A stretch of DNA of 64,000 nucleotides from Armatimonas rosea (GTDB lineage Bacteria > Armatimonadota > Armatimonadia > Armatimonadales > Armatimonadaceae): positions 496,001 through 560,000 of the forward strand of contig NZ_JACHGW010000003.1 of NCBI RefSeq assembly GCF_014202505.1. Reading direction: 5' to 3'. Below, in pieces: positions 1 through 64,000 of the stretch. Every line of letters starts with the position of its first letter. The first letter of the stretch is position 1. The notes under the pieces are model-generated. The model was given only the letters and a program-made list of their open reading frames with translations. It was not told the origin of the DNA and ran no database searches. Made by a program: the position numbers and the translations under genes.

Positions 1-215
1 TCGCCGTACTCCGGGCGGGTGGCGAGCTGGAAGCCGCTGTCGAGCTCGATGATCCGCAGTCCGGAGTCTTGGTCACGGTAGCGCTGGCGCAGCTCTTCTA
101 GAGCGTCGCGCACCGCGTCCTCGTCCCACTCCGTGGCCTTCACCAAGTCCTTGAGGCTCAACGGCTCACCGGAGACAAAGAGCAGGGCCTCCACCATTCC
201 TAAAAGGCTACGCAT
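1..215 (-). CDS. scpB: ScpB, segregation and condensation protein B (N-terminal part, cut by window edge)
   Basis: About 71 N-terminal residues are visible, beginning MRSLLGMVEALLFVSGEPLS, which is the first winged-helix region of ScpB; the rest lies beyond the left edge. In the Smc-ScpA-ScpB complex, ScpB dimers bind the kleisin ScpA and help condense and segregate the chromosome. The ATG at 213-215 overlaps the scpA stop codon (8-nt overlap), so translation is probably coupled to scpA. The assignment rests on the sequence motif plus the canonical scpA-scpB order. Confidence 0.88.
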   Translation of the reverse strand, partial: MRSLLGMVEALLFVSGEPLSLKDLVKATEWDEDAVRDALEELRQRYRDQDSGLRIIELDSGFQLATRPEYG

Positions 216-1035
216 CCTCGTCGGTCTCCTCGTCGCTATCGGGATCTACCATCGCGCTGTGGGGGGCGTCACGCTCGCTATCGGGCACAAAGATAAGACG
301 GATCGGGCCGCAGAACTCGTCTTGCTGGACATCGATGGCGTTTTGCTTGAGGAGCTCCAGCAGTGCCAGAAACAGCAGGATGATCTCCAGGACCTCAAAG
401 GGTGGGACGGGCAGTAGCTCCACGAGGTCCAAGCCCTCGGCACCGGCGCGCTCCACCTGGCCCAGCACCAGGCGCATCGTCATGCGGAGCGTGATCTTCT
501 GGCGGCGCACACTGGTGATCGAGCGCTCGCCCGCGCCCACATCGGCGAGGATACGCTCCAGAGCGCGCAGCAAGGCATCGGCGGGGAGCTCACCAAACTT
601 GGGAGGCAGGGCGTACTCGTTGGAGTAGGGCAGCGGCTCGCGGAAGAACGAGCGGTGGATCTCTCCCTCGCGCTGAAGAAGTGTCTCGGCGATCGCTTGG
701 TACTGGCTGTACTCCAAGAGCCGCCGTACCAGCTCGGCGCGTGGGTCCTCGCCGACACCCGCTTCGTCTTCGAGCTCGTCTTTGGGGGGAGCGGGCAGGA
801 GCAAGCGGGACTTGATCTCCAGCAGGGTCGCGGCCATCACCAGAAACTCCCCTGCTACGCCCAGGTCCAGGTTCTCCATGGCGTTGAGGTGGACTAGATA
901 CTGGTCGCAAAGCTCGGTGATAGGCAGGTCAAAGATATCCATACGACCGTGCCGCACCAGGTGGAGCAAGAGATCGAGTGGACCGTCGAAGTCGTGGATA
1001 TGGACCGTGGGAGGCGGCGCAAGGGCGACCGGCAT
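208..1035 (-). CDS. scpA: ScpA, kleisin subunit of the Smc condensin complex
   Basis: The protein has the ScpA/kleisin N-terminal signature (FDGPLDLLLHLVRHGRMDIF) followed by the helical segment that binds Smc, an acidic middle and a C-terminal winged helix. It bridges the Smc heads and recruits ScpB during chromosome condensation. The frame is open to an upstream start at 1077, but the ATG at 1035 is preferred: it begins MPVALAPPPTVHIHDFDGPL, and a TACAAT -10 hexamer ends 8 nt before it, which would put transcription start on the start codon. With this start it has 275 residues, normal for the family. It forms an operon with the overlapping scpB. Confidence 0.92.
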   Translation of the reverse strand: MPVALAPPPTVHIHDFDGPLDLLLHLVRHGRMDIFDLPITELCDQYLVHLNAMENLDLGVAGEFLVMAATLLEIKSRLLLPAPPKDELEDEAGVGEDPRAELVRRLLEYSQYQAIAETLLQREGEIHRSFFREPLPYSNEYALPPKFGELPADALLRALERILADVGAGERSITSVRRQKITLRMTMRLVLGQVERAGAEGLDLVELLPVPPFEVLEIILLFLALLELLKQNAIDVQQDEFCGPIRLIFVPDSERDAPHSAMVDPDSDEETDEDA

Positions 1036-1043
1036 AGTAAAGG

Positions 1044-1049
1044 ATTGTA
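1044..1049 (-). promoter_or_regulatory. -10 element (TACAAT) for scpA, probably leaderless
   Basis: TACAAT on the minus strand ends 8 nt before the preferred scpA ATG. There is no Shine-Dalgarno sequence in the gap. It fits the window-wide pattern of -10 boxes placed directly before start codons. Confidence 0.6.
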
Positions 1050-1098
1050 CCCAGTGCGACGCCCTGTCGCAACGCACGAGGCACGGTGACTTTTGCGG

Positions 1099-1818
1099 CT
1101 ACAACTGGTCGGTGCGGAGGCGATAGCCGACACCTGGGACGGTGAGTAAGTAGCGGTCGCCGGTGATATTGGGCTCCAGCTTGCGCCGGAGGTGGGAGAC
1201 ATGGACATGAACCACGTGCACTTCATCGTAGTTCTCTCCCCAGACAGCGCGGAGCAGGTGGGAGTAGGGCAGGACATGGTCGACATGCAGCACTAGCTCG
1301 CGCAGGAGATCGAACTCAATCTTGGTGAGCTTGATCTCCTCACCGGAGCGCTTGACCTCGCGGCGCAGTAGGTCGATCACAAACGGGCCGATGGTGATGG
1401 CTTGTGCGCGGGGCGGGGCGCTTGCTTGGGCGCGGCGCAGGACCGCGCGCATGCGTGCAACCAGCTCCGCGGTGTGAAAGGGCTTGGTGAGGTAGTCGTC
1501 GGCTCCTAGCTCGAGCGCGGTCACTTTAATCCGCGGCGTGTCTGCCGCGGTCACCAGGATAATGGGGATACTCGACCACTGGCGAACCTGCCGGCAGACC
1601 TCCAGGCCATCTAGCTCCTCGATCCCAATATCAAGGAGCACCAGGTCGGGGGGATGCTGTGCGATTCGCTCCAAGGCGAGCCGGCCGCTGCGGACAACCT
1701 CGATCTCCCAGCCCCGCGCCGAGAGCTGGGACTGGAGGAGCTTCTGTATCGTGAGATCGTCCTCGACAAGAAGGACACGCTCTCCTTCTTGGAGGGGGAG
1801 GGTGAGGAGTGTTTCCAT
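1099..1818 (-). CDS. OmpR/PhoB-family response regulator
   Basis: A 239-residue two-domain regulator. Residues ~14-127 are a receiver domain with the acidic pair (VEDD), a phospho-acceptor Asp in LVLLDIGIEELDG (around residue 58) and the conserved Lys in DYLTKPF. Residues ~145-239 form an OmpR-type winged-helix DNA-binding domain ending in the typical LRRKLEP...VPGVGYRL signature. It lies 5 nt downstream of a sensor kinase on the same strand and is almost certainly its partner. Its targets cannot be read from the sequence. Confidence 0.93.
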   Translation of the reverse strand: METLLTLPLQEGERVLLVEDDLTIQKLLQSQLSARGWEIEVVRSGRLALERIAQHPPDLVLLDIGIEELDGLEVCRQVRQWSSIPIILVTAADTPRIKVTALELGADDYLTKPFHTAELVARMRAVLRRAQASAPPRAQAITIGPFVIDLLRREVKRSGEEIKLTKIEFDLLRELVLHVDHVLPYSHLLRAVWGENYDEVHVVHVHVSHLRRKLEPNITGDRYLLTVPGVGYRLRTDQL

Positions 1819-1823
1819 CTCGC

Positions 1824-3692
1824 CTAGACGCTCTCTCTCTCAGGGGCGGGCTCAGACGCGCTCAGGAGCGTACAGTGTGGTAGCGTCACAGTCACAGTCA
1901 CTCCTCCGAAGGGCTCGTTTTGCGCGGATATCTGCCCCCCATGTCCCTCGACAAGAGTCCGGCAGATCGCGAGGCCGAGTCCGGTCCCCGCGGACATACT
2001 CGTGGTGCTTCGGCGATAGAACTTCTCAAAGATCTTCTCCTCCGTGCCAGGGGGGAGACTCTCCCCACGATTGGTCACCTGAAAGACAACCTCGGTCTCC
2101 CGTAGCTCGCCTACGAGGAGGAGGGGAGAGCCTTTAAAAGAGTACTTGAGCGCATTTTCAAGCAAGTTGAGCGCGACAATCTCCAGCTGGGTGGGATCCC
2201 CCATGACAAGGAGAGGGGTGGCGGGAAAGTGTGTTTGGATGGAGTGATCTTTACTGAGGACACGAACCCGCTCGAGGGCATTGGCGATGATATCGGTAAG
2301 GTCACAGGGCTCCTGCAGGACAGGCGCAACCTCCGACTCCAGTCGCGACATCTCCAGCAGGTTGCGGACGCGGCTTGCGAGGGTATCGAGCTCTTGGCTC
2401 ACCAGAGTAAGGCACTCGGTGACCTCGGGGGAGAGCGAGGGTGGGAGAGCTTCTGGGGAGTCGGCCTCCAGGAGGTTGGAGACGGAGAGCTGCATCGTGG
2501 AGATGGGAGTCTTGAGGTCGTGAGAGATATTGGCCAGGAGGTCTGACTTGGCAAGGTTGAGCCTGTGGAGGGACTCATTGCGCTGCCCGAGGGCAAGAGC
2601 GAGCCGCTGAAGGCGCTCATAGAGTAAGAAAAGGTTCCAGCTGATCACGGGCACAGCGAGAAGGAGTGGGATGCCAACAATGGCGAAGTTTCTCAGCAGA
2701 TACCGGTAGGGGGCAAAGGCTGCATCGGTGGGTTGCGCTACCAGAATCACCCAGCCGGGAACCAAGGTTGGGGTGTAGCCTACCATCTGTTCCTGCTGTG
2801 ACGGCGCGAAGCTAGCCTCTAAGGGAGGAGGAATCCGGTAGAGCTCCGCTCCAGGACTGCCTTGTAGCGCCTTTTGGTAAGGGGCATAGTCAGGACGAAC
2901 CCGGCGCTCCAGAAAACGGATTGCACTCTCTTGAGGAGCGGTGGCGTCACTGCTGGTAGCGACAATCCGCTGGGTGTTGTCGATCAGGATCACGGTGCCG
3001 CTGTAGAAACGAATGGAGGTCAGCCAGTCGTAGAAGTTCCCAAGGCGAAAGTAGGCAACGAGCACCCCCACCGCGATCCCTTGTTGATTCCGCACAGGAA
3101 TCGCCATTGCCAGTGCTTCTTTCTCCTCCAGTCCCCTGAGATGAACGACATTATTGACCAGGGGGGGATCTTGTTTGTGGTGGGAGTATAGCTGAGCAAA
3201 CCAGGGCTCTGCGGCAATACTTTGTGGGAACTCCGCAACCGCAGGGTACTCTGCGATCTGCTCTCCTTCCTGATTGTAGGTGGCGGCGGCCAAGAGGTCT
3301 GGCAGGAGGTCAACACTATCTTTGAGGGTACTAACCACCATCGACCGATCGTTTTTCTGAACCGCTTGCGTGAGAGTGGGGCGCTCTACGAGGGTATGAA
3401 GGATCGTAAATGCATTCTGACACCGTCGCTCTAGGAGGCGAGCACAGAGCCGTGCGGTATTTTGCGCTCGCCAAGCCGCGAGCCGGGTCTGATTGGAGTT
3501 TGCGCTGCTGAGGGTAATGGCGAGGTAGAGAACGAGGCTAAAGAACAAGACGAGGATCATGCTCAAGACAAGAGCTCTGTCTCGTCGCGATTGGGATAGA
3601 CTGGTGGTAAGCCCTGTATCCGATACCTCCGAGTCGAACGGGGCATCGTGACGTGGGGGGATTTGAGGGCTTCTCCCGTGGGGAATCTTCAT
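1824..3692 (-). CDS. Membrane sensor histidine kinase with dCache-like extracellular domain
   Basis: A 622-residue kinase. A first transmembrane segment (~residues 40-62) is followed by ~270 extracytoplasmic residues that resemble a dCache ligand-binding domain, a second transmembrane segment (~330-360), a dimerisation/phosphoacceptor domain with SHDLKTPIS (His around residue 391), and an HATPase domain with N box (LLENALKYS) and G box (GTGLGLAICRTLVEGHGG). No clear HAMP domain separates TM2 from the H box. It should autophosphorylate and pass the phosphate to the adjacent OmpR-type regulator. The signal is unknown; dCache domains often bind small organic molecules. Confidence 0.92.
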   Translation of the reverse strand: MKIPHGRSPQIPPRHDAPFDSEVSDTGLTTSLSQSRRDRALVLSMILVLFFSLVLYLAITLSSANSNQTRLAAWRAQNTARLCARLLERRCQNAFTILHTLVERPTLTQAVQKNDRSMVVSTLKDSVDLLPDLLAAATYNQEGEQIAEYPAVAEFPQSIAAEPWFAQLYSHHKQDPPLVNNVVHLRGLEEKEALAMAIPVRNQQGIAVGVLVAYFRLGNFYDWLTSIRFYSGTVILIDNTQRIVATSSDATAPQESAIRFLERRVRPDYAPYQKALQGSPGAELYRIPPPLEASFAPSQQEQMVGYTPTLVPGWVILVAQPTDAAFAPYRYLLRNFAIVGIPLLLAVPVISWNLFLLYERLQRLALALGQRNESLHRLNLAKSDLLANISHDLKTPISTMQLSVSNLLEADSPEALPPSLSPEVTECLTLVSQELDTLASRVRNLLEMSRLESEVAPVLQEPCDLTDIIANALERVRVLSKDHSIQTHFPATPLLVMGDPTQLEIVALNLLENALKYSFKGSPLLLVGELRETEVVFQVTNRGESLPPGTEEKIFEKFYRRSTTSMSAGTGLGLAICRTLVEGHGGQISAQNEPFGGVTVTVTLPHCTLLSASEPAPERESV

Positions 3693-3713
3693 GGCGATCT
3701 CGTTGCAACTGAC

Positions 3714-3719
3714 ATTGTA
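3714..3719 (-). promoter_or_regulatory. -10 element (TACAAT) for the two-component operon
   Basis: TACAAT on the minus strand lies 21 nt before the kinase ATG, giving a predicted leader of about 14 nt. No convincing -35 box was seen. Confidence 0.45.
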
Positions 3720-4021
3720 GCACCCGCGGACTACACCACCGAGAGATCATGGATTCTTGAGGGAATCTTGAGACGATGCCCCTTCGGGGGAAGAGCATTT
3801 TAGCCAAGATTCGGGTACAACGGAGCCCGGGTCTGCATGTTTCTAATTTCCTGAAATTTCCACCGCGAAAACCAATGAAAATTAAGCTATTGCCTTTGTC
3901 GAAACAGCATCAGGGGGATTATGGTTCCTAAGGTTTGCCTCAGATTTCAAGAGAGGGGAACACTTGTCGTTTTGCGGCGAGATTGTCGTACCGGGACTCA
4001 TTGGGGAGACAGACAATCATA
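3720..4021. other. AT-rich intergenic region between two divergent genes
   Basis: No gene was recognised here. The stretch holds a short hairpin (CCCCTTCGGGG near 3779) and AT-rich sequence from about 3835 onward. It probably carries the promoter of the downstream glycosyltransferase, but no convincing -35/-10 pair could be assigned. The drop in GC begins here and continues into that gene. Confidence 0.4.
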
Positions 4022-5161
4022 ATGGCTGGCAAAAAGAGCATCCTACATTTATTAAATTTTATCCCTTCTCATGAGCGGACTATGGATCACTTTATCCTGA
4101 GAATGGTGGGGCAGTTAAACCAATCAAAAGTTCACTCTATCTTTGTATTCCCTGCTGAGCCCTCCTTAGTGATGAAGGAGAGGCTCCTGGGCTTAGGTGC
4201 CGATTATAAAGTGTGTGCCTTCCCCTTAAATCCCCAGCGTGTGTCTACACTTGTTAAAGAGCTGGAAGGCTGTCACATTGATGTGATGCAGACAATGTTT
4301 ATGTCTCCTTATAATGTGAGTTTGTTTATTTTTAAGTGGAGAGCTCGTGTCGGTAAGTGGATTTTTGTAGATCGGTCTAGTGGGAATTCCACAAGGGGTA
4401 GCGAAAAAAGTATTGGTAAGGATTTTTATCGTCGTATTCGTGGTTTTTTTTCTGGATTTGTAATCGATAGAGTGATCTCCGTCTCTGGTTATGTCGCTGC
4501 ACGCGATCAGTTTGAGATGTTTTTGCCTGGCGATAAGATTCGTACTATCTACAATGGCATTGACCTCGCACGGTTCTCCGTTGCTCAGGCACCAGTTGCC
4601 AATGCGGTATTTACAGTGGTCTTTGCCGGACAGTTGATCCCCGAGAAAGGGCTTGAGCTACTCATTGAGGCCGTTGCGCAGCTGAAGGTACAAGATGGAA
4701 TCGTGGTACAGGTAAAGGTTGCAGGTGCGGGCCGTAGTCAGAGTGAGCTGGTAGCTCTCGCAGAGCGCTTGGTGCCAGGGCAGATTCAGTTTCTGGGACA
4801 GGTCTCCGATCTGCAAGAGCACTTCCGAGCAGCGGATGCTGCTGTGTTTCCGTCGCGCTGGGCGGAGGCATTTGGCTTTGTGGTTGCTGAGGCCATGGCC
4901 TGTGGGCTGCCCGTGATTGTCTCCGATGCGGGGGCACTCCCTGAGGTCGTTGGGGCGGACCAGCAGGCGGGCTTGATCTTTGAGTCCGACGACGTCGGAG
5001 CGCTGGCACAGCAGCTCAAGAGGCTCTACAGCGACCCAGCGCGACGCCAGGCGATGGGGCTAATCGCACGTCAGCGCACCGAGACCCTGTTCTCTTTAGA
5101 TCGAATGGTCGATGACTATGTTGCCGCCTGTTTAGAGCTTCTGCCAGACAACAAGGGCTAG
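4022..5161 (+). CDS. GT4-family glycosyltransferase
   Basis: A GT-B fold, GT4-type retaining glycosyltransferase of 379 residues when begun at the ATG at 4022 (MAGKKSILHLLNFIPSHE); an in-frame start at 3935 exists, but its extra residues are unlike the family. The C-terminal half has the donor-binding signature: GQLIPEKGLELLIEAV, then PSRWAEAFGFVVAEAMACG with the E-x7-E motif, then DAGALPEVVG. It should transfer a nucleotide-activated sugar to a glycan or lipid. The first ~180 codons are AT-rich, with many TTA, AAA and ATT codons, whereas the second half matches the GC-rich genome, suggesting a mosaic gene. No other polysaccharide genes adjoin it. Confidence 0.85.
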   Translation: MAGKKSILHLLNFIPSHERTMDHFILRMVGQLNQSKVHSIFVFPAEPSLVMKERLLGLGADYKVCAFPLNPQRVSTLVKELEGCHIDVMQTMFMSPYNVSLFIFKWRARVGKWIFVDRSSGNSTRGSEKSIGKDFYRRIRGFFSGFVIDRVISVSGYVAARDQFEMFLPGDKIRTIYNGIDLARFSVAQAPVANAVFTVVFAGQLIPEKGLELLIEAVAQLKVQDGIVVQVKVAGAGRSQSELVALAERLVPGQIQFLGQVSDLQEHFRAADAAVFPSRWAEAFGFVVAEAMACGLPVIVSDAGALPEVVGADQQAGLIFESDDVGALAQQLKRLYSDPARRQAMGLIARQRTETLFSLDRMVDDYVAACLELLPDNKG

Positions 5162-5199
5162 CATTTGCCAGCAGACAAGCGATCTGGGGAAACGTGGGG

Positions 5200-5233
5200 T
5201 ATACTCCTGACTAGCGCGCGTCTCTGACGCGCG
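5200..5233 (+). promoter_or_regulatory. -10 element and 5'-end hairpin of a ~150-nt leader
   Basis: TATACT at 5200-5205 is a good -10 hexamer. Transcription should begin around 5212, immediately before a perfect 7-bp stem (CGCGCGT 5215-5221, loop CTCTG, ACGCGCG 5227-5233). The leader then runs about 125 nt to the ATG at 5360, which is preceded by a TTAGGAG Shine-Dalgarno-like sequence. A hairpin at the 5' end would be expected to stabilise the mRNA. Confidence 0.5.
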
Positions 5234-5359
5234 GATGTCGTTTTCTGGATGCTTCCCCGGCAGTGACCCGCCGCCCCGTTGCGCGATTTCGAGTGGCGTG
5301 AGCGTGACCTGTGCCTGGTTGAGGCGTCGTTTCTTACTTTGTTTACTTAGGAGTACCTC

Positions 5360-8300
5360 ATGCGACGACGGCGCACTGCCGCCTCTGCCGACGATGAAAA
5401 CGTCGTGCTTGATGCTGTTAACAGCACCCCGACCACAACCGACACCGTCCCTGCCTCTGCAGAACCGGAACCTGTCACCGATATCCCCGCCCCTAAGCCG
5501 CGTCGACGAACCACGCGGGCGAAAGCCGAGACACCTGCTGTCGAGCCCGAGCCTACCGCTGTTGTCGAGCCCGCTGCGGTGGTGCCTGAGCCTGAGCCAG
5601 CGCCGGTAAAGCCACGGCGGACGCGCAAGCCCAAGGCCGTCGAGCCGGAGCTTGTCGTTGCGGCTGAGCCTGAGCCCGAGCCTGTGGTTCCCGAACCCGT
5701 GCTTGAGGAGAGTACCCCCGAGCCCGCCGAGTCTGCCTCGCGTCGCCGCCGCTCTCGTGCTCGAAAGGCACCGCTGGAGCCTACCGTCGGTCTGGAAGAG
5801 GCCCAGTCCATTCTCGCCGAGGTTGCGCCCGAGCCCGCTCTTGCCGCAGAGACCATCTCCATCGAGGAGCGGATTGTCGCTGAGGATCGCGACCCCCGCA
5901 CGGGCCGCCGTCGCCGTGGCCGGGGAGGCCGCGACAGTAAGCCCACCGCCGAGCCCGAGCCGACTCCCGCCCCCGTTGCCGAGACGCCGGCAGAGACCGA
6001 GTCGGGAGACTCCGATCGCCCCCGGCGCGTTCGTGGGCTCCGGCGCACCCGGACGGTCGCTGCCCCCACCATGATGGTCTCGGGGGACGAGCTGCCGGTC
6101 GTGGTGCCTGTGGAGCTTCCCGAGCCTGTGGTTGCGGAGACCGACGAAGGAAAGCCCGCGCGGGTTCGTGGGGGACGGCGTGGTCGCCGCGACGGTGGCG
6201 CTGCCGCGCTCCTTCCCCCCCCGGTTGCTGGCCCTGTTGTCCCGCCCCCTGTGGAGCCGCTGCCGCCGCTCTACACGCCACTCCCCGCTGAGGTCCTCGC
6301 CAACTTGGTGGAGGCTAAGGTCGCGGTGCGTAAAGGTGTCGCCGAGCTCTTGATCGGTGGCGAGCCGCGCCTGCCGATGCTCTTCTTTGTCAATACCGAG
6401 ATGGGCGAGGAGTTTCTTGCCAGCGCCCAGCGCCAGATTCGCTTCGCCTACGAAGCCGGCGTGCGCCTCTTTACGGTGCTCTGCCACCTGCCCTGGAAGA
6501 CCCGCTCCGGGGAGCGGCGCTACGACCTGCTCGATAGCATCCTGCGCTTTGTCTCCGAGAACGCGCCTGAGGCACTGGTCCTGCCACGGCTGATCTTCTC
6601 GCCGCCCGCCTCGTGGGCCCGGCAGAATCCCGGTGAGATGGTGCGCTACGCCAGCGGCGAAGAGGGCGATGTCTCCCTGGGCTCCCGGCTGTTCTGGGAG
6701 AAGGAGGCCGAGGAGGCGCTCCGTGCCGCAGTCGAGCATGTTGCGCAGGGACCGCACGCCGCCCGGGTCTTTGGGTTCTACCTGGAGCACGGCGAGTGGC
6801 TGCATGAGAAGGGGGTCGGCTACGACCTCTCCGATGCCAATGTCGCCGCCTTCCGTAGCTGGCTGCGAGCGCGCTACAAGAGCTCGCTGGTCGCCTTCCG
6901 GGCTGCCTGGCACGATGGCCACGTGACCTTTGAGAACGCCGCGATTCCCGCCTGGCCCGTGCCACAGGGAACCGGGGTCTTCCTCGGAGCGCGTGAGACC
7001 CGCTGGTCGGACTTCCATCGCTTCATGAGCGAGCGTGTCGCCGAGGTGATCAATCGCCTCGCAAAGGCCGTGAAAGAGGCATCGGGCGGTCGCAGTGCGG
7101 TCGCAGTGAGCTGTGGCTACACCCTGGAGCTGGCACGCACGAGCTCGGGACACCTGGCGCTCTCCGATGTCCTGGCATCGCCGCATGTCGATATCCTCAC
7201 CGCCCCGTTCTCCTACGCGGGCCGTCTTCCCGGTGGCGCTGCGCCGCTGCCCCTGCCGATTGAGTCGGTGGCGCTGGCGGGCAAGCTGTGCATCCTCGAA
7301 GACGATACCAAGACGTTTTTGGCGAGCGGGACGACCCCGGATACCTACAACCCGCATGTTCCGACGGTCGAGGGGACCCGCGCGGTGCATGTCCGCAACT
7401 TTGGAGCCGCGCTTGCCCACGGGGCGGGCATCTCCTACATGGACCTCTGGGGCGAGGGCTGGCTCGATGACCGTGAGACCTGGGAGTTTCTGGGCGGCCT
7501 GCGGGAGATCGCCGATCTCTACGCGACACGGCGGCGCAACCCCCGGACACGTGCCAACGCCGATCCCGATGTGGCGGTGATTGTCGATGAGGCGAGCTTC
7601 TTTGAGGTGCGCGACGAGCGTCTGCTGGAGAAGCTGATCTCCAACCAGCGCGAGGTGCTCCTGCGCTCCGGGGCACGGGTGGGCTTCTACCTCCAGTCCG
7701 ACCTGCTACGCAAGAACTTCCCCGAGACACCCAAGCTGCTGATCTTCCTCAATGCCTTTAAGATCGAGCCCGCTCTGCGCGCCGCGATCCGTGAGCGCTG
7801 GCAGGACGCTGGCCGGACCCTGGCTTGGCTCTTCACCCCCGGAGTCCGGGAAGAGAGCCTGACCGAGCAAGCCGAGGTCTTTGGGATGCACCTGAAGTTC
7901 CAGCCCTTTGCCTCGAAGCTTGGGAGCCGGGTCTTCTCCGACACCCGCTCGCCGCTGACCGAGACCCTACGTGGTCAGAAGCTCGGCGAAGAGGTCCGGG
8001 TGAATCCGTCGCTGACCATTGCGGACTCACGGGCTGTGGTTCTTGGCGAGTACGGCAATGGTAACGCCTCGCTGGGGGTTCGCAAGCACCCGCGCTGGCA
8101 GTCGGTGTTTATCGGCGAGCCGGTCCTGACCCAGGCACTCCTGCGTGGCCTCTACAAGCTGGCGGGGGTGGCGGCCTACACCGCGGACGACGATGTGGCT
8201 TGGGTGGGCGATGGCCTGCTCTGTCTGCACTCGGCGCCGGGTGGCGGGACCACGGTCTACCTACCGGAGGAGGCGGTGCTCCATGACTTTGTCTACGGCG

Positions 8301-8950
8301 AGACCCTGGCCCGCGATGGCCGGGGGGCACGCCTCTCGATGCCGGTCAATGGGACCCGCTTGCTCTACTTTGGCCCGACTGCGGAGTCCGAGCGCTTCGG
8401 TGCCGAGCCCGCGACCGCACCGCCGGGGCTGACCCTGAGCGAGCTGCCGGTGCCTGTGCCTCCGTTTGTCTTTGAGACCCCCTCGCCGCTGGGCGTGGAG
8501 TCGATCTCCGCCGAGGACGAGGCGATGTTCCAGGCCGCGCTGGCCGAGCTACCGCACCTCGCGGAGGTGATTGGCGAGCTAGAGGAGCCGACAATCGCGA
8601 TTGCCGAGGCCGCGACTGCCGCGGTCGCCGAGGTGGTCGCTCCCACGGAGCGCGCCCCACGCCGCCGCCGTGGCCGTGGTGGGCGCGATCGCCGTGGCCG
8701 CGACGAAGAGACCAGTGAGCCCGCTGCCGCAGAGACGGTAGAAGATACCGAGCCTGTGCGTCGCCCGTCGCTGGAGGAGCTCCTGCCCCTCTCGGAGTCC
8801 CCGCTGGAGGGAGAGCTTCCCCCCATCCCGGAGGAGTTCCTCGCCCTCGACGAGACCCCCGCAGTTGCGGAGCCCGCCCCGCCTGCCCGCCGCCCGCGCC
8901 GCCGCCGCCTACGCAGCGACGCCAGCGAGCCCACGGAGTCTGCGGAGTAG
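5360..8950 (+). CDS. GH42-like (beta-galactosidase-fold) protein with RNase E-like disordered Arg/Glu/Pro tails
   Basis: A 1196-residue protein with three parts. Residues 1-~310 are low complexity, rich in Pro-Glu and Arg, with RRRRGRGGRD near residue 183. Residues ~315-1070 resemble a GH42-type beta-galactosidase: a TIM barrel with FGFYLEHGEW (candidate acid/base Glu) and ILEDDTKTFL (candidate nucleophile region), then a Rossmann-like segment like the GH42 trimerisation domain. Residues ~1075-1196 are another disordered tail repeating RRRRGRGGRD. There is no signal peptide, so it should be cytoplasmic. Such Arg-rich tails are typical of RNase E/G and other RNA-binding proteins, not glycosidases. 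Substrate unknown. A long reverse-strand reading frame over its first half is a composition artefact. Confidence 0.8.
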   Translation: MRRRRTAASADDENVVLDAVNSTPTTTDTVPASAEPEPVTDIPAPKPRRRTTRAKAETPAVEPEPTAVVEPAAVVPEPEPAPVKPRRTRKPKAVEPELVVAAEPEPEPVVPEPVLEESTPEPAESASRRRRSRARKAPLEPTVGLEEAQSILAEVAPEPALAAETISIEERIVAEDRDPRTGRRRRGRGGRDSKPTAEPEPTPAPVAETPAETESGDSDRPRRVRGLRRTRTVAAPTMMVSGDELPVVVPVELPEPVVAETDEGKPARVRGGRRGRRDGGAAALLPPPVAGPVVPPPVEPLPPLYTPLPAEVLANLVEAKVAVRKGVAELLIGGEPRLPMLFFVNTEMGEEFLASAQRQIRFAYEAGVRLFTVLCHLPWKTRSGERRYDLLDSILRFVSENAPEALVLPRLIFSPPASWARQNPGEMVRYASGEEGDVSLGSRLFWEKEAEEALRAAVEHVAQGPHAARVFGFYLEHGEWLHEKGVGYDLSDANVAAFRSWLRARYKSSLVAFRAAWHDGHVTFENAAIPAWPVPQGTGVFLGARETRWSDFHRFMSERVAEVINRLAKAVKEASGGRSAVAVSCGYTLELARTSSGHLALSDVLASPHVDILTAPFSYAGRLPGGAAPLPLPIESVALAGKLCILEDDTKTFLASGTTPDTYNPHVPTVEGTRAVHVRNFGAALAHGAGISYMDLWGEGWLDDRETWEFLGGLREIADLYATRRRNPRTRANADPDVAVIVDEASFFEVRDERLLEKLISNQREVLLRSGARVGFYLQSDLLRKNFPETPKLLIFLNAFKIEPALRAAIRERWQDAGRTLAWLFTPGVREESLTEQAEVFGMHLKFQPFASKLGSRVFSDTRSPLTETLRGQKLGEEVRVNPSLTIADSRAVVLGEYGNGNASLGVRKHPRWQSVFIGEPVLTQALLRGLYKLAGVAAYTADDDVAWVGDGLLCLHSAPGGGTTVYLPEEAVLHDFVYGETLARDGRGARLSMPVNGTRLLYFGPTAESERFGAEPATAPPGLTLSELPVPVPPFVFETPSPLGVESISAEDEAMFQAALAELPHLAEVIGELEEPTIAIAEAATAAVAEVVAPTERAPRRRRGRGGRDRRGRDEETSEPAAAETVEDTEPVRRPSLEELLPLSESPLEGELPPIPEEFLALDETPAVAEPAPPARRPRRRRLRSDASEPTESAE

Positions 8951-8962
8951 CACGTGCAGTCT

Positions 8963-9008
8963 GCGCCCCTCATTCTGGAAACAGAGCGAGGGGCGCTTTT
9001 GTTTTTCT
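8963..9008 (+). terminator. Rho-independent terminator
   Basis: A perfect 9-bp stem (GCGCCCCTC at 8963-8971, GAGGGGCGC at 8988-8996) is followed by TTTTGTTTTT. It lies 12 nt after the stop codon of the preceding gene. Confidence 0.9.
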
Positions 9009-9068
9009 GATCGGGAATCGTGCGGCTTTAGGGCACATTCGCGTGGACGGTAAACGTCCGGCAAGCCT

Positions 9069-9205
9069 GCACGGAAATCGTGCGGCTATGGGGCCTTCGG
9101 CCGCCTCCTCGTTCCTCGTCGGAAAATTCCGCCGAAGGCGCGGCGGAGGAACGACGCCCTACAGCCCCGAGGTTTACCGTCGAGGGCAATCCGGTTTCTA
9201 ACCGG
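9069..9205. repeat. Composite palindromic element E1
   Basis: About 137 bp bounded by two small hairpins: GCACG-GAAAT-CGTGC at 9069-9083 and CCGGTT-TCT-AACCGG at 9191-9205. The interior contains GGCCTTCGGCC and mirrored segments (GAGGAACGACG against CTCCTCGTTCCTCGTC). A partial second copy of its left end (AATCGTGCGGCT) lies just upstream near 9016. The right hairpin contains the coaA stop codon. Architecture and size match elements E2-E5 of this window. Confidence 0.55.
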
Positions 9206-9860
9206 CGGACAGAAGGGGGCTTGCGGCCACGATCCCATGGTCCGGTCCCTTGACCAGCACGGTATCCGCGAGGGCTTTGGTGGGGAGGATGTGCTCGTGG
9301 AGGTTGGGGAGGTTGACACTCTCCCAGATCGTCTGGATGCGCGCCTCCCACTCCGCATCGGTGAGGGCGAGAAAGCGGGTGAAGTAGGACGACGGATCGG
9401 TGCGGGCGGTGTCGCGGAGCCGGAGCAGGCGCTCGCGGTACCAGCGGAAGAGATCGGGCTCCTCGGCGTGGAGGTAGAGCCGCTGGTCCAGCTTGCCGGC
9501 GGTAAAGGCGGGCTGGAGCGCGTTGATCCCCTCGACAATCACCAGCTTGGGCTGACCGAGGGCGCGGCGCGTGTCGGGGAGGATGTCGTAGGTCTGGTGG
9601 GAGTAGACGGGGACGCTTGCGGGCTCGCCGGCGCGGAGGGCATCGAGGAAGGCGGTGAAGGCGGCGGCATCGTAGCTCTCGGGGAAGCCCTTGCGCCCCA
9701 GCAGGCCCCGGCGCTCCAGCTCGGCGTTGGGGAGGAGAAAGCCATCGGTCGAGACCACCTCCACCGTCTTGCCCGCCGCCCGCTCGGTCTCCGCCAGCTG
9801 CGCCGCCAGCGTGCTCTTGCCCGCCGCCACACTGCCCGCCAGCCCAATGAGCGTACTCAC
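9198..9860 (-). CDS. coaA: Type I pantothenate kinase (CoaA-like)
   Basis: Phosphorylates pantothenate with ATP, the first committed step of CoA synthesis. The 220-residue protein has a Walker A motif (GSVAAGKST), the CoaA-specific stretch VSTDGFLLPN...LLGRKGFPESYD, SHQTYDI, and the ligand-binding region LFRWYRERLLRLRD...SSYF. It is shorter than E. coli CoaA (316 residues), lacking the N-terminal extension. It is the last gene of the pan/coa operon and overlaps panD by 4 nt (ATGA). Its stop codon lies inside the right hairpin of palindrome E1, so the C-terminus may have been reset by that insertion. Confidence 0.9.
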   Translation of the reverse strand: MSTLIGLAGSVAAGKSTLAAQLAETERAAGKTVEVVSTDGFLLPNAELERRGLLGRKGFPESYDAAAFTAFLDALRAGEPASVPVYSHQTYDILPDTRRALGQPKLVIVEGINALQPAFTAGKLDQRLYLHAEEPDLFRWYRERLLRLRDTARTDPSSYFTRFLALTDAEWEARIQTIWESVNLPNLHEHILPTKALADTVLVKGPDHGIVAASPLLSAG

Positions 9861-10213
9861 TGCGCGAAGGTCTTCTCGATCACATTGCCCTCTCCCAGCA
9901 GGACGATCTGCGCGGTGTGCGTGGCGATGCTCTCTTGGGGAACCTGGCAGTAGGCGCAGATGATGAGTAGGTCGCCTTTTTGTACGCGTCGCGCCGCCGC
10001 GCCGTTGAGCGAGACCTCGCCCGCGGTGCCCTTGATGACATAGGTGGAGAAGCGCTCGCCGTTGTTAATATTGTAGATCTCGACTTGCTGGAGGGGGTGG
10101 AGCTTGGCGGCGGCGATCAGCTCGGGATCAATGGCGATCGAGCCCTCGTAGTGGAGATCGGCTCCCGTAACCGTCGCACGGTGGAGCTTGGAGTAGAGCA
10201 TTGGGATGGTCAT
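9857..10213 (-). CDS. panD: Aspartate 1-decarboxylase proenzyme
   Basis: Converts L-aspartate to beta-alanine for pantothenate. The 118-residue pyruvoyl-dependent enzyme shows LHYEGSIAID, in which the Gly24-Ser25 bond is the self-cleavage site that creates the pyruvoyl group; numbering matches E. coli PanD. The conserved Tyr is in ICAYCQV or EIYNINNGERF. It sits between coaB and coaA with 4-nt overlaps on both sides, so it is translated as part of the pan/coa operon. Confidence 0.96.
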   Translation of the reverse strand: MTIPMLYSKLHRATVTGADLHYEGSIAIDPELIAAAKLHPLQQVEIYNINNGERFSTYVIKGTAGEVSLNGAAARRVQKGDLLIICAYCQVPQESIATHTAQIVLLGEGNVIEKTFAQ

Positions 10214-10860
10214 AGCGCCTTAGCATACCCGACAAGCGCGTCGCAGAGCGTTAAGAGCGTGGGAAGGGGAGCGCCGGGGCCGGCGTGGTCCCAGAGCGTG
10301 GCGCGTGTCTGTTGCATGGTCTGCTGGTCGTTGTGCACCACGAGATCGGCGCCCGCTGCCAGTACTTTCTCTACGGCGATGCGCGTCTCGTCGGGGCCCG
10401 CGCCCTCGGTGAGCTTGAAGCCGACAAGCTTCAGCGCGGGGTTTTGGCTGTAGCTTTTTAGCTCGGGGAGGATTTTCTTCCCCGGAGCCAGCTCCAGCGA
10501 GAGCCGCGCCGACGAGTGCAGCTTGCCGGTGAAGGGGGCGGGGTGGGGGATGCCATCGACCGTGACCGTCTCTACCACAAAGTCACTGACCGCAGCGGCG
10601 TGGATCACCAGACCGAAGGAATGGCTGCTCAGGAGCGTCTGGCAGGCTTGGTCTAGCTCCGCGACCGTGGTGAAGAAGTGCTCGTCCACAGGGCTGGTCG
10701 GCGCGACCGAGTGCCGTGCCCGCAGCAGGGTGACCGCGAAGCCTGCCGCACTGAACGCATCGGCGAGGGCGGCACCGGTCGCGCCCGTGCTGGAGTTGGC
10801 GATCACCCGGACACCGTCGATGGGCTCCCGTGTTCCGCCGCTGGTGATCAGCACCCTCAC
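10210..10860 (-). CDS. coaB: Phosphopantothenate-cysteine ligase (CoaB, stand-alone)
   Basis: Joins 4'-phosphopantothenate to cysteine. The 216-residue protein begins at a GTG that overlaps the coaC stop by 4 nt (GTGA): VRVLITSGGTREPIDGVR is the classic CoaB nucleotide-binding start, followed by ANSSTGATGAALADAF and HAAAVSDF. The frame is open further upstream, but that stretch is coaC read in another frame. In most bacteria CoaC and CoaB are fused as CoaBC (Dfp); here they are two genes in the order coaC-coaB. Confidence 0.93.
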   Translation of the reverse strand: MRVLITSGGTREPIDGVRVIANSSTGATGAALADAFSAAGFAVTLLRARHSVAPTSPVDEHFFTTVAELDQACQTLLSSHSFGLVIHAAAVSDFVVETVTVDGIPHPAPFTGKLHSSARLSLELAPGKKILPELKSYSQNPALKLVGFKLTEGAGPDETRIAVEKVLAAGADLVVHNDQQTMQQTRATLWDHAGPGAPLPTLLTLCDALVGYAKAL

Positions 10861-11378
10861 GCCAGAATCGCCCTCAGGATAGCGTCGGGCTCCATCAAGC
10901 GGCCCTCGCCCACATCGCCACACGCGAGGTTTCCCGCATCGGGCCGGAGGATCGTCACGCCGAGACTCTCCAGCTTCTGCACCGACTCCTGCGTGACCGG
11001 GTGGGTCCACATCCTGGTATTCATCGCCGGGGCGACAAAGAGCGGCTTGGCGAAGTCGTGGGTGAGCCAGAGGTTGCCCAAGAGATCGTCCGCGACTCCA
11101 CTTGCCATCTTATTGAGGCGATTGGCGGTGGCAGGGCAGAGCACCGAGATATCGGCCCAGCGGTTGAGCTCGATGTGCTCCATCCAGCGCCCCGGTGCAA
11201 ACGTCTCGGTGAGGAGCGCACGGCCCGAGAGCCCTTCGAGGGTCGCCGCGCCGATAAATTTTAAAGCGGACTCCGTGGCAACACACTGCACCGTGTGCCC
11301 CGCCTGCACGAGCCGCGAGACCACGGTGCAGGCTTTGTAGCAGGCAATGGAGCCTGAGAGCTGGAAGAGAATGTTCAT
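10857..11378 (-). CDS. coaC: Phosphopantothenoylcysteine decarboxylase (CoaC)
   Basis: An FMN-dependent decarboxylase making 4'-phosphopantetheine. The 173-residue HFCD-family flavoprotein shows the N-terminal flavin fold (LSGSIACYKA), the catalytic His in MEHIELNRWAD, the PAMN motif (VAPAMNTRMW) and the substrate-flap CGDVGEGR. The start ATG lies only 12 nt beyond the hairpin end of palindrome E2 and has no clear Shine-Dalgarno sequence. It overlaps coaB by 4 nt. Confidence 0.95.
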   Translation of the reverse strand: MNILFQLSGSIACYKACTVVSRLVQAGHTVQCVATESALKFIGAATLEGLSGRALLTETFAPGRWMEHIELNRWADISVLCPATANRLNKMASGVADDLLGNLWLTHDFAKPLFVAPAMNTRMWTHPVTQESVQKLESLGVTILRPDAGNLACGDVGEGRLMEPDAILRAILA

Positions 11379-11390
11379 ACGTTTTTGGTT

Positions 11391-11530
11391 CGCCCCGGTT
11401 GGAGCGGGGCGTCAACAGGCGTCGCAAGCTCCGCCGCAAAGGCCTTCGGCCATACAACCCGCGGCGAGCTTACTATGGCCGAAGGCCTTCCCAGCCGTAG
11501 GCTCGTTGACGCCCCGCTCCAACCGGGGCG
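11391..11530. repeat. Composite palindromic element E2 inside the pan/coa operon
   Basis: A 140-bp element with perfect 26-bp terminal inverted repeats (11391-11416 and 11505-11530). Each arm folds on itself as CGCCCCG-GTTGGAG-CGGGGCG. The interior has a second mirrored pair, AAGGCCTTCGGCCAT and its complement ATGGCCGAAGGCCTT. It fills nearly the whole gap between panC (stop at 11534) and coaC (start at 11378), so it would be transcribed in the operon mRNA and could form a large cruciform or RNA stem. Confidence 0.9.
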
Positions 11531-11533
11531 ATT

Positions 11534-12301
11534 CTACAGCGCGATGTTATCAATCAGTCGGACGACCGGGCCATTGTCGAGGGGCGGCGTGTGCACGGCC
11601 CCGAGGCGGCGGCCCCAGCGCTCGGCGATATAGTCTACCGTAAAGCCGAGCTCCGTGAGGTCCTGGGTGGCGGCGTCGCAGGAGAGCGTGGTGTTAGCCA
11701 GGGTCTGGGCCCACTGGGTGGCGAGGGCGCGCTGGGCGGGGTTGAGGCGGCGGTTTCGGCTGCTCATGGCGATGCCATCGGGCTCACGGACCGTGGGGCA
11801 GGCGATAACTTTCGTGGGGTGGTGGAGCGCCTCGGCCATCTCTTTGACCAAGAGGAGCTGCTGGTAGTCTTTCTCCCCGAAGAACGCGGCATCGGCCTGG
11901 AGGCAGTTGAAGAGCTTGAGCACGACCGTGAGGACACCGTCGAAGTGGCCGGGGCGGTGGGCACCCTCGAGGACAGTGCTCGTCTCGGTCTCGGTGACCC
12001 GGTAGCGGTAGGAGTCGGGGTAGAGGGTCTCGTAGGTCGGGGCGAAGACAAAGCCGCAGCCAACTTCTTCTAGCAGGCGGCAGTCGTCCTCGAAGGTGCT
12101 GGGGTACTTGGCGAAGTCTTCGGGGTTGTTGAACTGGGTCGGGTTGACATAGATGCTCACCGCCGCGTGCTCGCACTGGGCGAGGGCGGTCTTCACCAGT
12201 GCCAGGTGGCCGTCGTGGAGGGCGCCCATGGTCGGGACAAAGCCAAGCGTCCCCGACGGCCGCAGGGCGCGCCACTCGGTGGGGGTGTGGAAGATGGTCA
12301 T
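11534..12301 (-). CDS. panC: Pantothenate synthetase (pantoate-beta-alanine ligase)
   Basis: Condenses pantoate with beta-alanine using ATP. The 255-residue protein carries the hallmark motifs VPTMGALHDGHLALV (HIGH-like), YVNPTQFNNPEDF, GAHRPGHFDGVLTVV, FGEKDYQQL and MSSRNRRLNP. The ATG at 12301 overlaps the stop of the upstream kinase gene by 4 nt (ATGA); the frame is open further upstream but those residues are only a shadow of the kinase gene. It is followed by element E2 and then coaC. Confidence 0.96.
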   Translation of the reverse strand: MTIFHTPTEWRALRPSGTLGFVPTMGALHDGHLALVKTALAQCEHAAVSIYVNPTQFNNPEDFAKYPSTFEDDCRLLEEVGCGFVFAPTYETLYPDSYRYRVTETETSTVLEGAHRPGHFDGVLTVVLKLFNCLQADAAFFGEKDYQQLLLVKEMAEALHHPTKVIACPTVREPDGIAMSSRNRRLNPAQRALATQWAQTLANTTLSCDAATQDLTELGFTVDYIAERWGRRLGAVHTPPLDNGPVVRLIDNIAL

Positions 12302-12807
12302 GAGGTCTTCTCCAGGATCGCCGCGACAGTCTCGTCGAGCGTCAGGTGGGTGCTGTCGATCACGGTCCAGCCACTCCAGTCCTGCTGGAGAAGCCAGGCA
12401 TAGGCATGCCGGAGCAGGTCCTCGATACCGGCCGTGTCGAAGCTCTTGTTGGTGCGGGTGGCGTTGCGCTCCAGGGCCATCTCCAGGCTGGGCAGGAGCA
12501 GGACGCGCCGGCAGCGGGGATCGGTGAAGTGCGCCGTCACATCGTCGGGGCCGAAGACATCGGCGACCGCGACCGTAAACCCCGCGTCGGCGTAGAGCGT
12601 GGCCGCGTGCGCCGCGACCGTCCGGGCGAGGCCAAACTGCCGCGTGGTCTCGTCGGTCCAGTTCTCGGGATGGGCGGCCCCGGCGACCACCCACTCGCGG
12701 AGGTCGTCCATGGGGATGTGAATGCCGAACGCAGAGCGCTGCGCCAGGGCAGTGGCGACCGTGGACTTGCCCGCTCCCGGCGGCCCCGAGAGGAGGTAGA
12801 TGCTCAA
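12298..12807 (-). CDS. P-loop kinase of unknown substrate within the pan/coa operon
   Basis: A 169-residue AAA_33/zeta-toxin-like P-loop kinase: Walker A SGPPGAGKST at residues ~7-16, then HIPMDDLREWV (acidic residues that often bind Mg or substrate), VADVFGPDD (Walker B-like) and a lid region with RNATRTNKSF. It starts with TTG, overlapping the panB stop by 4 nt (TTGA), and overlaps panC by 4 nt. Its position between two pantothenate-synthesis genes suggests a role in the pathway, but nothing in the sequence identifies the substrate, and it is not recognisable as CoaE or CoaD. Confidence 0.85.
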   Translation of the reverse strand: MSIYLLSGPPGAGKSTVATALAQRSAFGIHIPMDDLREWVVAGAAHPENWTDETTRQFGLARTVAAHAATLYADAGFTVAVADVFGPDDVTAHFTDPRCRRVLLLPSLEMALERNATRTNKSFDTAGIEDLLRHAYAWLLQQDWSGWTVIDSTHLTLDETVAAILEKTS

Positions 12808-13589
12808 CGGTAGCTCTCTTTCTCGGTTGGGAAAGCGGCGGACTTGACCGCACTGTCGTAGGCCCGGAGCGCCGCGAGCGCCTCCGCGCCCACCTGGCCA
12901 AAGGCGCGGGCGAGCTTGGGAGGCTTCTCCGTAAAGCCGAGCAGGTCGTGGAGGACGAGCACCTGGCCGTCGGTAGCGGGCCCGGCCCCGATCCCAATGG
13001 TTGGGATGGTGAGTGCCTCCGTGATGCGCTTGCCCAGTGGCGCGGGAACCCCTTCGATCACGAGAGCAAAGACCCCTGCCGTCTCTAGCGCCTTGGCATC
13101 GGCGAGGATACGCTCCGCGGCGTCGTCCTCGCGGCCCTGTACTTTAAAGCCCCCAAAGGCATGGATAAACTGCGGGGTGAGTCCGACATGGCCCATCACG
13201 GGGACACCGCCCTCGACCAGGTTCTGGATACAGGTGAGATTGCCAGCGGCTCCCTCGATCTTGACCGCGTGGGCTCCTGCCCTAAGAAGAAGCTGGGCGG
13301 CGCTGACCGCCTCGCGCTGGCCCTTGCGGTGCTCGAGAAACGGCATGTCGGCGACAATAAATTTTGTGCCCGCGCCGCGTGCCACGGACTCGGTATGGAG
13401 CTGCATCATCGGCAGGTCGGCGGCCAGCGTGCTAGGGTGCCCGTGGACCACCATCGCCACGGAGTCCCCCACGAGAATGCAGTCCAGCTCGGTCCGGGCG
13501 ACCAGGTGGGCGAAGGCATAGTCGTAGCACGTGACGACAGTGATCGGCTCGTGGAGGGCTTTCCGACGGCGAAAATCGGGGAGGGTCAT
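12804..13589 (-). CDS. panB: Ketopantoate hydroxymethyltransferase
   Basis: Transfers a hydroxymethyl group from 5,10-methylene-THF to 2-oxoisovalerate, the first pantothenate-specific step. The 261-residue protein shows the family motifs TCYDYAFA, ILVGDSVAMVVHGH, ADMPF, VKIEG, GHVGLTPQ and the catalytic-Glu region LVIEGVP, with GIGAGPATDGQVLV near the end. It is the first gene of a seven-gene operon and has its own near-leaderless promoter. No panE was seen in the window. Confidence 0.96.
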   Translation of the reverse strand: MTLPDFRRRKALHEPITVVTCYDYAFAHLVARTELDCILVGDSVAMVVHGHPSTLAADLPMMQLHTESVARGAGTKFIVADMPFLEHRKGQREAVSAAQLLLRAGAHAVKIEGAAGNLTCIQNLVEGGVPVMGHVGLTPQFIHAFGGFKVQGREDDAAERILADAKALETAGVFALVIEGVPAPLGKRITEALTIPTIGIGAGPATDGQVLVLHDLLGFTEKPPKLARAFGQVGAEALAALRAYDSAVKSAAFPTEKESYR

Positions 13590-13596
13590 GGACTCT

Positions 13597-13602
13597 ATTC
13601 TA
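13597..13602 (-). promoter_or_regulatory. -10 element (TAGAAT) for panB, probably leaderless
   Basis: TAGAAT on the minus strand ends 7 nt before the panB ATG, placing the likely transcription start on the A of ATG. No Shine-Dalgarno sequence is present. Confidence 0.65.
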
Positions 13603-13903
13603 TCGCTGATTGGCAGTGCGGTAGAGGGGCAAAACCACGAGGGCTTTCCTCATTCTTAATATCATCGACTCGGAGAATATTGGTGTCGCACACGATTGTG
13701 GTTGTGCCCTGGAATTTTTAAATCAAGTACGACTGTTTCTTAATGTAGGTGCAATATTTTGTGTTTTTTGTATTAACTAGTATTAATATAAAGTTTAAAT
13801 TGTCTTAATGGACGTTGATAGTGAGCAGTGATATTATTGACCGGTTTGATCGCTGGGCTCTTGTGATAGTCCGCGTTCTAAAGAAAAATCAGGAGTAATC
13901 TTA
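13603..13903 (+). promoter_or_regulatory. AT-rich promoter/leader region of the first pilin-like gene
   Basis: About 300 bp without a gene. The middle (13730-13830) is strikingly AT-rich, with TTGTATTAACTAGTATTAAT and TATAAAGTTTAAATTG, which could include an UP-element and a -10. The pilin ATG at 13904 is preceded by AGGAG at 13891-13895, so unlike many neighbours this gene has a long leader and a real ribosome-binding site. The exact promoter hexamers are uncertain. Confidence 0.4.
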
Positions 13904-14827
13904 ATGCAGAAGCGCGCGTTTACGCTTATTGAGCTGCTTGTTGTTATCGCCATCATTGCGATCCTTGCCGCTATCCTCTTTCCTGTCTTCGCTCAGGCCC
14001 GTGAGAAGGCTCGTCAGACCTCTTGTCTGTCGAATCAGAAGCAAATGGGTCTTGGGGTGATGATGTACACCCAGGACTATGACGAGACTTTCCCTGCTGC
14101 CTACTACTACAACAATGACAGTAGCTCTGCGGGTGGCTACACGCACTGGAGTGGTGTTGTTCAGCCTTATGTGAAGAACCTTGGGATCTTTGTCTGCCCG
14201 TCCGATAAGAACCGTGGGCTTGCCCCCACCAACTTTATCGGTAACAACCTGGGATTTGGCGTGCCAAGCGGACAGACCAGCCAGGTTCCTTCTATCCAGG
14301 ACAACCAGGCTCCTCGCCTGTCCTATATTGCCAATGGTGCTGTCCTCTCCCGCAAGCGTCGCACTGCTGACCCCGGTAACGTGGTAGGGATTGCCGCTAT
14401 GGACGCTCCCGCCTCCACGATCATGGTTGCGGAGATGACCGACTCGGTTCCCTGTATCAATGGCTCCTCTGCGGCATCTGGTGTGGCCTTTAAGACCCAC
14501 CGCAACACCCACACGGTGAAGACTGCTGCAGGCGCGGCGTTCACGCAAGAGACGGAGCCGTCGGGCACCCCCCTCATGGCACTCACTCCTGCTGAGGCAA
14601 ATAGCTCCTTTGTGACCTGTCAGGCAGGGACGATCTCCCACTTTACCGCCTACATTGCCCCCCGACGTCACAGCGATGGTGCAAACTACACCTTCGCCGA
14701 TGGGCACTCCAAGTTCCACAAGTTTGAGCAGACCATCAACCCGATCAACTACCTCTGGGGAATTCGCTACTACGGCCACGGTAATGCTCCTGTCTACCAG
14801 CCAGGGACGACCATTAACGTCCAGTAG
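13904..14827 (+). CDS. Type IV pilin-like protein with C-terminal H-X9-DG motif (DUF1559-like)
   Basis: A 307-residue secreted protein. The N-terminus ([20 protein letters not shown]) is a class III prepilin signal: short basic leader, cleavage before the N-methylated Phe, the conserved Glu at mature position 5 and a hydrophobic helix, followed by [13 protein letters not shown]. The globular part ends with [18 protein letters not shown], the H-X9-DG motif of the large Planctomycetes/Armatimonadota pseudopilin-like family. It is probably processed by a prepilin peptidase and assembled by a type II/IV-like system such as the one served by the secretin at 21446-22522. Exact role unknown. Confidence 0.92.
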
Positions 14828-14848
14828 AGCTCTCTGATCCTAAAAGAG

Positions 14849-14889
14849 ACAAGCCCGTCCGGCACTGCCGGGCGGGCTTGTTGATTTCT
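14849..14889 (+). terminator. Rho-independent terminator
   Basis: A stem of ACAAGCCCG (14849-14857) pairing with CGGGCTTGT (14873-14881), with an inner CCGGCACTGCCGG hairpin, followed by a T-rich tail (TGATTTCTT). It lies 21 nt after the first pilin-like gene. Confidence 0.8.
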
Positions 14890-14981
14890 TGGACGTGGCC
14901 TCAGGGATGCCGTGCCTATCGTCTTAAAAGCTCACCGTCTGTTAACAATCCCATGCCGTTTTAGGGATAGGCTGAAGCGGT

Positions 14982-15854
14982 ATGAAAAACCGTCGTCTCT
15001 TCACGCTCATCGAGCTTCTTGTGGTGATTGCTATTATTGCGATTCTTGCCGCTATTCTTTTTCCGGTCTTTGCCCAAGCACGCGAGAAGGCGCGTCAGGC
15101 TGCCTGCCTCTCCAACATGAAGCAGATCGGGACCGCGGTGCTGATGTACGCGCAGGACTACGACGAGTCTATTGTGCCGTCGCAGAACGGGGTCTCGGGG
15201 GTGAACTTGGTCTCCTGGCCGACCATTATCCAGCCCTACATCAAGAACGCACAGGTCTTTGTCTGTCCCAGCGCCTCGGAGACGCCGCAGGCGCCCGACT
15301 CGAAGTACATCAACAACACAGCGGCGCGGCTCTATATGGGGGTTACCAAGGGCACCACGACCGCGGGCAACGGTGGCGACGGCAGCGATCCGGTGGTCTG
15401 CCTCGTGCCGCGCCTCTCGTACAGCCGCAACCTGATTCCCACGACCAATGGCAACCCCTGGGACGCCTTGATCGCGGGGCGTGTCTGCAACAACGGCAAG
15501 ACCTACCCGGGCTTTGTGGACTATGTCAGCAACCTCAAGTCCGGCTGGGTGGGTACGGGCACCACATTCACCCGCTCGATGGCCGAGGTCGCCGAGCCTG
15601 CCAACACGATCCATATTGTCGATGGCATGGCCGGGGGCAACGCGGCCGCAAACCCCCTTGCCTACGGCGCGTCGATGCGCGGCCTCCAGCAGGACATTCG
15701 CACCGACATGTTCAACGACAGCCCGCCCTCAAAAGTCGCACCACGGCACTCGGGGGGCTTTGTGATTCTCTACGGCGACGGCCACTCGGGCTACAAGAAG
15801 TGGGGCTCGACCACGCCGTGTATGTGGACCATCCAGGACGATACTTGTAACTAA
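14982..15854 (+). CDS. Type IV pilin-like protein with C-terminal H-X9-DG motif (paralog)
   Basis: A 290-residue paralog of the preceding gene, with the same prepilin leader and helix ([20 protein letters not shown]) and the same [13 protein letters not shown] segment, diverging afterwards. The C-terminal motif is [18 protein letters not shown] (H-X9-DG). The first ~60 codons are almost identical in protein sequence to the neighbour whereas the rest differs, consistent with duplication followed by divergence of the exposed domain. The terminator between the two genes argues for separate transcription. Its stop codon overlaps that of the convergent acyltransferase gene. Confidence 0.92.
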
Positions 15855-16906
15855 CGTCGGCGCAGGAACGGCCGCTCCGCAACCGTGAAAAACGCAAGCC
15901 CTGCGAGAAGCGCGGAGGCGGTACGGACAAGGCCGGTGAGCAGGGGGCTGCTGGCGACGGCGCTGGGCAGGGGGAGCGCGAGCATGATAAGTAGGTGCAG
16001 CAGGTAGATGCTGTAGGAGCGCTCCCCCAAGAAGACAAGGACACGGCCCAGGAGACTCTGCACGCGCCACTCCCCGACAAGTATCAGGCAGCAGGCAAAG
16101 ACAATCCCCCAGAGCGGGTCACAGAGCGGCCCCAGGCGGTAGAAGCCCAGCACCAGCACCAGGGCGGGGAGCAGGCACGCGCTGCCCACCACAAGCGCGA
16201 TGGCTCTCTGCCCCCGCACCGGACGCGCGACCCGCAGCGCGGCTAGCATCCCACACGCAAACTCAAAGACACGTCCGGGGAGTGCGTGGTAGACCACCGC
16301 GAGACCGGGCTGCCACGTGCGCGAGACCCCCAGCTCACGGGCAGCAAGCCCCTGCCACAGCAGGACAATCACCAGAGTCGCGATCAGAACCGTGCGAATC
16401 CCACGCCGGGCCACCAGCGCCACGAGGACGGGAAAGATCAAGTAGAGCTGCCACTCCAGCGCCAAGGACCAGCACACGGAGCTCAGCGAGGCAAAGGTCT
16501 GGCGGGTGAGGTTGTGGAGCAAGACCAGGTGCAGCGGGAGATCGTACCAGCTGCCCAAGAGCTCGGAGACGGGGCGGCCTTGCTGGTGCAGGAAGCGTAG
16601 CCCCAGCGCAAGGGCAACCGCGAGCGAGAGGTAGTAGGGGGGCAGGATGCGGCGGGCACGGCGCAGGAAAAACTGCTTCAGGTGCACCACCACCGACTGT
16701 TCCTCCCGCTCCTGAACCAGCGGGTAGTAGAGGCAGAACCCCGAGAGAACCAGAAAGAGCGAGACCCCGAGCCAGCCGATCTCACAGAAGCGGGCAAGCG
16801 CGGTCGGGACTCCCGGTTGGTCCCCAAAGGCATGGTGCAAGACTACCCAGAGGCAGGCTAGCCCCCGGAGGGCGTCCACGGCGGGGAGATGGCGGCGCGA
16901 CGGCAT
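15851..16906 (-). CDS. Acyltransferase 3 family membrane protein (OatA/WecH-like)
   Basis: A 351-residue integral membrane acyltransferase. It opens with [20 protein letters not shown], containing the family's catalytic His in helix 1, followed by about ten transmembrane segments and an Arg-rich loop ([13 protein letters not shown]) typical of the family. Members O-acetylate or succinylate polysaccharides, peptidoglycan or lipids, taking the acyl group from the cytoplasmic side. It is the last gene of a three-gene cluster (SDR, secreted domain protein, acyltransferase), 9 nt after the preceding stop. Its substrate is unknown. Confidence 0.9.
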
Positions 16907-16915
16907 GGTGTTTGG

Positions 16916-17488
16916 CTACTCGCCTCCGTTGGGAGCGGGCTCGAGATGCACCTCACCGACCGTGAGCTCCCCGTGATGCGCGCCTAGCTGCAGGGCGACG
17001 ATCACCTGATCGGTCTTCACGGAGGCAAGGGAGACAGGCAGGCAGACCTCTTGGCTGGTGGGGGTGGCGAGGACCTCCGTGCTCCAGAAAACCTTCCCCG
17101 CGGACTGGAGGGTGACGGGGACCGCGTGTGGCTGCGTGGCGCGGAGCCGAAGGCGGAGGCAGGCGCTCGGGCCAGGCTTCTTAGGCGGGACAGAGAGGGC
17201 GGTGCTGAGGAGGGAACTCCCCGTGCGAGCGTTGCCCCCGGTGAGCTTGAGCCGCAGCTCCGCGGGGGACTCCACGGTATAGGCGGTGCTACCTCCCGAC
17301 GGAGGCGCGAGGCGGAGCGCACTGGTGCCCGCAAGAGGGACGACCGTGACCTGCGCCTGTGTCTTGAGCTGCCAGATGCTCCGTGCTGGGGCTTGGTGTG
17401 AGCGTGCTGGCATCGCGTGGAGCAGCGAGGGCACCAGGCAGAGGGCGACGAAGGGCAACACCACAGGGAGGGGAGGCAGCTTGGTCAT
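16916..17488 (-). CDS. Secreted protein with a beta-sandwich, carbohydrate-binding-like domain
   Basis: A 190-residue protein with a signal peptide (MTKLPPLPVVLPFVALCLV, then PSLLHAMPA) and a single all-beta domain whose pattern (ALRLAPPSGGSTAYT..., SACLRLRLRAT, EVCLPVSLASVKTDQVIVALQLG) resembles jelly-roll carbohydrate-binding or CBM4/9-like domains, though the match is weak. Start chosen at the ATG at 17488 because GGGGGAG lies just upstream and the signal peptide begins there; the open frame further upstream has no coding character. It lies between SDR and acyltransferase genes. Function unknown. Confidence 0.7.
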   Translation of the reverse strand: MTKLPPLPVVLPFVALCLVPSLLHAMPARSHQAPARSIWQLKTQAQVTVVPLAGTSALRLAPPSGGSTAYTVESPAELRLKLTGGNARTGSSLLSTALSVPPKKPGPSACLRLRLRATQPHAVPVTLQSAGKVFWSTEVLATPTSQEVCLPVSLASVKTDQVIVALQLGAHHGELTVGEVHLEPAPNGGE

Positions 17489-17510
17489 ATGCTCCCCCTC
17501 TTTGCAGAAA

Positions 17511-18230
17511 CTAGGCCAGATAGGCTCCGCGTGCCAGAAAACCTCCGTCGACCGCAAGACACTGGCCCGTGATGTGCCGCGCGGCAGGCAGGCAGAGAAA
17601 GGCCACGGCGGCGGCGATATCCTCTGGCTCCGCGATCCGGCCCAGCGGCGTACTGGCCAGCACCCGCGCCAGCCGCTCGGGGTCATCGAGGACGGGCTGG
17701 GCAAGCGGGGTGCGGGTGTAGAACGGGTTGACCGCATTCACGCGAATCCCACTGCCCGCCCACTCGACCGCCAGATAGCGTGTCAGCTGGTCCAGCGCGG
17801 CCTTGCTCAGGGCGTATGGGGCTCCCGTTCCGATCGAGACCGCGCTTGCCACCGAGCCGATATTGACGATCGTCCCGCCCCCTTGTGCGAGCAGGGGCTG
17901 GGCGGCGCGGCAGAGCCGGAAGACGGAGTCCAGGTTCGTGGTTAGAACCCGTGCGTACTCATCGTCGGTAAGGGCGAGGGTCGGCTTGCGGACACTGGTC
18001 CCGACATTATTGACCAAGATCTCTAGCCCGCCCAGGCTCTCCTGCACCGCCGCGACGATCTGCCCTGCAGCCCCGTCCTCGGCGAGATCGACGTTGATAT
18101 CCGCCCCGGAGCGCGCCACGGTGAGCACGCTCGCGCCCAGCGCGCGTAGCTCCGCCACCACTGCCGCTCCAATCCCGCGGGTTCCCCCGGTCACCAGCGC
18201 CCGCTGTCCGTCTAGTCGCCACCTACTCAT
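17511..18230 (-). CDS. Short-chain dehydrogenase/reductase (tropinone reductase-like SDR)
   Basis: A classical 239-residue SDR: nucleotide-binding TGGTRGIGAA near the N-terminus, NNVG after strand 4, catalytic Ser in IVNIGSVASAV, the YALSK catalytic Tyr-Lys pair and the C-terminal CLAVDGGFLARG. The acidic/Asp-rich stretch after beta-2 is atypical (ARSGADINVDL). It should reduce a ketone or oxidise an alcohol with NAD(P)(H), but the substrate cannot be predicted. First gene of a small operon with a -10 box 7 nt before its ATG. Confidence 0.92.
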   Translation of the reverse strand: MSRWRLDGQRALVTGGTRGIGAAVVAELRALGASVLTVARSGADINVDLAEDGAAGQIVAAVQESLGGLEILVNNVGTSVRKPTLALTDDEYARVLTTNLDSVFRLCRAAQPLLAQGGGTIVNIGSVASAVSIGTGAPYALSKAALDQLTRYLAVEWAGSGIRVNAVNPFYTRTPLAQPVLDDPERLARVLASTPLGRIAEPEDIAAAVAFLCLPAARHITGQCLAVDGGFLARGAYLA

Positions 18231-18237
18231 AGGGGCT

Positions 18238-18243
18238 ATTCTA
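18238..18243 (-). promoter_or_regulatory. -10 element (TAGAAT) for the SDR gene, probably leaderless
   Basis: TAGAAT on the minus strand ends 7 nt before the SDR ATG and contains the TAG stop codon of the upstream lipoprotein gene. Confidence 0.6.
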
Positions 18244-19245
18244 CCGCCGTTTCTTCACGATGAGCTGAAACACGAGCCAGCAGGTAAGCCCGAGAGGAAG
18301 AACCCAGGGGACGAGCGCGACCCCAACCAAGACAATCCCGACAAGGAAGTTTTTCAGGCTCTCGACCGAGCCGCTGAAGCTCCGTGAGACCTGGGTGGCG
18401 AGGGTGGGAGGGCCTTCGGGGACGAAGTTCTTGACCTCGCGGAGCGTGATCGTGATGGTGGAGAGGTCGGTCTGGTTGGTGAGAAAGCGCAGGCGACCCT
18501 CGATGCGCTCGATCTCATCGCGCACCCGGCTGAGCTCTTTCTCCACCGTGAGCACCTCAGTGAGCTTTCCGGTGGCCTTCTGGAGCAGCTCGATCAGGCG
18601 GTCTTCTTCAATCTTCTTGTTCTTGAGCCGCGCCGCGACATCGTAGAACTCCTCGCTGACATCATCGGCCTTGCGCGAGCTGCTCTGAAGCTCCCCGAGA
18701 GCCGGGAGGGCCTTTAAGAAGGCGTCGAACTTCTCCGCCGCGATACGCACGGTCCACGAGCCCTCGCGCGTCTCGCCCCGTGCACCGGTCTGGCTGGCGT
18801 TGCTGATGTAGCCGCCGAACTCTTTTGCACGGGCTTCCAGTCCCGCCGCCGCCTTGTCCAGGTCCTCGCAGATTAGGGTGACCTCGCCGGTGAAGATAAT
18901 CTTGCGCGGCATCGCCGGGGCCTTGGCGACGGGCTCCGCGTCGGCCTTGGCAATACTTGCCTCACCCCCCATCGGAGCCATGGCCGAAGCGGGAGCTTGC
19001 GCCACCTGCGTAGATACCGAGCTTTCGGGGGCGCTGGCGTGCGGCTGACCCGCGCAGCCTGCCACGAGCGCGAGACCGATTATTGCCGCCGATTGAAATC
19101 GGCGTCTGCAGTAGCCTTCGGCTGCGAAGCCCGGGTACCCTCTGGGTGCGGGCTGGAGAATATGGAGCCCGGCACGGGCTTTGCGGCGCGCAGCGCCATT
19201 GCAGACGCCGGTTTCCAACCGGCGGCAGGGAATGAGTTGTTTCAT
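18241..19245 (-). CDS. DUF4349-family lipoprotein with a palindromic element inserted in its signal peptide
   Basis: A 334-residue protein. The lipobox LALVAGC places the lipidated Cys at residue 64 instead of the usual ~20. Residues 7-54 are encoded by the 142-bp palindrome E3, which lies in frame between MKQLIP and the hydrophobic IIGLALVAGC. The mature part has a Pro/Ala linker, a DUF4349 core (MPRKIIFTGEVTLICEDLDK...FGGYISNASQT), a coiled coil (VLTVEKELSRVRDEIERIEG) and a C-terminal transmembrane helix. DUF4349 proteins are envelope-anchored and of unknown function. No in-frame ATG/GTG lies between the element and the lipobox, so translation must cross the element. Confidence 0.85.
   Translation of the reverse strand: MKQLIPCRRLETGVCNGAARRKARAGLHILQPAPRGYPGFAAEGYCRRRFQSAAIIGLALVAGCAGQPHASAPESSVSTQVAQAPASAMAPMGGEASIAKADAEPVAKAPAMPRKIIFTGEVTLICEDLDKAAAGLEARAKEFGGYISNASQTGARGETREGSWTVRIAAEKFDAFLKALPALGELQSSSRKADDVSEEFYDVAARLKNKKIEEDRLIELLQKATGKLTEVLTVEKELSRVRDEIERIEGRLRFLTNQTDLSTITITLREVKNFVPEGPPTLATQVSRSFSGSVESLKNFLVGIVLVGVALVPWVLPLGLTCWLVFQLIVKKRR
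19085..19226. repeat. Composite palindromic element E3, inserted in a coding sequence
   Basis: A 142-bp element with imperfect inverted ends: GCCGCCGATTGAAATCGGCG at 19085-19104 continuing TCTGCA, mirrored at 19200-19226 with GCCGGTTTCCAACCGGCGGC. Each end is itself a hairpin (CCGATT-GA-AATCGG and CCGGTT-TCC-AACCGG). The interior contains AGCCTTCGGCT, as in E1 and E2. It lies within the N-terminal coding region of the DUF4349 lipoprotein without breaking the frame. Confidence 0.88.
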
Positions 19246-19251
19246 GCCCGT

Positions 19252-20202
19252 TTAGTGCCCGAGGGCGGCTAAAACGTTCATTTTTTCTTCATCGGTGAGG
19301 GGCCAGTCGGCGCTGGCCATGTTCTGCGCGACTTGCTGGGGGCTACGCGCTCCGATAATGGCGCAGGTGAGAGCGGGGTGAGAGAGCACCCAGGCCGCGG
19401 CGAGGTTCCCGACCGTCTTTCCGTGTGCCTCGGCAATCGGGCGCAGGCGCTCGACAATCGCGAGGTTTTTGGTCAGCTCGGGCTCCTGGAAGAACGGGTT
19501 CTTGCGACGCCAGTCGTCCTCGGCGACCCGGTTGATGTCAAAGCTCCCAGAGAGCAGGCCCGCTTGCATGGGGGAGTAGGCCACCACCCCGACCCCGTTC
19601 TCCAGGCACCAAGGGAGAATCTCCGCCTCGATCTCGCGCCGGAGCAGCGAGTAGGGCGGCTGGAGGCTCTGGACGCGGCGGATGGCGTGGCATTTTTCCA
19701 GCAGGGGCACGTCGAAGTTGCTCACCCCGATAAAGCGGCACTTGCCTTCGTCCTGGAGTGTCGCCATCATCCCCCAGGAGTCTTCGAGCGCCGTTCCCGT
19801 GTCGTTGTCGGGCCAGTGCACCTGGAAGAGATCCACGCAGTCGAGCTGCAGCCGCTGGAGGGAGGCATCGAGCTGCTGGCGAATCGACTCGGGGCGCAGG
19901 TCGGACTGCGGTCGGTCGGCAGCGGTGGCACCCCGGACCCGGCCGCACTTGGTGGCGACAAAGACCGGCTGGCCAAACTCACGCACGGCCCGTCCCACAA
20001 CAGTCTCGGAGTGTCCGAAGCCGTAGACCGCCGCCGTGTCGATCCAGTTGCCGCCGAGCTCCAGGTACTTGAGCATCGCCGCCACCGAGTCGTTGTCGTC
20101 CTGGGGCCCCCAGCCAAACACATACGGGCCCCCTGCGGCCCACGCACCAAATCCCACCGTGGTGAGCTGTGGCCCACCGAATCCTAGCTGTCTCGTTTCC
20201 AT
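19252..20202 (-). CDS. Aldo/keto reductase
   Basis: A 316-residue AKR with the (beta/alpha)8 signature: DTAAVYGFGHSE (catalytic Asp and Tyr), ATKCGR (catalytic Lys), QVHWPDNDT (catalytic His) and the cofactor-binding C-terminal motif CAIIGARSPQQVAQN. It reduces aldehydes or ketones with NADPH; substrate unknown. It overlaps the upstream enoyl-CoA hydratase gene by 19 nt and ends 6 nt before the DUF4349 gene, so it belongs to the reverse-strand operon starting at the secretin. Confidence 0.93.
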   Translation of the reverse strand: METRQLGFGGPQLTTVGFGAWAAGGPYVFGWGPQDDNDSVAAMLKYLELGGNWIDTAAVYGFGHSETVVGRAVREFGQPVFVATKCGRVRGATAADRPQSDLRPESIRQQLDASLQRLQLDCVDLFQVHWPDNDTGTALEDSWGMMATLQDEGKCRFIGVSNFDVPLLEKCHAIRRVQSLQPPYSLLRREIEAEILPWCLENGVGVVAYSPMQAGLLSGSFDINRVAEDDWRRKNPFFQEPELTKNLAIVERLRPIAEAHGKTVGNLAAAWVLSHPALTCAIIGARSPQQVAQNMASADWPLTDEEKMNVLAALGH

Positions 20203-21449
20203 ACAGGCTTCCTCTTCTCCAAGAACGCACGAATTCCCTCTTGTCCCTCGGGGGAGACGCGGATACTTGCTATCGCTTCAGCGGTGTCAGCTGTGCCTTC
20301 GGCCAGCCCGTGCAGGAGCTGCTTGGAGGCTGCAATTGCCTTTGGTCCCGCGCTACAGGCATCGGTGAGGACACTGTTTACCGCGGCGGCAAGGTCCTCA
20401 CCCGGCACCACTTCCTGCACCAGCCCGAGCCGGAGCGCGGTGGCGGCATCAAAGCGCCGCCCGGTGGTGAAGTACGCTCGCGCCGCTCCGAGTCCGATCT
20501 TTTCGACGACAAACGGGCTGATCACAGCAGGAATGATCCCCAGCTTCACCTCGGAGAACGCAAACGTGGCTTTGTCGCTAGCAATCGCGTAGTCACACGC
20601 CGCCACGAGCCCCGCGCCGCCGCCCATCGCCGCACCATTGACGGCAGCTATCACGACTTTGGGGCACTGGGCAATCGTCTCAAAGAGCGTCTGGAGTGTC
20701 TTGGCATCAGCGAGGTTTTCGTCGTGCGAGTAGCCTACCATCTTGCCCATCCACTCCAGATCGGCTCCGGCGCAGAAGCTCTTACCATTGCCGGTCAAAA
20801 CAATCGCCTCAATCCATGAGGTACTTCCAAGGCGTCGGATCGTGGTGGTGAGCTCATGGATCAGTCGTTCGTTGAAGGCATTGTGTACCTCAGGGCGATT
20901 GAGCGTGACTCTCCCAACGGGAAAGGCACCACTCACCTCTAATAAACTGGGGCCATATTCTTTGAGATCAAAATAGGCACCAGGAAAAGTGACCTCAAAC
21001 TCTCCAAGCGGAAGCTTCTGGAGCATACCATGCAGATTAATGGCATGCTCGATAGCAATCGTGAGATCAAAGTCTCCCAAACGAGGGCTCACGTTTGGGT
21101 CGTCGTCAATATGGAAGCGAAGGAGCCAGGCATTCCCCTCGGCGACAAAGGCATGTCTAACCCAGGTATCCGCGTTATCAAAGAGCTGAGTAAGCACGTC
21201 TGTGCTGGCAATTTCGGATTGGAGAGTCTCCCACGACGTTGGAGTTGCATCATTGAGGAAGCTATCGTGCTCCACCCAGCAATGGAAAAACTCCAAAGGT
21301 ATGTTTGGGAACTGTTCAGCGAGATAGGTAACGACGCAGGTTAGGGCTTTCTGGAGTGCCTCTGGAGTCAGCCTCTCTTTGCAGTGAAGTGTCAGGCCAT
21401 TGAACGGTGGGGCATGTTGCTGGCGGAGTGCGTTAAGGGCGTGCGTCAT
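20184..21449 (-). CDS. Enoyl-CoA hydratase/isomerase fused to an unknown N-terminal domain
   Basis: A 421-residue protein in two parts. Residues ~170-421 are a crotonase: VTLNRPEVHNAFN, LTGNGKSFCAGADLEWM (first oxyanion-hole loop), NGAAMGGGAGLVAACDYAIA (second oxyanion loop), FSEVKLGIIPA and the C-terminal FLEKRKP. This part is closest to methylglutaconyl-CoA hydratase-like enzymes. Residues 1-~168 match no family I recognise, contain FDLTIAIEHAINLHGML, and are encoded by visibly less GC-rich DNA. Crotonases normally begin only a few residues before the VTLNRP strand, so this looks like a gene fusion. The ATG overlaps the secretin stop by 4 nt (ATGA). Confidence 0.85.
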   Translation of the reverse strand: MTHALNALRQQHAPPFNGLTLHCKERLTPEALQKALTCVVTYLAEQFPNIPLEFFHCWVEHDSFLNDATPTSWETLQSEIASTDVLTQLFDNADTWVRHAFVAEGNAWLLRFHIDDDPNVSPRLGDFDLTIAIEHAINLHGMLQKLPLGEFEVTFPGAYFDLKEYGPSLLEVSGAFPVGRVTLNRPEVHNAFNERLIHELTTTIRRLGSTSWIEAIVLTGNGKSFCAGADLEWMGKMVGYSHDENLADAKTLQTLFETIAQCPKVVIAAVNGAAMGGGAGLVAACDYAIASDKATFAFSEVKLGIIPAVISPFVVEKIGLGAARAYFTTGRRFDAATALRLGLVQEVVPGEDLAAAVNSVLTDACSAGPKAIAASKQLLHGLAEGTADTAEAIASIRVSPEGQEGIRAFLEKRKPVWKRDS

Positions 21450-22522
21450 GGCTTTTGGATCGTCGCTTTCAAGATAATCACCAGCTCGGAACGGGACTTG
21501 TCGCGGGCATCACGGCGGAAGAGCTGGCCGAGAAGCGGGAGGTCACCGAGGAGGGGGATCTTGCGGATGGCGTTGAGGTCGTTCTCGCCGATAAGCCCAC
21601 CGATCACGAGCGTCTCACCGTCTTTGAGGCGCACGGAGGTCTGGACCGTGCGGCGGGAGATGCGCGGGAGGGAGATGCCACTGGTCTGGGTTTCGAGCAG
21701 CGTGAGGCTGCCAACCTCCGGGTTTACTTTGAGCTGGATCGTGCCATCGGGGTTTCCGATGGCCGTCACATTGAGCTCGACACCGACATTGACTTTCCCT
21801 GTCTGGAGCGCGACCCCATTTTGGGTGACCTGTGTCCCTTGCAGAAACGTCACTTCATCGCCAATAAAGATCCGTGCCCGCTGGTTGTAGAGCACCATGA
21901 GCTTGGGGTTGGCGAGGAGCCGGGCTTGGTTTTTCTGGATCGCGGCGTCGATCGTGGCATTGAAGGTGATGGGGTCGCGGGAGAGGCGGCCGAAGACAAT
22001 CTCATCGAAGCGGCCACTGCCCTTGGGCTTGTCCAGAGTACCCTTGACCGTCTTACCACCCGGTGCGAGCTCGTAGCTGACCCCCAGCGTACTGGAGACC
22101 CCCTCGTTGATATCGAGAATCTGCGCCTCGATCAGCACTTGCGGTGCGGGTAGGTCGAGCTGCTCGAGGAGCCCGAGCGCCTCGCTGACCTTATCGGGTG
22201 TCCCCTTGAGTACCAGAAAGCGGACAAACTGGTCGCTGACATCCTTGATATCGGGAACCGCCGCGGTGACACGGACGGGGGCGGTGGGGGACGAGCCCAG
22301 GTCTTCTCCCTGGAGCGTGTCGCGCACGTACTTGGGCTGCGGCCCGAGCAACGTCTGCACCTCGGGGAGGAGCTTGGTCAGCAGCTCCGAGAGCTCCTTG
22401 GGGGTCGCGTACTTGACTTGGTAGAGCTTGATCACCGCGCTCACCGGCGGTGGTGGGGTCTGCGCTCGGACAGGGGGGGCGAGGGCGAGCAGGGCAAGGG
22501 CAGCGACGGCGCATCGTTTCAT
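21446..22522 (-). CDS. Secretin (type II/IV pilus GspD/PilQ-like outer-membrane pore)
   Basis: A 358-residue compact secretin. A signal peptide (MKRCAVAALALLALAPPVRA) precedes an N1-like domain (VIKLYQVKYATPKELSELL) and the secretin beta-domain: VLIEAQILDINEG, ARLLANPKLMVLYNQRARIFIGDEV, VGVELNVTAIGNPDGTIQLKVNPEVGSL and LKDGETLVIGGLIGENDLNAIRKIPLLGDLP, the VPLLGDIP-type signature. It should form the outer-membrane channel of a pilus or type II system. The ATG at 22522 is preferred to the in-frame ATG at 22531, because TACAAT sits 7 nt before it; the upstream ATG overlaps that hexamer. No other pilus genes adjoin. Confidence 0.92.
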   Translation of the reverse strand: MKRCAVAALALLALAPPVRAQTPPPPVSAVIKLYQVKYATPKELSELLTKLLPEVQTLLGPQPKYVRDTLQGEDLGSSPTAPVRVTAAVPDIKDVSDQFVRFLVLKGTPDKVSEALGLLEQLDLPAPQVLIEAQILDINEGVSSTLGVSYELAPGGKTVKGTLDKPKGSGRFDEIVFGRLSRDPITFNATIDAAIQKNQARLLANPKLMVLYNQRARIFIGDEVTFLQGTQVTQNGVALQTGKVNVGVELNVTAIGNPDGTIQLKVNPEVGSLTLLETQTSGISLPRISRRTVQTSVRLKDGETLVIGGLIGENDLNAIRKIPLLGDLPLLGQLFRRDARDKSRSELVIILKATIQKP

Positions 22523-22529
22523 AGCGTGC

Positions 22530-22535
22530 ATTGTA
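22530..22535 (-). promoter_or_regulatory. -10 element (TACAAT) for the secretin operon, probably leaderless
   Basis: TACAAT on the minus strand ends 7 nt before the preferred secretin ATG. It lies 12 bp from a plus-strand TATACT, so the intergenic region carries back-to-back promoters. Confidence 0.6.
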
Positions 22536-22547
22536 CCAATGAGTCGA

Positions 22548-22553
22548 TATACT
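22548..22553 (+). promoter_or_regulatory. -10 element (TATACT) for the GNAT-ankyrin gene
   Basis: TATACT lies 23 nt before the ATG at 22577. An AAGGAAG Shine-Dalgarno sequence lies between them, so this gene has a short ordinary leader. Confidence 0.6.
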
Positions 22554-22576
22554 TGGCGGAAAGGAAGTTGCGTATT

Positions 22577-23866
22577 ATGGGTGTGGAAGGCAGTGAGCTG
22601 CTGATTCAAGCGGCGGCGGAGAACCATCTTTCCTGGTTCACCGAGAATGCACGGGTGGCAGGTGGCGAGGTCCAGCAGCGTGATGGCCTGACCGTGATCT
22701 ACTCGCCGTCGTCGTCGCCCGATGCCTTGAGGGAGGTGACGATCGCCTTTCCCCAGTGGGCGAGCGAGGGGCTGGGAGCGGCGCTGGATGCCGCGCTCGC
22801 GTTTGCCCGGAGCAAGGACGTGCGGCAAGTGTCGTGCTGGTCTCTGGTGCCCACACAGCCCGACGATCTTGCCGCACTTCTGGTCGCACGGGGCTTCTCG
22901 TGGGGCTGGGAGCCGCACTGGATGGCGCTGGACCTGGAGACCGCCACGCCGGAGAGCTTCCCCACTCCTGAGAGCCTAGAGCTCGCCTTGGACGAAGGCA
23001 GCCCGTGGGAGGTGACAGGCATTCCTTACTACGAGCCCCGCGATGCCCCACGGCTCCGCGCACTCGCCCAGCAAGAGCCACGCAAGACGTACCACTTTGG
23101 TGCGCGGCTGGAGGGCAAGGTGGTGGGGCATAGCCTGCTCCATGTCTCTGGCGGCCCCCTCCATGTGGCGGGGATCTACAATGTCGGGGTGCTCCCGGAG
23201 GCACGCAGGCAGGGAGTCGGGCGGGCGGTCTCTTGGGCGGCGTGTCAGCACGCACGAAGCCTGGGCTGCCGCTATGTCTTGCTCAATGCCGCGACCCACA
23301 TCTACAACCGGCTCGGCTTTGTCTCACTGGGCCACGGCCAGACCTGGTGGATGTTTCGACCCGCCCTGGAGCTTCCGCCGCTGGCACCGGAGACTGTCGC
23401 CTTTACCGAGGCGATCGGGCGCGGGGATATTGAGGCACTCCAAGCCTTGCCGCTGCCTCCTGATCTCGACTCGACACTCCCGTGTAAGATGACCCTGCTG
23501 GAAGCCGCCGCACGCCTGAAGCAGCCCGAGTCGGCGCGCTGGCTCCTGGCCCAGGGAGCCTTGCCCGATATTATCCCCCTCTGCGATCTGGGCTGGCGCG
23601 ACCAGGTTCCTGCGGCGCTCGCGGCGCGCCCCGCGCTCGCCAATCGCTTACTGGGATCAGGGGGCTGGACCCCGCTTCATGAAGCCGTACTACGCAAGGA
23701 CCGAGAGCTTGCTCGCCTGATCCTAGCCGCCCGCCCCGACCTGAGTATTCAAGACCTCCAGTTTAAGGCAACGGCACTGGGCTGGGCGAAGCACTTTGGG
23801 TACCCGGAGTTTGTCAGCCTGATCGAGGAGCAGTTGAGTCCCGCCCCTCCAACGGGCGGGAACTAG
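22577..23866 (+). CDS. GNAT acetyltransferase fused to C-terminal ankyrin repeats
   Basis: A 429-residue protein. Residues ~1-125 look like a degenerate GNAT half (LGAALDAALAFARSKDVRQV, then VARGFSWGWEPHWM). Residues ~140-265 are a complete GNAT with the acetyl-CoA-binding motif VGVLPEARRQGVGRAVSWA and the C-terminal YNRLGFVSLGHGQTWWM. Residues ~290-425 form ankyrin-like repeats (TLLEAAARLKQPESARWLLAQGA, GGWTPLHEAVLRKDRELARLIL). It probably acetylates a small molecule or a protein bound by the repeats. Start chosen at the ATG at 22577 because of the AAGGAAG ribosome-binding site. Its stop overlaps that of the convergent cyclase gene in a shared CTAG. Confidence 0.88.
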   Translation: MGVEGSELLIQAAAENHLSWFTENARVAGGEVQQRDGLTVIYSPSSSPDALREVTIAFPQWASEGLGAALDAALAFARSKDVRQVSCWSLVPTQPDDLAALLVARGFSWGWEPHWMALDLETATPESFPTPESLELALDEGSPWEVTGIPYYEPRDAPRLRALAQQEPRKTYHFGARLEGKVVGHSLLHVSGGPLHVAGIYNVGVLPEARRQGVGRAVSWAACQHARSLGCRYVLLNAATHIYNRLGFVSLGHGQTWWMFRPALELPPLAPETVAFTEAIGRGDIEALQALPLPPDLDSTLPCKMTLLEAAARLKQPESARWLLAQGALPDIIPLCDLGWRDQVPAALAARPALANRLLGSGGWTPLHEAVLRKDRELARLILAARPDLSIQDLQFKATALGWAKHFGYPEFVSLIEEQLSPAPPTGGN

Positions 23867-24462
23867 TGCTCAACGAGCACTGCACGCACGGGGGAGCCGT
23901 CGGCACCGTCGACGCGCAGGGGGAGCGCGATGAGCTGGTAGCGTCCCGGCGCGATCTGGCGCAGGTCGAGCGACTCCAGGATATGGATCCCCGCCGCTGC
24001 GAGAGCGTGGTGGATCGGGAGGTCCTTGCTCTGGAGGCGGTCCACGCTGGGGACGTCCAGCCCGATCAGGCGCACGCCTTTGCTCGCTAGGAGCGCGACA
24101 CTTGCCTCGGTCAGCACCGGGACCTCGTCGGGGAAGCGCGTGTGGTCGGTCCAGGCGAGGGTCTTGAGCAAGACGCGGGGTGGGAGGGGGGCCGTGCCAA
24201 AGACCTCGGGGGTGAGCTCGTCTAAGCCCGTCGCGTCCAGCACGACACACTCGCCGATATAGACCTCAGGGGAGATCTCGGCGATCCCGATCCCCTCGGG
24301 CAGGAAGTGGCGTGGCGCATCGGCGTGGGTTCCCGTGTGGCAGCTCAGGGTCAGAGCGCCCACGGAGATCGTCCCCCAGTCCGTGCTGGTGAAGGAAAAC
24401 TCGGTGTCGCCCGGCCAGACCGCGAGCGCCGGGTTCAGGGGAATCGTGATGTCGTGGACCAT
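23863..24462 (-). CDS. Cyclase-family (kynurenine formamidase-like) metal-dependent hydrolase
   Basis: A 199-residue member of the cyclase/KynB family, with the metal-binding motif CHTGTHADAPRHF (HxGTHxDxPxH) at residues ~40-52, an N-terminal DITIPLNPALAVWPGD, and GLDVPSVD plus a later LPIHHALAAAGIHILESLDL. Family members hydrolyse N-formylkynurenine or cyclic amides and isatin, or act on polyketide rings. It is the last gene of a cluster with HyuA-HyuB, which also acts on cyclic amides, so an amide substrate is plausible. The start at 24462 lies 5 nt after the preceding stop. Confidence 0.9.
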   Translation of the reverse strand: MVHDITIPLNPALAVWPGDTEFSFTSTDWGTISVGALTLSCHTGTHADAPRHFLPEGIGIAEISPEVYIGECVVLDATGLDELTPEVFGTAPLPPRVLLKTLAWTDHTRFPDEVPVLTEASVALLASKGVRLIGLDVPSVDRLQSKDLPIHHALAAAGIHILESLDLRQIAPGRYQLIALPLRVDGADGSPVRAVLVEH

Positions 24463-24467
24463 GGTTT

Positions 24468-25133
24468 TTACAGTGCCTCGCCGCAGTGGGCGCAGTGCTT
24501 GTCGGATTTTTCCGCGACATGCCAGCAGTTCTGGCACTGGCGCGCGCTGGTGCGGCGCAGGCCACAGCCGGGGCAGTGGAGGAGCGTGGGGAGGCGCTCG
24601 TCGGACCAGACCAAGCGGCACTGCGGACAGCTCCGTCGCCAGCGCTCCCCGAGACCGGCCGCAACACCGCCCAGCAAGAGCACAGCTCCTCCGAGGGCGA
24701 CCCAAGCGGGTCCGGGACCGGGCTCGGCGTGGCTGACCTCCCCAAAGGGCTCGATGGGGGAGAGGCGAACCTGCTCCAAGCGCGCATTGACGGGCATCAG
24801 CCGCATGCGAAGCGAGAGGATCTGTCGGGAGACGGCTTGGACCGCGGGCTTGCCTTGGCTCATGCCCACGCCCAGCGCCACCAAGCCTGCCACGGCTACC
24901 ACAAACGGTGCACGTCGCAGCACGCTCAGACCGATCAGCCCGGCGGCTGCGGACCAGGCCCCCGCAAAGAGCACGCCCGGGGCGGCGAGAGGAATCCCAA
25001 AGAGCGAGAGCTGCACCCAAGGCGCGACACTTCCCGCCAGTACCCCAAGCGCGCCAGCACCGCTGAGCATGCGCCCTCCGTGCCAGAGCCCGGCCCCCAG
25101 CCGCCGCCGATCCGCTTGTCTACGGCTTGCCAT
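24468..25133 (-). CDS. Membrane protein with two C-terminal zinc ribbons
   Basis: A 221-residue protein with three or four predicted transmembrane segments (SGAGALGVLAGSVAPWV, GVLFAGAWSAAAGLIGLSVL, PFVVAVAGLVALGVGM, WVALGGAVLLLGGVAAGL) and a cytosolic C-terminus with paired Cys motifs CPQC...CPGC and CQNC...CAHC, a double zinc ribbon. The ATG at 25133 is preferred because GGGAGGGGG lies just upstream; a GTG two codons earlier is also possible. It overlaps the HyuA-HyuB gene by 14 nt. Zinc-ribbon membrane proteins often act as adaptors; no function can be assigned. Confidence 0.8.
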   Translation of the reverse strand: MASRRQADRRRLGAGLWHGGRMLSGAGALGVLAGSVAPWVQLSLFGIPLAAPGVLFAGAWSAAAGLIGLSVLRRAPFVVAVAGLVALGVGMSQGKPAVQAVSRQILSLRMRLMPVNARLEQVRLSPIEPFGEVSHAEPGPGPAWVALGGAVLLLGGVAAGLGERWRRSCPQCRLVWSDERLPTLLHCPGCGLRRTSARQCQNCWHVAEKSDKHCAHCGEAL

Positions 25134-28100
25134 AGCCACCCCCTCCCGGAGTCTCCAGAATTAGTCTGTCTCCCGCCGCGCACTCCGCCGCCGCGACTCC
25201 GGGAAGCGCCTCGATACTTCCGTCCCCACGGGCGATCCACTGCCGGCCGGGGGCACCGTCGCTTCCGCCGTCTGCGCCAAACCCGCCCGTCGTGCGGCTC
25301 TGGGTCAGGAGCGAGACCGCGACAGGCTCTAGAAAGACATACTCCCGCACGATTCCCTCGCCGCCGGAGTGCTGGCCTGCGCCGCCGGAGCCGCTCCGAA
25401 TTGCAAAGCGCTCCAGCCGCACGGGGTAGCGTGCCTCGATAATCTCCGGGTCGGTGATGCGCGTGTTGGTCATGTGGGTGTGCACCGCCGCTGCCCCCGG
25501 CGCGGCTGCGGTCGCGCCCGCCCCGCCACAGACCGTCTCGTAGTAGCCAAAGCGGGCGTTGCCAAAGAGCGTGTTGTTCATGGTCGCCTGCGACCCCGCC
25601 GAGAGCCCGAAGGCCTGGAGAAGCGCCGCCACCACCCGCTGACTGACCTCTGTATTGCCTGCCACCACCGCAGGGCAGAGCATCGGGTCGGCATGAAACG
25701 TCGGGTTGAGCAGCGTGTCGGGCGGCAAGACAATCTCCACGGCTCGCAAGAGCCCCTCGTTCAGCGGCACGTCCTCGCCGATCAGCAAGCGGAGCACAAA
25801 CAGGACACACGCCACTGTCACCGCGGGCGGCGCATTGAAGTTCGCCGGGTGGGTCGGTGAGGTGCCCGTAAAGTCTATGACAAGCCCGTTATCGCTGTCT
25901 CGGAGCGCGACTTGGATCGTGTGGCCGTCGTCTAACTGAGTGGTTGAAAACCACTCGCTAGAGGCGCTTCGCGCCGGTCGTCCTGCCGGACGCACGAGGG
26001 CTTGGCATGCGATCTGCTCGCACCGATCGGCGAGGGCGGTTTGCAGGGCGAAGAGTTTTTCGGGGCCGTGTTGCTCGGCGAGCGCACGCAGGGCTTGTGC
26101 GCCTTGGTGGTTGGCGGCGAGCTGCGCTTCCAGGTCGGCGAGGTTGTCGGCGAGGGCGCGGGTGGGGTAGGGAGCTTTGGTGAGGAGCGTCGTGAGCTTC
26201 TCTCTATCCCAAGGCGTCGGGGGGATTACCACGCCTTCCTCGGCCAGCGTCCTTGCACCGGGCGGCATCGAGCCGGGGCGCGTCCCGCCCAGCTCCGCAT
26301 GGTGTGCGCGGCTGGCGACATAGCCAAGCAGAACCCCACAATCATAGACCGGGGTGACAACCGTGATGTCGGGGAGGTGAGAGCCACCGAACGCAGGGTG
26401 GTTGACAAGGATCGGCTGCTCACCAACAAATGCCTTGGCGCGGATCAGCTCGCGCACACAGACCCCCAGCGCACCCAGATGGACGGGGATATGTGCCGCA
26501 GTCGCCACCAAGTCGCCGTCGGGGCCGAGCAGGGCGCAGGAGTAGTCTAGCCGCTCTTTCACATTCACCGAGAGCGCCGTGCGACGGAGCGCCTCGCCCA
26601 TCTCGGTGGCGACCGACTCGAAGCGCCGAGTGAAGAGCTCCAGGGCCCCCACCTCATCTTCCTCCCTCCCCCCGCCTAGCGGGGGAGAAGAATGCTGTAG
26701 AACCAGCGCACCGCTCTCCGACGTTGTCTCTGTCCAGCCCTCTCGCACGACCGTGACACTAAACGCCTCCACGATCAGCCCCCCCTCAACCCGCCTTCGC
26801 AGAGGGAGGGTGGCCGAGGAACGAGGCCGGGTGGGTTCAGGCTGGGTGGGTTCTGTCCGGGCGGCTGCCACAACCACCCGTAGGCTCTCCAGCTCGATCG
26901 CACGGCTCGGGTCCGGCGCGTAGCCATAGAGCTGCGTAAAGTGCCGCTGGAACTCGTCGGCAAGCGCAGGGATGACAGGGACTTCGAGCGGTGTCTCCTG
27001 CCCCACGAGGCGCAGGCGTGCGATCCGGCGTGTGACCTCACCGGGCTCGCCGAGTGCGGTGAGCGCCTCTGACTCTAGCCCGGTGAGAAGGGCGGGGAGA
27101 TCTGTCTGGTCCAAGAGCTGGAGTACTTGACGCTCCGCGAAGCGCTCGCGGCGGGCGTGGGCGATCCCAAAGGCGGAGAGGAGGCTCTGGTCGGGGGGGA
27201 CGATCACCGTGCGCATCCCGAGCTTCTCCGCGATGGCACAGGCGTGCTGGCCGCCCGCCCCGCCAAAGGCGACCAGAGCGTGCTCCGTGGGATCGTAGCC
27301 CTTGCGGACACTGATCTGGCGAATGGCATCGGCCATGGCCTCGTTGGCGAGCTCATAAAAAGCGTGGAGGAGCGCCTCCGCAGGCTGGCCCGAGAGCTCG
27401 GCGACCGCGTGGAGTGCCTGCTCGGCGGCGGTGCGGCTCAGCGGGAGGGAGAACTCTCGCTCAGGAATATGGCCCAAAAGGAGATTGATATCGGTGATCG
27501 TCAGAGGGCCGCCCGCACCGTAGCATGCGGGGCCGGGCTGCGCCCCCGCCGATGCTGGCCCAACAAAGAGGCGTCCGTGGCGATCGCACCCGCAGATCGA
27601 GCCGCCGCCCGCCGCCACGGACTCGACCGCCACGGCGGGGGCTAGGAGCAGCGCATCTCCGACCTTGTGCTCGAAGACATAGGGAAGCTCGGGAGCCTCG
27701 ATCCGTGCGACATCGGTGCTGGTGCCGCCCATATCGAAGGCGATCAGCCGAGTGAATCCCGCCCGGAGCCCCGCCTCACACGCCCCAACCACGCCCCCCG
27801 CAGGCCCGGAGAGGAGGCTATCCTTGGGGCGAAACTGGTTTACCGGGACAAGTCCCCCCGCGCTGGTCATCACGGTGAGAGTACTTCCTGTGCTGAGCCC
27901 CCGCTGGACACCGGTGAGGTAGCTCTCTAGGACGGGGGTCAGGTAGGCATTGACGACGGCTGTCTCCGCACGAGGCAGGAGCTTCTGGAGCGCCGCCAGC
28001 TCCGACGAGAGCGAGACATGGGTGAAGCCGCATCCGTACAATATCTCCGCTACCCGCTGCTCGTGGGCCGGGTTGCGCCAGGCGTGCAGAAGCGCCACCG

Positions 28101-28674
28101 CCGCGGTTCGGTGACCCGCTGTAACAAGGCGTTGCGCGTCCGCACGGAGTACGGCTTCATCGAGTGGGCGCAGAACCGAGCCATCGGCACGCAGACGCTC
28201 CGCGACCCCGACGGACTCGGCGTAGAGCGGCTCCGGCTTGACAATATCGAGCGCAAAGAGCTCGGGGCGGGCTTGGTTTCCTATTCGGAGCAGGTCCTCA
28301 AACCCCGCCGTGACAAAGAACACGGGAGGCGTCCCGGTGCGTGTGAGCAGGGCATTGGTGCCCCGTGTGGTACCGAGGCGTAGCTCCAGATCGGGTAGCG
28401 GCTGCGAAAACGGCGTGCGGGTCACCAGGTGCGCCGCAACCAGAGGGGCTTCCATGCCGGGCGAGTACGTGAGAATCTCACTGTCGCGCTGGACGGCGAC
28501 ACCGTCAAGGAAACGATTAGGGAGCCCTGTGCGCCACGGGGCATTGCCCGTAGCATCGGTGCGTAGCACCCCACTGGAGAGCACCTTGGCACGGTGCCAC
28601 GTGCCCTCCGGGGAGAGCGCCAGGCAGTCGGTGAAGGTCCCACCGGTGTCTGCAAAGATGCGCCAGAGACTCAC
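25120..28674 (-). CDS. Fused hydantoinase/oxoprolinase HyuA-HyuB
   Basis: A 1184-residue fusion. Residues 1-~620 are HyuA, an ATP-dependent ASKHA-type domain: FADTGGTFTDCLAL (phosphate-1), LGTTRGTNALL, AFDMGGTSTDVARIE (phosphate-2) and VALVAFGGAGGQHACAIAEKLG. Residues ~690-1184 are HyuB, with RTALSVNVKERLDYSCALL, GDLVATAAHIPVHLGAL, DFTGTSPTHPANFN and GGGAGATAAAPGAAAVHTHMTNT. The order matches eukaryotic 5-oxoprolinase and fused bacterial homologs. The inter-domain region contains two short GC palindromes that encode LPLRRRVEGG and SPPLGGGREE. Translation starts at a GTG overlapping the stop of the upstream Rpn remnant (GTGA). The substrate, whether a hydantoin, oxoproline or ketone, is undetermined. 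Confidence 0.92.
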   Translation of the reverse strand: MSLWRIFADTGGTFTDCLALSPEGTWHRAKVLSSGVLRTDATGNAPWRTGLPNRFLDGVAVQRDSEILTYSPGMEAPLVAAHLVTRTPFSQPLPDLELRLGTTRGTNALLTRTGTPPVFFVTAGFEDLLRIGNQARPELFALDIVKPEPLYAESVGVAERLRADGSVLRPLDEAVLRADAQRLVTAGHRTAAVALLHAWRNPAHEQRVAEILYGCGFTHVSLSSELAALQKLLPRAETAVVNAYLTPVLESYLTGVQRGLSTGSTLTVMTSAGGLVPVNQFRPKDSLLSGPAGGVVGACEAGLRAGFTRLIAFDMGGTSTDVARIEAPELPYVFEHKVGDALLLAPAVAVESVAAGGGSICGCDRHGRLFVGPASAGAQPGPACYGAGGPLTITDINLLLGHIPEREFSLPLSRTAAEQALHAVAELSGQPAEALLHAFYELANEAMADAIRQISVRKGYDPTEHALVAFGGAGGQHACAIAEKLGMRTVIVPPDQSLLSAFGIAHARRERFAERQVLQLLDQTDLPALLTGLESEALTALGEPGEVTRRIARLRLVGQETPLEVPVIPALADEFQRHFTQLYGYAPDPSRAIELESLRVVVAAARTEPTQPEPTRPRSSATLPLRRRVEGGLIVEAFSVTVVREGWTETTSESGALVLQHSSPPLGGGREEDEVGALELFTRRFESVATEMGEALRRTALSVNVKERLDYSCALLGPDGDLVATAAHIPVHLGALGVCVRELIRAKAFVGEQPILVNHPAFGGSHLPDITVVTPVYDCGVLLGYVASRAHHAELGGTRPGSMPPGARTLAEEGVVIPPTPWDREKLTTLLTKAPYPTRALADNLADLEAQLAANHQGAQALRALAEQHGPEKLFALQTALADRCEQIACQALVRPAGRPARSASSEWFSTTQLDDGHTIQVALRDSDNGLVIDFTGTSPTHPANFNAPPAVTVACVLFVLRLLIGEDVPLNEGLLRAVEIVLPPDTLLNPTFHADPMLCPAVVAGNTEVSQRVVAALLQAFGLSAGSQATMNNTLFGNARFGYYETVCGGAGATAAAPGAAAVHTHMTNTRITDPEIIEARYPVRLERFAIRSGSGGAGQHSGGEGIVREYVFLEPVAVSLLTQSRTTGGFGADGGSDGAPGRQWIARGDGSIEALPGVAAAECAAGDRLILETPGGGGYGKP
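26658..26690. repeat. Short GC palindrome inside hyuAB (linker)
   Basis: CTCCCCCCGC-CTA-GCGGGGGAG with flanking CTTC/GAAG forms a strong hairpin within the coding region between the HyuA and HyuB domains. It encodes the SPPLGGGRE segment, typical of peptides produced by dispersed palindromes in GC-rich genomes. Confidence 0.6.
26779..26812. repeat. Second short GC palindrome-like insert inside hyuAB
   Basis: CCCCCCCTCAACCCGCC-TTCG followed by GAGGGAGGG has imperfect dyad symmetry and encodes TLPLRRRVEGG at the end of the HyuA part. It resembles the CCCTCACCCC-type palindromes found dispersed in many GC-rich genomes. Confidence 0.45.
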
Positions 28675-29033
28675 GCGGCGAGGAGCTCGTCCCAGGACTC
28701 CGCCTCAAGTACCTTATCTAAGAGTTGTTCAAGCAGGGCTGGCTCACGGACATTTTCTAGGGTTGCAAGGACTGTCTCGGTCGGCTTCCTAAGGCGTTTC
28801 TCGCCGATACGAAGGAGCGACGCACGCAGTGCCTGTTCTTTGCCTTGCTCTAAACCTTGCTCTAGCCCCAGCTCGCGGCCTTGTTCGCGGCCAAGTTCGA
28901 TGCCTTTTTCAAGTCCCTCTTTCATGAGGGCCTGATAGGTCGAGGATAGCTCCAGTACATTTTTTCCCATTAGTTTCTCCACAAATTTCGGGTCGTATTT
29001 CAGGCCCATGAGGACAAAGCTTGCCGTGCGCAA
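28671..29033 (-). pseudogene. Rpn/PD-(D/E)XK transposase-like nuclease, C-terminal remnant
   Basis: A 120-residue reading frame (TTG start at 29033) that matches only the C-terminal part of Rpn-type recombination-promoting nucleases: TASFVLMGLKYD, the helical LSSTYQALMKEGLEKGIELG, a charged repeat (GREQGRELGLEQGLEQGKEQ) and RLRKPTETVLATLENV. The N-terminal PD-(D/E)XK nuclease domain is absent; upstream DNA is the end of the next gene. It may be a decayed fragment, or an expressed short form: a TATAAT lies 4 nt before the TTG. In Rpn loci, internally initiated C-terminal products are known to bind and inhibit the nuclease. It overlaps hyuAB by 4 nt (GTGA). Confidence 0.7.
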
Positions 29034-29038
29034 GGCAA

Positions 29039-31918
29039 TTATATCGCCGTCTTCACGTAGGGAGCGATGGTCTCAAGGGCAGTCGGGCAGTCTACACTGG
29101 GATTCTCCGTCAGGAGATCTAGGACCAGGCTCTTGGACTTACCGCGTCCGTTCTGCCGGCGCTCGCTCTCGATCTCTGACCGGAGCTTGCGCCAGTCGCG
29201 CAGGGCACCGGGGCTGACAGCGGCGACGAGGACCGTTTTCTCCGAGGCTTTCTGGCCCATCGCATCCGCCGAGGCATCGGTGGACTGCATCTCGTGGAGG
29301 CGTCCCGCCTCTGTCCAGGGCTCGAAGGTTAGGTCGAACTTGCGCTCTCGCATCAGGAGCGGGAGGTCCGGGGCGGCGCGCTGGGCGCTCTGAAACAGCT
29401 CGATCATGAGCTCTCGGACGGCTTGGGCGCGCGCCTTTTGCCAGGTGTTCTGGGGGGCTGTCGCGGCGGCGGGGACACCGACCGGAATCCCCTGTGGCGC
29501 TGGCGTGAACTCGGGGACATCGAGCTTGAGGTTCTCGTAGCGGTTACCTACAGAAAAGTACATCTCCGTGCTCCGGTTGCTTGGCTCATCAAGCGGATCG
29601 CCGAGACTGGCACGGAGGCGCTGTAGGCGTGGCTCCAGCAGGTACCCAAGCTCCAGGTAGTCGATACCCGAGTAGTAGTCCATGTCCAGGTAGCCCGGAG
29701 AGCCGCTGCGCTGAAACGCCATCCCGGCGAGCCCGGGAGTACGGGCCAGCGCCGTCACCAGCGTCTTCAGATGGTTCCTTACCTCACGGACAAAGGGGGT
29801 GACGAAACCATCGTTGCCCATCCGGCGCTTGATGTACTCGTGGAACCAGGCAGGCTCCTCGGTGCGCTGGGCAAGCCCGGCCAGCACGCCCTCACTATTG
29901 GTCTCGCCAAAGAGCCCACGGTCCTCGACAATCCCTGGCGGAAGCGGCGCGGGCTTGGGCTGGAGCCGGTCCCGTCGCCAGCAGAGTACGTCCACCGCCG
30001 CCCAGACCGCGACTCCTTGCTTCTTTCCCTCCGCAATCGCCGCAACCAGCACCTTGGTGGGATCGCCGGACGTGAAGTAGGGTGCCCCCTGCGGCGTGGC
30101 GGCCAGCAAGAGCGCATTGAAGCCCATGGCCTTTGTCTTCTGCACCAGCGCGACCGCCTCGCTGACACGATCGGTGGTGGCCAGGATGCCACGGAACGCC
30201 TCGGGGATCGGGATCGGCTGCACCGGAGGCACAGGTGCCTCCACGGTCGCTGGCGGCTCACTGTCATCGTCGAGCCAGCGCCACTGGCCTAACCGCATCA
30301 CCCCGAGCCCCTCCAGCTCCACCCCAAACTGCAGGTTGGTGTCCAGCCCCACCGAGCTGTCGTCTTTCAGGCTGGAGAGAACCTTGCTGTAGGGCAGGTG
30401 CTGGTTCTGCTCGTTCGGGTCCGGGGGGAGGCCCGGAAGGGGCTCGCGCGGTGTGGCGCTGCGCTCCAGGTCGGCGCGGATCGCCTGACGGAGCGGTGCC
30501 GGAAGCTCGGAGAAGGGTAGCTTGCTCTTCCCGAGAAACTCTTGCGGGAGGGCACTAGGGTCGCCGGGGACAAAGGGGAGCGCGGTGGTCCAGCTCCGTT
30601 TTTTCAGGCGCTTGGTGTTGGACTTGCTGGCGGCCTTGGCACGGGCCTCCCAGCGCTTGACGATCTGGGCCTGCTGTGCGCGGAGCGTCGCGAACCCGGT
30701 GACATCATAGGTCAGGACATAGCCCCTGCCCACCCGTCGCCAGGTGCCGCACACCGAGAGCGCCAGGGCTTGCGCGAGCTCTTGGGCAGGGACACTCAGG
30801 TCGGTCTCCCCCAGCAGGGTCAGCCTTTGTACGGCGAGCCGTGGCGCGCAGTAGAGCTCCAGACCGGTTGCCTGCGCCAGCTGCACGACCAGCGCACCGA
30901 CCGTCTTTGGGGCGTCTAACCGGATCGAGCGCTTCAGGGCCGGAGCGCTCAGAGGAAGCTCGGAGGGCTTGAGCTGATTGGGGCGCTCGGACTTCAGGTA
31001 GGCGGTCAGAGGGCTGATCTCGTTGGGGAGCGCGAACTCCATGCCATCGCCCTCCAGCTTCCAGCCCTCCTGCGGCTTCTCGCTGGCCGGGGTAATCGCC
31101 ACGCCGAAGCCCTGCTGACCCGGCACCCCAAAGGTGTAGTGGCGGCTCTGGAACACACGGAGCCGTAGCCCACTCAGAAGCTCGCGCTCGGAGAGGGTCT
31201 TTGTCTGCTTTTCATAGGCCTCCCGCACGGCCTTTGATCGCTCCTGCAGCGCATTGCGCTGCTCCGGGGTGGTGGCTGCCTGAAACTCTTGAAAATCGAT
31301 GGTGCCAGGCGACACGTTGGCGGGGGCGACCTTGAAGGGCTTCGGGAGGGCTTTTTTAAGGAGGCTTGCCTGGTCGGGGCTCAGGTCACGGAAGCCGAGG
31401 CCACGGCTGACCAGCTGGTCGAACTGGGGATCGGAGAGGGTGGCGAGGAGGGCGGTGAGGGGATCGGTGGAGATCAGCTCGCCCAGGGGGACACTCTCCC
31501 CGAGCTTGGGATTGGTGTGGAGAACCGTCATGGTCTCGGGGACCAGCGCGACAAGGCGTCCGAAGCGCACGCGCCGTCGCCCAAAGGCCCGGGTGACTCC
31601 CTCCAGGGTGCTGGTGTCGAGGCTGCTCAGGAGCGCTTGGGGTGTTGTGTTCGGGCTATCACCCCGGTTGAAGCGGGCCACCGAGGCGGGGACGGCACCG
31701 CTGTTGACGATCAGCCAGAGCCCGTTTCGGGGGAGCTGGGACTCGGGGAGGCTGGTGATGCTCTGCTCCAGCGAGCGGTTCAGGCGCTGGTACTGCTCTA
31801 GCTGCCGCTGTTGCTCCGGCGTGAGGTTTCGGGGAACGGGAAGGGGGGGCGCCTCCTGTGCGTGGGCGGAGAGGGAGAGCCCAAGGGTTCCAAGGAGGAG
31901 CTCACGGCGTTTTATCAT
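29039..31918 (-). CDS. Large Tat-type secreted protein of unknown function (paralog 1)
   Basis: A 959-residue protein whose N-terminus (MIKRRELLLGTLGLSLSAHA) looks like a short twin-arginine signal peptide. The N-terminal ~300 residues are unrecognised. A middle segment (TVGALVVQLAQATGLELYC...LTLLGETDLSVPAQELAQAL) resembles the STN/secretin N-terminal short domain. The C-terminal third looks like a TIM-barrel of the glycoside-hydrolase-like (GHL) type, with GFNALLLAATPQGAPYF, VAVWAAVDVLCWRRDRL, VEDRGLFGETNSEG and PGYLDMDYYSGIDYLELGY. It is followed 4 nt upstream by a paralog of similar length, so the pair arose by tandem duplication. Function unknown. Confidence 0.8.
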   Translation of the reverse strand: MIKRRELLLGTLGLSLSAHAQEAPPLPVPRNLTPEQQRQLEQYQRLNRSLEQSITSLPESQLPRNGLWLIVNSGAVPASVARFNRGDSPNTTPQALLSSLDTSTLEGVTRAFGRRRVRFGRLVALVPETMTVLHTNPKLGESVPLGELISTDPLTALLATLSDPQFDQLVSRGLGFRDLSPDQASLLKKALPKPFKVAPANVSPGTIDFQEFQAATTPEQRNALQERSKAVREAYEKQTKTLSERELLSGLRLRVFQSRHYTFGVPGQQGFGVAITPASEKPQEGWKLEGDGMEFALPNEISPLTAYLKSERPNQLKPSELPLSAPALKRSIRLDAPKTVGALVVQLAQATGLELYCAPRLAVQRLTLLGETDLSVPAQELAQALALSVCGTWRRVGRGYVLTYDVTGFATLRAQQAQIVKRWEARAKAASKSNTKRLKKRSWTTALPFVPGDPSALPQEFLGKSKLPFSELPAPLRQAIRADLERSATPREPLPGLPPDPNEQNQHLPYSKVLSSLKDDSSVGLDTNLQFGVELEGLGVMRLGQWRWLDDDSEPPATVEAPVPPVQPIPIPEAFRGILATTDRVSEAVALVQKTKAMGFNALLLAATPQGAPYFTSGDPTKVLVAAIAEGKKQGVAVWAAVDVLCWRRDRLQPKPAPLPPGIVEDRGLFGETNSEGVLAGLAQRTEEPAWFHEYIKRRMGNDGFVTPFVREVRNHLKTLVTALARTPGLAGMAFQRSGSPGYLDMDYYSGIDYLELGYLLEPRLQRLRASLGDPLDEPSNRSTEMYFSVGNRYENLKLDVPEFTPAPQGIPVGVPAAATAPQNTWQKARAQAVRELMIELFQSAQRAAPDLPLLMRERKFDLTFEPWTEAGRLHEMQSTDASADAMGQKASEKTVLVAAVSPGALRDWRKLRSEIESERRQNGRGKSKSLVLDLLTENPSVDCPTALETIAPYVKTAI

Positions 31919-31922
31919 AGGA

Positions 31923-34766
31923 TTAAGGTCTCTTTGTTGTTAGGTAGGGAGAAATCTTGTTGAGCACTTCCAGGCTATCGCCGCTGGGGTCTTCGCTAAG
32001 CAGATCTAGGATCAGGCTTCGTGATTTACCACGTCCAAACTGTGTGCGGTAGCTCTGAATTTCGTCGCGGAGCTGTCTCCAGTCTTTACGTGCCCCCGGA
32101 CTGACTGTCGCCACGACCACCGTTTTCTCAGACGCTTTCTGGCCCAGCTCATCGGCGCTTGAGTCGGTATTGAGCATCTCGTGGGGCTTGGTGGCGTCTG
32201 TCCAGGGCTCAATATTAAAGCCAAACTTGCGCTCTCGCATGAGCAAAGGCAGCTCGGGCGCGGCGCGACGGGCCGCTTGGAAGATGTCGCTGAGAACGGC
32301 TTTGGCAGTCTTAACGCGGAAGGCTTGCCAGTCTTTTTCCTCGCTCGCGTGGGGCGTGTCAAACCCAAAAACGGTGAGAGGCAAAGACGTCGTATTCTGC
32401 CCGACGGAGTAATAGATGCCGCTATGACCGATCAGCACCTCGTCAATCGGGTCGGGCTTTCCTGCGCGAGCCCGTGCGAGCCGCACCTCGGGGAGGAAGC
32501 CAAACTCTAGGTCGTCTATCCCCGGGTAGTAGTCCATGTCCAGATAGCCAGGGACTCCTGCCCGCTGAAAGAGAATCCCCGCCAGCCCCGGCAGCTTGGC
32601 AAGCTCTGTGGTGAGCGCTGTGAGTGCTTTTCCCACCCCAGGATCAAACGGGCTGACATATGCATCGCTGCCAAAGCGCCGTTTGAAGAACTCGCGAACC
32701 TCAGGGATATCCGAAGCCCGACGGCTTAACTCCGCGGCAACGCCCTCGCTATTGGTCTCACCAAAGAGCCCTCGGTCCTCACGAATGTCCTCGGGGAGGG
32801 GCTTTGGAGCGGGGCTGAGCCTATCGCGTCGCCAGCAAAACACATCCACGGTCGCCCACACCGCGACGCCTCTCGCTTTGCCTGCCGCAAGTGCCGCCGC
32901 GAGAGGCGCGGTGTGCTCGCCACGTTGAAAGTAGGGGGCTCCGTGCGCGTCTGCTGCTAAAAAGAGCGTATTGAAGCCCAGCGCCGCCACGCGCTCTACC
33001 AGGGCTTTCGCGGCCTCAGGGGTTGCGGCAGCGGCTAAAACACCCCGTAGGCTCTCAGGGATTGGAATCGGCTCCACGGCAGGAATCGGTGCGTTCGGAG
33101 CGCTGTTGAGCTCGCGAGCAGAATCGGGATAGCGTGTTTGCCCTAGTGCCATCGGGCCGGTTTCTGGGAGCTCAATGGTGAGCTGAAAGCGTGGATCAAT
33201 GCTCATTGGTGTGGCATCATTGAGCGCGGAGAGCACTTTCCCCACCGAAATATAATGGTCACTGTCGCTTTCTGGATCCTGGGGGGGCTGGGAATCGCGC
33301 TCTAGTGCAGCGCGCACCTTGGCTTGCAGTGCCTTAGGGAGCTCCGAGAGCGGAACCCGAGTGCGCCCCCGAAGCTCGTCTGGAAGTGCATGAGGATCGC
33401 CGGGTGGCGCACCGACGGTCTTGAGCCAGTCCCGCTTCAGAAGGCGTGTTGCGTTGGACTTACCAATACCCTTGGCACGCTCCCGCCAGCGCTTGACGAT
33501 CTGCGACTGAACCGCATGAATCTGCGCCCTGCCTTGCGTGTGGTGGGTGAGCATAAAGCCCGGTCCAAGCCGTCGCCAGGTGCCGCAGAGCGAGAGGGTC
33601 AGTGCCTTGAGAAGCTCACTGAGCGGCACTTCCAGGCTCGCCTCGCCCAGCAGGAGCACGCTCTGGGCGGCAAAGCGCGGGTCACAGAAGAGCTCCAGTC
33701 GCGAGATCGCGGCGGCTTGCTTCACGATGTCCCCAACCGTCTTGACGCTTCCCAGAGAGATGGCTCGCATGAGGGCAGGCAGCTCCCACGAAAGCTCCGA
33801 GGGCTTGAGCTGGTTGGGACTCTCAGACTTCAAGTACCGCTCGATACTTTGCAGACCCTCTTGCTGTTTTCCGTAGTCCTTCTGCCCACCGTTCTGCAGC
33901 GCCCACTTCTCGCCCTGCCACTCGCCACTCTCAAGATTAAGTCCGAAACCATAGCCGTCCTTGCCTGGAACATCAAACGAGAACGAAGGACTCTGGTAGA
34001 GGCGCAGACGTAGGCCGCTACGAATCTCGCGCTCGCTGAAGGTTTTTAGCTTGGACTGGTAGAGCAGGGTCTGTGTTTCTGCACGCTCCTGGAGCGCTTT
34101 GCGCTGGTCGGCGGGAAAGCCTTGCTGAAAGATCCGATAGTCCAAGACACCGGGTTTGATATCGCTTGGCGCGGCACGCAGGGGGTTCGGGAGGGCTTTG
34201 GTAAGCAGGCTCGCCTGGTCGGGCGTGAGCTGGCCAAACGTCAGGCCCTTGGCGAGCAGGGCATCGAACTGTGAGTCGCTGAGAGTCGCCATGAGGGCAC
34301 CGAGAGGGTCTTCGCTCACCAGCTCGCCGAGGGGCACGCTGTCCCCAAGCTTCGGGTCGGCATGAAGCACGGTCATGGTCTCGGGAACCAGCGCGATAAT
34401 TCTCCCAAAGCGCCGCCGCACGCGCCCGTAGCTCTTGGTGATGCCCTCTAAGCTAGTGAGGTCCATCGCCGCCCGGAGCTTCGCGTAGTCCACGTTTTGG
34501 GAGCGCCACTGCTCTTGCTGGAGACGCGTGATTTGGGCGGGCGGCGCATCATCGTTGACAATCAGCCAGAGCCCGTTCTGGGGGAGCTGCGCCTCGGGGA
34601 GGGTCTGAAGAGCCGTGCGGAGCGGGCGGTTCAGCAGGGCAACATCGGCCTTCCTCTGGGCAAGTTCCTCGGGGCTGGGTCTTGGTGGCTGCGTCTGGGC
34701 TTCCGCGTCGCTGGCAAGGGGCAAAGCGAACCCAAGGGTTCCAAGGAGGAGCTCACGGCGTTTCAT
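31923..34766 (-). CDS. Large Tat-type secreted protein of unknown function (paralog 2)
   Basis: A 947-residue paralog of the downstream gene along its whole length: MKRRELLLGTLGFALPLASD (twin-arginine type), RFGRIIALVPETMTVLHADP, the STN-like stretch TVGDIVKQAAAISRLELFCD, and the TIM-barrel-like end with VAVWATVDVFCWRRDRL, REDRGLFGETNSEG and PGYLDMDYYPGIDDLEFG. The identical positions cluster in the last ~350 residues, suggesting that is the functional core. Its start overlaps the preceding small membrane-protein gene by 14 nt. It is somewhat less GC-rich than paralog 1. Confidence 0.8.
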   Translation of the reverse strand: MKRRELLLGTLGFALPLASDAEAQTQPPRPSPEELAQRKADVALLNRPLRTALQTLPEAQLPQNGLWLIVNDDAPPAQITRLQQEQWRSQNVDYAKLRAAMDLTSLEGITKSYGRVRRRFGRIIALVPETMTVLHADPKLGDSVPLGELVSEDPLGALMATLSDSQFDALLAKGLTFGQLTPDQASLLTKALPNPLRAAPSDIKPGVLDYRIFQQGFPADQRKALQERAETQTLLYQSKLKTFSEREIRSGLRLRLYQSPSFSFDVPGKDGYGFGLNLESGEWQGEKWALQNGGQKDYGKQQEGLQSIERYLKSESPNQLKPSELSWELPALMRAISLGSVKTVGDIVKQAAAISRLELFCDPRFAAQSVLLLGEASLEVPLSELLKALTLSLCGTWRRLGPGFMLTHHTQGRAQIHAVQSQIVKRWRERAKGIGKSNATRLLKRDWLKTVGAPPGDPHALPDELRGRTRVPLSELPKALQAKVRAALERDSQPPQDPESDSDHYISVGKVLSALNDATPMSIDPRFQLTIELPETGPMALGQTRYPDSARELNSAPNAPIPAVEPIPIPESLRGVLAAAATPEAAKALVERVAALGFNTLFLAADAHGAPYFQRGEHTAPLAAALAAGKARGVAVWATVDVFCWRRDRLSPAPKPLPEDIREDRGLFGETNSEGVAAELSRRASDIPEVREFFKRRFGSDAYVSPFDPGVGKALTALTTELAKLPGLAGILFQRAGVPGYLDMDYYPGIDDLEFGFLPEVRLARARAGKPDPIDEVLIGHSGIYYSVGQNTTSLPLTVFGFDTPHASEEKDWQAFRVKTAKAVLSDIFQAARRAAPELPLLMRERKFGFNIEPWTDATKPHEMLNTDSSADELGQKASEKTVVVATVSPGARKDWRQLRDEIQSYRTQFGRGKSRSLILDLLSEDPSGDSLEVLNKISPYLTTKRP

Positions 34767-35187
34767 CGGCAGCTTCTTTCTTCTCGATCTGGAACGTCTG
34801 GCCGTCTACCTGAACCGACGGCGTAAAGTGGGGGATCGGCTTTCCCTTAGGATAACGGATCAGAAGCGTCCGTGGTTGCGTCCAGACAAGCGTAATCTTG
34901 TCACCGGGGAGCTCGCTGTAGAAGACAGTGTTAGGATAGTCGAGCGCACGCTCTGTTTTTTCGGGCGTGTCAAAGCCCGCAGGGACAATGCTAACGTCCG
35001 TGAAGAACCTCGATGTGGCTCCCCCATCGGCGTAGTGGGCGACCGCCTTGAACTTGCCATCGGGCGATGTCTTGGTCTGCCAGACGATGTAGGTGACGCT
35101 CAGCTCCATGGCCTTTGCAAACAAAAAGGCACCGAGGAGCCCAAGAGCGACAAGCACCCCGATAATCCACAAGCAGGAGCGGATCAT
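34753..35187 (-). CDS. Small membrane-anchored protein
   Basis: A 144-residue protein with an N-terminal signal anchor (SCLWIIGVLVALGLLGAFLF) and an extracytoplasmic beta-rich domain containing TSPDGKFKAVAHYADGGATS and ITLVWTQPRTLLIRYPKG, reminiscent of the DUF5412-like small membrane proteins, though the similarity is from pattern only. It begins 2 nt after selB and overlaps the next gene by 14 nt, so it is translated with the giant secreted paralogs. Function unknown. Confidence 0.75.
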   Translation of the reverse strand: MIRSCLWIIGVLVALGLLGAFLFAKAMELSVTYIVWQTKTSPDGKFKAVAHYADGGATSRFFTDVSIVPAGFDTPEKTERALDYPNTVFYSELPGDKITLVWTQPRTLLIRYPKGKPIPHFTPSVQVDGQTFQIEKKEAADETP

Positions 35188-35189
35188 GG

Positions 35190-37088
35190 CTACGGCTCCG
35201 CGAGGGTGCGGGTGTCGCCGACACGGTGGGTGAAGCGGACGCCGTCGAGGTATTCGAGCAGCGGGAGGACGATCTTTCGGGAGCTGCCAATGGCATCGCG
35301 CAGGCCCCCGACCGTGATGCCCTCGGGCGTGCTGGCGAGCTTGCGGATGGCTTGCTTGGCCTCCGCGATTGCCTCCGCACTGAGGTAGAGGTTGTCGGCG
35401 ATCTTGACCAGCTCGTCGCGCTCACAGAGGATCGCAAGGATGGTCGGGACATGGACATCGCGCGGGTAGGTGGCGGCGAAGTCGCCGGGGAAGGGGGGGG
35501 CGTACTGGGCGGCCTGAAAGACCGAGAGGATGTGCGCCGCGGGCTGCTTCCAGTTCTCGGGGAGGACCACCTCGTGCTCGGGGAGGTGAACCCCCTTGGT
35601 ACCGACCGTGAGGAGGACGCCTTCGTTGCTGAGGTAGGCGACCAGCGCCTGGAAATCTTTCACGGTGGCGGCCTTGCTGAGCGGGATGCGGAGGTTCTCG
35701 CGGGGCATGGCGCGCTTGTAGGGGTTCTGGCGGTGGAACTGCTCTAGCGTCTTCTTGGCCGTCTCGCGCAAGCGCCGCCCGGCTTCGTCGCTGAGGTAGT
35801 GCGTCCCCCCGATCACGATCGCCCGGCCCGCATCGGCGAGCGCTTCGAGGGCGTCGTCGGCGGGGAAGCCGACAGCGGCGCTGAGCTCCTTGGCGGTGAA
35901 CTCGGCGTGCTTGGAGCTGAGCTGGGCATAGACCGCCTCGTCGGGCGCACCCGTGCCGCGTGCCTCAAAGAGCGCGAGGGCCGCCGCATCGCCGCGCCGG
36001 TACTTGCGGCTGGGCGTCGGATCGACTATGGTCCCACCGCCGACCGCGCGCGCCGGGGAGTAGGTGCGCACCACAAAGCGCTCCCCACGCGCCGGTGCCG
36101 CCGGGCTCTCACAGAGAAGCTGGACGGGAATATCGTCGCTTCCGGGCAAGAGCTCCACCCCTTCGAGCAGCACGAGCCGCGCCAGAATCTCCCCCGTGCC
36201 CAGGTGTAGACGAACGCGCTCCCGGTGGCGCAGGGGCTTGGTGGCCGACGGCAAGACCGAGAGGCGGGCATCAAGGAGCGTGGACGCGGCGAGGCTCCCA
36301 GGTGCACAGAGCACGGCCCCGCGCTCCAGCTCCCCGACCTCGATCCCCGGCAGGTTTACCGCGACCCGCATCCCCGGCTCGGCGGTCTCGATCTTCTGGC
36401 TATGGCTCTGGAGGGTGCGCGCCTTGCTCACCTGCCCCTGCGGCTCCAGCGCCACAGCATCGCCGGCGTGGAGCGTCCCCGAGACCAGGGTGCCCGTGAC
36501 CACGGTGCCGACTCCGGGCAGGGAGAAGACCCGGTCCACGGGTAGGCGCACGGGCGCACTTGCATCGCGCTGGGGGGCCTTAGCTGCCGCCTCTGCCAGC
36601 GCTTGCTTGAGCGCGTCGAGCCCCGCGCCCGTCTGGGCGCTCACGGGGACAATCACGGCGTCTTTGAGCGGCGTCTTGGCGAGCAACTCGCGGGTCTCTA
36701 GCTCGGCGAGCTCTTGGATATCGGGGTCGGCGAGGTCGGTCTTGGTCAGGGCGACCACGGCGACGGTCACTCCGAGGACGGTAAGAATATCCAGGTGCTC
36801 GCGGGTCTGCGGCATCGGGCCTTCGTCGGCGGCGATCACGAGCAGAGCCACATCGACCCCGCCCGCGCCGGCGAGCATGTTCTTGACAAAGCGCTCGTGG
36901 CCGGGGACATCGACAATGCCGGCCTCAAGCTCGCCGGGGAGGGAGAGGAAGGCAAAGCCCAGGTCGATGGTCATGCCCCGCGCCTGCTCCTCCGCGAGCC
37001 GGTCGGTGTTGGTGCCGGTGAGGGCACGGATGAGGGTTGTCTTGCCGTGGTCTACGTGCCCGGCGGTTCCGATGATGAGATGGCGCAT
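35190..37088 (-). CDS. selB: Selenocysteine-specific elongation factor SelB
   Basis: A 632-residue SelB. The GTPase domain starts IIGTAGHVDHGKTTLIRALT, with RLAEEQARGMTIDLGFA, VDVPGHERFVKNMLAG and LTKTDL; EF-Tu-like domains 2-3 follow, then four winged-helix units ending in the RNA-binding region (GGLRDAIGSSRKIVLPLLEYL). It delivers selenocysteyl-tRNA to UGA codons that carry a SECIS element. The ATG at 37088 is chosen over an open upstream frame because the GTPase signature begins there and TACAAT lies 7 nt before it. No selA, selD, selC or clear selenoprotein gene was found nearby. Confidence 0.95.
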   Translation of the reverse strand: MRHLIIGTAGHVDHGKTTLIRALTGTNTDRLAEEQARGMTIDLGFAFLSLPGELEAGIVDVPGHERFVKNMLAGAGGVDVALLVIAADEGPMPQTREHLDILTVLGVTVAVVALTKTDLADPDIQELAELETRELLAKTPLKDAVIVPVSAQTGAGLDALKQALAEAAAKAPQRDASAPVRLPVDRVFSLPGVGTVVTGTLVSGTLHAGDAVALEPQGQVSKARTLQSHSQKIETAEPGMRVAVNLPGIEVGELERGAVLCAPGSLAASTLLDARLSVLPSATKPLRHRERVRLHLGTGEILARLVLLEGVELLPGSDDIPVQLLCESPAAPARGERFVVRTYSPARAVGGGTIVDPTPSRKYRRGDAAALALFEARGTGAPDEAVYAQLSSKHAEFTAKELSAAVGFPADDALEALADAGRAIVIGGTHYLSDEAGRRLRETAKKTLEQFHRQNPYKRAMPRENLRIPLSKAATVKDFQALVAYLSNEGVLLTVGTKGVHLPEHEVVLPENWKQPAAHILSVFQAAQYAPPFPGDFAATYPRDVHVPTILAILCERDELVKIADNLYLSAEAIAEAKQAIRKLASTPEGITVGGLRDAIGSSRKIVLPLLEYLDGVRFTHRVGDTRTLAEP

Positions 37089-37095
37089 CGGGGGT

Positions 37096-37101
37096 ATTGT
37101 A
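37096..37101 (-). promoter_or_regulatory. -10 element (TACAAT) for selB, probably leaderless
   Basis: TACAAT on the minus strand ends 7 nt before the selB ATG. Just upstream lies the 54-bp palindrome at 37105-37158, where a -35 would fall. Confidence 0.6.
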
Positions 37102-37104
37102 TCC

Positions 37105-37158
37105 GAACCCATCCCCAACCCCTTCCCTGCGGTAGGGAAGGGGCCAGGGGATGGGTTC
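37105..37158. repeat. 54-bp GC palindrome between selB and the dehydrogenase gene
   Basis: Nested inverted arms: GAACCCATCCCC (37105-37116) with GGGGATGGGTTC (37147-37158), and CCCCTTCCCT (37119-37128) with AGGGAAGGGG (37134-37143). No T-tract follows on either strand, so it is not a classical terminator. The dehydrogenase stop codon (TGA, 37157-37159) overlaps its edge. Confidence 0.85.
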
Positions 37159-38278
37159 AGAGCCGAATCACGCTCCGAATCACGTTGCCCGTCTCCATCG
37201 TGTGGAACGCATGCTCCACCTCGTCGAGCTTGACATAGCCCGTGACCATCGCATCCAGGTTCAGGCGACCCTCCAGGTAGAGCTGGGCCAGGAGCGGGAA
37301 GTCGTGGCTCGGGAGAGCGTCGCCGCAGTGGCACACACGCAGGTTCACCTTGTTCCAGTAGACCCCCGTGTCGATATTGCCCACGTTCAGGGTCACTTCA
37401 GCGTCTTTACCGGGGAAGCCAATGTTGACTGCCGTCCCGTTGTAGTTCACCATGCGCACCGCTTGCTCGATACAGGGCATCAGACCGGTCGCCTCGAAGG
37501 CAAAGTCCACGCCGCCCTCGTAGCCAGGCCAGTCGTCGGTCACGAGATTGCGCACCGCGGCGACGGGGTCACCGTCGCGGGCATTGACCACGTGGGTCGC
37601 GCCAAAGTTCTTGGCCCACTCTAGCTTGGTGGGGTTCACATCGACGCCGATAATGGTCTTCGCACCCTGAATCTTCGCGCCCTGGATCACCGAGAGCCCG
37701 ACACCGCCACAGCCCACCACCGCGACACTCGCGCCGGGCCAGACCGTGGTCGTGTTCATGGTCGCCCCGACCCCGGTAATCACGCCGCAGGCAAGCAGAC
37801 AGGCCTTATCGAGGGGCATGGCCTCGGGCATCTTGATCGCAGCCTTCGCATTGACAACCGTCGTGGTCGAGAACGTCCCACAGCGCAGGACCTGCGAGCA
37901 CGCAGCCCCATCCGATGTGCGCGTGATGGGCGTGGTCGGGCGCAGGGCCATGTAGCAGTGACGGGGGTCGCCGCGACGGCACGCCGGGCAGTTGCCACAG
38001 GGCGCACGGTAGGCGATCACGACCGGATCACCGGGCTTCAGGTGGGTGACATTGCTCCCCACCGCCTTCACAATCCCCGCGCCCTCGTGTCCTAAGATGA
38101 TCGGGAACTTCATTCCCGCGCCCTGCTGCATCTTGATGGTCAGGTCCGTGTGACAGACACCGCTCGCCACCACCTCGATCACGGCGTCGTCGGGTGCCGG
38201 TGCCGCCACCGAGATATCAATCAGCTCGACATCCTTGCCCGCCTCGGTCAGGACTGCCGCTTTTCCTAAAAATGCCAT
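37157..38278 (-). CDS. Zinc-dependent alcohol dehydrogenase (class III-like)
   Basis: A 373-residue medium-chain dehydrogenase. It has the catalytic-zinc residues in SGVCHTDL and GHEGAGIV, the structural-zinc Cys cluster CGNCPACRRGDPRHC, and the NAD-binding motif VAVVGCGGVGLSVI, as in class III alcohol dehydrogenase or mycothiol/glutathione-dependent formaldehyde dehydrogenase. The ATG at 38278 is preceded by GGAGG at ideal spacing; a TTG five codons upstream is less likely. The last codons run into a palindrome that supplies the stop codon. Substrate uncertain: primary alcohol or formaldehyde adduct. Confidence 0.93.
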   Translation of the reverse strand: MAFLGKAAVLTEAGKDVELIDISVAAPAPDDAVIEVVASGVCHTDLTIKMQQGAGMKFPIILGHEGAGIVKAVGSNVTHLKPGDPVVIAYRAPCGNCPACRRGDPRHCYMALRPTTPITRTSDGAACSQVLRCGTFSTTTVVNAKAAIKMPEAMPLDKACLLACGVITGVGATMNTTTVWPGASVAVVGCGGVGLSVIQGAKIQGAKTIIGVDVNPTKLEWAKNFGATHVVNARDGDPVAAVRNLVTDDWPGYEGGVDFAFEATGLMPCIEQAVRMVNYNGTAVNIGFPGKDAEVTLNVGNIDTGVYWNKVNLRVCHCGDALPSHDFPLLAQLYLEGRLNLDAMVTGYVKLDEVEHAFHTMETGNVIRSVIRL

Positions 38279-38353
38279 TGTTTCAGCCTCCAATTCGTGC
38301 TACTATTCGGGGCACCGTGCCGGGAATCCTCCGCAGTGCGCCCCAAGACGCCC

Positions 38354-39574
38354 ATGACCCGCCGCGATAAACAAATCAACTTTGCCATCTGCCTCGCCGA
38401 TGCCGTGGGGTTTCCGCTGGGGATCGCCTTCTTCTCCACCCAGACCATCCTGCCTGTGTTCCTGGCGCACTGCGGCGCGTCGCCGGCCGTGCTGGGCGCG
38501 CTCAACGGGCTCTCATCGCTGCTCGTCCTCGCGCCGGGCCTGCTGATTGTCGGCACGCTCCAGCGCCGCAAGACCGTGCGCCTCTGGCTGTTCTGGGTTG
38601 CGTTTATCGAGCGGCTCTTCTTGCTGCCCCTTGCCTTCCTCTCTCCGCTCTGGGGGAAGACCCACCCGGACTGGCTCGTGATCGCGACCTTTCTGGGCTT
38701 CTGTGGGCACTCGCTCTCGATGGGCTTCAATATCCCCGCCTACTGGACCGCGATTGGCAAGACCATCCCCGTGCACTGGCGCGGGCGGCTCTACGGGTTC
38801 GCCGGAGGGATCGCGGGGGTCTGTACCCTCGGTACCGAGTGGGTGCTCCGGCACGTGGTTCTGGGCAGCGGCTTCCCCGGCGGCTACGGTATCGGCTTTG
38901 GGCTGGGCTTTGCCATTCTGACGATCACGATCCTTCCGTTTCTCTTTTTGCGTGAGCCCGATAGTATCCCCGCCGAAGGCTCGGAGCGGGCCAAGAACGT
39001 CGATCTCGCGCACCTGCGTGCCACCTGGCAGGGCGATGCGCGGTTCCGGCGGCTGAGCTACTCGCAGGTGGTCTTCGCGCTCACGCAGGTCGCGTCCCCG
39101 TTTCTCGCGCTCTATGCCACCCGGCGCTTTGGGGAGGAGCACGCGGACCTTGCGCTCTACACCGCCGTGAGCATCTTCGCCGGGTCGGTCGCCGCGCTAC
39201 TGATCGGCTGGCTCGCGGACCGCTGGGGGAACCACCCGATGGTTGTCTTTGCGGGCATTGCCGGGGCGGGCGGCTTTCTCTTCGCCCTGCTCGCTCCGTC
39301 GGGGGGCGCGTTTGCCACGGTCTTCGTGCTCTGGGCCCTGGCGACGGCGGGCGTGGATGTCGCGGCGAACAACCTCATGATGGAGCTGGCAGGGGATGCC
39401 ACCAAGATCCCGACCTACTCGGCGCTCTACAACATTGTCCGCGCCGTGCCCCGCATGATCGCCCCGTGGCTGGGGGGGCTTGCGGTCGCCCATATCGGCT
39501 ACGGCCCCCTGATGGGGATCGCGGCGGCGGCGGCACTTGCGTCCTTGTCGCTCTTGCGAACGCGTTCTAAATGA
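38354..39574 (+). CDS. Major facilitator superfamily transporter
   Basis: A 406-residue protein with about twelve transmembrane helices (FAICLADAVGFPLGIAFF to PLMGIAAAAALASLSLL), an MFS-type loop (GWLADRWGNHPMVVFA) and a central cytosolic loop after residue ~210. It exports or imports a small solute by secondary transport; the substrate is not identifiable. The ATG at 38354 (MTRRDKQINFAICLA) is the first with a plausible cytosolic N-terminus. A TACTAT -10-like hexamer near 38308 lies in the divergent region shared with the dehydrogenase gene. It precedes the GH78/GH32 genes, so a sugar is a possible substrate. Confidence 0.88.
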   Translation: MTRRDKQINFAICLADAVGFPLGIAFFSTQTILPVFLAHCGASPAVLGALNGLSSLLVLAPGLLIVGTLQRRKTVRLWLFWVAFIERLFLLPLAFLSPLWGKTHPDWLVIATFLGFCGHSLSMGFNIPAYWTAIGKTIPVHWRGRLYGFAGGIAGVCTLGTEWVLRHVVLGSGFPGGYGIGFGLGFAILTITILPFLFLREPDSIPAEGSERAKNVDLAHLRATWQGDARFRRLSYSQVVFALTQVASPFLALYATRRFGEEHADLALYTAVSIFAGSVAALLIGWLADRWGNHPMVVFAGIAGAGGFLFALLAPSGGAFATVFVLWALATAGVDVAANNLMMELAGDATKIPTYSALYNIVRAVPRMIAPWLGGLAVAHIGYGPLMGIAAAAALASLSLLRTRSK

Positions 39575-39582
39575 GGCCTAGA

Positions 39583-39719
39583 GATGAGCCCCTGAGAACG
39601 AGTCTCTGGGCTTAGGAGGACGACGGCTGCCTTCGCAGCCAACCGAATACCGGATCTAGTGGCTCCGCAGGGAGCCGTCGCCCTTTCAAGCCCGGACACT
39701 CGTTGTCTGGGCACTCATG
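39583..39719. repeat. Composite palindromic element E5
   Basis: A 137-bp element whose ends mirror each other imperfectly over about 31 bp: 39583-39613 (ATGAGCCCCTGAGAACGAG...) and 39688-39719. Each end is a hairpin around an AACGAG loop (GCCCCTGAG/CTCTGGGC-like). The interior has two further hairpins, GGCTGC-CTTC-GCAGCC and GGCTCC-GCA-GGGAGCC, joined by the outer pair GACGGCT/AGCCGTC. It lies 8 nt after the MFS gene. A second TTGTCTGGGC follows its right end. Confidence 0.82.
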
Positions 39720-39759
39720 TTGTCTGGGCTCGCGTGGTTCCGGTAACTTTTGCAATAGG

Positions 39760-39765
39760 TATAAT
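39760..39765 (+). promoter_or_regulatory. -10 element (TATAAT) for the GH78 gene, probably leaderless
   Basis: A consensus TATAAT ends 5 nt before the ATG at 39771 and no Shine-Dalgarno sequence fits between them. Confidence 0.7.
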
Positions 39766-39770
39766 ACGCC

Positions 39771-41765
39771 ATGCCTTCTGCACCCTTTGGCCTGACCGTG
39801 GCCTACCTCGCCTACCCGGAGCGTACGACACTCTCCGACCCGCACCCGCCGTTTTCCTGGTGCCTGGAGACCGGACTCCAAGCCGCCTACCAGCTGCAAG
39901 TGACCGCCGAGGGCGGCGCGACGCCGCTCTGGGACACGGGCAAGGTTCCTAGCTCGCACTCCATTGCCGTGCGCTACGCCGGGCCGCCGCTGGAGTCGGG
40001 GAAGCGCTACGTGTGGCGTGTCCGTGTCTGGACCGCCGCAGACCGTGCCCGGGCGAGCGCGTGGAGCAAGCCCCAGAGCTTCGCTACTGGCAAGCTCGGC
40101 GAGTGGCCCGTCCCTAGCCCCAAGAACGACTCCTGGGTCAACCGCAACCCGCTGACGACCACCGACCTCGCCCCCGAGAGCATCGTCAAGCGCCCCGATG
40201 GCAGCTACTTTGTGGACTTTGGCCGTGCCTGGTTTGGGACACTGAGCCTGAAGTCAACAGTCGAGGGACGTGCGCTGGTGCACTTTGGCGAGCGGCTCGC
40301 CGCCAAGAACACGATCGACCGCAAGCCGCCCGGCAGTGTCTGCTACCGCAAGGCCGAGGTCGCGCTCAAGCCCGGAGAGAACGCGATTGCGACCCCTGCG
40401 GCCCCTTTTCCCGCGGGAGTTCGCCGGGGGGCGGTGCTGATTCCACCCGGCCACGACGAGGTCCTGCCGTTTCGCTCGCTGGAGCTGGAGGGCTGGCCCG
40501 GGGAGCTGAAGAAAGAGAACGTCACGCTGCACGCGCTGCACCAGGTCTTCGACGATACCGCAGCCAGCTTCTCGTGCTCCGACCCGACCCTCACCGAGGT
40601 CTGGAAGCTCTGCCAGCACACGTTCAAGGCGAGTAGCTTCCTGGGGGTCTCCATCGACGGCGAGCGGGAGCGGACCCCCTACGAGGCCGATGCCTATATC
40701 GCGCAGCTGGGGCACTGCCATGTCGAGCGGGACTGGCCGCTCTACCGGCACACGCTGGAGTACCTCCTGCACCACCCGACCTGGCCGACCGAGTGGGCGC
40801 ACCACCTGATCTTCATGGCCGAGGCCGACTACGACTTCACCGGGGATGCGTCGGTGGCGAACCGCCTCTGGGACCGCCTGGAGAAGAAGCTCCTACGGGA
40901 GAAAGCCCGCCCCGATGGCCTGCTGGTCGCGGGTGCGATCGTGGACTGGCCGCCCGCGGAGCGCGATGGCTTCGGAGGCGGCGCGATCGCCACCGACAAC
41001 CGGCAGATGGCTGCTCCCATGGTCAATAGTGTCGCCAATGCGTTCTACTACAAGGCGCTGGTGGGGATGGGGCGCTTGGCCGCTGTGACGGGGCGGCCCG
41101 ACACCTACAGCGCGGAGGCGGCACGGGTACGAGCTGCCTATCTCGCCACCTTCTTTGACAGCGGCCGTGGTGTCTTTGTCGATGGCGAGGGGAGCACGCA
41201 CGCATCGCTCCATGCCAACCTCTTCCCCCTCGCCTTTGGGCTCGTCCCCGACACGAATAAGCCCTCCGTACGGGCGCTCCTCAAGTCCAAGGGGATGGCC
41301 TGTAGTGTCTATGCCGCGCAGTATCTCCTTGAAGCGCTCTTTGCCGCCGGCGATGCGGAGACCGCGCTCAAGCTCATGCTCGCCCCGGGGGATCGCTCGT
41401 GGAGGCACATGCTGGAGATGGGGGCGACCATGACCGCGGAGGCTTGGGACGCCAAGTACAAGCCGAACCTTACCTACAGCCACGCCTGGGGAGCCGCCCC
41501 CGCCAACCTCATCCCCCGTGGCTTCTTTGGGCTTCATCCTCTGGAGCCTGGCTACGGAAAAATTGCCCTTCGGCCGCTCCCTGGGGGGCTTGCCTGGGCA
41601 AAGCTCACGGTTCCCACGGTCCGTGGCCCGCTCAAGCTCGCCTTCGACACGCGAGGGGGACGGCTGGCGTTTGAGGTGACCCTGCCGGGCAATGTCACCG
41701 CCGAGGTCACGCTGCCCGGCAGCACTACCCCCCGGGTGCTCGGGCCGGGAACCCACAAGCTCTAG
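39771..41765 (+). CDS. Alpha-L-rhamnosidase (GH78 family)
   Basis: A 664-residue protein with an N-terminal fibronectin-like beta domain (PPFSWCLETGLQAAYQLQVT...WRVRVWTAADRA), a middle beta-sandwich, an (alpha/alpha)6 catalytic barrel with the family signature DGERERTPYEADAYI near residue 297, and a small C-terminal beta domain. GH78 enzymes release terminal rhamnose by an inverting mechanism using a Glu pair. No signal peptide is present, so it probably acts in the cytoplasm on imported oligosaccharides. It is followed by a GH32 gene in the same direction, each with its own -10 box. Confidence 0.88.
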   Translation: MPSAPFGLTVAYLAYPERTTLSDPHPPFSWCLETGLQAAYQLQVTAEGGATPLWDTGKVPSSHSIAVRYAGPPLESGKRYVWRVRVWTAADRARASAWSKPQSFATGKLGEWPVPSPKNDSWVNRNPLTTTDLAPESIVKRPDGSYFVDFGRAWFGTLSLKSTVEGRALVHFGERLAAKNTIDRKPPGSVCYRKAEVALKPGENAIATPAAPFPAGVRRGAVLIPPGHDEVLPFRSLELEGWPGELKKENVTLHALHQVFDDTAASFSCSDPTLTEVWKLCQHTFKASSFLGVSIDGERERTPYEADAYIAQLGHCHVERDWPLYRHTLEYLLHHPTWPTEWAHHLIFMAEADYDFTGDASVANRLWDRLEKKLLREKARPDGLLVAGAIVDWPPAERDGFGGGAIATDNRQMAAPMVNSVANAFYYKALVGMGRLAAVTGRPDTYSAEAARVRAAYLATFFDSGRGVFVDGEGSTHASLHANLFPLAFGLVPDTNKPSVRALLKSKGMACSVYAAQYLLEALFAAGDAETALKLMLAPGDRSWRHMLEMGATMTAEAWDAKYKPNLTYSHAWGAAPANLIPRGFFGLHPLEPGYGKIALRPLPGGLAWAKLTVPTVRGPLKLAFDTRGGRLAFEVTLPGNVTAEVTLPGSTTPRVLGPGTHKL

Positions 41766-41844
41766 AGAGCACGGCGCAGGTGGCATGGTGTCATAGAGGA
41801 AAAAACTTTATCCGGCCACTCTCTAAAAAAACAAAGTACGCTGA

Positions 41845-41850
41845 TACTAT
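41845..41850 (+). promoter_or_regulatory. -10 element (TACTAT) for the GH32 gene, probably leaderless
   Basis: TACTAT ends 5 nt before the ATG at 41856; an overlapping TATACT abuts the ATG. The upstream 60 bp are AT-rich. Confidence 0.6.
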
Positions 41851-41855
41851 ATACT

Positions 41856-43133
41856 ATGACAGAGCCGCTTCGACCTTTACTGCACTTCACCGCCCCGCGC
41901 GGCTGGCTCAACGACCCCAATGGGCTGGTCTTCTACGCGGGCTACTGGCACCTGTTCTACCAGCACAACCCACAGGGAACCGAGTGGGGGAACATGACCT
42001 GGGGACATGCCCGGAGCCGCGATCTGGTGCGCTGGGAGCACCTTCCCCACGCGCTGGAGCCCTACGACGGTGGGACGATCTTCTCCGGCTCGGCGGTCTG
42101 TGACGAGGCGGGGGTGGCGGGGCTGGGCAAGGGGGCACTGCTGCTCTTCTACACGTTTGCGGGAAAGCCGTTTGACCAGCGCCTCGCCAGCTCTACCGAC
42201 GGCGGAAAGACCTTCACACAGCACACCTGGAACCCGGTCTTGCCCAATGTCGAGGGCGAGAACCGGGACCCGCGTGTCTTCTGGCACGAGGCGAGCAAGC
42301 ACTGGTGCATGGCGCTCTATGTCCGTCGTGGCGAGGTCGATGGGATCGAGTTCTACCAGTCCCACAACCTCACGGACTGGAGTTTCTCCAGCCGGATCGA
42401 GGGCTTCTACGAGTGCCCGGAGTGCTTCGAGCTCGACGGTACCTGGGTGCTCTTCGGGGCCGATGGGGGCTACGTGCTCGGGCAGTTCGATGGCAAGACC
42501 TTCCACCCCGAGGGCGAGCGGCAGAAGCTGGACCAGGGAATGCACTTCTACGCCGCCCAGACCTACAGCCACGCCCCCGAGGGACGCCGGGTGCTGATCG
42601 CCTGGATGCGTGGGGGGAGCTTCCCCAAGATGCCCTTCAACCAGCAGCTGACCTTCCCCACCGAGGTGACTCTGAAAGAGGTCGGAGGGCAGAAGCGTCT
42701 CTGCCGCCAGCCGGTCGCGGAGATCGCGGGGCTCTGGCGCGAGACCTGGGAGCTGAACCAGACCGCCCTCGTGCCGGGCTGTGGCCTGATTGGGCTCTGG
42801 GAAGGGGAGGCCTTTGATATCGAGGCCGAGCTGATCGTCCAGCCCGATGCGCTCTTGCAGCTCTCCGTCCGTGGGAGCGAGGTGCGCTACGATGCGGCCA
42901 GCCAGATGCTCACCTGCCAGGGCCGGACGGCGCGGCTTCCGCTGGGCGAGTCGCAGCGCCTGAGGCTACGGGTTCTCTGTGATCGGACCAGTATCGAGGT
43001 CTTTGCCGGCGAGGGGGATGTCGTGCTCTCGACCTGCTTCCTCCCCGACCCCACCCACCGGACCGTCACCGTGGCGGCTCCCAACGGGGGGATCTTCCTA
43101 GAGACCCTGGCGGTGCGCTTAATCCGCGGCTAA
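41856..43133 (+). CDS. GH32 beta-fructosidase (levanase/invertase-like)
   Basis: A 425-residue GH32 enzyme. The five-bladed propeller carries WLNDPNG with the nucleophile Asp20, the RDP motif (ENRDPRVFW) that stabilises the transition state, and the acid/base Glu in YECPECFEL near residue 188; a C-terminal beta-sandwich (LRVLCDRTSIEVFAGEGDVV) follows. It hydrolyses terminal fructose from sucrose, inulin or levan. There is no signal peptide, so it should be cytoplasmic, acting on imported sugars or sucrose. It lies 90 nt after the GH78 gene. Confidence 0.94.
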   Translation: MTEPLRPLLHFTAPRGWLNDPNGLVFYAGYWHLFYQHNPQGTEWGNMTWGHARSRDLVRWEHLPHALEPYDGGTIFSGSAVCDEAGVAGLGKGALLLFYTFAGKPFDQRLASSTDGGKTFTQHTWNPVLPNVEGENRDPRVFWHEASKHWCMALYVRRGEVDGIEFYQSHNLTDWSFSSRIEGFYECPECFELDGTWVLFGADGGYVLGQFDGKTFHPEGERQKLDQGMHFYAAQTYSHAPEGRRVLIAWMRGGSFPKMPFNQQLTFPTEVTLKEVGGQKRLCRQPVAEIAGLWRETWELNQTALVPGCGLIGLWEGEAFDIEAELIVQPDALLQLSVRGSEVRYDAASQMLTCQGRTARLPLGESQRLRLRVLCDRTSIEVFAGEGDVVLSTCFLPDPTHRTVTVAAPNGGIFLETLAVRLIRG

Positions 43134-43215
43134 CACCCCCCAACTTTTCCCCCAGACACGGCGATAAATCCTTTGTAGGTGCATGAGCACGCTACCGAAG
43201 GAAAGGTCGTTGACA

Positions 43216-44277
43216 ATGGGGCGTGTTAAGATCTGGCTGATCGTTTTGTTCTGCTGGTTGGGCTCGCTTAGCTCTACAGGGACAGCGCACGCGGTGGTGC
43301 AGTGGGCGCGCCAGTACCAGCTCCCTTGCTCAGGCTGCCACGCCGGATTTCCCCGCCTGAACGAGGCCGGGATTCGCTTTCGACAGCTCGGCTACCGCTT
43401 CGATCCCGATGAAAAGCCCCGTGTGGTCCCCGAGCAGCTGATCGGACCGACCTGGGCGCCTGGAATGACACTTGGGACAGATGATAGCATCGCCATCCAG
43501 CGCCGCGGTGTCAAGATCCATGTCGGGGGCGCGGTCTCGTCGCAGCTTGCCTTTCTGGTCCAGCCCACCCCCGGCGAGAAGAATGCCTTCAACATGGCCC
43601 AAGCGATGGTCAACCAGGGAGCATTTCGCCTGACCGCGGGCCGGGTCTATGCCTGGGAGAACGGTGGCGGGGTGGGGGCGGGCGATCGGTTTCCCACGGC
43701 GAATCTTCCGCGGATGCTCACAAGCTTGGGGAAGGTCGCGGCAGGGGGGCTGGGAAATGGCTTCCGGCTCGATCACACCGACGCACACGCCAATACGGCG
43801 TCGGTCTTCTCCACCGATCTGCGCGGCAGTGGGACCGCCACCCCGACACGGGGAATCTCCCTCACCCGCCGCTACGATCCCAAGGCGCTACGCTACGCCG
43901 AGGTCTTTGGAGGGAGCTCGCAGCTACCAGGGGGAGGGACCGCCCAGCGGATCGGCGCGACATTCAGCCACGCCCTGGATGGGCCGGCGGCGTCCGGGCC
44001 GAGGTGGGTCCTCCTAGGGGGCGCACTCTACGGAACGGGCGGCGGCTACCTGTCTGCGGGATTCTTGGAGGCGGACTGGCTCCCCACCAACCGAACCCTC
44101 GTTCTGATCCGCACCGACCTGGAGCAAGGGACGGTGGCGCGTAGCACCCGTGGCGGACTGGCACTGGGGGCCGCTCTGCAGCTCACGGCGCAGCAGCGGC
44201 TGGACCTCGACTGGATACCCGTTCGGGTGACGAGCACCGCTGCACCCCTCAACGCACGGCTCCGATTTTTCTACTAG
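43216..44277 (+). CDS. Outer-membrane beta-barrel protein with an N-terminal CxxCH haem motif
   Basis: A 353-residue exported protein. After a signal peptide (MGRVKIWLIVLFCWLGSLSS, then TGTAHA) comes one c-type haem-binding motif, LPCSGCHAGFPRLNEAGIRF, followed by repeated amphipathic strands ending RLRFFY; the aromatic C-terminus and alternating pattern indicate an outer-membrane barrel. Similar proteins with this CSxCH-FPRLN signature occur next to multihaem cytochromes; here none are present. An in-frame ATG at 43183 exists, but AAGGAAAGG precedes 43216, where the signal peptide starts. It may pass electrons or act as a redox-gated porin. Confidence 0.8.
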   Translation: MGRVKIWLIVLFCWLGSLSSTGTAHAVVQWARQYQLPCSGCHAGFPRLNEAGIRFRQLGYRFDPDEKPRVVPEQLIGPTWAPGMTLGTDDSIAIQRRGVKIHVGGAVSSQLAFLVQPTPGEKNAFNMAQAMVNQGAFRLTAGRVYAWENGGGVGAGDRFPTANLPRMLTSLGKVAAGGLGNGFRLDHTDAHANTASVFSTDLRGSGTATPTRGISLTRRYDPKALRYAEVFGGSSQLPGGGTAQRIGATFSHALDGPAASGPRWVLLGGALYGTGGGYLSAGFLEADWLPTNRTLVLIRTDLEQGTVARSTRGGLALGAALQLTAQQRLDLDWIPVRVTSTAAPLNARLRFFY

Positions 44278-44278
44278 C

Positions 44279-44725
44279 CTACCGCCGCGCACTCAGAATC
44301 CGTGGGTTTGTGCGGCGCACCGGGGCCTCCGGCTCGTCGCTCTCGGAGTCGGCGAGGGTATCGCTGAGCAAGCGGAGGACATGATCTAGGGGAGTGGCCT
44401 GCTCACGGAGGGCGGCGCGCTGTGCCTGATACTGCCTCTCCTGCTTCTCTACCTGGGCTTCACACCGGGCGAGCTGGGCATGGAGCTCCTCCAGCTGCTG
44501 CTGGTGCTGGGCTTGGAGTCGCTCTAGCTGCTGCTGGAGCTGGACACGCTGCCAGACGGCTTGGCCCAGCAAGTCGCTCTGTAGCGCGGGGTCGAGGGCG
44601 TAGTGCTTCTGAAGGATCTGACTCAGGGTGCTGGTGCGGAGCGCCGCGGGGAGGTTGTCGGGGAGTGAGCCTAGGAGCTGGCCTAGCTGGGGGAGGGTAA
44701 GCGAAGAGGGGGTGGAGAAAGCCAT
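44279..44725 (-). CDS. Coiled-coil protein with SLPDNLP motif (paralog A)
   Basis: A 148-residue protein of unknown function. An N-terminal region LTLPQLGQLLGSLPDNLPAA is followed by LGQAVWQRVQLQQQLE and a long Gln/Glu-rich coiled coil (LQAQHQQQLEELHAQLARCE), then HVLRLLSDTLADSE. It aligns throughout with the gene upstream of it (44790-45509): both have SLPDNLP, LG(Q/E)A(V/T)W and QQL at the same spacing. Start taken at the ATG at 44725, although an in-frame ATG exists at 44752. It is the last gene of the ParB-like/Roadblock operon. Confidence 0.75.
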   Translation of the reverse strand: MAFSTPSSLTLPQLGQLLGSLPDNLPAALRTSTLSQILQKHYALDPALQSDLLGQAVWQRVQLQQQLERLQAQHQQQLEELHAQLARCEAQVEKQERQYQAQRAALREQATPLDHVLRLLSDTLADSESDEPEAPVRRTNPRILSARR

Positions 44726-44789
44726 GATGCCCTGCGGGTTTGCAACATGCATACCAGCAGGGCATCTGGAGGGAAATATCGGGGAGGGC

Positions 44790-45509
44790 CTATGACTCGC
44801 TGATTCCCAGGAGCCGCCCGGCAGTCTCTTCGCGAAGGTGCGGGGGGAGCTCGGCGGTGTGGCCCGTGGCGAACGTAGGGGTGCCGGGGCTACCCGCGAG
44901 GTCTGTCCCGAGGAACTGAATCACCCGGACCATCTGGTCCATCTGGCCCACGACCTCGTCGCGGAGCTTGTCAAACTCGGCGTTGATGCTATCGCGGCGC
45001 TTGAGCAGGTTCTCGATCTCCGCGTTGAGTGCCTGGGTCGCCGAGTGGTGCTGCTCGTCGAACTGTTTGAGCTGCTGGGTCATCTGCATCTTCTTCCAGG
45101 TTGCTTCTCCCAGGATGGTCTCGACATCGGCACCCTGGTCCTTGCCCTGGTTCTGGATGGCGTTTCGGATCGCGGCCCGCTTGACCCGCATGGGCAGGTT
45201 GTCGGGTAGCGACGAGAGCATCTGGTAGACGGACTCCGGGGAGAGGCTATCGCCGAGGCTCACCACCGGAACCCCCGCCTCGGCTACGGGCTCGACGACA
45301 GGAGCAGCGGGCTCAACCGCAACTGGGGCAGCCGGGGCGGGGGGAGCGACGACAGCCTGCGGAGTGGCGGCACTCGCCTCGGCCACTGTCCGTTTCGAGG
45401 CAACTCCCGGAAGCTCCAGGTAGTCTTCCTCTTCCTGTGTCGTGTTTGCCGTGTTGGTATCAACGAGGTTGTTGTTGACCAGCTCGCGCAGTTTCTTTGC
45501 TAGGTTCAT
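44790..45509 (-). CDS. Coiled-coil protein with SLPDNLP motif (paralog B)
   Basis: A 239-residue protein. The N-terminus (MNLAKKLRELVNNNLVDTNT) is basic and amphipathic and may bind membrane or a partner. A Pro/Ala/Val-rich linker (~40-90) leads to the domain shared with paralog A: SPESVYQMLSSLPDNLPMRV, ILGEATWKKMQMTQQLKQFD, then a coiled coil (NAEIENLLKRRDSINAEFDK) and MVRVIQFLGTDLA. Start at the ATG at 45509, just before which the coding pattern ends. It lies 31 nt after the ParB-like gene. Function unknown; the build suggests an oligomeric scaffold. Confidence 0.78.
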   Translation of the reverse strand: MNLAKKLRELVNNNLVDTNTANTTQEEEDYLELPGVASKRTVAEASAATPQAVVAPPAPAAPVAVEPAAPVVEPVAEAGVPVVSLGDSLSPESVYQMLSSLPDNLPMRVKRAAIRNAIQNQGKDQGADVETILGEATWKKMQMTQQLKQFDEQHHSATQALNAEIENLLKRRDSINAEFDKLRDEVVGQMDQMVRVIQFLGTDLAGSPGTPTFATGHTAELPPHLREETAGRLLGISES

Positions 45510-45540
45510 GCTAGGTTTCTCTCTGTAGGAAATAAAAATT

Positions 45541-46740
45541 CTAAGCGGCCTTGAGGACGGGGAGCTCCATGCCTTGCGGGACATAGCGGGGCTGGAAGTC
45601 CGAGCAGCGGTAGGAGACTGCCTCCTCCGTCGGGGCCTCGGCTTCGTCCTTGGCGATCGTCGTTCCGTACTCACGGCACCAGCTTTGCTGGGGATCGAAG
45701 TGCCCACAGTCCGCACAGCGTCGCAGGACCGTAAAGCAGGTCGAGCACCGTAGCGCCCCCACCAGCTCGATCCGCCCACAGAGGGGACAGTGGATATAGA
45801 GCTCACGGAAGCCGTAGTCGGCGCTCTCTAGGGCTCCGCGGACCTGCTCGGCGAGGGAGCTGAGGTGGCCCGCGGCGCGGGTAAGGAGGGCCAGGAGGCG
45901 GTTCATGTCCTCCATGCCCAGAAACTCGACAATCCGAGGGTCGATCGTATCGATGACGCCCGTGACTTGTTTATCCAGGACCTTTAGCTGCTCGTGTGCG
46001 GTCTGAGGGCGGTAGGGCTTGCGGCGCTCATCGGTGGCCTTGAGGGAGCGGATCATCTGCTCGCTGACCCCACTTCCCACACGTAGAAAGACCTCGCTCT
46101 TCTGGGGGTACTGCTGGATCGCGGCGACGGTCTGCTCGACTTGGGCGACACTGAGGCGCTCTTGTTTGATCTTCTCCATCAAGCGCGCCTGGATCTTGGG
46201 CATCCCATTGAGAGGGAGCAGAGCGCGGGCATGGCTCTCGGCAAAGGCGCCGGTGTTGGTTCCCTCGCCCTTGCGCTCGGCGAGCTCGGCCTGCATGAGC
46301 TCGGGGAGCTGGAGCAGATCGAGAGCTCGGCGCAGGGTGGTATCGGAGACCCCGAGAACCTTCCCCACTTTCTCCATGGGCATCTGCTCGAGCAGGGCAG
46401 CGATGGCCCGAGCACGCTCGATAGGGTTGAGGTCCTCACGCTGGAAGTTCTCCAGGAGCGCATCCGCCGCCGCTTCATCGTCGGTGAGCGAGCGAACAAT
46501 CGCGGGGATATGGGTCTTCCCCGCCAGGTGGCTCGCTCGGAAGCGGCGCTCGCCCATGACAATCTCATAGCGAATCTCGCCCGTGGAGAGAGTCTTGGGA
46601 CGAACGACAATGGGCTCTAGGACACCCCGCTCGCGGATGGAGTTGGAGAGCTCCTCCAGCGAGTCCTGGTAGAAGGTCTTTCGGGGCTGGTCCTCGGCTG
46701 CCTGAATCAGCTCGAGAGGAAGTTCTATGAATGTGGACAT
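45541..46740 (-). CDS. ParB/Noc-like CTPase-fold protein with a C-terminal zinc ribbon
   Basis: A 399-residue ParB-family protein. Residues ~1-110 are the ParB N-domain with the nucleotide-binding motif IVMGERRFRASHLAG and the following LLENFQREDLNPIERARAI; residues ~115-145 form a helix-turn-helix (MEKVGKVLGVSDTTLRRAL). Unlike ParB or Noc, the C-terminus has a Cys-rich zinc ribbon (CPLCGRIELVGALRCSTCF, then CADCGHFDPQQSWC) and a final C in YRCSDFQP. ParB proteins load onto DNA at parS and slide as CTP-dependent clamps. No ParA adjoins; instead the neighbours are Roadblock and coiled-coil proteins, so a role other than plain chromosome partition is likely. Confidence 0.9.
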   Translation of the reverse strand: MSTFIELPLELIQAAEDQPRKTFYQDSLEELSNSIRERGVLEPIVVRPKTLSTGEIRYEIVMGERRFRASHLAGKTHIPAIVRSLTDDEAAADALLENFQREDLNPIERARAIAALLEQMPMEKVGKVLGVSDTTLRRALDLLQLPELMQAELAERKGEGTNTGAFAESHARALLPLNGMPKIQARLMEKIKQERLSVAQVEQTVAAIQQYPQKSEVFLRVGSGVSEQMIRSLKATDERRKPYRPQTAHEQLKVLDKQVTGVIDTIDPRIVEFLGMEDMNRLLALLTRAAGHLSSLAEQVRGALESADYGFRELYIHCPLCGRIELVGALRCSTCFTVLRRCADCGHFDPQQSWCREYGTTIAKDEAEAPTEEAVSYRCSDFQPRYVPQGMELPVLKAA

Positions 46741-46797
46741 CTTGCTCTGCTTAAGTTATCGGCAGAACTGCCTCACAAAAATAGGCTCGTCATGAGA

Positions 46798-47223
46798 TTA
46801 TGCAGAGACTCGGTAGTTGTAGAGTGCCTCGGCTTCGTCCTCACCTAAGAGGCCCTCGCCCGCTTGAAACTCACTGCGGATCAGCTCGAGCTGGATCCCC
46901 AGAGACGCTTTGGTATCGTCGGTTTCCTGGAGCAGGAGGCATAGATAGAGGCCGCTCTCGGGGTCATGGGAGAGAGGGGTGATACAGACCTCGAACTCCG
47001 GGAGCTGGAGGCGCATCTCCTGGACCAAGTCCTCGTTGGCCTGGGGCTCCAGATGGACACGGATCGTGTTGAGCGAGCGGGCGTAGTCCGATGCCAGACG
47101 ATCTGCCTCCATTGCCTCGTGGCCCCCCGAGCCCATGCAGACTCCGGTAGCTAGATCGAGGACCGAGGCACCGCGTACACCCGGCAGGGGGGTAAGGATG
47201 TCGAGCACCGCCTGGATGGTCAT
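46798..47223 (-). CDS. Roadblock/LC7-like protein
   Basis: A 141-residue protein with the Roadblock/LC7 pattern: an N-terminal helix and glycine turn (AVLDILTPLPGVRGASVLDL), a beta strand with variable loop, a helix, then EFEVCITPLSHDPESGLYLC and a C-terminal helix (TKASLGIQLELIRSEF). Roadblock proteins dimerise and regulate small Ras-like GTPases such as MglA, or serve as polarity adaptors. No GTPase gene adjoins. It overlaps the upstream Roadblock-like gene by 4 nt (ATGA), so the two are probably translated together, perhaps as a heterodimer. Confidence 0.8.
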   Translation of the reverse strand: MTIQAVLDILTPLPGVRGASVLDLATGVCMGSGGHEAMEADRLASDYARSLNTIRVHLEPQANEDLVQEMRLQLPEFEVCITPLSHDPESGLYLCLLLQETDDTKASLGIQLELIRSEFQAGEGLLGEDEAEALYNYRVSA

Positions 47224-47588
47224 GCTGCCACCACCGGTGCCATGAACTGTCCCAGAGCCGCCAGTGACTGACGAACACGCGCCAGATCCGCACGCTTGGG
47301 ATCGAGGATCACCTGGAGAAAGAGCCCCGCATGGTTCTTACCGGGCAGGGGCCGTAGCACAAAGGTGTAGTGCTCCTGGGAGATCACGATATCCCCGACC
47401 TGGTCACGCAGGGCGATGGCATGGAGCCGTGCGAGGCGTGGGTTCAGGTTGGCCCCCTCGGGGAGGGCCTCCGGGCGAGCACTAGAGTCGAGCGGAAGGT
47501 GACGGGCGGTGTCGGTGTCAAAGAGCGAGACTTGACGGATTCCAGTGAGCGACAGGAGAGCGAGAAAGACGGGCGATGCTAGTACCAT
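47220..47588 (-). CDS. Roadblock/LC7-like protein (first gene of the ParB-like operon)
   Basis: A 122-residue protein with a Roadblock-like outline: helix plus turn (FLALLSLTGIRQVSLFDTDT), a helix (NPRLARLHAIALRDQVGDIV), strands VISQEHYTFVLRPLPG and AGLFLQVILDPK, and a C-terminal helix (ADLARVRQSLAALGQF). The match is weaker than for its neighbour. ATG at 47588, preceded by AGGA about 11 nt upstream. It overlaps the next gene by 4 nt and heads the five-gene operon. Confidence 0.65.
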   Translation of the reverse strand: MVLASPVFLALLSLTGIRQVSLFDTDTARHLPLDSSARPEALPEGANLNPRLARLHAIALRDQVGDIVISQEHYTFVLRPLPGKNHAGLFLQVILDPKRADLARVRQSLAALGQFMAPVVAA

Positions 47589-47802
47589 TTTTTTTGACGT
47601 TCCTAAACAAGAGTGTTGAGATTATTTTAGGAAGGGCAAAATTTAAAACTAGGCTTTTTGACAAGAACCCGTATTACTATCAGTTTATAGCGAATCTATT
47701 TATGGGTAATTAATGTTTTGTTTAATGGACTAAAGTGTAAACCCGATTCTTCCGAAAACTAAGGCGAACCGAAAAAATCTCAAGGTTTAGGATGAATCTC
47801 GT
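47589..47802. promoter_or_regulatory. AT-rich divergent promoter region between the ParB-like operon and amt
   Basis: A 214-bp AT-rich stretch, clearly lower in GC than its flanks. A TTGACA is present at 47658-47663, but no -10 at standard spacing follows. TAAAAT-like hexamers on the minus strand near 47620 could serve the Roadblock operon. No sigma-54 signature was seen for amt. AGGAT precedes the amt ATG. Confidence 0.35.
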
Positions 47803-49179
47803 ATGCTAAAAAGAAAACAACTCCTCATGACAGGAGGCCTGCTCCTGGGAGGAAGTGCGATCGCGCATGCCCAGACACCTAAGGCCGCGTTTACACCCGA
47901 CAGTGGTGATACCGCCTGGATGCTCGTGGCGACCGCGCTCGTCATGGTGATGACCCCAGGTTTGGCTTTCTTTTACGCGGGGATGGTACGCCGCAAGAAC
48001 ACGATCAATGTACTGATGCAGTCGTTTGTGGCGATCTCCGTAGTCACCGTGCTCTGGTTGCTCGTGGGCTATAGCCTGAGCTTTGCGCCGGGAAGTCCTG
48101 TGATTGGGGGACTGAGCTATGTCTTCCAAGCCAACACCGATGCGGCACAGCAGCTGACTCTCAATGGGGCCGCACTGACAATCCCCCACCCCCTCTTCAT
48201 GATCTTCCAGATGATGTTTGCCATCATCACTCCCGCCCTGATCTCCGGCGCGATCGTGGACCGCATGAAGTTTAGCGCCTATCTGTTCTTTATCGCCGCA
48301 TGGAGCCTCTTGGTCTACTCGCCCATGGCACACATGATGTGGGGCGAGGGCGGTCTGTTCTTTAAGATGGGGGCCGTGGACTACGCCGGTGGCACGGTGG
48401 TGCACACCCTGGCCGGTGTCTCCGCGCTGATCCTTGCGACTCTGGTGGGCCGCCGCAAGTTTATCCGCGGTGAGGAGACCCGCCCCCACAACGTTCCCTT
48501 TATCCTCCTGGGAACGGCGCTGCTCTGGTTTGGCTGGTTTGGCTTCAACGCAGGCTCTGCGGGTGGTGCTGGAAATGTCGCCACCAACGCCCTGATCGTC
48601 ACCCATGTCTCCGCTGCCGTGGCTGCGGCGGTCTGGATGCTGATCGACGTCATCCGTGGGGGCAAGCCGACCGCGTTTGGCTTCGCTGCCGGTGCGGTGA
48701 TCGGCCTGGTCGCCATTACTCCTGCGTCGGGCTATGTCTCCCCGCTCTCCTCAATCGTGATTGGGGCCGTTGCCTCTGTGGTGGGCTACCTCGGGGTGCA
48801 GCTCAAGGAGAAGATCCGCTACGACGACTCCCTCGATGTGGTGGCCGTGCACGGCATGGGCGGTATCTGGGGAATGCTCAGTGTTGGCCTCTTTGCGAGC
48901 AAGGCGATCAACCCCGCAGTCAACAATGGCCTGTTCCTCGGTGGCGGCGCGACCCTGCTCCTCAACCAGTTCATGGCAACCGCCGCCGCCGTCATCCTGG
49001 CGGGTGTTGGTAGCCTCGCGATTGGCATGCTGGCCAAGGTGCTCTTCAAGGGACTCCGTGTGGAGCCGCAGGAAGAGGGCATCGGGCTCGACGAGACCGT
49101 GCACGGCGAGACTGCCTACACGGGTGAGGACCTTACTCTGGTCGCAGCGGAGCAGGAGCACTTCAGCAAGGCTGCCTAG
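47803..49179 (+). CDS. amt: Ammonium transporter Amt
   Basis: A 458-residue AmtB/Mep/Rh-family channel with a cleavable signal peptide (MLKRKQLLMTGGLLLGGSAI, then AHA) and eleven transmembrane helices. Key features are TPGLAFFYAGMVRRKN, the first conserved pore His in TVVHTLAGVSALILAT, WFGWFGFNAGSA, and the second pore His in DVVAVHGMGGIWGMLS. It conducts ammonium across the inner membrane. No glnK/glnB regulator lies next to it; a 48-residue membrane-protein gene and a terminator follow instead. Confidence 0.95.
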   Translation: MLKRKQLLMTGGLLLGGSAIAHAQTPKAAFTPDSGDTAWMLVATALVMVMTPGLAFFYAGMVRRKNTINVLMQSFVAISVVTVLWLLVGYSLSFAPGSPVIGGLSYVFQANTDAAQQLTLNGAALTIPHPLFMIFQMMFAIITPALISGAIVDRMKFSAYLFFIAAWSLLVYSPMAHMMWGEGGLFFKMGAVDYAGGTVVHTLAGVSALILATLVGRRKFIRGEETRPHNVPFILLGTALLWFGWFGFNAGSAGGAGNVATNALIVTHVSAAVAAAVWMLIDVIRGGKPTAFGFAAGAVIGLVAITPASGYVSPLSSIVIGAVASVVGYLGVQLKEKIRYDDSLDVVAVHGMGGIWGMLSVGLFASKAINPAVNNGLFLGGGATLLLNQFMATAAAVILAGVGSLAIGMLAKVLFKGLRVEPQEEGIGLDETVHGETAYTGEDLTLVAAEQEHFSKAA

Positions 49180-49213
49180 TCTTACTGTCTAACACAAAGA
49201 AAGGATACGTTCT

Positions 49214-49360
49214 ATGAAGATCAAACCAGGAGGACTGGCCCTCATCGTTCTCGTTGTCGCTTCCGTGATTTTTCTGATCGCACGAAACCTGGGAGCGGGC
49301 GATGGCTCGACCAAAGGGGTTCCGCGCCTCAGCGGAAAGTCTGTGGAGCAAGGTAAGTAA
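49214..49360 (+). CDS. 48-residue single-pass membrane protein
   Basis: A short gene between amt and a strong terminator: MKIKPGGLALIVLVVASVIF, then LIARNLGAGDG and a polar tail. The start is supported by AAAGGA 8-9 nt upstream, and the stop lies 5 nt before the terminator stem. Its first residues, IKPGG-ALI, match the N-terminal anchor of the protein at 54754-55353 (IIKPGGIALI), so this may be the anchor portion of that family. It is probably co-transcribed with amt. Function unknown. Confidence 0.65.
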   Translation: MKIKPGGLALIVLVVASVIFLIARNLGAGDGSTKGVPRLSGKSVEQGK

Positions 49361-49365
49361 CCAAG

Positions 49366-49408
49366 ACGCCCTCCCTGCGCAAGCCGCAGGGAGGGCGTTT
49401 TTTTGTTT
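49366..49408 (+). terminator. Strong rho-independent terminator after amt
   Basis: A perfect 14-bp stem (ACGCCCTCCCTGCG at 49366-49379, CGCAGGGAGGGCGT at 49385-49398; loop CAAGC) followed by seven T residues. Confidence 0.95.
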
Positions 49409-49421
49409 GGGTAGCGACGCG

Positions 49422-51227
49422 CTAAGCGGCTTGCTGCTGCCGGCGCTGGCTAAGGTGTAGCTCGACCTGCTCGGCGGTGAGCGGCTGGCTAAAGAAGTAG
49501 CCCTGCAAGAGATCACAGCCGATCTCCTGGAGGAAGGTGTTCTGGCTCTCGGTCTCCACCCCCTCGGCGATTGCCTGGAGGTTGAGGGCATGGGCCATCT
49601 CGACCGCCGCACGCACCAGAGCGTTGTCCGTGGTGTTCTTGCCCGCCCCCGAGACAAAGCTCTGGTCGACCTTGATGGCATCCACAGGGAAGCGCCGCAG
49701 GTAGGCCAGCGACGAGTACCCGGTGCCGAAGTCGTCCACGGCGATCCGCACCCCCAGCTCCCGGAGGCGGCGCATCGCGGTGGGGAGGTTGTCGAGGCTG
49801 CTGGCGAGGGTGGACTCGGTCATCTCCATCTCCAGCGCGTGGCAGGGGAGGTTGGTCTCCCCAAGGATGCGCGTGATCTGGCTGACCATGTCGGTGCCGG
49901 AGAACTGGCGCGCGGAGAAGTTGACACTGATAGCCAGGTCGATCCCGTAGCAGGCGCGCCAGGCGGCCATGTCGGCGCAGGCACGGCGTAGGATAAACTC
50001 GCCCAGCGCACCGATCAGGTCGGTCTGCTCCGCGAGGGGGACAAAGTGGGCGGGGGGAACCATCCCGCGCTTGGGGTGACGCCAGCGGGCGAGGGCCTCC
50101 AGCGTGCGCCACTCGCCCGTGTTGGGGTCTACCTGTGGCTGGTAGCTGACAGTCAGGAGGCCTTCCTCAATGGCGTGTCGTAGCTCGCCTTCCTCGATCA
50201 GGCGCTTGTAGCCCCCCGCGCTCATCGACGGTGCATAGAGCGCGAGGCCGCTGTGTTTCTTGGCCTGGTACATGGCGATATCGGCATGCTGGAGCAGGGT
50301 CGAGGCATCGCGGCCGTCTTGGGGGTAGAAAGAGATCCCGATACTCGCCCCGACACTGAGCTCTTCCTTGCCGATCAGGATAGGGCGACGCAGAGAGTTG
50401 ATGAGCATCTGCGCGGTCATCTGGGCGTGCTTCTGGTTGCGGGGCTGGGGCAGGAGCGCGGTGAACTCATCGCCGCCCAGCCGCGCCAGCACATCGCCGG
50501 GCTCCATACAGGTCGCAAAGCGCGAGGCCACTTCCTTCAGGAGCTGGTCACCAATGGCGTGGCCGAGGGTGTCGTTGATGCGCTTAAACCGGTCCAGGTC
50601 CACAAAGAGCAGAGCAAGCAGGGGGCTCTCTTTTCCCTGGCGGCGTAGGCTGCTCTGCTCGCGCTCTTGAATCTCCTCTTCCACTTTCTTAGAGAAATGG
50701 GCACGGTTGGGCAGGAGCGTGAGCGGGTCGAACTGGGCGATGGCATTGCCGGCGGCGGCACTCTCCAGCTGGCGCGCCATGGCCTGCTGGCGGAGCTGCG
50801 TGAGGGCATGGATCTGGAGGGTCAGCTGGAGCATCGCCTGCCGGAGCGTGGGGGTAAAGCCATCGGGGCGCTGCAGGAGCACCATCAGCTCGCCCACAGC
50901 GTAGCCCTGCATGTCCAGCAGGGGAATGATCGCGACACCCCCGACTAGGCCACCAAAGCGCTGGCTCTGCTCCACGGTCAGGGACTCGACAATGCCCTCG
51001 GGGCAGTGCTGGAGGTTGCTCTCCCCAAAGAGGGTCTGGTAGCGGATCGCTTGCGGGGAGAAGCGCCCTGCGCCCTGCCACTCCAAGTAGCTCCAGCGCT
51101 CCTGCGACGACTCCAGGGTCAGGATGGTCCCCAGGACGCCGGGCTGGCGGCTTAGCAGCGTGATCAACGCCCCGACAAGCTGTTGGAAGTGCGGGGAGAG
51201 TGTGGCAGAATCCTCGGAAGACATCAT
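49422..51227 (-). CDS. GGDEF-EAL cyclic-di-GMP protein with N-terminal GAF-like domain
   Basis: A 601-residue cytoplasmic protein. Residues ~20-150 look GAF-like (LDMQGYAVGELMVLLQRPDG). Residues ~175-330 are a GGDEF cyclase with an intact RLGGDEF site near 250; the inhibitory I-site RxxD is absent (EPGD instead). Residues ~350-595 are an EAL phosphodiesterase with EALARWRHP, DDFGTGYSSLAYLRRFP, KVDQSFV and AIAEGVET, all catalytic residues present. It can therefore both make and break c-di-GMP. A Gln-rich tail (QRRQQQAA) ends it. No membrane segments are present. Confidence 0.94.
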   Translation of the reverse strand: MMSSEDSATLSPHFQQLVGALITLLSRQPGVLGTILTLESSQERWSYLEWQGAGRFSPQAIRYQTLFGESNLQHCPEGIVESLTVEQSQRFGGLVGGVAIIPLLDMQGYAVGELMVLLQRPDGFTPTLRQAMLQLTLQIHALTQLRQQAMARQLESAAAGNAIAQFDPLTLLPNRAHFSKKVEEEIQEREQSSLRRQGKESPLLALLFVDLDRFKRINDTLGHAIGDQLLKEVASRFATCMEPGDVLARLGGDEFTALLPQPRNQKHAQMTAQMLINSLRRPILIGKEELSVGASIGISFYPQDGRDASTLLQHADIAMYQAKKHSGLALYAPSMSAGGYKRLIEEGELRHAIEEGLLTVSYQPQVDPNTGEWRTLEALARWRHPKRGMVPPAHFVPLAEQTDLIGALGEFILRRACADMAAWRACYGIDLAISVNFSARQFSGTDMVSQITRILGETNLPCHALEMEMTESTLASSLDNLPTAMRRLRELGVRIAVDDFGTGYSSLAYLRRFPVDAIKVDQSFVSGAGKNTTDNALVRAAVEMAHALNLQAIAEGVETESQNTFLQEIGCDLLQGYFFSQPLTAEQVELHLSQRRQQQAA

Positions 51228-51293
51228 ATTCAGTATCGGAATATACGTCTTCCAGGAATACTGTTAGCTTTACTGGTGTCGTGGGGGGTGCCG

Positions 51294-51608
51294 TTAGGGT
51301 ACGGAGGGCTTTGCCGCTGGGGTCGACTCCACCTTGGTCTCTGACTTGGACTCGGTCTTGGTCTCGGTGGCCGCTGTCTCCGTCTTTGCCTCGGCGGGCT
51401 TGCTCTCCGCAGGCTTGGCCTTGCCCGACTCTTTCTTCGAGTCGTTGATGTAGAAACCGTCGCCCTTAAACGCAATCCCGACCGGGTAGATGATCTTCTT
51501 GACCGGGCCGTTGCACTCTTCACACTCTGTCAGGCGCGGGTCGGTGATTTTTTGAACCCGCTCAAACTCATGGCCGCACGCGGTGCAGCGATAACCATAC
51601 GTAGGCAT
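51294..51608 (-). CDS. FmdB-type zinc-ribbon protein with a Lys/Glu-rich tail
   Basis: A 104-residue protein. Residues 1-~50 form the FmdB/CxxC_CxxC_SSSS zinc ribbon (MPTYGYRCTACGHEFERVQK, then TECEECNGPVKKIIYPVG), followed by FKGDGFYINDSKK and a low-complexity Lys/Ala/Glu/Thr tail. FmdB-like proteins are thought to regulate amidase or formamidase genes, but evidence is thin and many are of unknown role. The ATG at 51608 is only 16 bp from the divergent murQ ATG. An upstream in-frame start lacks support. Confidence 0.88.
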   Translation of the reverse strand: MPTYGYRCTACGHEFERVQKITDPRLTECEECNGPVKKIIYPVGIAFKGDGFYINDSKKESGKAKPAESKPAEAKTETAATETKTESKSETKVESTPAAKPSVP

Positions 51609-51624
51609 AGGGTAAGATTTTATC
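51609..51624. promoter_or_regulatory. 16-bp divergent promoter between fmdB-like gene and murQ
   Basis: The two divergent start codons are separated by only AGGGTAAGATTTTATC. It holds TAAGAT (51613-51618, plus strand, 6 nt before the murQ ATG) and TAAAAT (51617-51622, minus strand, 8 nt before the fmdB-like ATG), which overlap. Both mRNAs would be leaderless, and each promoter's upstream part lies in the other gene. Confidence 0.6.
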
Positions 51625-52515
51625 ATGAACACCCTCCCCAGTACCGAGCTGGTCAACCCCCACACCGACGGCATGGACCGTCTGCCCACCGACGAGATGC
51701 TGCGCCGGATCAACGACGAGGACGAGAAAGTCGCGGGGATTGTCCGTGGCTGCATCCCTGAGATCGCCCGGGCCGTGGACGCGGTCGCGGCGGGGCTGCG
51801 GCGCGGCGGACGGCTGATCTATGTCGGGGCGGGGACCTCGGGGCGGCTGGGCGTGCTCGATGCCAGCGAGTGCCTCCCCACCTTTGGGGTCTCGGTCGAG
51901 CAGGTCTTTGGCATTATCGCCGGCGGCGAGCGGGCGCTCACCAAGGCAATCGAGGGCGCGGAGGACGACCGCGAGGCGGGGGCGGCGGCGATGGACGAGG
52001 TCCTCGTGGGAGAGCACGATGTGGTGGTGGGCATGAGCGCCTCCGGGGGCGCGCCCTATGTCCGCGGCGCGATCGCCCGGGCCAAGGAGCGTGGCGCGGT
52101 CACCGTGGGAGTCGCCTGCGCCACCCCCGCGCCGCTCTGTGACGAGGCCGATATCCCGATCCAGGCGGTGGTAGGCGCCGAGGTGCTCCAGGGCTCGACC
52201 CGGCTCAAGTCCGGGACAGCGCAGAAGCTGATCTGCAACATGCTCTCCACCGGCGCGATGGTCAAGATCGGCAAGACCCTGGGCAACCGCATGGTCGATG
52301 TCCAGGCCACCAATCTCAAGCTGGTCGCCCGCGCCCAGCGCCTCATCGCCGATCTTGGGCAGACCGACCTGGAGACCGCCGCCACGCTCCTCACCCAGTC
52401 CGGGGGCTCCGCCAAGCTGGGAATCATCATGGCCCGCAAAGGCGTCGATGCCGACCAAGCCCGCGCCCTCCTCGCCGAAGCCGACGGCTTCCTCTCGCTC
52501 GTGCTGGGCGAGTAG
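51625..52515 (+). CDS. murQ: N-acetylmuramic acid 6-phosphate etherase
   Basis: Cleaves the lactyl ether of MurNAc-6-phosphate to give GlcNAc-6-phosphate and D-lactate in cell-wall recycling. The 296-residue SIS-domain protein has VNPHTDGMDRL, IYVGAGTSGRLGVLDASECL (sugar-phosphate-binding Ser/Thr), the catalytic-Glu region EGAEDDREAG, GMSASGGAPYV and the C-terminal TNLKLVARAQRL plus LTQSGGSAKLGI. Start at the ATG at 51625, 6 nt after a TAAGAT -10. A membrane-protein gene follows after 2 nt. No murP or nagZ adjoins. Confidence 0.95.
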   Translation: MNTLPSTELVNPHTDGMDRLPTDEMLRRINDEDEKVAGIVRGCIPEIARAVDAVAAGLRRGGRLIYVGAGTSGRLGVLDASECLPTFGVSVEQVFGIIAGGERALTKAIEGAEDDREAGAAAMDEVLVGEHDVVVGMSASGGAPYVRGAIARAKERGAVTVGVACATPAPLCDEADIPIQAVVGAEVLQGSTRLKSGTAQKLICNMLSTGAMVKIGKTLGNRMVDVQATNLKLVARAQRLIADLGQTDLETAATLLTQSGGSAKLGIIMARKGVDADQARALLAEADGFLSLVLGE

Positions 52516-52517
52516 CC

Positions 52518-52964
52518 GTGCCGTACCGTGCTGTCGCGATCTTTTGTGGACTATTGGCGCTCTTGCAAGCCTATTGGGTGCTTGCGATGGAGAGCGACGA
52601 CCATCCCAAAAATGCGGGGGCGGCTCTGAACTTTTGCTACAGTGACTTGGAGCACGCTTCCGACCAGCACGCAGGAGTCCTGCCCAACCTCCACGACGGC
52701 CAAGCGCTCTGCAAGAGCTTCCAGCCGCCCCTGCGCTACAACCCGGCGGTCGCGGGGAGGAAACTCCAAACGCTCTCCCAAGACACCTGGATGGCGCGTA
52801 CCCAGGAGCCGCTAGGCGAGCGCGTGTGGGCCATCGGGCCAGGAGGTATCTCGACACAGGATCGCCCAGATCTACTGGCATGGCGCTTTTGGAGTGCAGG
52901 CGGGTTCTCGATCTGCCTTGCCGCTCTTGCGGGTGGGGCGGCGCGTCGACAGCGGCGCGGCTAG
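52518..52964 (+). CDS. Hypothetical membrane protein
   Basis: A 148-residue protein with two hydrophobic helices: an N-terminal one (YRAVAIFCGLLALLQAYWVL) and one near the C-terminus (SAGGFSICLAALAGGAARRQ), separated by a polar extracytoplasmic segment containing two Cys residues. It starts with GTG 2 nt after the murQ stop, so it is probably translated from the murQ mRNA. Not recognised as any family. Confidence 0.6.
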   Translation: MPYRAVAIFCGLLALLQAYWVLAMESDDHPKNAGAALNFCYSDLEHASDQHAGVLPNLHDGQALCKSFQPPLRYNPAVAGRKLQTLSQDTWMARTQEPLGERVWAIGPGGISTQDRPDLLAWRFWSAGGFSICLAALAGGAARRQRRG

Positions 52965-52982
52965 GGCGGAGGAGCCTCGCGA

Positions 52983-52988
52983 TATACT
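52983..52988 (+). promoter_or_regulatory. -10 element (TATACT) for argS, probably leaderless
   Basis: TATACT ends 7 nt before the argS ATG (spacer AATCCCC) with no Shine-Dalgarno sequence in between. Confidence 0.7.
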
Positions 52989-52995
52989 AATCCCC

Positions 52996-54744
52996 ATGCA
53001 CTACGTATTTGACCAGCTCCGGGAGCAGGCGAGCGCGGCACTTGTCGCCACGGGCCTGATCGCGCCGGAGCAGCTCGCGCTCGCCGAGCCCAAGAACCGA
53101 GACCTCGCTGACCTTGCCTGCCCGATCTTTGCCGCCGCCAAGGCTGCGGGCGAGGCCCCGCCCGCCTTCTCCCAGAAGCTCGCCGCCGCCGTGCGTTTGC
53201 CGGAAGCCGGCCTGCTCGCGAAAGTGGAGGCCGCCGGGGGATTTGTCAACTTCACCGTCCGTCCCGAAGCGCTCGCTGCCGCCGTGCTGGCGGAGGTGAC
53301 CGAGCGCGGGGATGCGTTTGGTAAGGATAGCTCGGTCGGGGCAGGCGAGAAGGTGATTGTCGAGTACAGCTCGCCCAATATCGCCCGAAAGATGCATGTC
53401 GGTCACCTGCGCTCCACCGTGATCGGCCACAGCTTGCGCCTGATCTTCGAGGCACTCGGCTACGACGTGATCGCCGACAACCATTTAGGCGACTGGGGGA
53501 CGCAGTTTGGGATGCTCCTGGCCGCTATCGACCTCTGGAAGCTCACCCCCTGGGACGATCCCGACCCGGTGCAGAGCTTGGTCGTGCTCTACGCCAAGTA
53601 CAACAGCGAGGCCAAAGAGGACGAGAGCCTCAAGGACCTGGCACGGGCGTGGTTTAAGAAGCTGGAAGATGGCGATGTCTGGGCACGGGAGACCTGGCAG
53701 AAGCTAATCGACATCACCATGGCCGAGTTTAGCCGCACCTACGACCGGCTCGGGGTGAGCTTCACGACCCAGCATGGCGAGAGCTACTTTGAGTCGAGGA
53801 TGCCTGCGGTGATGGCCGAGGCGGTGGAGAAGGGAGTCGCGCGGCGGGATGCGGGCGGCGCGCTGGTGGTGGAGTTCGACGACAAGCTCCCGAGCTGCCT
53901 GCTCCAGAAGTCCGACGGCGGGACACTCTACCAGACCCGTGATGCGGCGACGTGTCTCTACCGCTTGGAGAACTACGCCCCGGCGCGCAATATCTACGTG
54001 GTCGGTGCTGAGCAGAAGCTCCACTTCCAGCAGGTCTTTGAGATCGTCCGGCGCATGGGCTACGAAAAAATCGCGGATGTGAGCATTCATATCAGCTTCG
54101 GGAAGGTCTCGCCGCCCAACGGTGGGCGCTTCTCCATGCGTGAGGGCAACGTCGTCTTCCTCAACGATGTCCTCGATGAGGCCGTGGAGCGGGCAGAAGC
54201 CGCGATGCGCGCCAATGTCGCTGCGGGGCGCTCGGAGCTGACCGAGGAAGAGATCCCCGAGATCGCGGAGACCCTGGGAATCGGGGCGGTGGTCTACGCC
54301 GATCTCTTCCAGGGGCCGGACCGCAACATCACCTTCGACTGGGACAAGATGCTCCAGAGCGAGGGAAACACGGCGATGTACCTCCAGTACGCCCACGCCC
54401 GCTGCCGAAGCATCCTGCGCAAGGCTAGCCCTCTTGCACCTCCATCCGATGGGGGCGGGGGGGGCTTGTTGGTGCATCCCGCAGAGCAAGCGCTCCTCAA
54501 GCAGCTGGCGCGCATGCCGCACGCGGTGCGCGAGGCAGGCGAGAAGTACCTGCCCGCCAGTGTCGCCGACTGGACCTTCCAGCTGGCAAAGGCGTTCTCC
54601 ACCTTCTGGGAAAACTGCCCCGTCCTACGCGACGATGTCGCGCCCGAGATGCGAACAGCCCGCCTGGAGCTGGTTGCGGCGACGGCGCAAGGGCTCAAGA
54701 ACGGGCTGGCACTGCTGGGAATCAAGGCTCCCGAGCGGGTTTGA
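52996..54744 (+). CDS. argS: Arginyl-tRNA synthetase
   Basis: Charges tRNA-Arg in the cytoplasm. The 582-residue class I synthetase has the N-terminal Add-1 domain, the HIGH-type motif VEYSSPNIARKMHVGHLRST, the KMSKS-equivalent region GGRFSMREGNVV and a C-terminal helical anticodon-binding domain ending KNGLALLGIKAPERV, as usual for ArgS. The ATG at 52996 follows a TATACT by 7 nt. An unusual glycine-rich insert (SPLAPPSDGGGGGLLVHP) at the start of the anticodon-binding domain is encoded by a short palindrome. The open frame upstream overlaps the preceding gene and is not used. Confidence 0.97.
   Translation: MHYVFDQLREQASAALVATGLIAPEQLALAEPKNRDLADLACPIFAAAKAAGEAPPAFSQKLAAAVRLPEAGLLAKVEAAGGFVNFTVRPEALAAAVLAEVTERGDAFGKDSSVGAGEKVIVEYSSPNIARKMHVGHLRSTVIGHSLRLIFEALGYDVIADNHLGDWGTQFGMLLAAIDLWKLTPWDDPDPVQSLVVLYAKYNSEAKEDESLKDLARAWFKKLEDGDVWARETWQKLIDITMAEFSRTYDRLGVSFTTQHGESYFESRMPAVMAEAVEKGVARRDAGGALVVEFDDKLPSCLLQKSDGGTLYQTRDAATCLYRLENYAPARNIYVVGAEQKLHFQQVFEIVRRMGYEKIADVSIHISFGKVSPPNGGRFSMREGNVVFLNDVLDEAVERAEAAMRANVAAGRSELTEEEIPEIAETLGIGAVVYADLFQGPDRNITFDWDKMLQSEGNTAMYLQYAHARCRSILRKASPLAPPSDGGGGGLLVHPAEQALLKQLARMPHAVREAGEKYLPASVADWTFQLAKAFSTFWENCPVLRDDVAPEMRTARLELVAATAQGLKNGLALLGIKAPERV
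54436..54475. repeat. Short palindrome inserted in argS
   Basis: Outer arms GCACC (54436-54440) and GGTGC (54471-54475), inner arms CCATC and GATGG, with a run of G residues between. It encodes the low-complexity APPSDGGGGG segment at the junction of the catalytic and anticodon-binding domains, where other ArgS proteins have an ordinary short linker. Confidence 0.5.
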
Positions 54745-54753
54745 CACGGGGTG

Positions 54754-55353
54754 CTAGTCGAAACGGACACCGCTGATCAAGACATCGGCGGTGGCCTTGC
54801 CCGCCTGGAAGGTGATATTTCCCTTCCCAAGCGGCACTTCCTTGGTAAAGGTCACGGGAACCGTGTACTCTTTCCACTCTGAGGTCAGGCTGATGTCCTC
54901 GGAGACAAACTTCTCAAACGGCTCCGTGTTGAACTCAACCGCAACCGTCAGCCGAGACTCTGAGCCGCTGGTCTTGCCCCAGAAGTGGAGGGTCTTCTTA
55001 TCGCCGACTTTCTGAGCGACTGGAATCCCCACACCGGTCTGCAGGTCCCAGCTCTCCCCGTGCGCGGCAGTGATCTTCAGGTGGGCAACCCGCCCTGTCC
55101 CCGATGGTGCACTCGTATCCTGCTCGACCACGAGAGGGACCTCGCCTGGGGTCTTCGACGACGACCAGAACTGATCCTCGGCGAGGCTGGGGGCGGGTGA
55201 AGCGCTCTTAGGAGCTGCCGCCACGGTGCTGCTGGCAGCGGCGGCGGTGTTGCTGCGACTGCGGCTCTGGAGGACGGCTTGTGCACTGAGGGCGAGAACC
55301 CCGAGGCTGATAAGGGCGATACCGCCCGGCTTGATGATGACCTTGACTGCCAT
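54754..55353 (-). CDS. Membrane-anchored beta-sandwich (CBM-like) protein
   Basis: A 199-residue protein with an N-terminal signal anchor (VIIKPGGIALISLGVLALSA), an Ala/Ser/Pro linker and a C-terminal jelly-roll-like domain (GRVAHLKITAAHGESWDLQT...TLHFWGKTSGSESRLTVAVE...GNITFQAGKATADVLISGVR) in the style of CBM4/9-type carbohydrate-binding modules. AGGAAA precedes the ATG. It is convergent with argS, whose stop lies 9 bp away. Its anchor sequence resembles that of the 48-residue protein at 49214. Ligand unknown. Confidence 0.72.
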   Translation of the reverse strand: MAVKVIIKPGGIALISLGVLALSAQAVLQSRSRSNTAAAASSTVAAAPKSASPAPSLAEDQFWSSSKTPGEVPLVVEQDTSAPSGTGRVAHLKITAAHGESWDLQTGVGIPVAQKVGDKKTLHFWGKTSGSESRLTVAVEFNTEPFEKFVSEDISLTSEWKEYTVPVTFTKEVPLGKGNITFQAGKATADVLISGVRFD

Positions 55354-55473
55354 GAGTTTCCTAAAAATAAAGAACGTTGATTAAATATTCGGAGAATCAT
55401 GGTAGGGTCTGCAGAGCCGCAGGAGAATTCGGGTAGATTTACCTGGTTAAAGAGGTGTATTCCCAGTGGGTGG

Positions 55474-55479
55474 TACACT
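55474..55479 (+). promoter_or_regulatory. -10 element (TACACT) for the rRNA methyltransferase gene, probably leaderless
   Basis: TACACT ends 7 nt before the GTG at 55487, which supports that GTG as the real start. Confidence 0.55.
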
Positions 55480-55486
55480 ACCGTCC

Positions 55487-56581
55487 GTGATACAACCAAC
55501 CCTCCGGCGCTACCCCCTGGTCAAGAACGACCCCCTCCAAGCCTGGGACGCCGCCGATGAGCTGCTCCTCAAGCATGTCGCTGCCCTGGAGCTCGCCGGT
55601 AAGCGCGTCTTGATCGTCCACGACCACTTCGGTGCCCTCACCTGCTCGCTGGAGGCCGAGGAGCTCACCAGCTACACGGACTCGTTTCTCAGCCACCGCG
55701 CGATCCAGCTCAATAGCCAAGGGGCCCGCTCGACCGTCTCGACCCTCGACGAGCTCACCGGGGTCTACGATTTTGTGCTCCTGCGCTTCCCCAAGAACCT
55801 CTCGTACTTTGAGGACATTCTCTGTCGGCTCACGGCGCACCTGCGGCCCGGCTCGCTCCTGATCTGCGCCAGCATGGTCAAGCACCTCTCGGTCGGGGTG
55901 TTTCCCTTGCTCCAGAAGTACATCGGCGAGACATCGACCAGCCTGGCGGAGAAGAAGGCGCGCTTGGTCTTCGCGGAGTTTGAGAAAGAGGCCGTCGCCT
56001 CGCCGTTCCCGCTCTCGCTCGACATTCCGGGCCTTGCCCATCCCTTCACCAACCACTCCAATCTCTTCAGCCGCGAGAAGCTCGATCCCGGCACCAAGTT
56101 CCTGCTCCAACACCTCCCCGAGGGGCCGTTTGCCAAGGTCCTCGACCTGGGCTGTGGCAACGGCATCCTGGGGATTGTTGCCCAGCAGCGCTACCCCGAT
56201 GCCGCACTCACGTTCTCCGATGAGTCCCGCATGGCTCTCCAGAGCGCCGAGACCAACTACCGAAAGTTCTTCCCTGAGGGCACGGCGGCATTTGTCTGGG
56301 CCAACTGCTACGAGGACCAGGAGCGCGACTCGCTGGACCTCGTGCTCTGCAACCCGCCGTTCCACCAGGAGACCACGGTCCACGATGGGATCGCCTGGCA
56401 GATGTTTGTCGATGCCCGCCGCGCGCTAAAAGTAGGGGGGACGCTCCGGGTGATCGGGAACTCCCACCTGGGCTACCACCTCAAGCTCAAGCGCATCTTT
56501 GGCCGGGCGAAAATTGTCGCCACCAACGATAAGTTCATGATTGTCGATGCCGTCAAGACGCCTACCCAAGTGATACAATAG
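55487..56581 (+). CDS. RsmC/RlmG-type rRNA (guanine-N2) methyltransferase
   Basis: A 364-residue duplicated Rossmann methyltransferase. The N-terminal half is a degenerate domain ([20 protein letters not shown]); the C-terminal half has the SAM-binding motif [15 protein letters not shown] and the catalytic [12 protein letters not shown] (NPPF), then [15 protein letters not shown]. This matches RlmG (23S m2G1835) and RsmC (16S m2G1207); the two cannot be separated with confidence, though the overall form favours RlmG. The GTG at 55487 is chosen over one at 55466 because of the TACACT spacing. It ends 32 nt before uvrB. Confidence 0.88.
56574..56579 (+). promoter_or_regulatory. -10 element (TACAAT) for uvrB
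   Basis: TACAAT overlaps the end of the methyltransferase gene and lies 34 nt before the uvrB ATG, leaving a leader with a GGGGAGG ribosome-binding site. Confidence 0.5.
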
Positions 56582-56613
56582 CGAACCATTGTTTGTTTGG
56601 GGAGGCGGGGCGC

Positions 56614-58623
56614 ATGGCAAAGGGAAGTGGGCGGTTTGAGTTCGTGGGGCCACCGGCGGCGGGAGATCAGCCCAAGGCGGTCGCCCAGCTTGTCGAGGGG
56701 CTCCGCAAGGGCGAGAAGCGCCAGACACTGCTCGGGGCGACCGGAACCGGAAAGACCCACGCCATCGCGCGCGTGATCGCCGAGGTCCAGCGGCCGACCC
56801 TGGTGATGGCACACAACAAGACCCTGGTCGCGCAGCTCTGCACCGAGCTCAAGGAGTTCTTCCCGAGCAACGCGGTCGAGTACTTTGTCAGCTACTTCGA
56901 CTACTACCAACCCGAGGCCTACATCCCCCAGACCGACACGTTTATCGAGAAAGATAGCGCGGTCAACGAGGAGATCAACCGCCTGCGCCACTCCGCCACC
57001 CAGGCGATTCTCTCGCGACGCGACACGATTATCGTGGCATCGGTCTCCTGTATCTACGGCCTGGGCTCGCCCAAAGAGTACAAGAACACGGTGGTCTGGT
57101 TCGAGGTGGGGCAGGACTGCGACCGCGACGAAGTGATGCGGCGCTTGGTGAGCATGCAGTTCTCCCGCAACGATATCGCCCTCACTCTCGGGACCTTTCG
57201 GGTGAAGGGCGACACGCTCGATATCCAGCCCGCCAACGAGGAAGTCATCTACCGGATCGAGTTCGACTGGGACACGGTACGGCGCATCACCGCCATTGAT
57301 CCTATCACCGGCGAGACCATGAGCGAGCGCGACGAGCTCTCGATCTTTCCGGCGACCCACTGGGTGAGCGACCCGGAGAAAGTCGAGGAGATTGTCCGCA
57401 AGATCGAGGGCGAGATGGAGGCGCAGGTCAAGAAGTTCGAGGCCGAGGGCAAGCTGATCGAGGCCCAGCGCATCCGCCAGCGCACGAACTTTGACATGGA
57501 GATGGTCCGCGAGATGGGCTTCTGCTCGGGGATTGAGAACTACTCGCGCTGGTTCGATGACCGCGATCCGGGCTCGCCGCCCAACACGCTGCTGGACTAC
57601 TTCCCCGACGATTTCCTCATTGTCCTCGACGAGAGCCACCAGACCATTCCCCAGCTCAATGCGATGTATGCCGGCGATAGAAAGCGCAAGGAGACCCTGA
57701 TTGAGTACGGGTTTCGGCTGCCCTCGGCGGCGGACAACCGCCCGCTGCGCTTCCAGGAGTTTGAGAAGGCCGCCGGCCAGCTGATCTTTGTCTCCGCGAC
57801 CCCCGGCCCCTACGAGCGCCAGCACTCCGAGCGGATCGCGGAGCAGATCATCCGTCCTACGGGCCTGATCGACCCCCAGATCACGATTCGCCCCACGAAG
57901 GACCAGATCGACGACCTGATCGGGGAGATTCGCGACCGGATCGAGAAGCACGAGCGCATTCTTGTCACCACCCTCACCAAAAAAATGGCCGAGGACCTGA
58001 CCGAGTACCTGGTCGAGCTGGGGATCAAGGTCCAGTACCTCCACTCCGATGTCCACACCCTGGAGCGCTCCGAGATTCTCCGAGACCTGCGCCTTGGGGT
58101 CTATGATGTGGTGGTTGGTATCAACCTGCTCCGTGAGGGCCTCGACCTGCCCGAGGTCTCGCTGGTTGCGATCCTCGATGCCGATAAAGAGGGCTTCCTG
58201 CGCTCGGAGACATCGCTGATCCAGACCATCGGCCGCGCCGCCCGAAACTCCGAGGGCTTGGTGCTGATGTACGCCGATACCATCACGGGCTCGATGCAGC
58301 GCGCCATCGACGAGACCAACCGCCGCCGTGCGATCCAGGTGGCGCACAACACCAAGCACGGGATCACTCCCACCACGATCAAGAAAGCGGTCCAGGACGT
58401 GCTGGCCGCCAAGCAGGTCGCGGAGGCCAAGAGCTACTACAAGGTCACCAAAGAGGTCGCCCCCGAGTCCCTCCCGCTGAAGGACCTTCTCCTCGCCCTC
58501 ACCGATATGGAGAAAGAGATGAAGCAGGCCGCCAAGAACCTGGACTTCGAGCACGCGGCGCTCCTGAGAGATGAGATGAGCCGCCTCAAGAAGCTCCTCC
58601 CGACCGAGATGAAGAAGAAATAA
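56614..58623 (+). CDS. uvrB: UvrABC excinuclease subunit B
   Basis: The damage-verifying helicase of nucleotide excision repair, which receives lesions from UvrA and recruits UvrC. The 669-residue length is standard. Visible motifs: Walker [31 protein letters not shown], the beta-hairpin [39 protein letters not shown], and the C-terminal UVR coiled-coil ([20 protein letters not shown]) that binds UvrC. ATG at 56614 with a strong GGGGAGG upstream. No uvrA or uvrC in the window. Confidence 0.98.
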
Positions 58624-58628
58624 GGGGG

Positions 58629-58748
58629 CGGCCTCATGGACGAGGCGGGCCCGCTTCGCTTCTGGCCTGCGGCCGTGATGTCGCGGAGCGACTTTGTGGC
58701 GCGTGCGCCAGGAGCGAAGCGAGCGCCCCTCGTTCATGAGGGGCCGCG
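58629..58748. repeat. Composite palindromic element E4
   Basis: A 120-bp element 5 bp after uvrB. Its ends mirror each other over about 32 bp (58629-58660 and 58713-58748), and each end folds as a hairpin (CCTC-ATGGAC-GAGG and CCTC-GTTCAT-GAGG). Between them are three more hairpins: GGCC-TGC-GGCC, GTCGC-GGA-GCGAC and TGGCGC-GT-GCGCCA. Same architecture as E1-E3 and E5. Confidence 0.85.
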
Positions 58749-58755
58749 TATCGGG

Positions 58756-58761
58756 TAGAAT
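58756..58761 (+). promoter_or_regulatory. -10 element (TAGAAT) for the orphan 469-residue gene
   Basis: TAGAAT lies 64 nt before the ATG at 58826, just beyond palindrome E4. The leader contains AGGAGAGG as ribosome-binding site. Confidence 0.45.
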
Positions 58762-58825
58762 AGCCTCGCACAGCCTCCGATGATGGAATTCGTCGGGGGT
58801 ATTTGTTTTTAGGAGAGGATGAGGC

Positions 58826-60235
58826 ATGGAACAAAACACCGCGCGGCGGGGGGCCGAGACCCAGCAGAAGGCGCTGGAGGTCAACCTAAACCCCCGCCTC
58901 TACGGCACCTTTGCGGAGATTGGGGCGGGGCAGGAGGTGGTGCGCTGGTTCTTCCAGGCAGGCGGCGCGGCGGGGACCATCGCCAAGTCCATCTCCGCCT
59001 ACGACATGACCGTCAGCGATGCCATCTACGGACCGTCGCCGCGCTATGTCTCCCGCGAGCGGCTCCAGACCATGCTGGACTATGAGTTCTCTCTACTGCG
59101 GGAGCGCCTCAGCCCGCTCCGTGGCCCCGAGACCGACTTCTTTGTCTTTGCCGACACGGTCGCGGCGCGCAACTTCCACGGCACCAACGAGTGCCACGGC
59201 TGGATGGGGATCAAGTTCCAGCGCCTCAACGAGCTCGAGGCCAGCCAGGTGGTGATCCATGTCCGCATGCTCGATACCGACAACATCAGCCAGCAGGAGG
59301 CGCTCGGGATTGTCGGGGTGAACCTGATTCATGGGGCCTTGCTGCACTACGACAACCCCGATGTGATCCTCAGTGACCTGCTGGACAGCCTCACCGCAGA
59401 GCGGATCGAGGTGGACATGATCAAGTTCAGTGGGCCCGCGTTCGAGGAGATCGACCACCGCCTCATGGCCCTGAAGCTGGTGCAGCTCGAGCTCTCCAAC
59501 GCCGCGCTGTTCTCCGCCGACGGCGAGGTCTTGCAGCCGTCGGAGGTGCTCCGCAAGAAGCGCATCCTGGTGGAGCGCGGCTCGTTTCGGCCCGTGACGC
59601 ATGTCAACTTGGACATGATCCAGTGCGCTAAGCAGCAGTTCGCCGACAGTCCGGGGGGTGATCAGGAGACAGTCGTGCTGTTTGAGATCACGATGAAAAA
59701 TCTCTTGGCGAGTGGCGAGATCGACTACGCCGACTTTCTGGCCCGTGCGGACTTGCTCGCCGCCACGGGAGCCACGGTCTTGGTCTCGGACTACTTTGAG
59801 TACTACCGCTTGGCGGCCTACTTGCAGCGCTACACCAAGCTCCCGATTGGGATCACGATGGGGATTCCCAGCCTCAAGGACCTGTTTGAGGAGCGCTACT
59901 ACGAGGACTTGGGCGGGGGGATCTTGGAGTCGTTTGGGCGGCTGTTCAAGAACGACCTGCGGCTCTATGTCTACCCGCTGATGGACAAGGCGAGTCGGCA
60001 GCTCATCAATGTCGCCAAGCTAAAAGTGGCACCCCACCTTCAGAGCCTCTACGAGCACTTGGTGGAGAATGGCTTTATCCAGAGCCTGGATTTCTACAAC
60101 CGGGAGTTCTTGCACATCTTCTCCCGCGATGTCCTGCGCAAGATCGAGGAGGGGGACAGTAGCTGGGAGGCCGATGTCCCCGCTGCCGTGGCGACTTGCA
60201 TCAAGGAGCGGGGATTCTTCGGCTGTGGTGGCTAG
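58826..60235 (+). CDS. Conserved protein of unknown function (orphan family with inconsistent database names)
   Basis: A 469-residue soluble protein without signal peptide. It contains highly conserved-looking blocks: YGTFAEIGAGQEVVRWFFQA, GGAAGTIAKSISAYDMTVSD, FHGTNECHGWMGIKFQ, GIVGVNLIHGAL and a C-terminal cluster ending ERGFFGCGG. I recall this family as widespread in Bacteroidetes, cyanobacteria and others, often labelled TonB-dependent receptor or nicotinate-nucleotide adenylyltransferase; the sequence shows no plug/barrel and no adenylyltransferase HxGH motif, so both labels look wrong. AGGAGAGG precedes the ATG. It converges with serA, 2 bp apart. Confidence 0.85.
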   Translation: MEQNTARRGAETQQKALEVNLNPRLYGTFAEIGAGQEVVRWFFQAGGAAGTIAKSISAYDMTVSDAIYGPSPRYVSRERLQTMLDYEFSLLRERLSPLRGPETDFFVFADTVAARNFHGTNECHGWMGIKFQRLNELEASQVVIHVRMLDTDNISQQEALGIVGVNLIHGALLHYDNPDVILSDLLDSLTAERIEVDMIKFSGPAFEEIDHRLMALKLVQLELSNAALFSADGEVLQPSEVLRKKRILVERGSFRPVTHVNLDMIQCAKQQFADSPGGDQETVVLFEITMKNLLASGEIDYADFLARADLLAATGATVLVSDYFEYYRLAAYLQRYTKLPIGITMGIPSLKDLFEERYYEDLGGGILESFGRLFKNDLRLYVYPLMDKASRQLINVAKLKVAPHLQSLYEHLVENGFIQSLDFYNREFLHIFSRDVLRKIEEGDSSWEADVPAAVATCIKERGFFGCGG

Positions 60236-60237
60236 GG

Positions 60238-61821
60238 CTACAGAACGACGTGGCGGACGGAGAGGATGCCATCGAGGCTACGGATCGTCTCCGTGACCTC
60301 CGGGGAGGCGGCGGTATCGACCGAGAGGGCCATCACCGCGGTGCCGTCTTTTTCGTCGCGGCCGACGTACATCCCCGCGATATTGACCCCGCCCTCCCCC
60401 AGGATGGTCCCGATCTTGCCGATCATGCCGGGCCGGTCGTGGTTGCGCACCATGATGTGGTGGCCCGACGGTCGAAAGTCCACGGGGTAGGTGTCCAGGA
60501 AGACAATATGGGGGTCGTTCTTGCCAAAGACCGTTCCTGTCACGGCGTGCGTTCCGCGGTCGTCGGTGGCGAGCACGGTAATCTGCCGCTCGTAGTCGTC
60601 GCTGCGGGGGCCGCGGGACTCGGTGACCTTGACGCCACGCGAGGCCGCCAGCGCCGGGGCATTGACATAGTTCACCGACTCGCCCAGGGCGGGGACCAAG
60701 AGGCCCTTGAGCACCGCGCGCGTCAGGTGGACGGTCTGCGCCGTGTCGAACTCGCCCTCGTAGCGAATCTCCACCGCCGTGACGGAGCCTCGTGCGAGCT
60801 GCGCCTTGAGGCTGCCCATCTTCTCCGCAAGCGTGAGGTAGGGCGCGGTACGGTGCAGGATCTCCGCTGGAAGCGACGGCATGTTCACCGCGGCGCGGGC
60901 GCTGCCGCCCTGAAGCACGGCGACAATCTGCTCGGCGATATCCACCGCCACGCCCACCTGTGCCTCCTCGGTCGAGGCGCCCAGGTGCGGGGTTGCGACC
61001 ACTTTGGGGTGCAGTGCCAGCGGGCTATCGGGCGCGACCGGCTCGCTCTCCCAGACATCGAGTGCCGCCCCGCCGATCTTCCCCGACTCCAGCCCCCGCA
61101 AGAGCGCGGCTTCGTCGTAGATGCCGCCCCGGGCGACATTGATCAGCCGGACACCGTCCTTCATCACCGCGAGCTGGGCATCGGAGATGAGGCCCGTGGT
61201 CTCCTTGGTCTTGGGGACATGCACCGTGATAAAGTCCGCGTTGCGGTAGAGCGTGTCGAGATCGACGAGCTGGACACCCAGTGCCTCGGCCTGCTCCTTG
61301 CCCAGAAACGGGTCGTAGGCGAGGATGGGCATCTCCATGGCCTTGAGCCGCTTGGCGACCTCGCGCCCGATCTTGCCCAGCCCGATCACGCCTGCGGTCT
61401 TGCCATAGAGCTCGACACCCACGAACTTGCTGCGCTTCCACTCGCCCGCCTTCATGCTCTGGTGGGCTTGGGGGACACTGCGCGAGAGGGCGAAGAACAG
61501 CGCGACCGTCAGCTCCGCGGCAGCGATGGTGTTGCCCTCGGGGGAGTTGACCACGAGGATGCCCTTTTCCGTGGCCTTGGGGACATCGATATTGTCCACC
61601 CCGACCCCGGCGCGCCCGATGATCTTGAGCTTGTGGGCCGCCTCCAGAATCTCCGCCGTGACCTTGGTCTCCGAGCGGACAGCTAGCCCCTCGTACTCCC
61701 CGATGATCTCTTTGAGCTCGGCACCGGAGAGCCCGGTGCGCACATCGACTTCCAGCCCAGCGCGGCGGAGGATAGCAACCCCCTCCGCCGCGACCGGGTC
61801 ACTCACTAGCACTTTTGCCAA
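60238..61821 (-). CDS. serA: D-3-phosphoglycerate dehydrogenase
   Basis: Oxidises 3-phosphoglycerate with NAD, the first step of serine synthesis. The 527-residue long form has the substrate domain (KVLVSDPVAAEGVAILRRAG), the NAD-binding motif GVIGLGKIGREVAKRLKAM, active-site Arg, Glu and His (NVARGGIYDE; TPHLGASTEEAQ), an intervening ASB-type domain and a C-terminal ACT domain (NHDRPGMIGKIGTILGEGGV) that often mediates serine feedback. It starts with TTG, 6 nt after the cyclophilin stop and without a clear Shine-Dalgarno sequence, so it relies on coupling to that gene. Confidence 0.96.
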   Translation of the reverse strand: MAKVLVSDPVAAEGVAILRRAGLEVDVRTGLSGAELKEIIGEYEGLAVRSETKVTAEILEAAHKLKIIGRAGVGVDNIDVPKATEKGILVVNSPEGNTIAAAELTVALFFALSRSVPQAHQSMKAGEWKRSKFVGVELYGKTAGVIGLGKIGREVAKRLKAMEMPILAYDPFLGKEQAEALGVQLVDLDTLYRNADFITVHVPKTKETTGLISDAQLAVMKDGVRLINVARGGIYDEAALLRGLESGKIGGAALDVWESEPVAPDSPLALHPKVVATPHLGASTEEAQVGVAVDIAEQIVAVLQGGSARAAVNMPSLPAEILHRTAPYLTLAEKMGSLKAQLARGSVTAVEIRYEGEFDTAQTVHLTRAVLKGLLVPALGESVNYVNAPALAASRGVKVTESRGPRSDDYERQITVLATDDRGTHAVTGTVFGKNDPHIVFLDTYPVDFRPSGHHIMVRNHDRPGMIGKIGTILGEGGVNIAGMYVGRDEKDGTAVMALSVDTAASPEVTETIRSLDGILSVRHVVL

Positions 61822-61827
61822 GGTGGT

Positions 61828-62343
61828 CTACGCTTCCGTGATCGTAATCGTGCGGATCGTCACTGGCGCAATGGGTCGGTCTTGTTGTCCGGTAGCCGCG
61901 GTGGCAATGGCTTCCAGGACATCATCGCCTGCGGTGAGCTTGCCAAAGCCGGTGTACTGCTTGTCAAGGAAGCGGGGATCGCCGTGGCAGATGAAGAACT
62001 GGCTTCCTGCCGAGTCGGGGTGCTGGGAGCGGGCCATGGAGAAGACCCCGCGGGTGTGGGGGAGGTCGTTGAACTCCGCGCGCACCTTGTAGCCGGGACC
62101 GCCCATGCCGGTGCCGGTGGGGTCGCCGCCCTGGATCATGAAGCCCTTGATGACGCGGTGGAAGATCACGCCCTCATAGAAGCCCTCGCGGGCCAGAAAG
62201 ACAAAGTTATTGACGGTCTGAGGGGCTATCTCGGGGTAGAACTCCGCCGTCATCGTCCCGGCGCTGGTCTCAATGGTCGCCGTGTATTTCTTCGAGAGGT
62301 CGATGGTGAACGCCGGTGCGGCGTCGTACTGTTTAGCAGACAT
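61828..62343 (-). CDS. Cyclophilin-type peptidyl-prolyl isomerase
   Basis: A 171-residue cytoplasmic cyclophilin: YPEIAPQTVNNFVFLAREGF, the catalytic Arg in FHRVIKGFMIQGGDPTGTG, FSMARSQHPDSAGSQFFICH and YTGFGKLTAGDDVLEAI, all typical. It catalyses cis-trans isomerisation of prolyl bonds. The ATG at 62343 lies 7 nt after a TATCCT hexamer. serA follows closely in the same direction. Confidence 0.95.
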   Translation of the reverse strand: MSAKQYDAAPAFTIDLSKKYTATIETSAGTMTAEFYPEIAPQTVNNFVFLAREGFYEGVIFHRVIKGFMIQGGDPTGTGMGGPGYKVRAEFNDLPHTRGVFSMARSQHPDSAGSQFFICHGDPRFLDKQYTGFGKLTAGDDVLEAIATAATGQQDRPIAPVTIRTITITEA

Positions 62344-62350
62344 AGGTCTC

Positions 62351-62356
62351 AGGATA
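62351..62356 (-). promoter_or_regulatory. -10 element (TATCCT) for the cyclophilin-serA pair, probably leaderless
   Basis: TATCCT on the minus strand ends 7 nt before the ATG. The upstream promoter region would fall inside the adjacent GC palindrome. Confidence 0.5.
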
Positions 62357-62365
62357 CCATGAAAA

Positions 62366-62449
62366 ATTCCCCCCCATCCCCCGCCGAGCGGGGGGGGGAA
62401 TGCGGTATTTCCTTATTGTCCCCCCGCCGGGCGGGGGTTAGGGGGAGAC
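62366..62449. repeat. Tandem pair of short GC palindromes
   Basis: Two hairpins back to back: 62366-62401 (ATTCCCCCCCATCCCCCGCC to its mirrored GCGGGGGGGGGAAT) and 62418-62449 (CCCCCGCC-GG-GCGGGGG with flanking GTC/GAC). They fill the gap between ftsY, whose stop codon begins at the boundary, and the cyclophilin gene. No T-tract follows. Confidence 0.75.
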
Positions 62450-63343
62450 CTATCCCAGCAGTGCCTCGACAAATACCTCGGGGTTGAAGGGCAGCATGTC
62501 CTCTGGTCCCTCACCGACCCCTACCATCTTTACGGGAACGCCTAGCTCCTGTCGGAGCGTGATCACAATCCCCCCACGCGCCGTCCCATCGAGCTTCGCC
62601 AGCACGATCCCGGTGACCCCCACGGCCTCGGTGAACTGCTTGGCCTGCGGCACGGCGTTCTGACCCGTGGTCGCATCGAGCGCCAGGAGCACCTCGTCGG
62701 GCTTGCGCCCCAGCTCCTTCTCACAGATACGCCCGATCTTGCGGAGCTCCTCCATGAGGTTCAGCTTGGTGTGCAGGCGCCCCGCCGTATCGACCAGGAT
62801 CAAGTCCGCGCCGCGCGTCTTGGCCGCGATAATCGCATCATGCACCACGGCAGCGGGATCGGCGTTCTCTTTCTGGCGGATCAGCTCGGCCCCGGCGCGC
62901 TCCGCCCAGATTCCCAGCTGCTCGGCGGCGGCGGCGCGAAACGTGTCGCCCGCCGCGAGAATCACCTTCTTGCCCTCTTTCTTCGAGGCCCGGTAGGCCA
63001 GCTTCCCGAGGCTCGTGGTCTTGCCGACCCCGTTGACCCCCACCATGAGATAGAGAGTCGGCCCGCTCTCGGCGACCTTGAGCTTGGTGTCGCCGGCATC
63101 GCCCAGCGCCTCGGTCAGCGCGATCTTGAGACCGTCTTGGACCTCCTGCGCCGTGGACATGCGCTTGTCGCGCACCATCCCCTTGAGCCGCTCCAAGACC
63201 TGCTCCGTGGTGCGAAACGACAGGTCCGCCGCGAGGAGCGCCTCCTCGAACTCATCGAAAAGGTCATCGTCGATGCGCCCCTTCCCTGTGACCAGGGCAT
63301 CCACCGACTGAAACAAGGTCTTGAACACGCCACGTTTGAGCAT
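62450..63343 (-). CDS. ftsY: FtsY, signal recognition particle receptor
   Basis: The SRP-receptor GTPase that docks ribosome-nascent chain-SRP complexes at the membrane. The 297-residue protein is the NG core only, lacking the acidic A domain of E. coli FtsY. It has the N-domain helices (LFDEFEEALLAADLSFRTTE), G1 VGVNGVGKTTSLGKLAYR, DTFRAAAAEQL, DTAGRLHTKLNLMEEL, LAKLDGTARGG and the C-terminal VGVGEGPEDMLPFNP. The ATG at 63343 is supported by a TATCAT -10 six nt upstream; an earlier in-frame ATG adds residues unlike the family. Confidence 0.97.
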   Translation of the reverse strand: MLKRGVFKTLFQSVDALVTGKGRIDDDLFDEFEEALLAADLSFRTTEQVLERLKGMVRDKRMSTAQEVQDGLKIALTEALGDAGDTKLKVAESGPTLYLMVGVNGVGKTTSLGKLAYRASKKEGKKVILAAGDTFRAAAAEQLGIWAERAGAELIRQKENADPAAVVHDAIIAAKTRGADLILVDTAGRLHTKLNLMEELRKIGRICEKELGRKPDEVLLALDATTGQNAVPQAKQFTEAVGVTGIVLAKLDGTARGGIVITLRQELGVPVKMVGVGEGPEDMLPFNPEVFVEALLG

Positions 63344-63349
63344 GGGATT

Positions 63350-63355
63350 ATGATA
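63350..63355 (-). promoter_or_regulatory. -10 element (TATCAT) for ftsY, probably leaderless
   Basis: TATCAT on the minus strand ends 6 nt before the ftsY ATG (spacer AATCCC). Confidence 0.55.
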
Positions 63356-63379
63356 CCGCGAACCCGGCATCTGGTTTGA

Positions 63380-63385
63380 TATAAT
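63380..63385 (+). promoter_or_regulatory. -10 element (TATAAT) for the toxin-antitoxin pair, leaderless
   Basis: A consensus TATAAT ends 6 nt before the ATG at 63392 (spacer TCAGCC); no ribosome-binding site fits between them. Confidence 0.7.
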
Positions 63386-63391
63386 TCAGCC

Positions 63392-63622
63392 ATGGCTGCA
63401 ACACTGGAACCACCACAACTTTCGGTCATTGAGGGGCTGGAGCGCTCGATCGTTAGTAGTGCGGAGCTACTACGGCTCCTCGATCCTGTCCGGTACCGGG
63501 CGGTGGTACGCTCCCTGCTCCCTCAGCCGATTGGGGCACAAGATCACACTGCGGCACTGGAAGACCTAGATCGCTGGCTGGAGACACTTCGCCAGCAAGA
63601 TCGCGACGGTGTGGAGCCCTAA
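63392..63622 (+). CDS. Small acidic protein, likely antitoxin of a PIN toxin
   Basis: A 76-residue predicted helical, acidic protein (LLDPVRYRAVVRSLLPQPIG, AALEDLDRWLETLRQQDRDG). It has no recognisable DNA-binding AbrB, RHH or Phd domain, unlike common VapB antitoxins. It immediately precedes a PIN-domain gene (3-nt gap), the usual antitoxin position, and has its own leaderless promoter. The role is inferred from position only. Confidence 0.6.
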   Translation: MAATLEPPQLSVIEGLERSIVSSAELLRLLDPVRYRAVVRSLLPQPIGAQDHTAALEDLDRWLETLRQQDRDGVEP

Positions 63623-63625
63623 GCA

Positions 63626-64000
63626 TTGCCTGAGTATCTCCTGGACACGAATGCGTTTCGTGAGCTTCTCGTGCCCAACTCCGCTATGGCTCAGCGAATC
63701 ATGGCCAATACGGAGTCCATCTTTTTAAGTACCGTTGTGGTGCGCGAGATTCTCAGGGGCGCGATGGCCTCGATCTCGGAGGCGGAGGGGAATGCATCGC
63801 GGGGCAAGGCTTCTCTGGTACAGCGCTATGCCCTTCTTGAGCTGGTGCTTGCCCGTATTCAGCTCTTCCAAATCCTGTGTTACTCCGATGCTGCAGAGAG
63901 TCTCTACCAATCATGGCCAAAGAGTCTGCAACGAATGGGACCCAATGACTGCCGAATTGCCGCTTCGGCAGTCGTGACTGGGATCACGGTCGTCACGCGA
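63626..64000 (+). CDS. PIN-domain (VapC-like) toxin, cut by the right window edge
   Basis: 125 residues are visible from a TTG start 3 nt after the small acidic gene. PEYLLDTNAFRELL contains the first PIN acidic residue, VVVREILRGAM has the conserved Glu, and MGPNDCRIAASAVVTGITVV gives the later Asp-x-x-Ile-Ala-Ala motif; the last acidic residue (usually in an N-x-x-D/E-F stretch) lies past the edge. VapC toxins are Mg-dependent ribonucleases that cut tRNA or rRNA. The coding frame has no ATG until residue ~23, so TTG is the only start compatible with the N-terminal Asp. Confidence 0.8.
   Translation, partial: MPEYLLDTNAFRELLVPNSAMAQRIMANTESIFLSTVVVREILRGAMASISEAEGNASRGKASLVQRYALLELVLARIQLFQILCYSDAAESLYQSWPKSLQRMGPNDCRIAASAVVTGITVVTR

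Follow-up and report, generated by a model that had tools for sequence, protein, structure and literature searches.

Five codirectional genes on the minus strand of an Armatimonas rosea window (the whole 64-kb stretch of DNA analysed) are read here, at a probability of roughly 40%, as encoding an orphan Noc-like CTP-gated clamp with a zinc-ribbon end, a heterodimer of Roadblock proteins and coiled-coil scaffolds docked through a peptide. The genes span positions 47588-44279 and are, in order, RB1 (47220..47588, 122 aa) and RB2 (46798..47223, 141 aa), both Roadblock/LC7-like, the ParB-family gene ParBz (45541..46740, 399 aa), and the coiled-coil genes CC1 (44790..45509, 239 aa) and CC2 (44279..44752, 157 aa, with an alternative ATG possible at 44725). 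A codon-usage gene caller, run independently, returned exactly the same five open reading frames, as originally predicted, including the ATGA at which the start of RB2 overlaps the stop of RB1; successive intergenic gaps are -4, 57, 31 and 37 nt. Plus-strand genes lie on either side, one with its stop codon at 44277 and the other, amt, starting at 47803, and the set thus constitutes a discrete transcription block. No sigma-70-type promoter match was found, the terminator count is at chance level, and defence-system models gave only weak coiled-coil noise. The original statement that no described system of this composition is known is supported, none having been found.

The N-terminal half of ParBz carries the CTPase and DNA-binding core of ParB clamps. 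Pfam models for ParB_N (PF02195, E=5e-32; aa 5-100, 46441..46728) and HTH_ParB (PF17762, E=1e-14; aa 102-209, 46114..46437) both match, and all CTP-pocket motifs are kept: QPR at aa 18 (here QPRK), GERRFRA at aa 63 and ENxQR at aa 97 (here ENFQRE). Relatives in the PDB are Spo0J, Noc and KorB, and the top NCBIfam match is Noc (TIGR04285, 2e-47), under that model's cut-off. The window protein sits on a long branch (0.79), sister to the copies at C1 and C116 (see below). Despite this it retains 97 of the 104 positions invariant across 20 relatives, and is therefore under purifying selection. In the proposed mechanism ParBz would bind CTP, load at a DNA site and then close as a clamp. No such loading site was found, the only parS match in the window being at chance level, which counts against this mechanism. 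Residues specific to clade-A ParBz, considered as a docking site, amount to two positions only and are not informative.

Noc and the Spo0J-ParB clamps (PF02195 with PF17762; TIGR04285, TIGR00180) share with ParBz the CTPase domain, the motifs and the HTH. ParBz differs from them in lacking the ParB_C domain and the ParA-binding peptide, in ending in a double zinc ribbon and in having coiled-coil and Roadblock partners. Noc itself works without ParA. The ribbon (45604..45789), foreseen in the original prediction together with GERRFRA, is marked by eight cysteines invariant in a 32-row family alignment (aa 318, 321, 332, 335, 342, 345, 355 and 379), all present in the window copy, and the region gives weak matches to the double-zinc-ribbon models PF18912 and PF12773. 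An AlphaFold model of aa 200-399 (pLDDT 79, pTM 0.47) places helices between the HTH and the ribbons (aa 223-306, 45823..46074); a fold search with the C-terminal model returned nothing below E=0.4, the top small matches being unrelated zinc fingers. The ParB_C dimerisation domain (PF23552) has no match in ParBz at E<=10 and is found in the ordinary ParB of genome G002 (3e-6). Judged from sequence, a double zinc ribbon appears to stand in place of the dimerisation domain, and the helical segment and ribbon may together form a dimer and/or partner interface replacing it. ParB-CTPase fusions surveyed in PMC12704722 likewise join the ParB fold to lineage-specific domains; its main text lists HTH, dimerisation, HNH, UPF0020, DUF3850, CBS and other fusions and mentions neither a zinc ribbon, a Roadblock protein nor Armatimonadota, and the Pfam-based method described there would miss the ParBz ribbon.

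An N-terminal peptide of the LG[RKS]GL type, required for ParA binding (PMC12462528), occurs in 0 of 21 ParBz examined; the ordinary ParB of G002, the sole one in those gene sets (represented twice), carries it. Noc has an amphipathic membrane-targeting helix at its N-terminus, where ParBz proteins have only 14-26 residues ahead of the QPR motif. Since the ParA-binding peptide is missing, ParBz would probably not engage ParA in the ordinary fashion. The sole support for a link to ParA is that clade-A ParBz lies divergent from parA in two relatives, G002 and G008, with an ordinary parB nearby in G002. From this, and from the Roadblock cluster lying directly before smc in G002, ParBz could be taken as an accessory of chromosomal ParABS, acting with ParA and ordinary ParB while the coiled-coil and Roadblock proteins tune the machinery. 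That role is quite unlikely given the missing peptide, and given that no parA lies near most ParBz genes or appears in the open reading frame list of the window, where the one match to canonical parS has 3 mismatches (about 1 expected by chance).

The ParBz family is restricted to Armatimonadota. A scan of genome contigs recovered 36 ParBz-type loci, none from records naming another phylum; searches for relatives on phages, plasmids or viruses gave no matches. Most often ParBz stands by itself on the chromosome amid varied neighbours, a distribution that, with the fold match to KorB, the lack of plasmid or phage relatives and the lack of an adjacent parA in the window, would suit a transcription regulator switched by CTP in the manner of KorB. 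In that case the small proteins would be co-regulators, the operon would regulate itself or neighbours such as amt, and neither segregation nor positioning would be involved. We regard this as unlikely: in the upstream regions of 40 distinct ParBz genes, searches for palindromes and k-mers found neither a conserved operator-like palindrome nor a convincing common parS-like site, and co-regulators are not typically scaffold-like coiled coils or Roadblock adaptors. The heptamer CCATAAT is recurrent upstream of ParBz genes and looks like a -10 element.

Both small proteins belong to the Roadblock/LC7 group, as had been proposed, each by a different route. The AlphaFold model of RB2 (pLDDT 65.7, pTM 0.62) has the order a-b-b-a-b-b-b-a, and the 50 matches listed by Foldseek against the PDB are Roadblock/LC7 proteins or complexes on that fold, including LAMTOR/Ragulator, MglB and dynein Roadblock (probability 1.00, best E=2.5e-5); this model puts RB2 firmly within the Roadblock/LC7 fold. 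A held-out profile recovered RB2 at E=1.8e-5. RB1 is assigned to the same family by the family profile alone, built from nine relatives excluding RB1 (E=3.4e-10). In the PDB, the six top matches of the family profile (E 0.02-0.26) are all chains of dynein Roadblock. The family diverges from PF03259: this Pfam model matches neither RB1 nor RB2 and gives two sub-threshold matches genome-wide, both outside the operon; profiles were required for finding relatives because single-sequence searches with RB2 in 60 and 291 genomes yielded none that were convincing.

Myxococcus likewise has a pair of unlike Roadblock proteins in a single pathway, MglC and MglB, which form a complex (PMC7949163); in the window the Roadblock genes are coupled to a ParB clamp. 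The resemblance of the RB2 model to MglB brings to mind an MglA/MglB-type polarity module in which RB1 and RB2 would control a Ras-like GTPase and, through it, the position of the clamp. However, no Ras/Rab-type (MglA-like) GTPase was found in this genome with the Roc model (PF08477, zero matches at E<=0.01; 14 of 14 control genomes gave matches), and the operon holds no GTPase gene; such a module is very improbable. As neither a Ras/Rab-type GTPase nor a ParA-binding peptide was found, the predicted role of the Roadblock pair in joining the clamp to ParA or a GTPase is left without positive support, bar the divergent parA genes. RB1 and RB2 may instead pair as a heterodimer that serves, with no GTPase involved, as an adaptor within the ParBz assembly. 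The best fold matches of RB2, Ragulator/LAMTOR heterodimers, are scaffolds of paired Roadblock domains, but are eukaryotic, have Rag GTPase partners and work on the lysosome surface.

The motifs SLPDNLP, LG(E/Q)A(T/V)W and QQL are equally spaced in CC1 (100/133/145) and CC2 (29/62/74). The 61-aa pre-coil segments of the two proteins (aa 87-147 in CC1) score 100 when aligned, the highest of 5,000 shuffles reaching 48, and a blastp alignment that includes the coil shows 26% over 129 aa at E=2e-9. By these comparisons they are true homologues, as was claimed. The family is phylum-wide, originates from an ABC-transporter operon and has undergone lineage-specific expansion, with nine paralogues in this genome. 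CC1 ends in tail A, a C-terminal peptide of the form ELPxYLRxDTAxRLLGI (ELPPHLREETAGRLLGIS, aa 220-237, 44799..44852), which is common to coiled-coil proteins and two Roadblock proteins of G002 and is absent elsewhere among the 1,159 proteins compared. A matrix built from coiled-coil tails only scores the two Roadblock proteins at 35 and 33 bits, the top unrelated protein reaching 13.9 bits. Tail A ties the two families together independently of the window operon, in which it sits on CC1 and not on RB1 or RB2. The shared tail supports, in a way that the earlier reading of the locus did not foresee, that Roadblock and coiled-coil proteins are functionally connected. Tail A and clade-A ParBz are found together in 5 of 12 family-mates (G000, G001, G002, G003 and G008); because these five group as a single clade in the tree of clade-B ParBz, the co-occurrence may reflect a single event.

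Co-occurrence across relatives does not bear out the five genes as a kept set, an outcome that the earlier reading had itself named as refuting. ParBz is accompanied by a coiled-coil gene at two further loci only (G000:C1 in the same genome and G001:C116 in the sister species), Roadblock genes adjoin ParBz nowhere but here among 291 Armatimonadota, and the complete set is confined to this genome. Together with the long ParBz branch and the expansion of the coiled-coil paralogues, this would fit a recent, fast-evolving ParBz-CC duplicate that landed beside two Roadblock genes and shares a promoter with them but no common mechanism. Such an origin seems improbable in view of the invariant positions and eight cysteines retained, the ATGA overlap and tight spacing, and the peptide that links the Roadblock and coiled-coil families elsewhere.

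Under the preferred reading, a Noc-like clamp with docked partners, CC1 (and CC2) would be scaffolds brought to the clamp, the CC1 tail being a candidate docking sequence, and the assembly may mark or tether a nucleoid region, working in the manner of Noc and not as a segregation motor. A more general proposal, tentative and rather doubtful, is a nucleoid-bound scaffold in which a zinc-ribbon CTP clamp takes interchangeable coiled-coil and Roadblock clients through one docking peptide, with neither ParA motor nor GTPase. ParB clamps were long held to serve ParA-driven segregation alone, until Noc and KorB showed otherwise. If the reading holds, a phylum-restricted family would show the CTP switch rewired to new outputs through loss of the ParA peptide and dimerisation domain and gain of a zinc ribbon, and bacterial Roadblock proteins would be seen to work without a Ras-like GTPase. 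The peptide common to Roadblock and coiled-coil proteins offers a directly testable handle on binding partners.

In a tree of the coiled-coil family, built to test co-duplication with ParBz, CC1 does not come out as sister to those other coiled-coil proteins that are linked to ParBz, though long branches leave the placement unsure. CC2 ends in NPRIL (44294..44308). Judged by eye, this is another tail that recurs, with the form NPR[IKR]L: the paralogues L055 and L056 carry it too, and L062 has a related NRRRL.

Five codirectional genes are recovered on the minus strand (47588-44279), as predicted, by both ORF listing and a codon-usage gene caller. They encode two small Roadblock/LC7-like proteins (RB1, RB2), a zinc-ribbon ParB (ParBz) and two paralogous coiled-coil proteins (CC1, CC2), in that order. 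RB1 and RB2 overlap by ATGA, and the three spacings that follow measure 57, 31, and 37 nt. Plus-strand genes flank the set, one at 43183-44277 and the other, amt, at 47803-49179, thus the five-gene set is a self-contained block. One base separates the end of CC2 from that of the convergent gene (44277-44279), leaving no space for an intergenic terminator.

The ParBz assignment holds, with clear ParB_N and HTH_ParB domains and eight invariant cysteines in the C-terminal part, spaced as in a double ribbon. The window copy retains 97 of the 104 positions otherwise invariant. In an AlphaFold model of residues 200-399 (pLDDT 79, pTM 0.47) the ribbon region comes after long helices; nothing in the PDB matches this model closely. 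Neither a ParB dimerisation domain nor a ParA-binding peptide was found in ParBz; the ordinary ParB of the related genome G002 has both. The original prediction linked the clamp to a GTPase or ParA. No Ras/Rab-type GTPase was found with PF08477, the one model searched, and given also the missing ParA peptide, neither is the likely partner by the usual route.

Named relatives retrieved with ParBz belong to Armatimonadota, and full-length relatives occur across much of that phylum, with three copies in the source genome (G000; 6.3 Mb, 98% complete). A GTDB-wide ribbon scan gave 36 loci, none in records naming another phylum, several records being labelled only 'bacterium'. None was found in the plasmid, phage, and viral collections searched. 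In the ParBz tree the window copy sits on a long branch beside coiled-coil-linked copies in G000 (C1) and its sister species G001 (C116), with support 95/96; the enclosing clade also takes in parA-adjacent copies of G002 and G008. At L225:157-2364 (G004:C375) a 735-aa protein fuses an N-terminal 340 aa without Pfam family to ParBz, with the variant ribbon CPLCSQ.

The predicted homology of CC1 and CC2 holds beyond the coil, with a score of 100 where shuffled sequences reach at most 48. The family is present in 44 of 291 Armatimonadota genomes, in single copy in most, with nine copies in G000 and seven in the sister species. The majority of other loci inspected are operons of a solute-binding protein, ABC permease, ABC ATPase, and membrane-type protein, so CC1 and CC2 are a derived offshoot of a family that predates them. 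Loci L208-L223 (e.g. L208:6508-11858) form a conserved Armatimonadota operon of an OmpA-fused NMT1-type solute-binding protein, ABC permease, ABC ATPase, membrane/coil protein, and single CC protein. Three further genomes, all from one family (L085, L086, L088), have a PspA/IM30 gene after the CC gene; L085 and L086 additionally carry an AAA ATPase on its far side.

CC1 ends in ELPPHLREETAGRLLGIS, and this tail type also occurs on CC relatives and on two G002 Roadblock proteins near smc. The tail DNA pattern gave ten matches in 26 genomes, seven inside CC or Roadblock genes; a reversed control gave three. With a matrix from nine CC tails only, the two Roadblock proteins score 35 and 33 bits and the next unrelated protein 13.9, among 1,159 proteins of fetched gene neighbourhoods rather than whole proteomes. 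The shared tail implies that its carriers bind a common partner. The candidate is ParBz, since tail carriers and the ParBz clade of the window copy co-occur in the same five of 12 family members, a pattern that may reflect one event because all five genomes form one clade. Among CC paralogues without the CC1-type tail, another C-terminal peptide recurs: NPR[IKR]L in CC2, L055, and L056, and NRRRL in L062.

RB1 and RB2 do not match Pfam PF03259, and their predicted Roadblock identity is supported by a structure model for RB2 and by profiles for both. The RB2 model, from an alignment with RB1 as sole partner sequence, has element order a-b-b-a-b-b-b-a (pLDDT 65.7, pTM 0.62). All 50 PDB matches listed by Foldseek are Roadblock/LC7-fold proteins or complexes containing that fold, including LAMTOR/Ragulator, MglB, and dynein Roadblock (best E 2.5e-5). 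RB1 as query finds relatives in G002, G003, and G060; the family profile places dynein Roadblock chains in the top six PDB matches (E 0.02-0.26, weak alone but specific). Profiles excluding both proteins recover RB1 at 3e-10 and RB2 at 2e-5, scaled to 5,000 proteins; a frame error in one row of the first such profile (G000:C1) could only have reduced its power.

Beyond motif retention and the shared peptide, we infer that the products probably work as a clamp with docked scaffolds and a Roadblock adaptor. ParBz would be an orphan CTP clamp ending in a zinc ribbon, the coiled-coil proteins peptide-docked scaffolds, and RB1 and RB2 an adaptor heterodimer. The main text of a 2025 ParB-CTPase fold survey (PMC12704722) mentions neither a zinc-ribbon form nor a Roadblock protein. 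No literature joining ParB, zinc ribbon, and CTPase was found in a search outside which most subscription journals fall, and such absence is not proof. Restraint on novelty is due chiefly because the predicted five-gene association has so far been seen in a single genome.

The Roadblock family is present in five of 291 Armatimonadota genomes. Three Roadblock-like genes lie immediately upstream of smc at L103:1034-3335 (G002:C63), two of them with the CC-type tail. At L129:2681-7299 (G000:C1) and L130:5760-10345 (G001:C131) a lone Roadblock protein adjoins PAS hybrid histidine kinase and REC-REC-HD genes, a possible Roadblock signalling operon.
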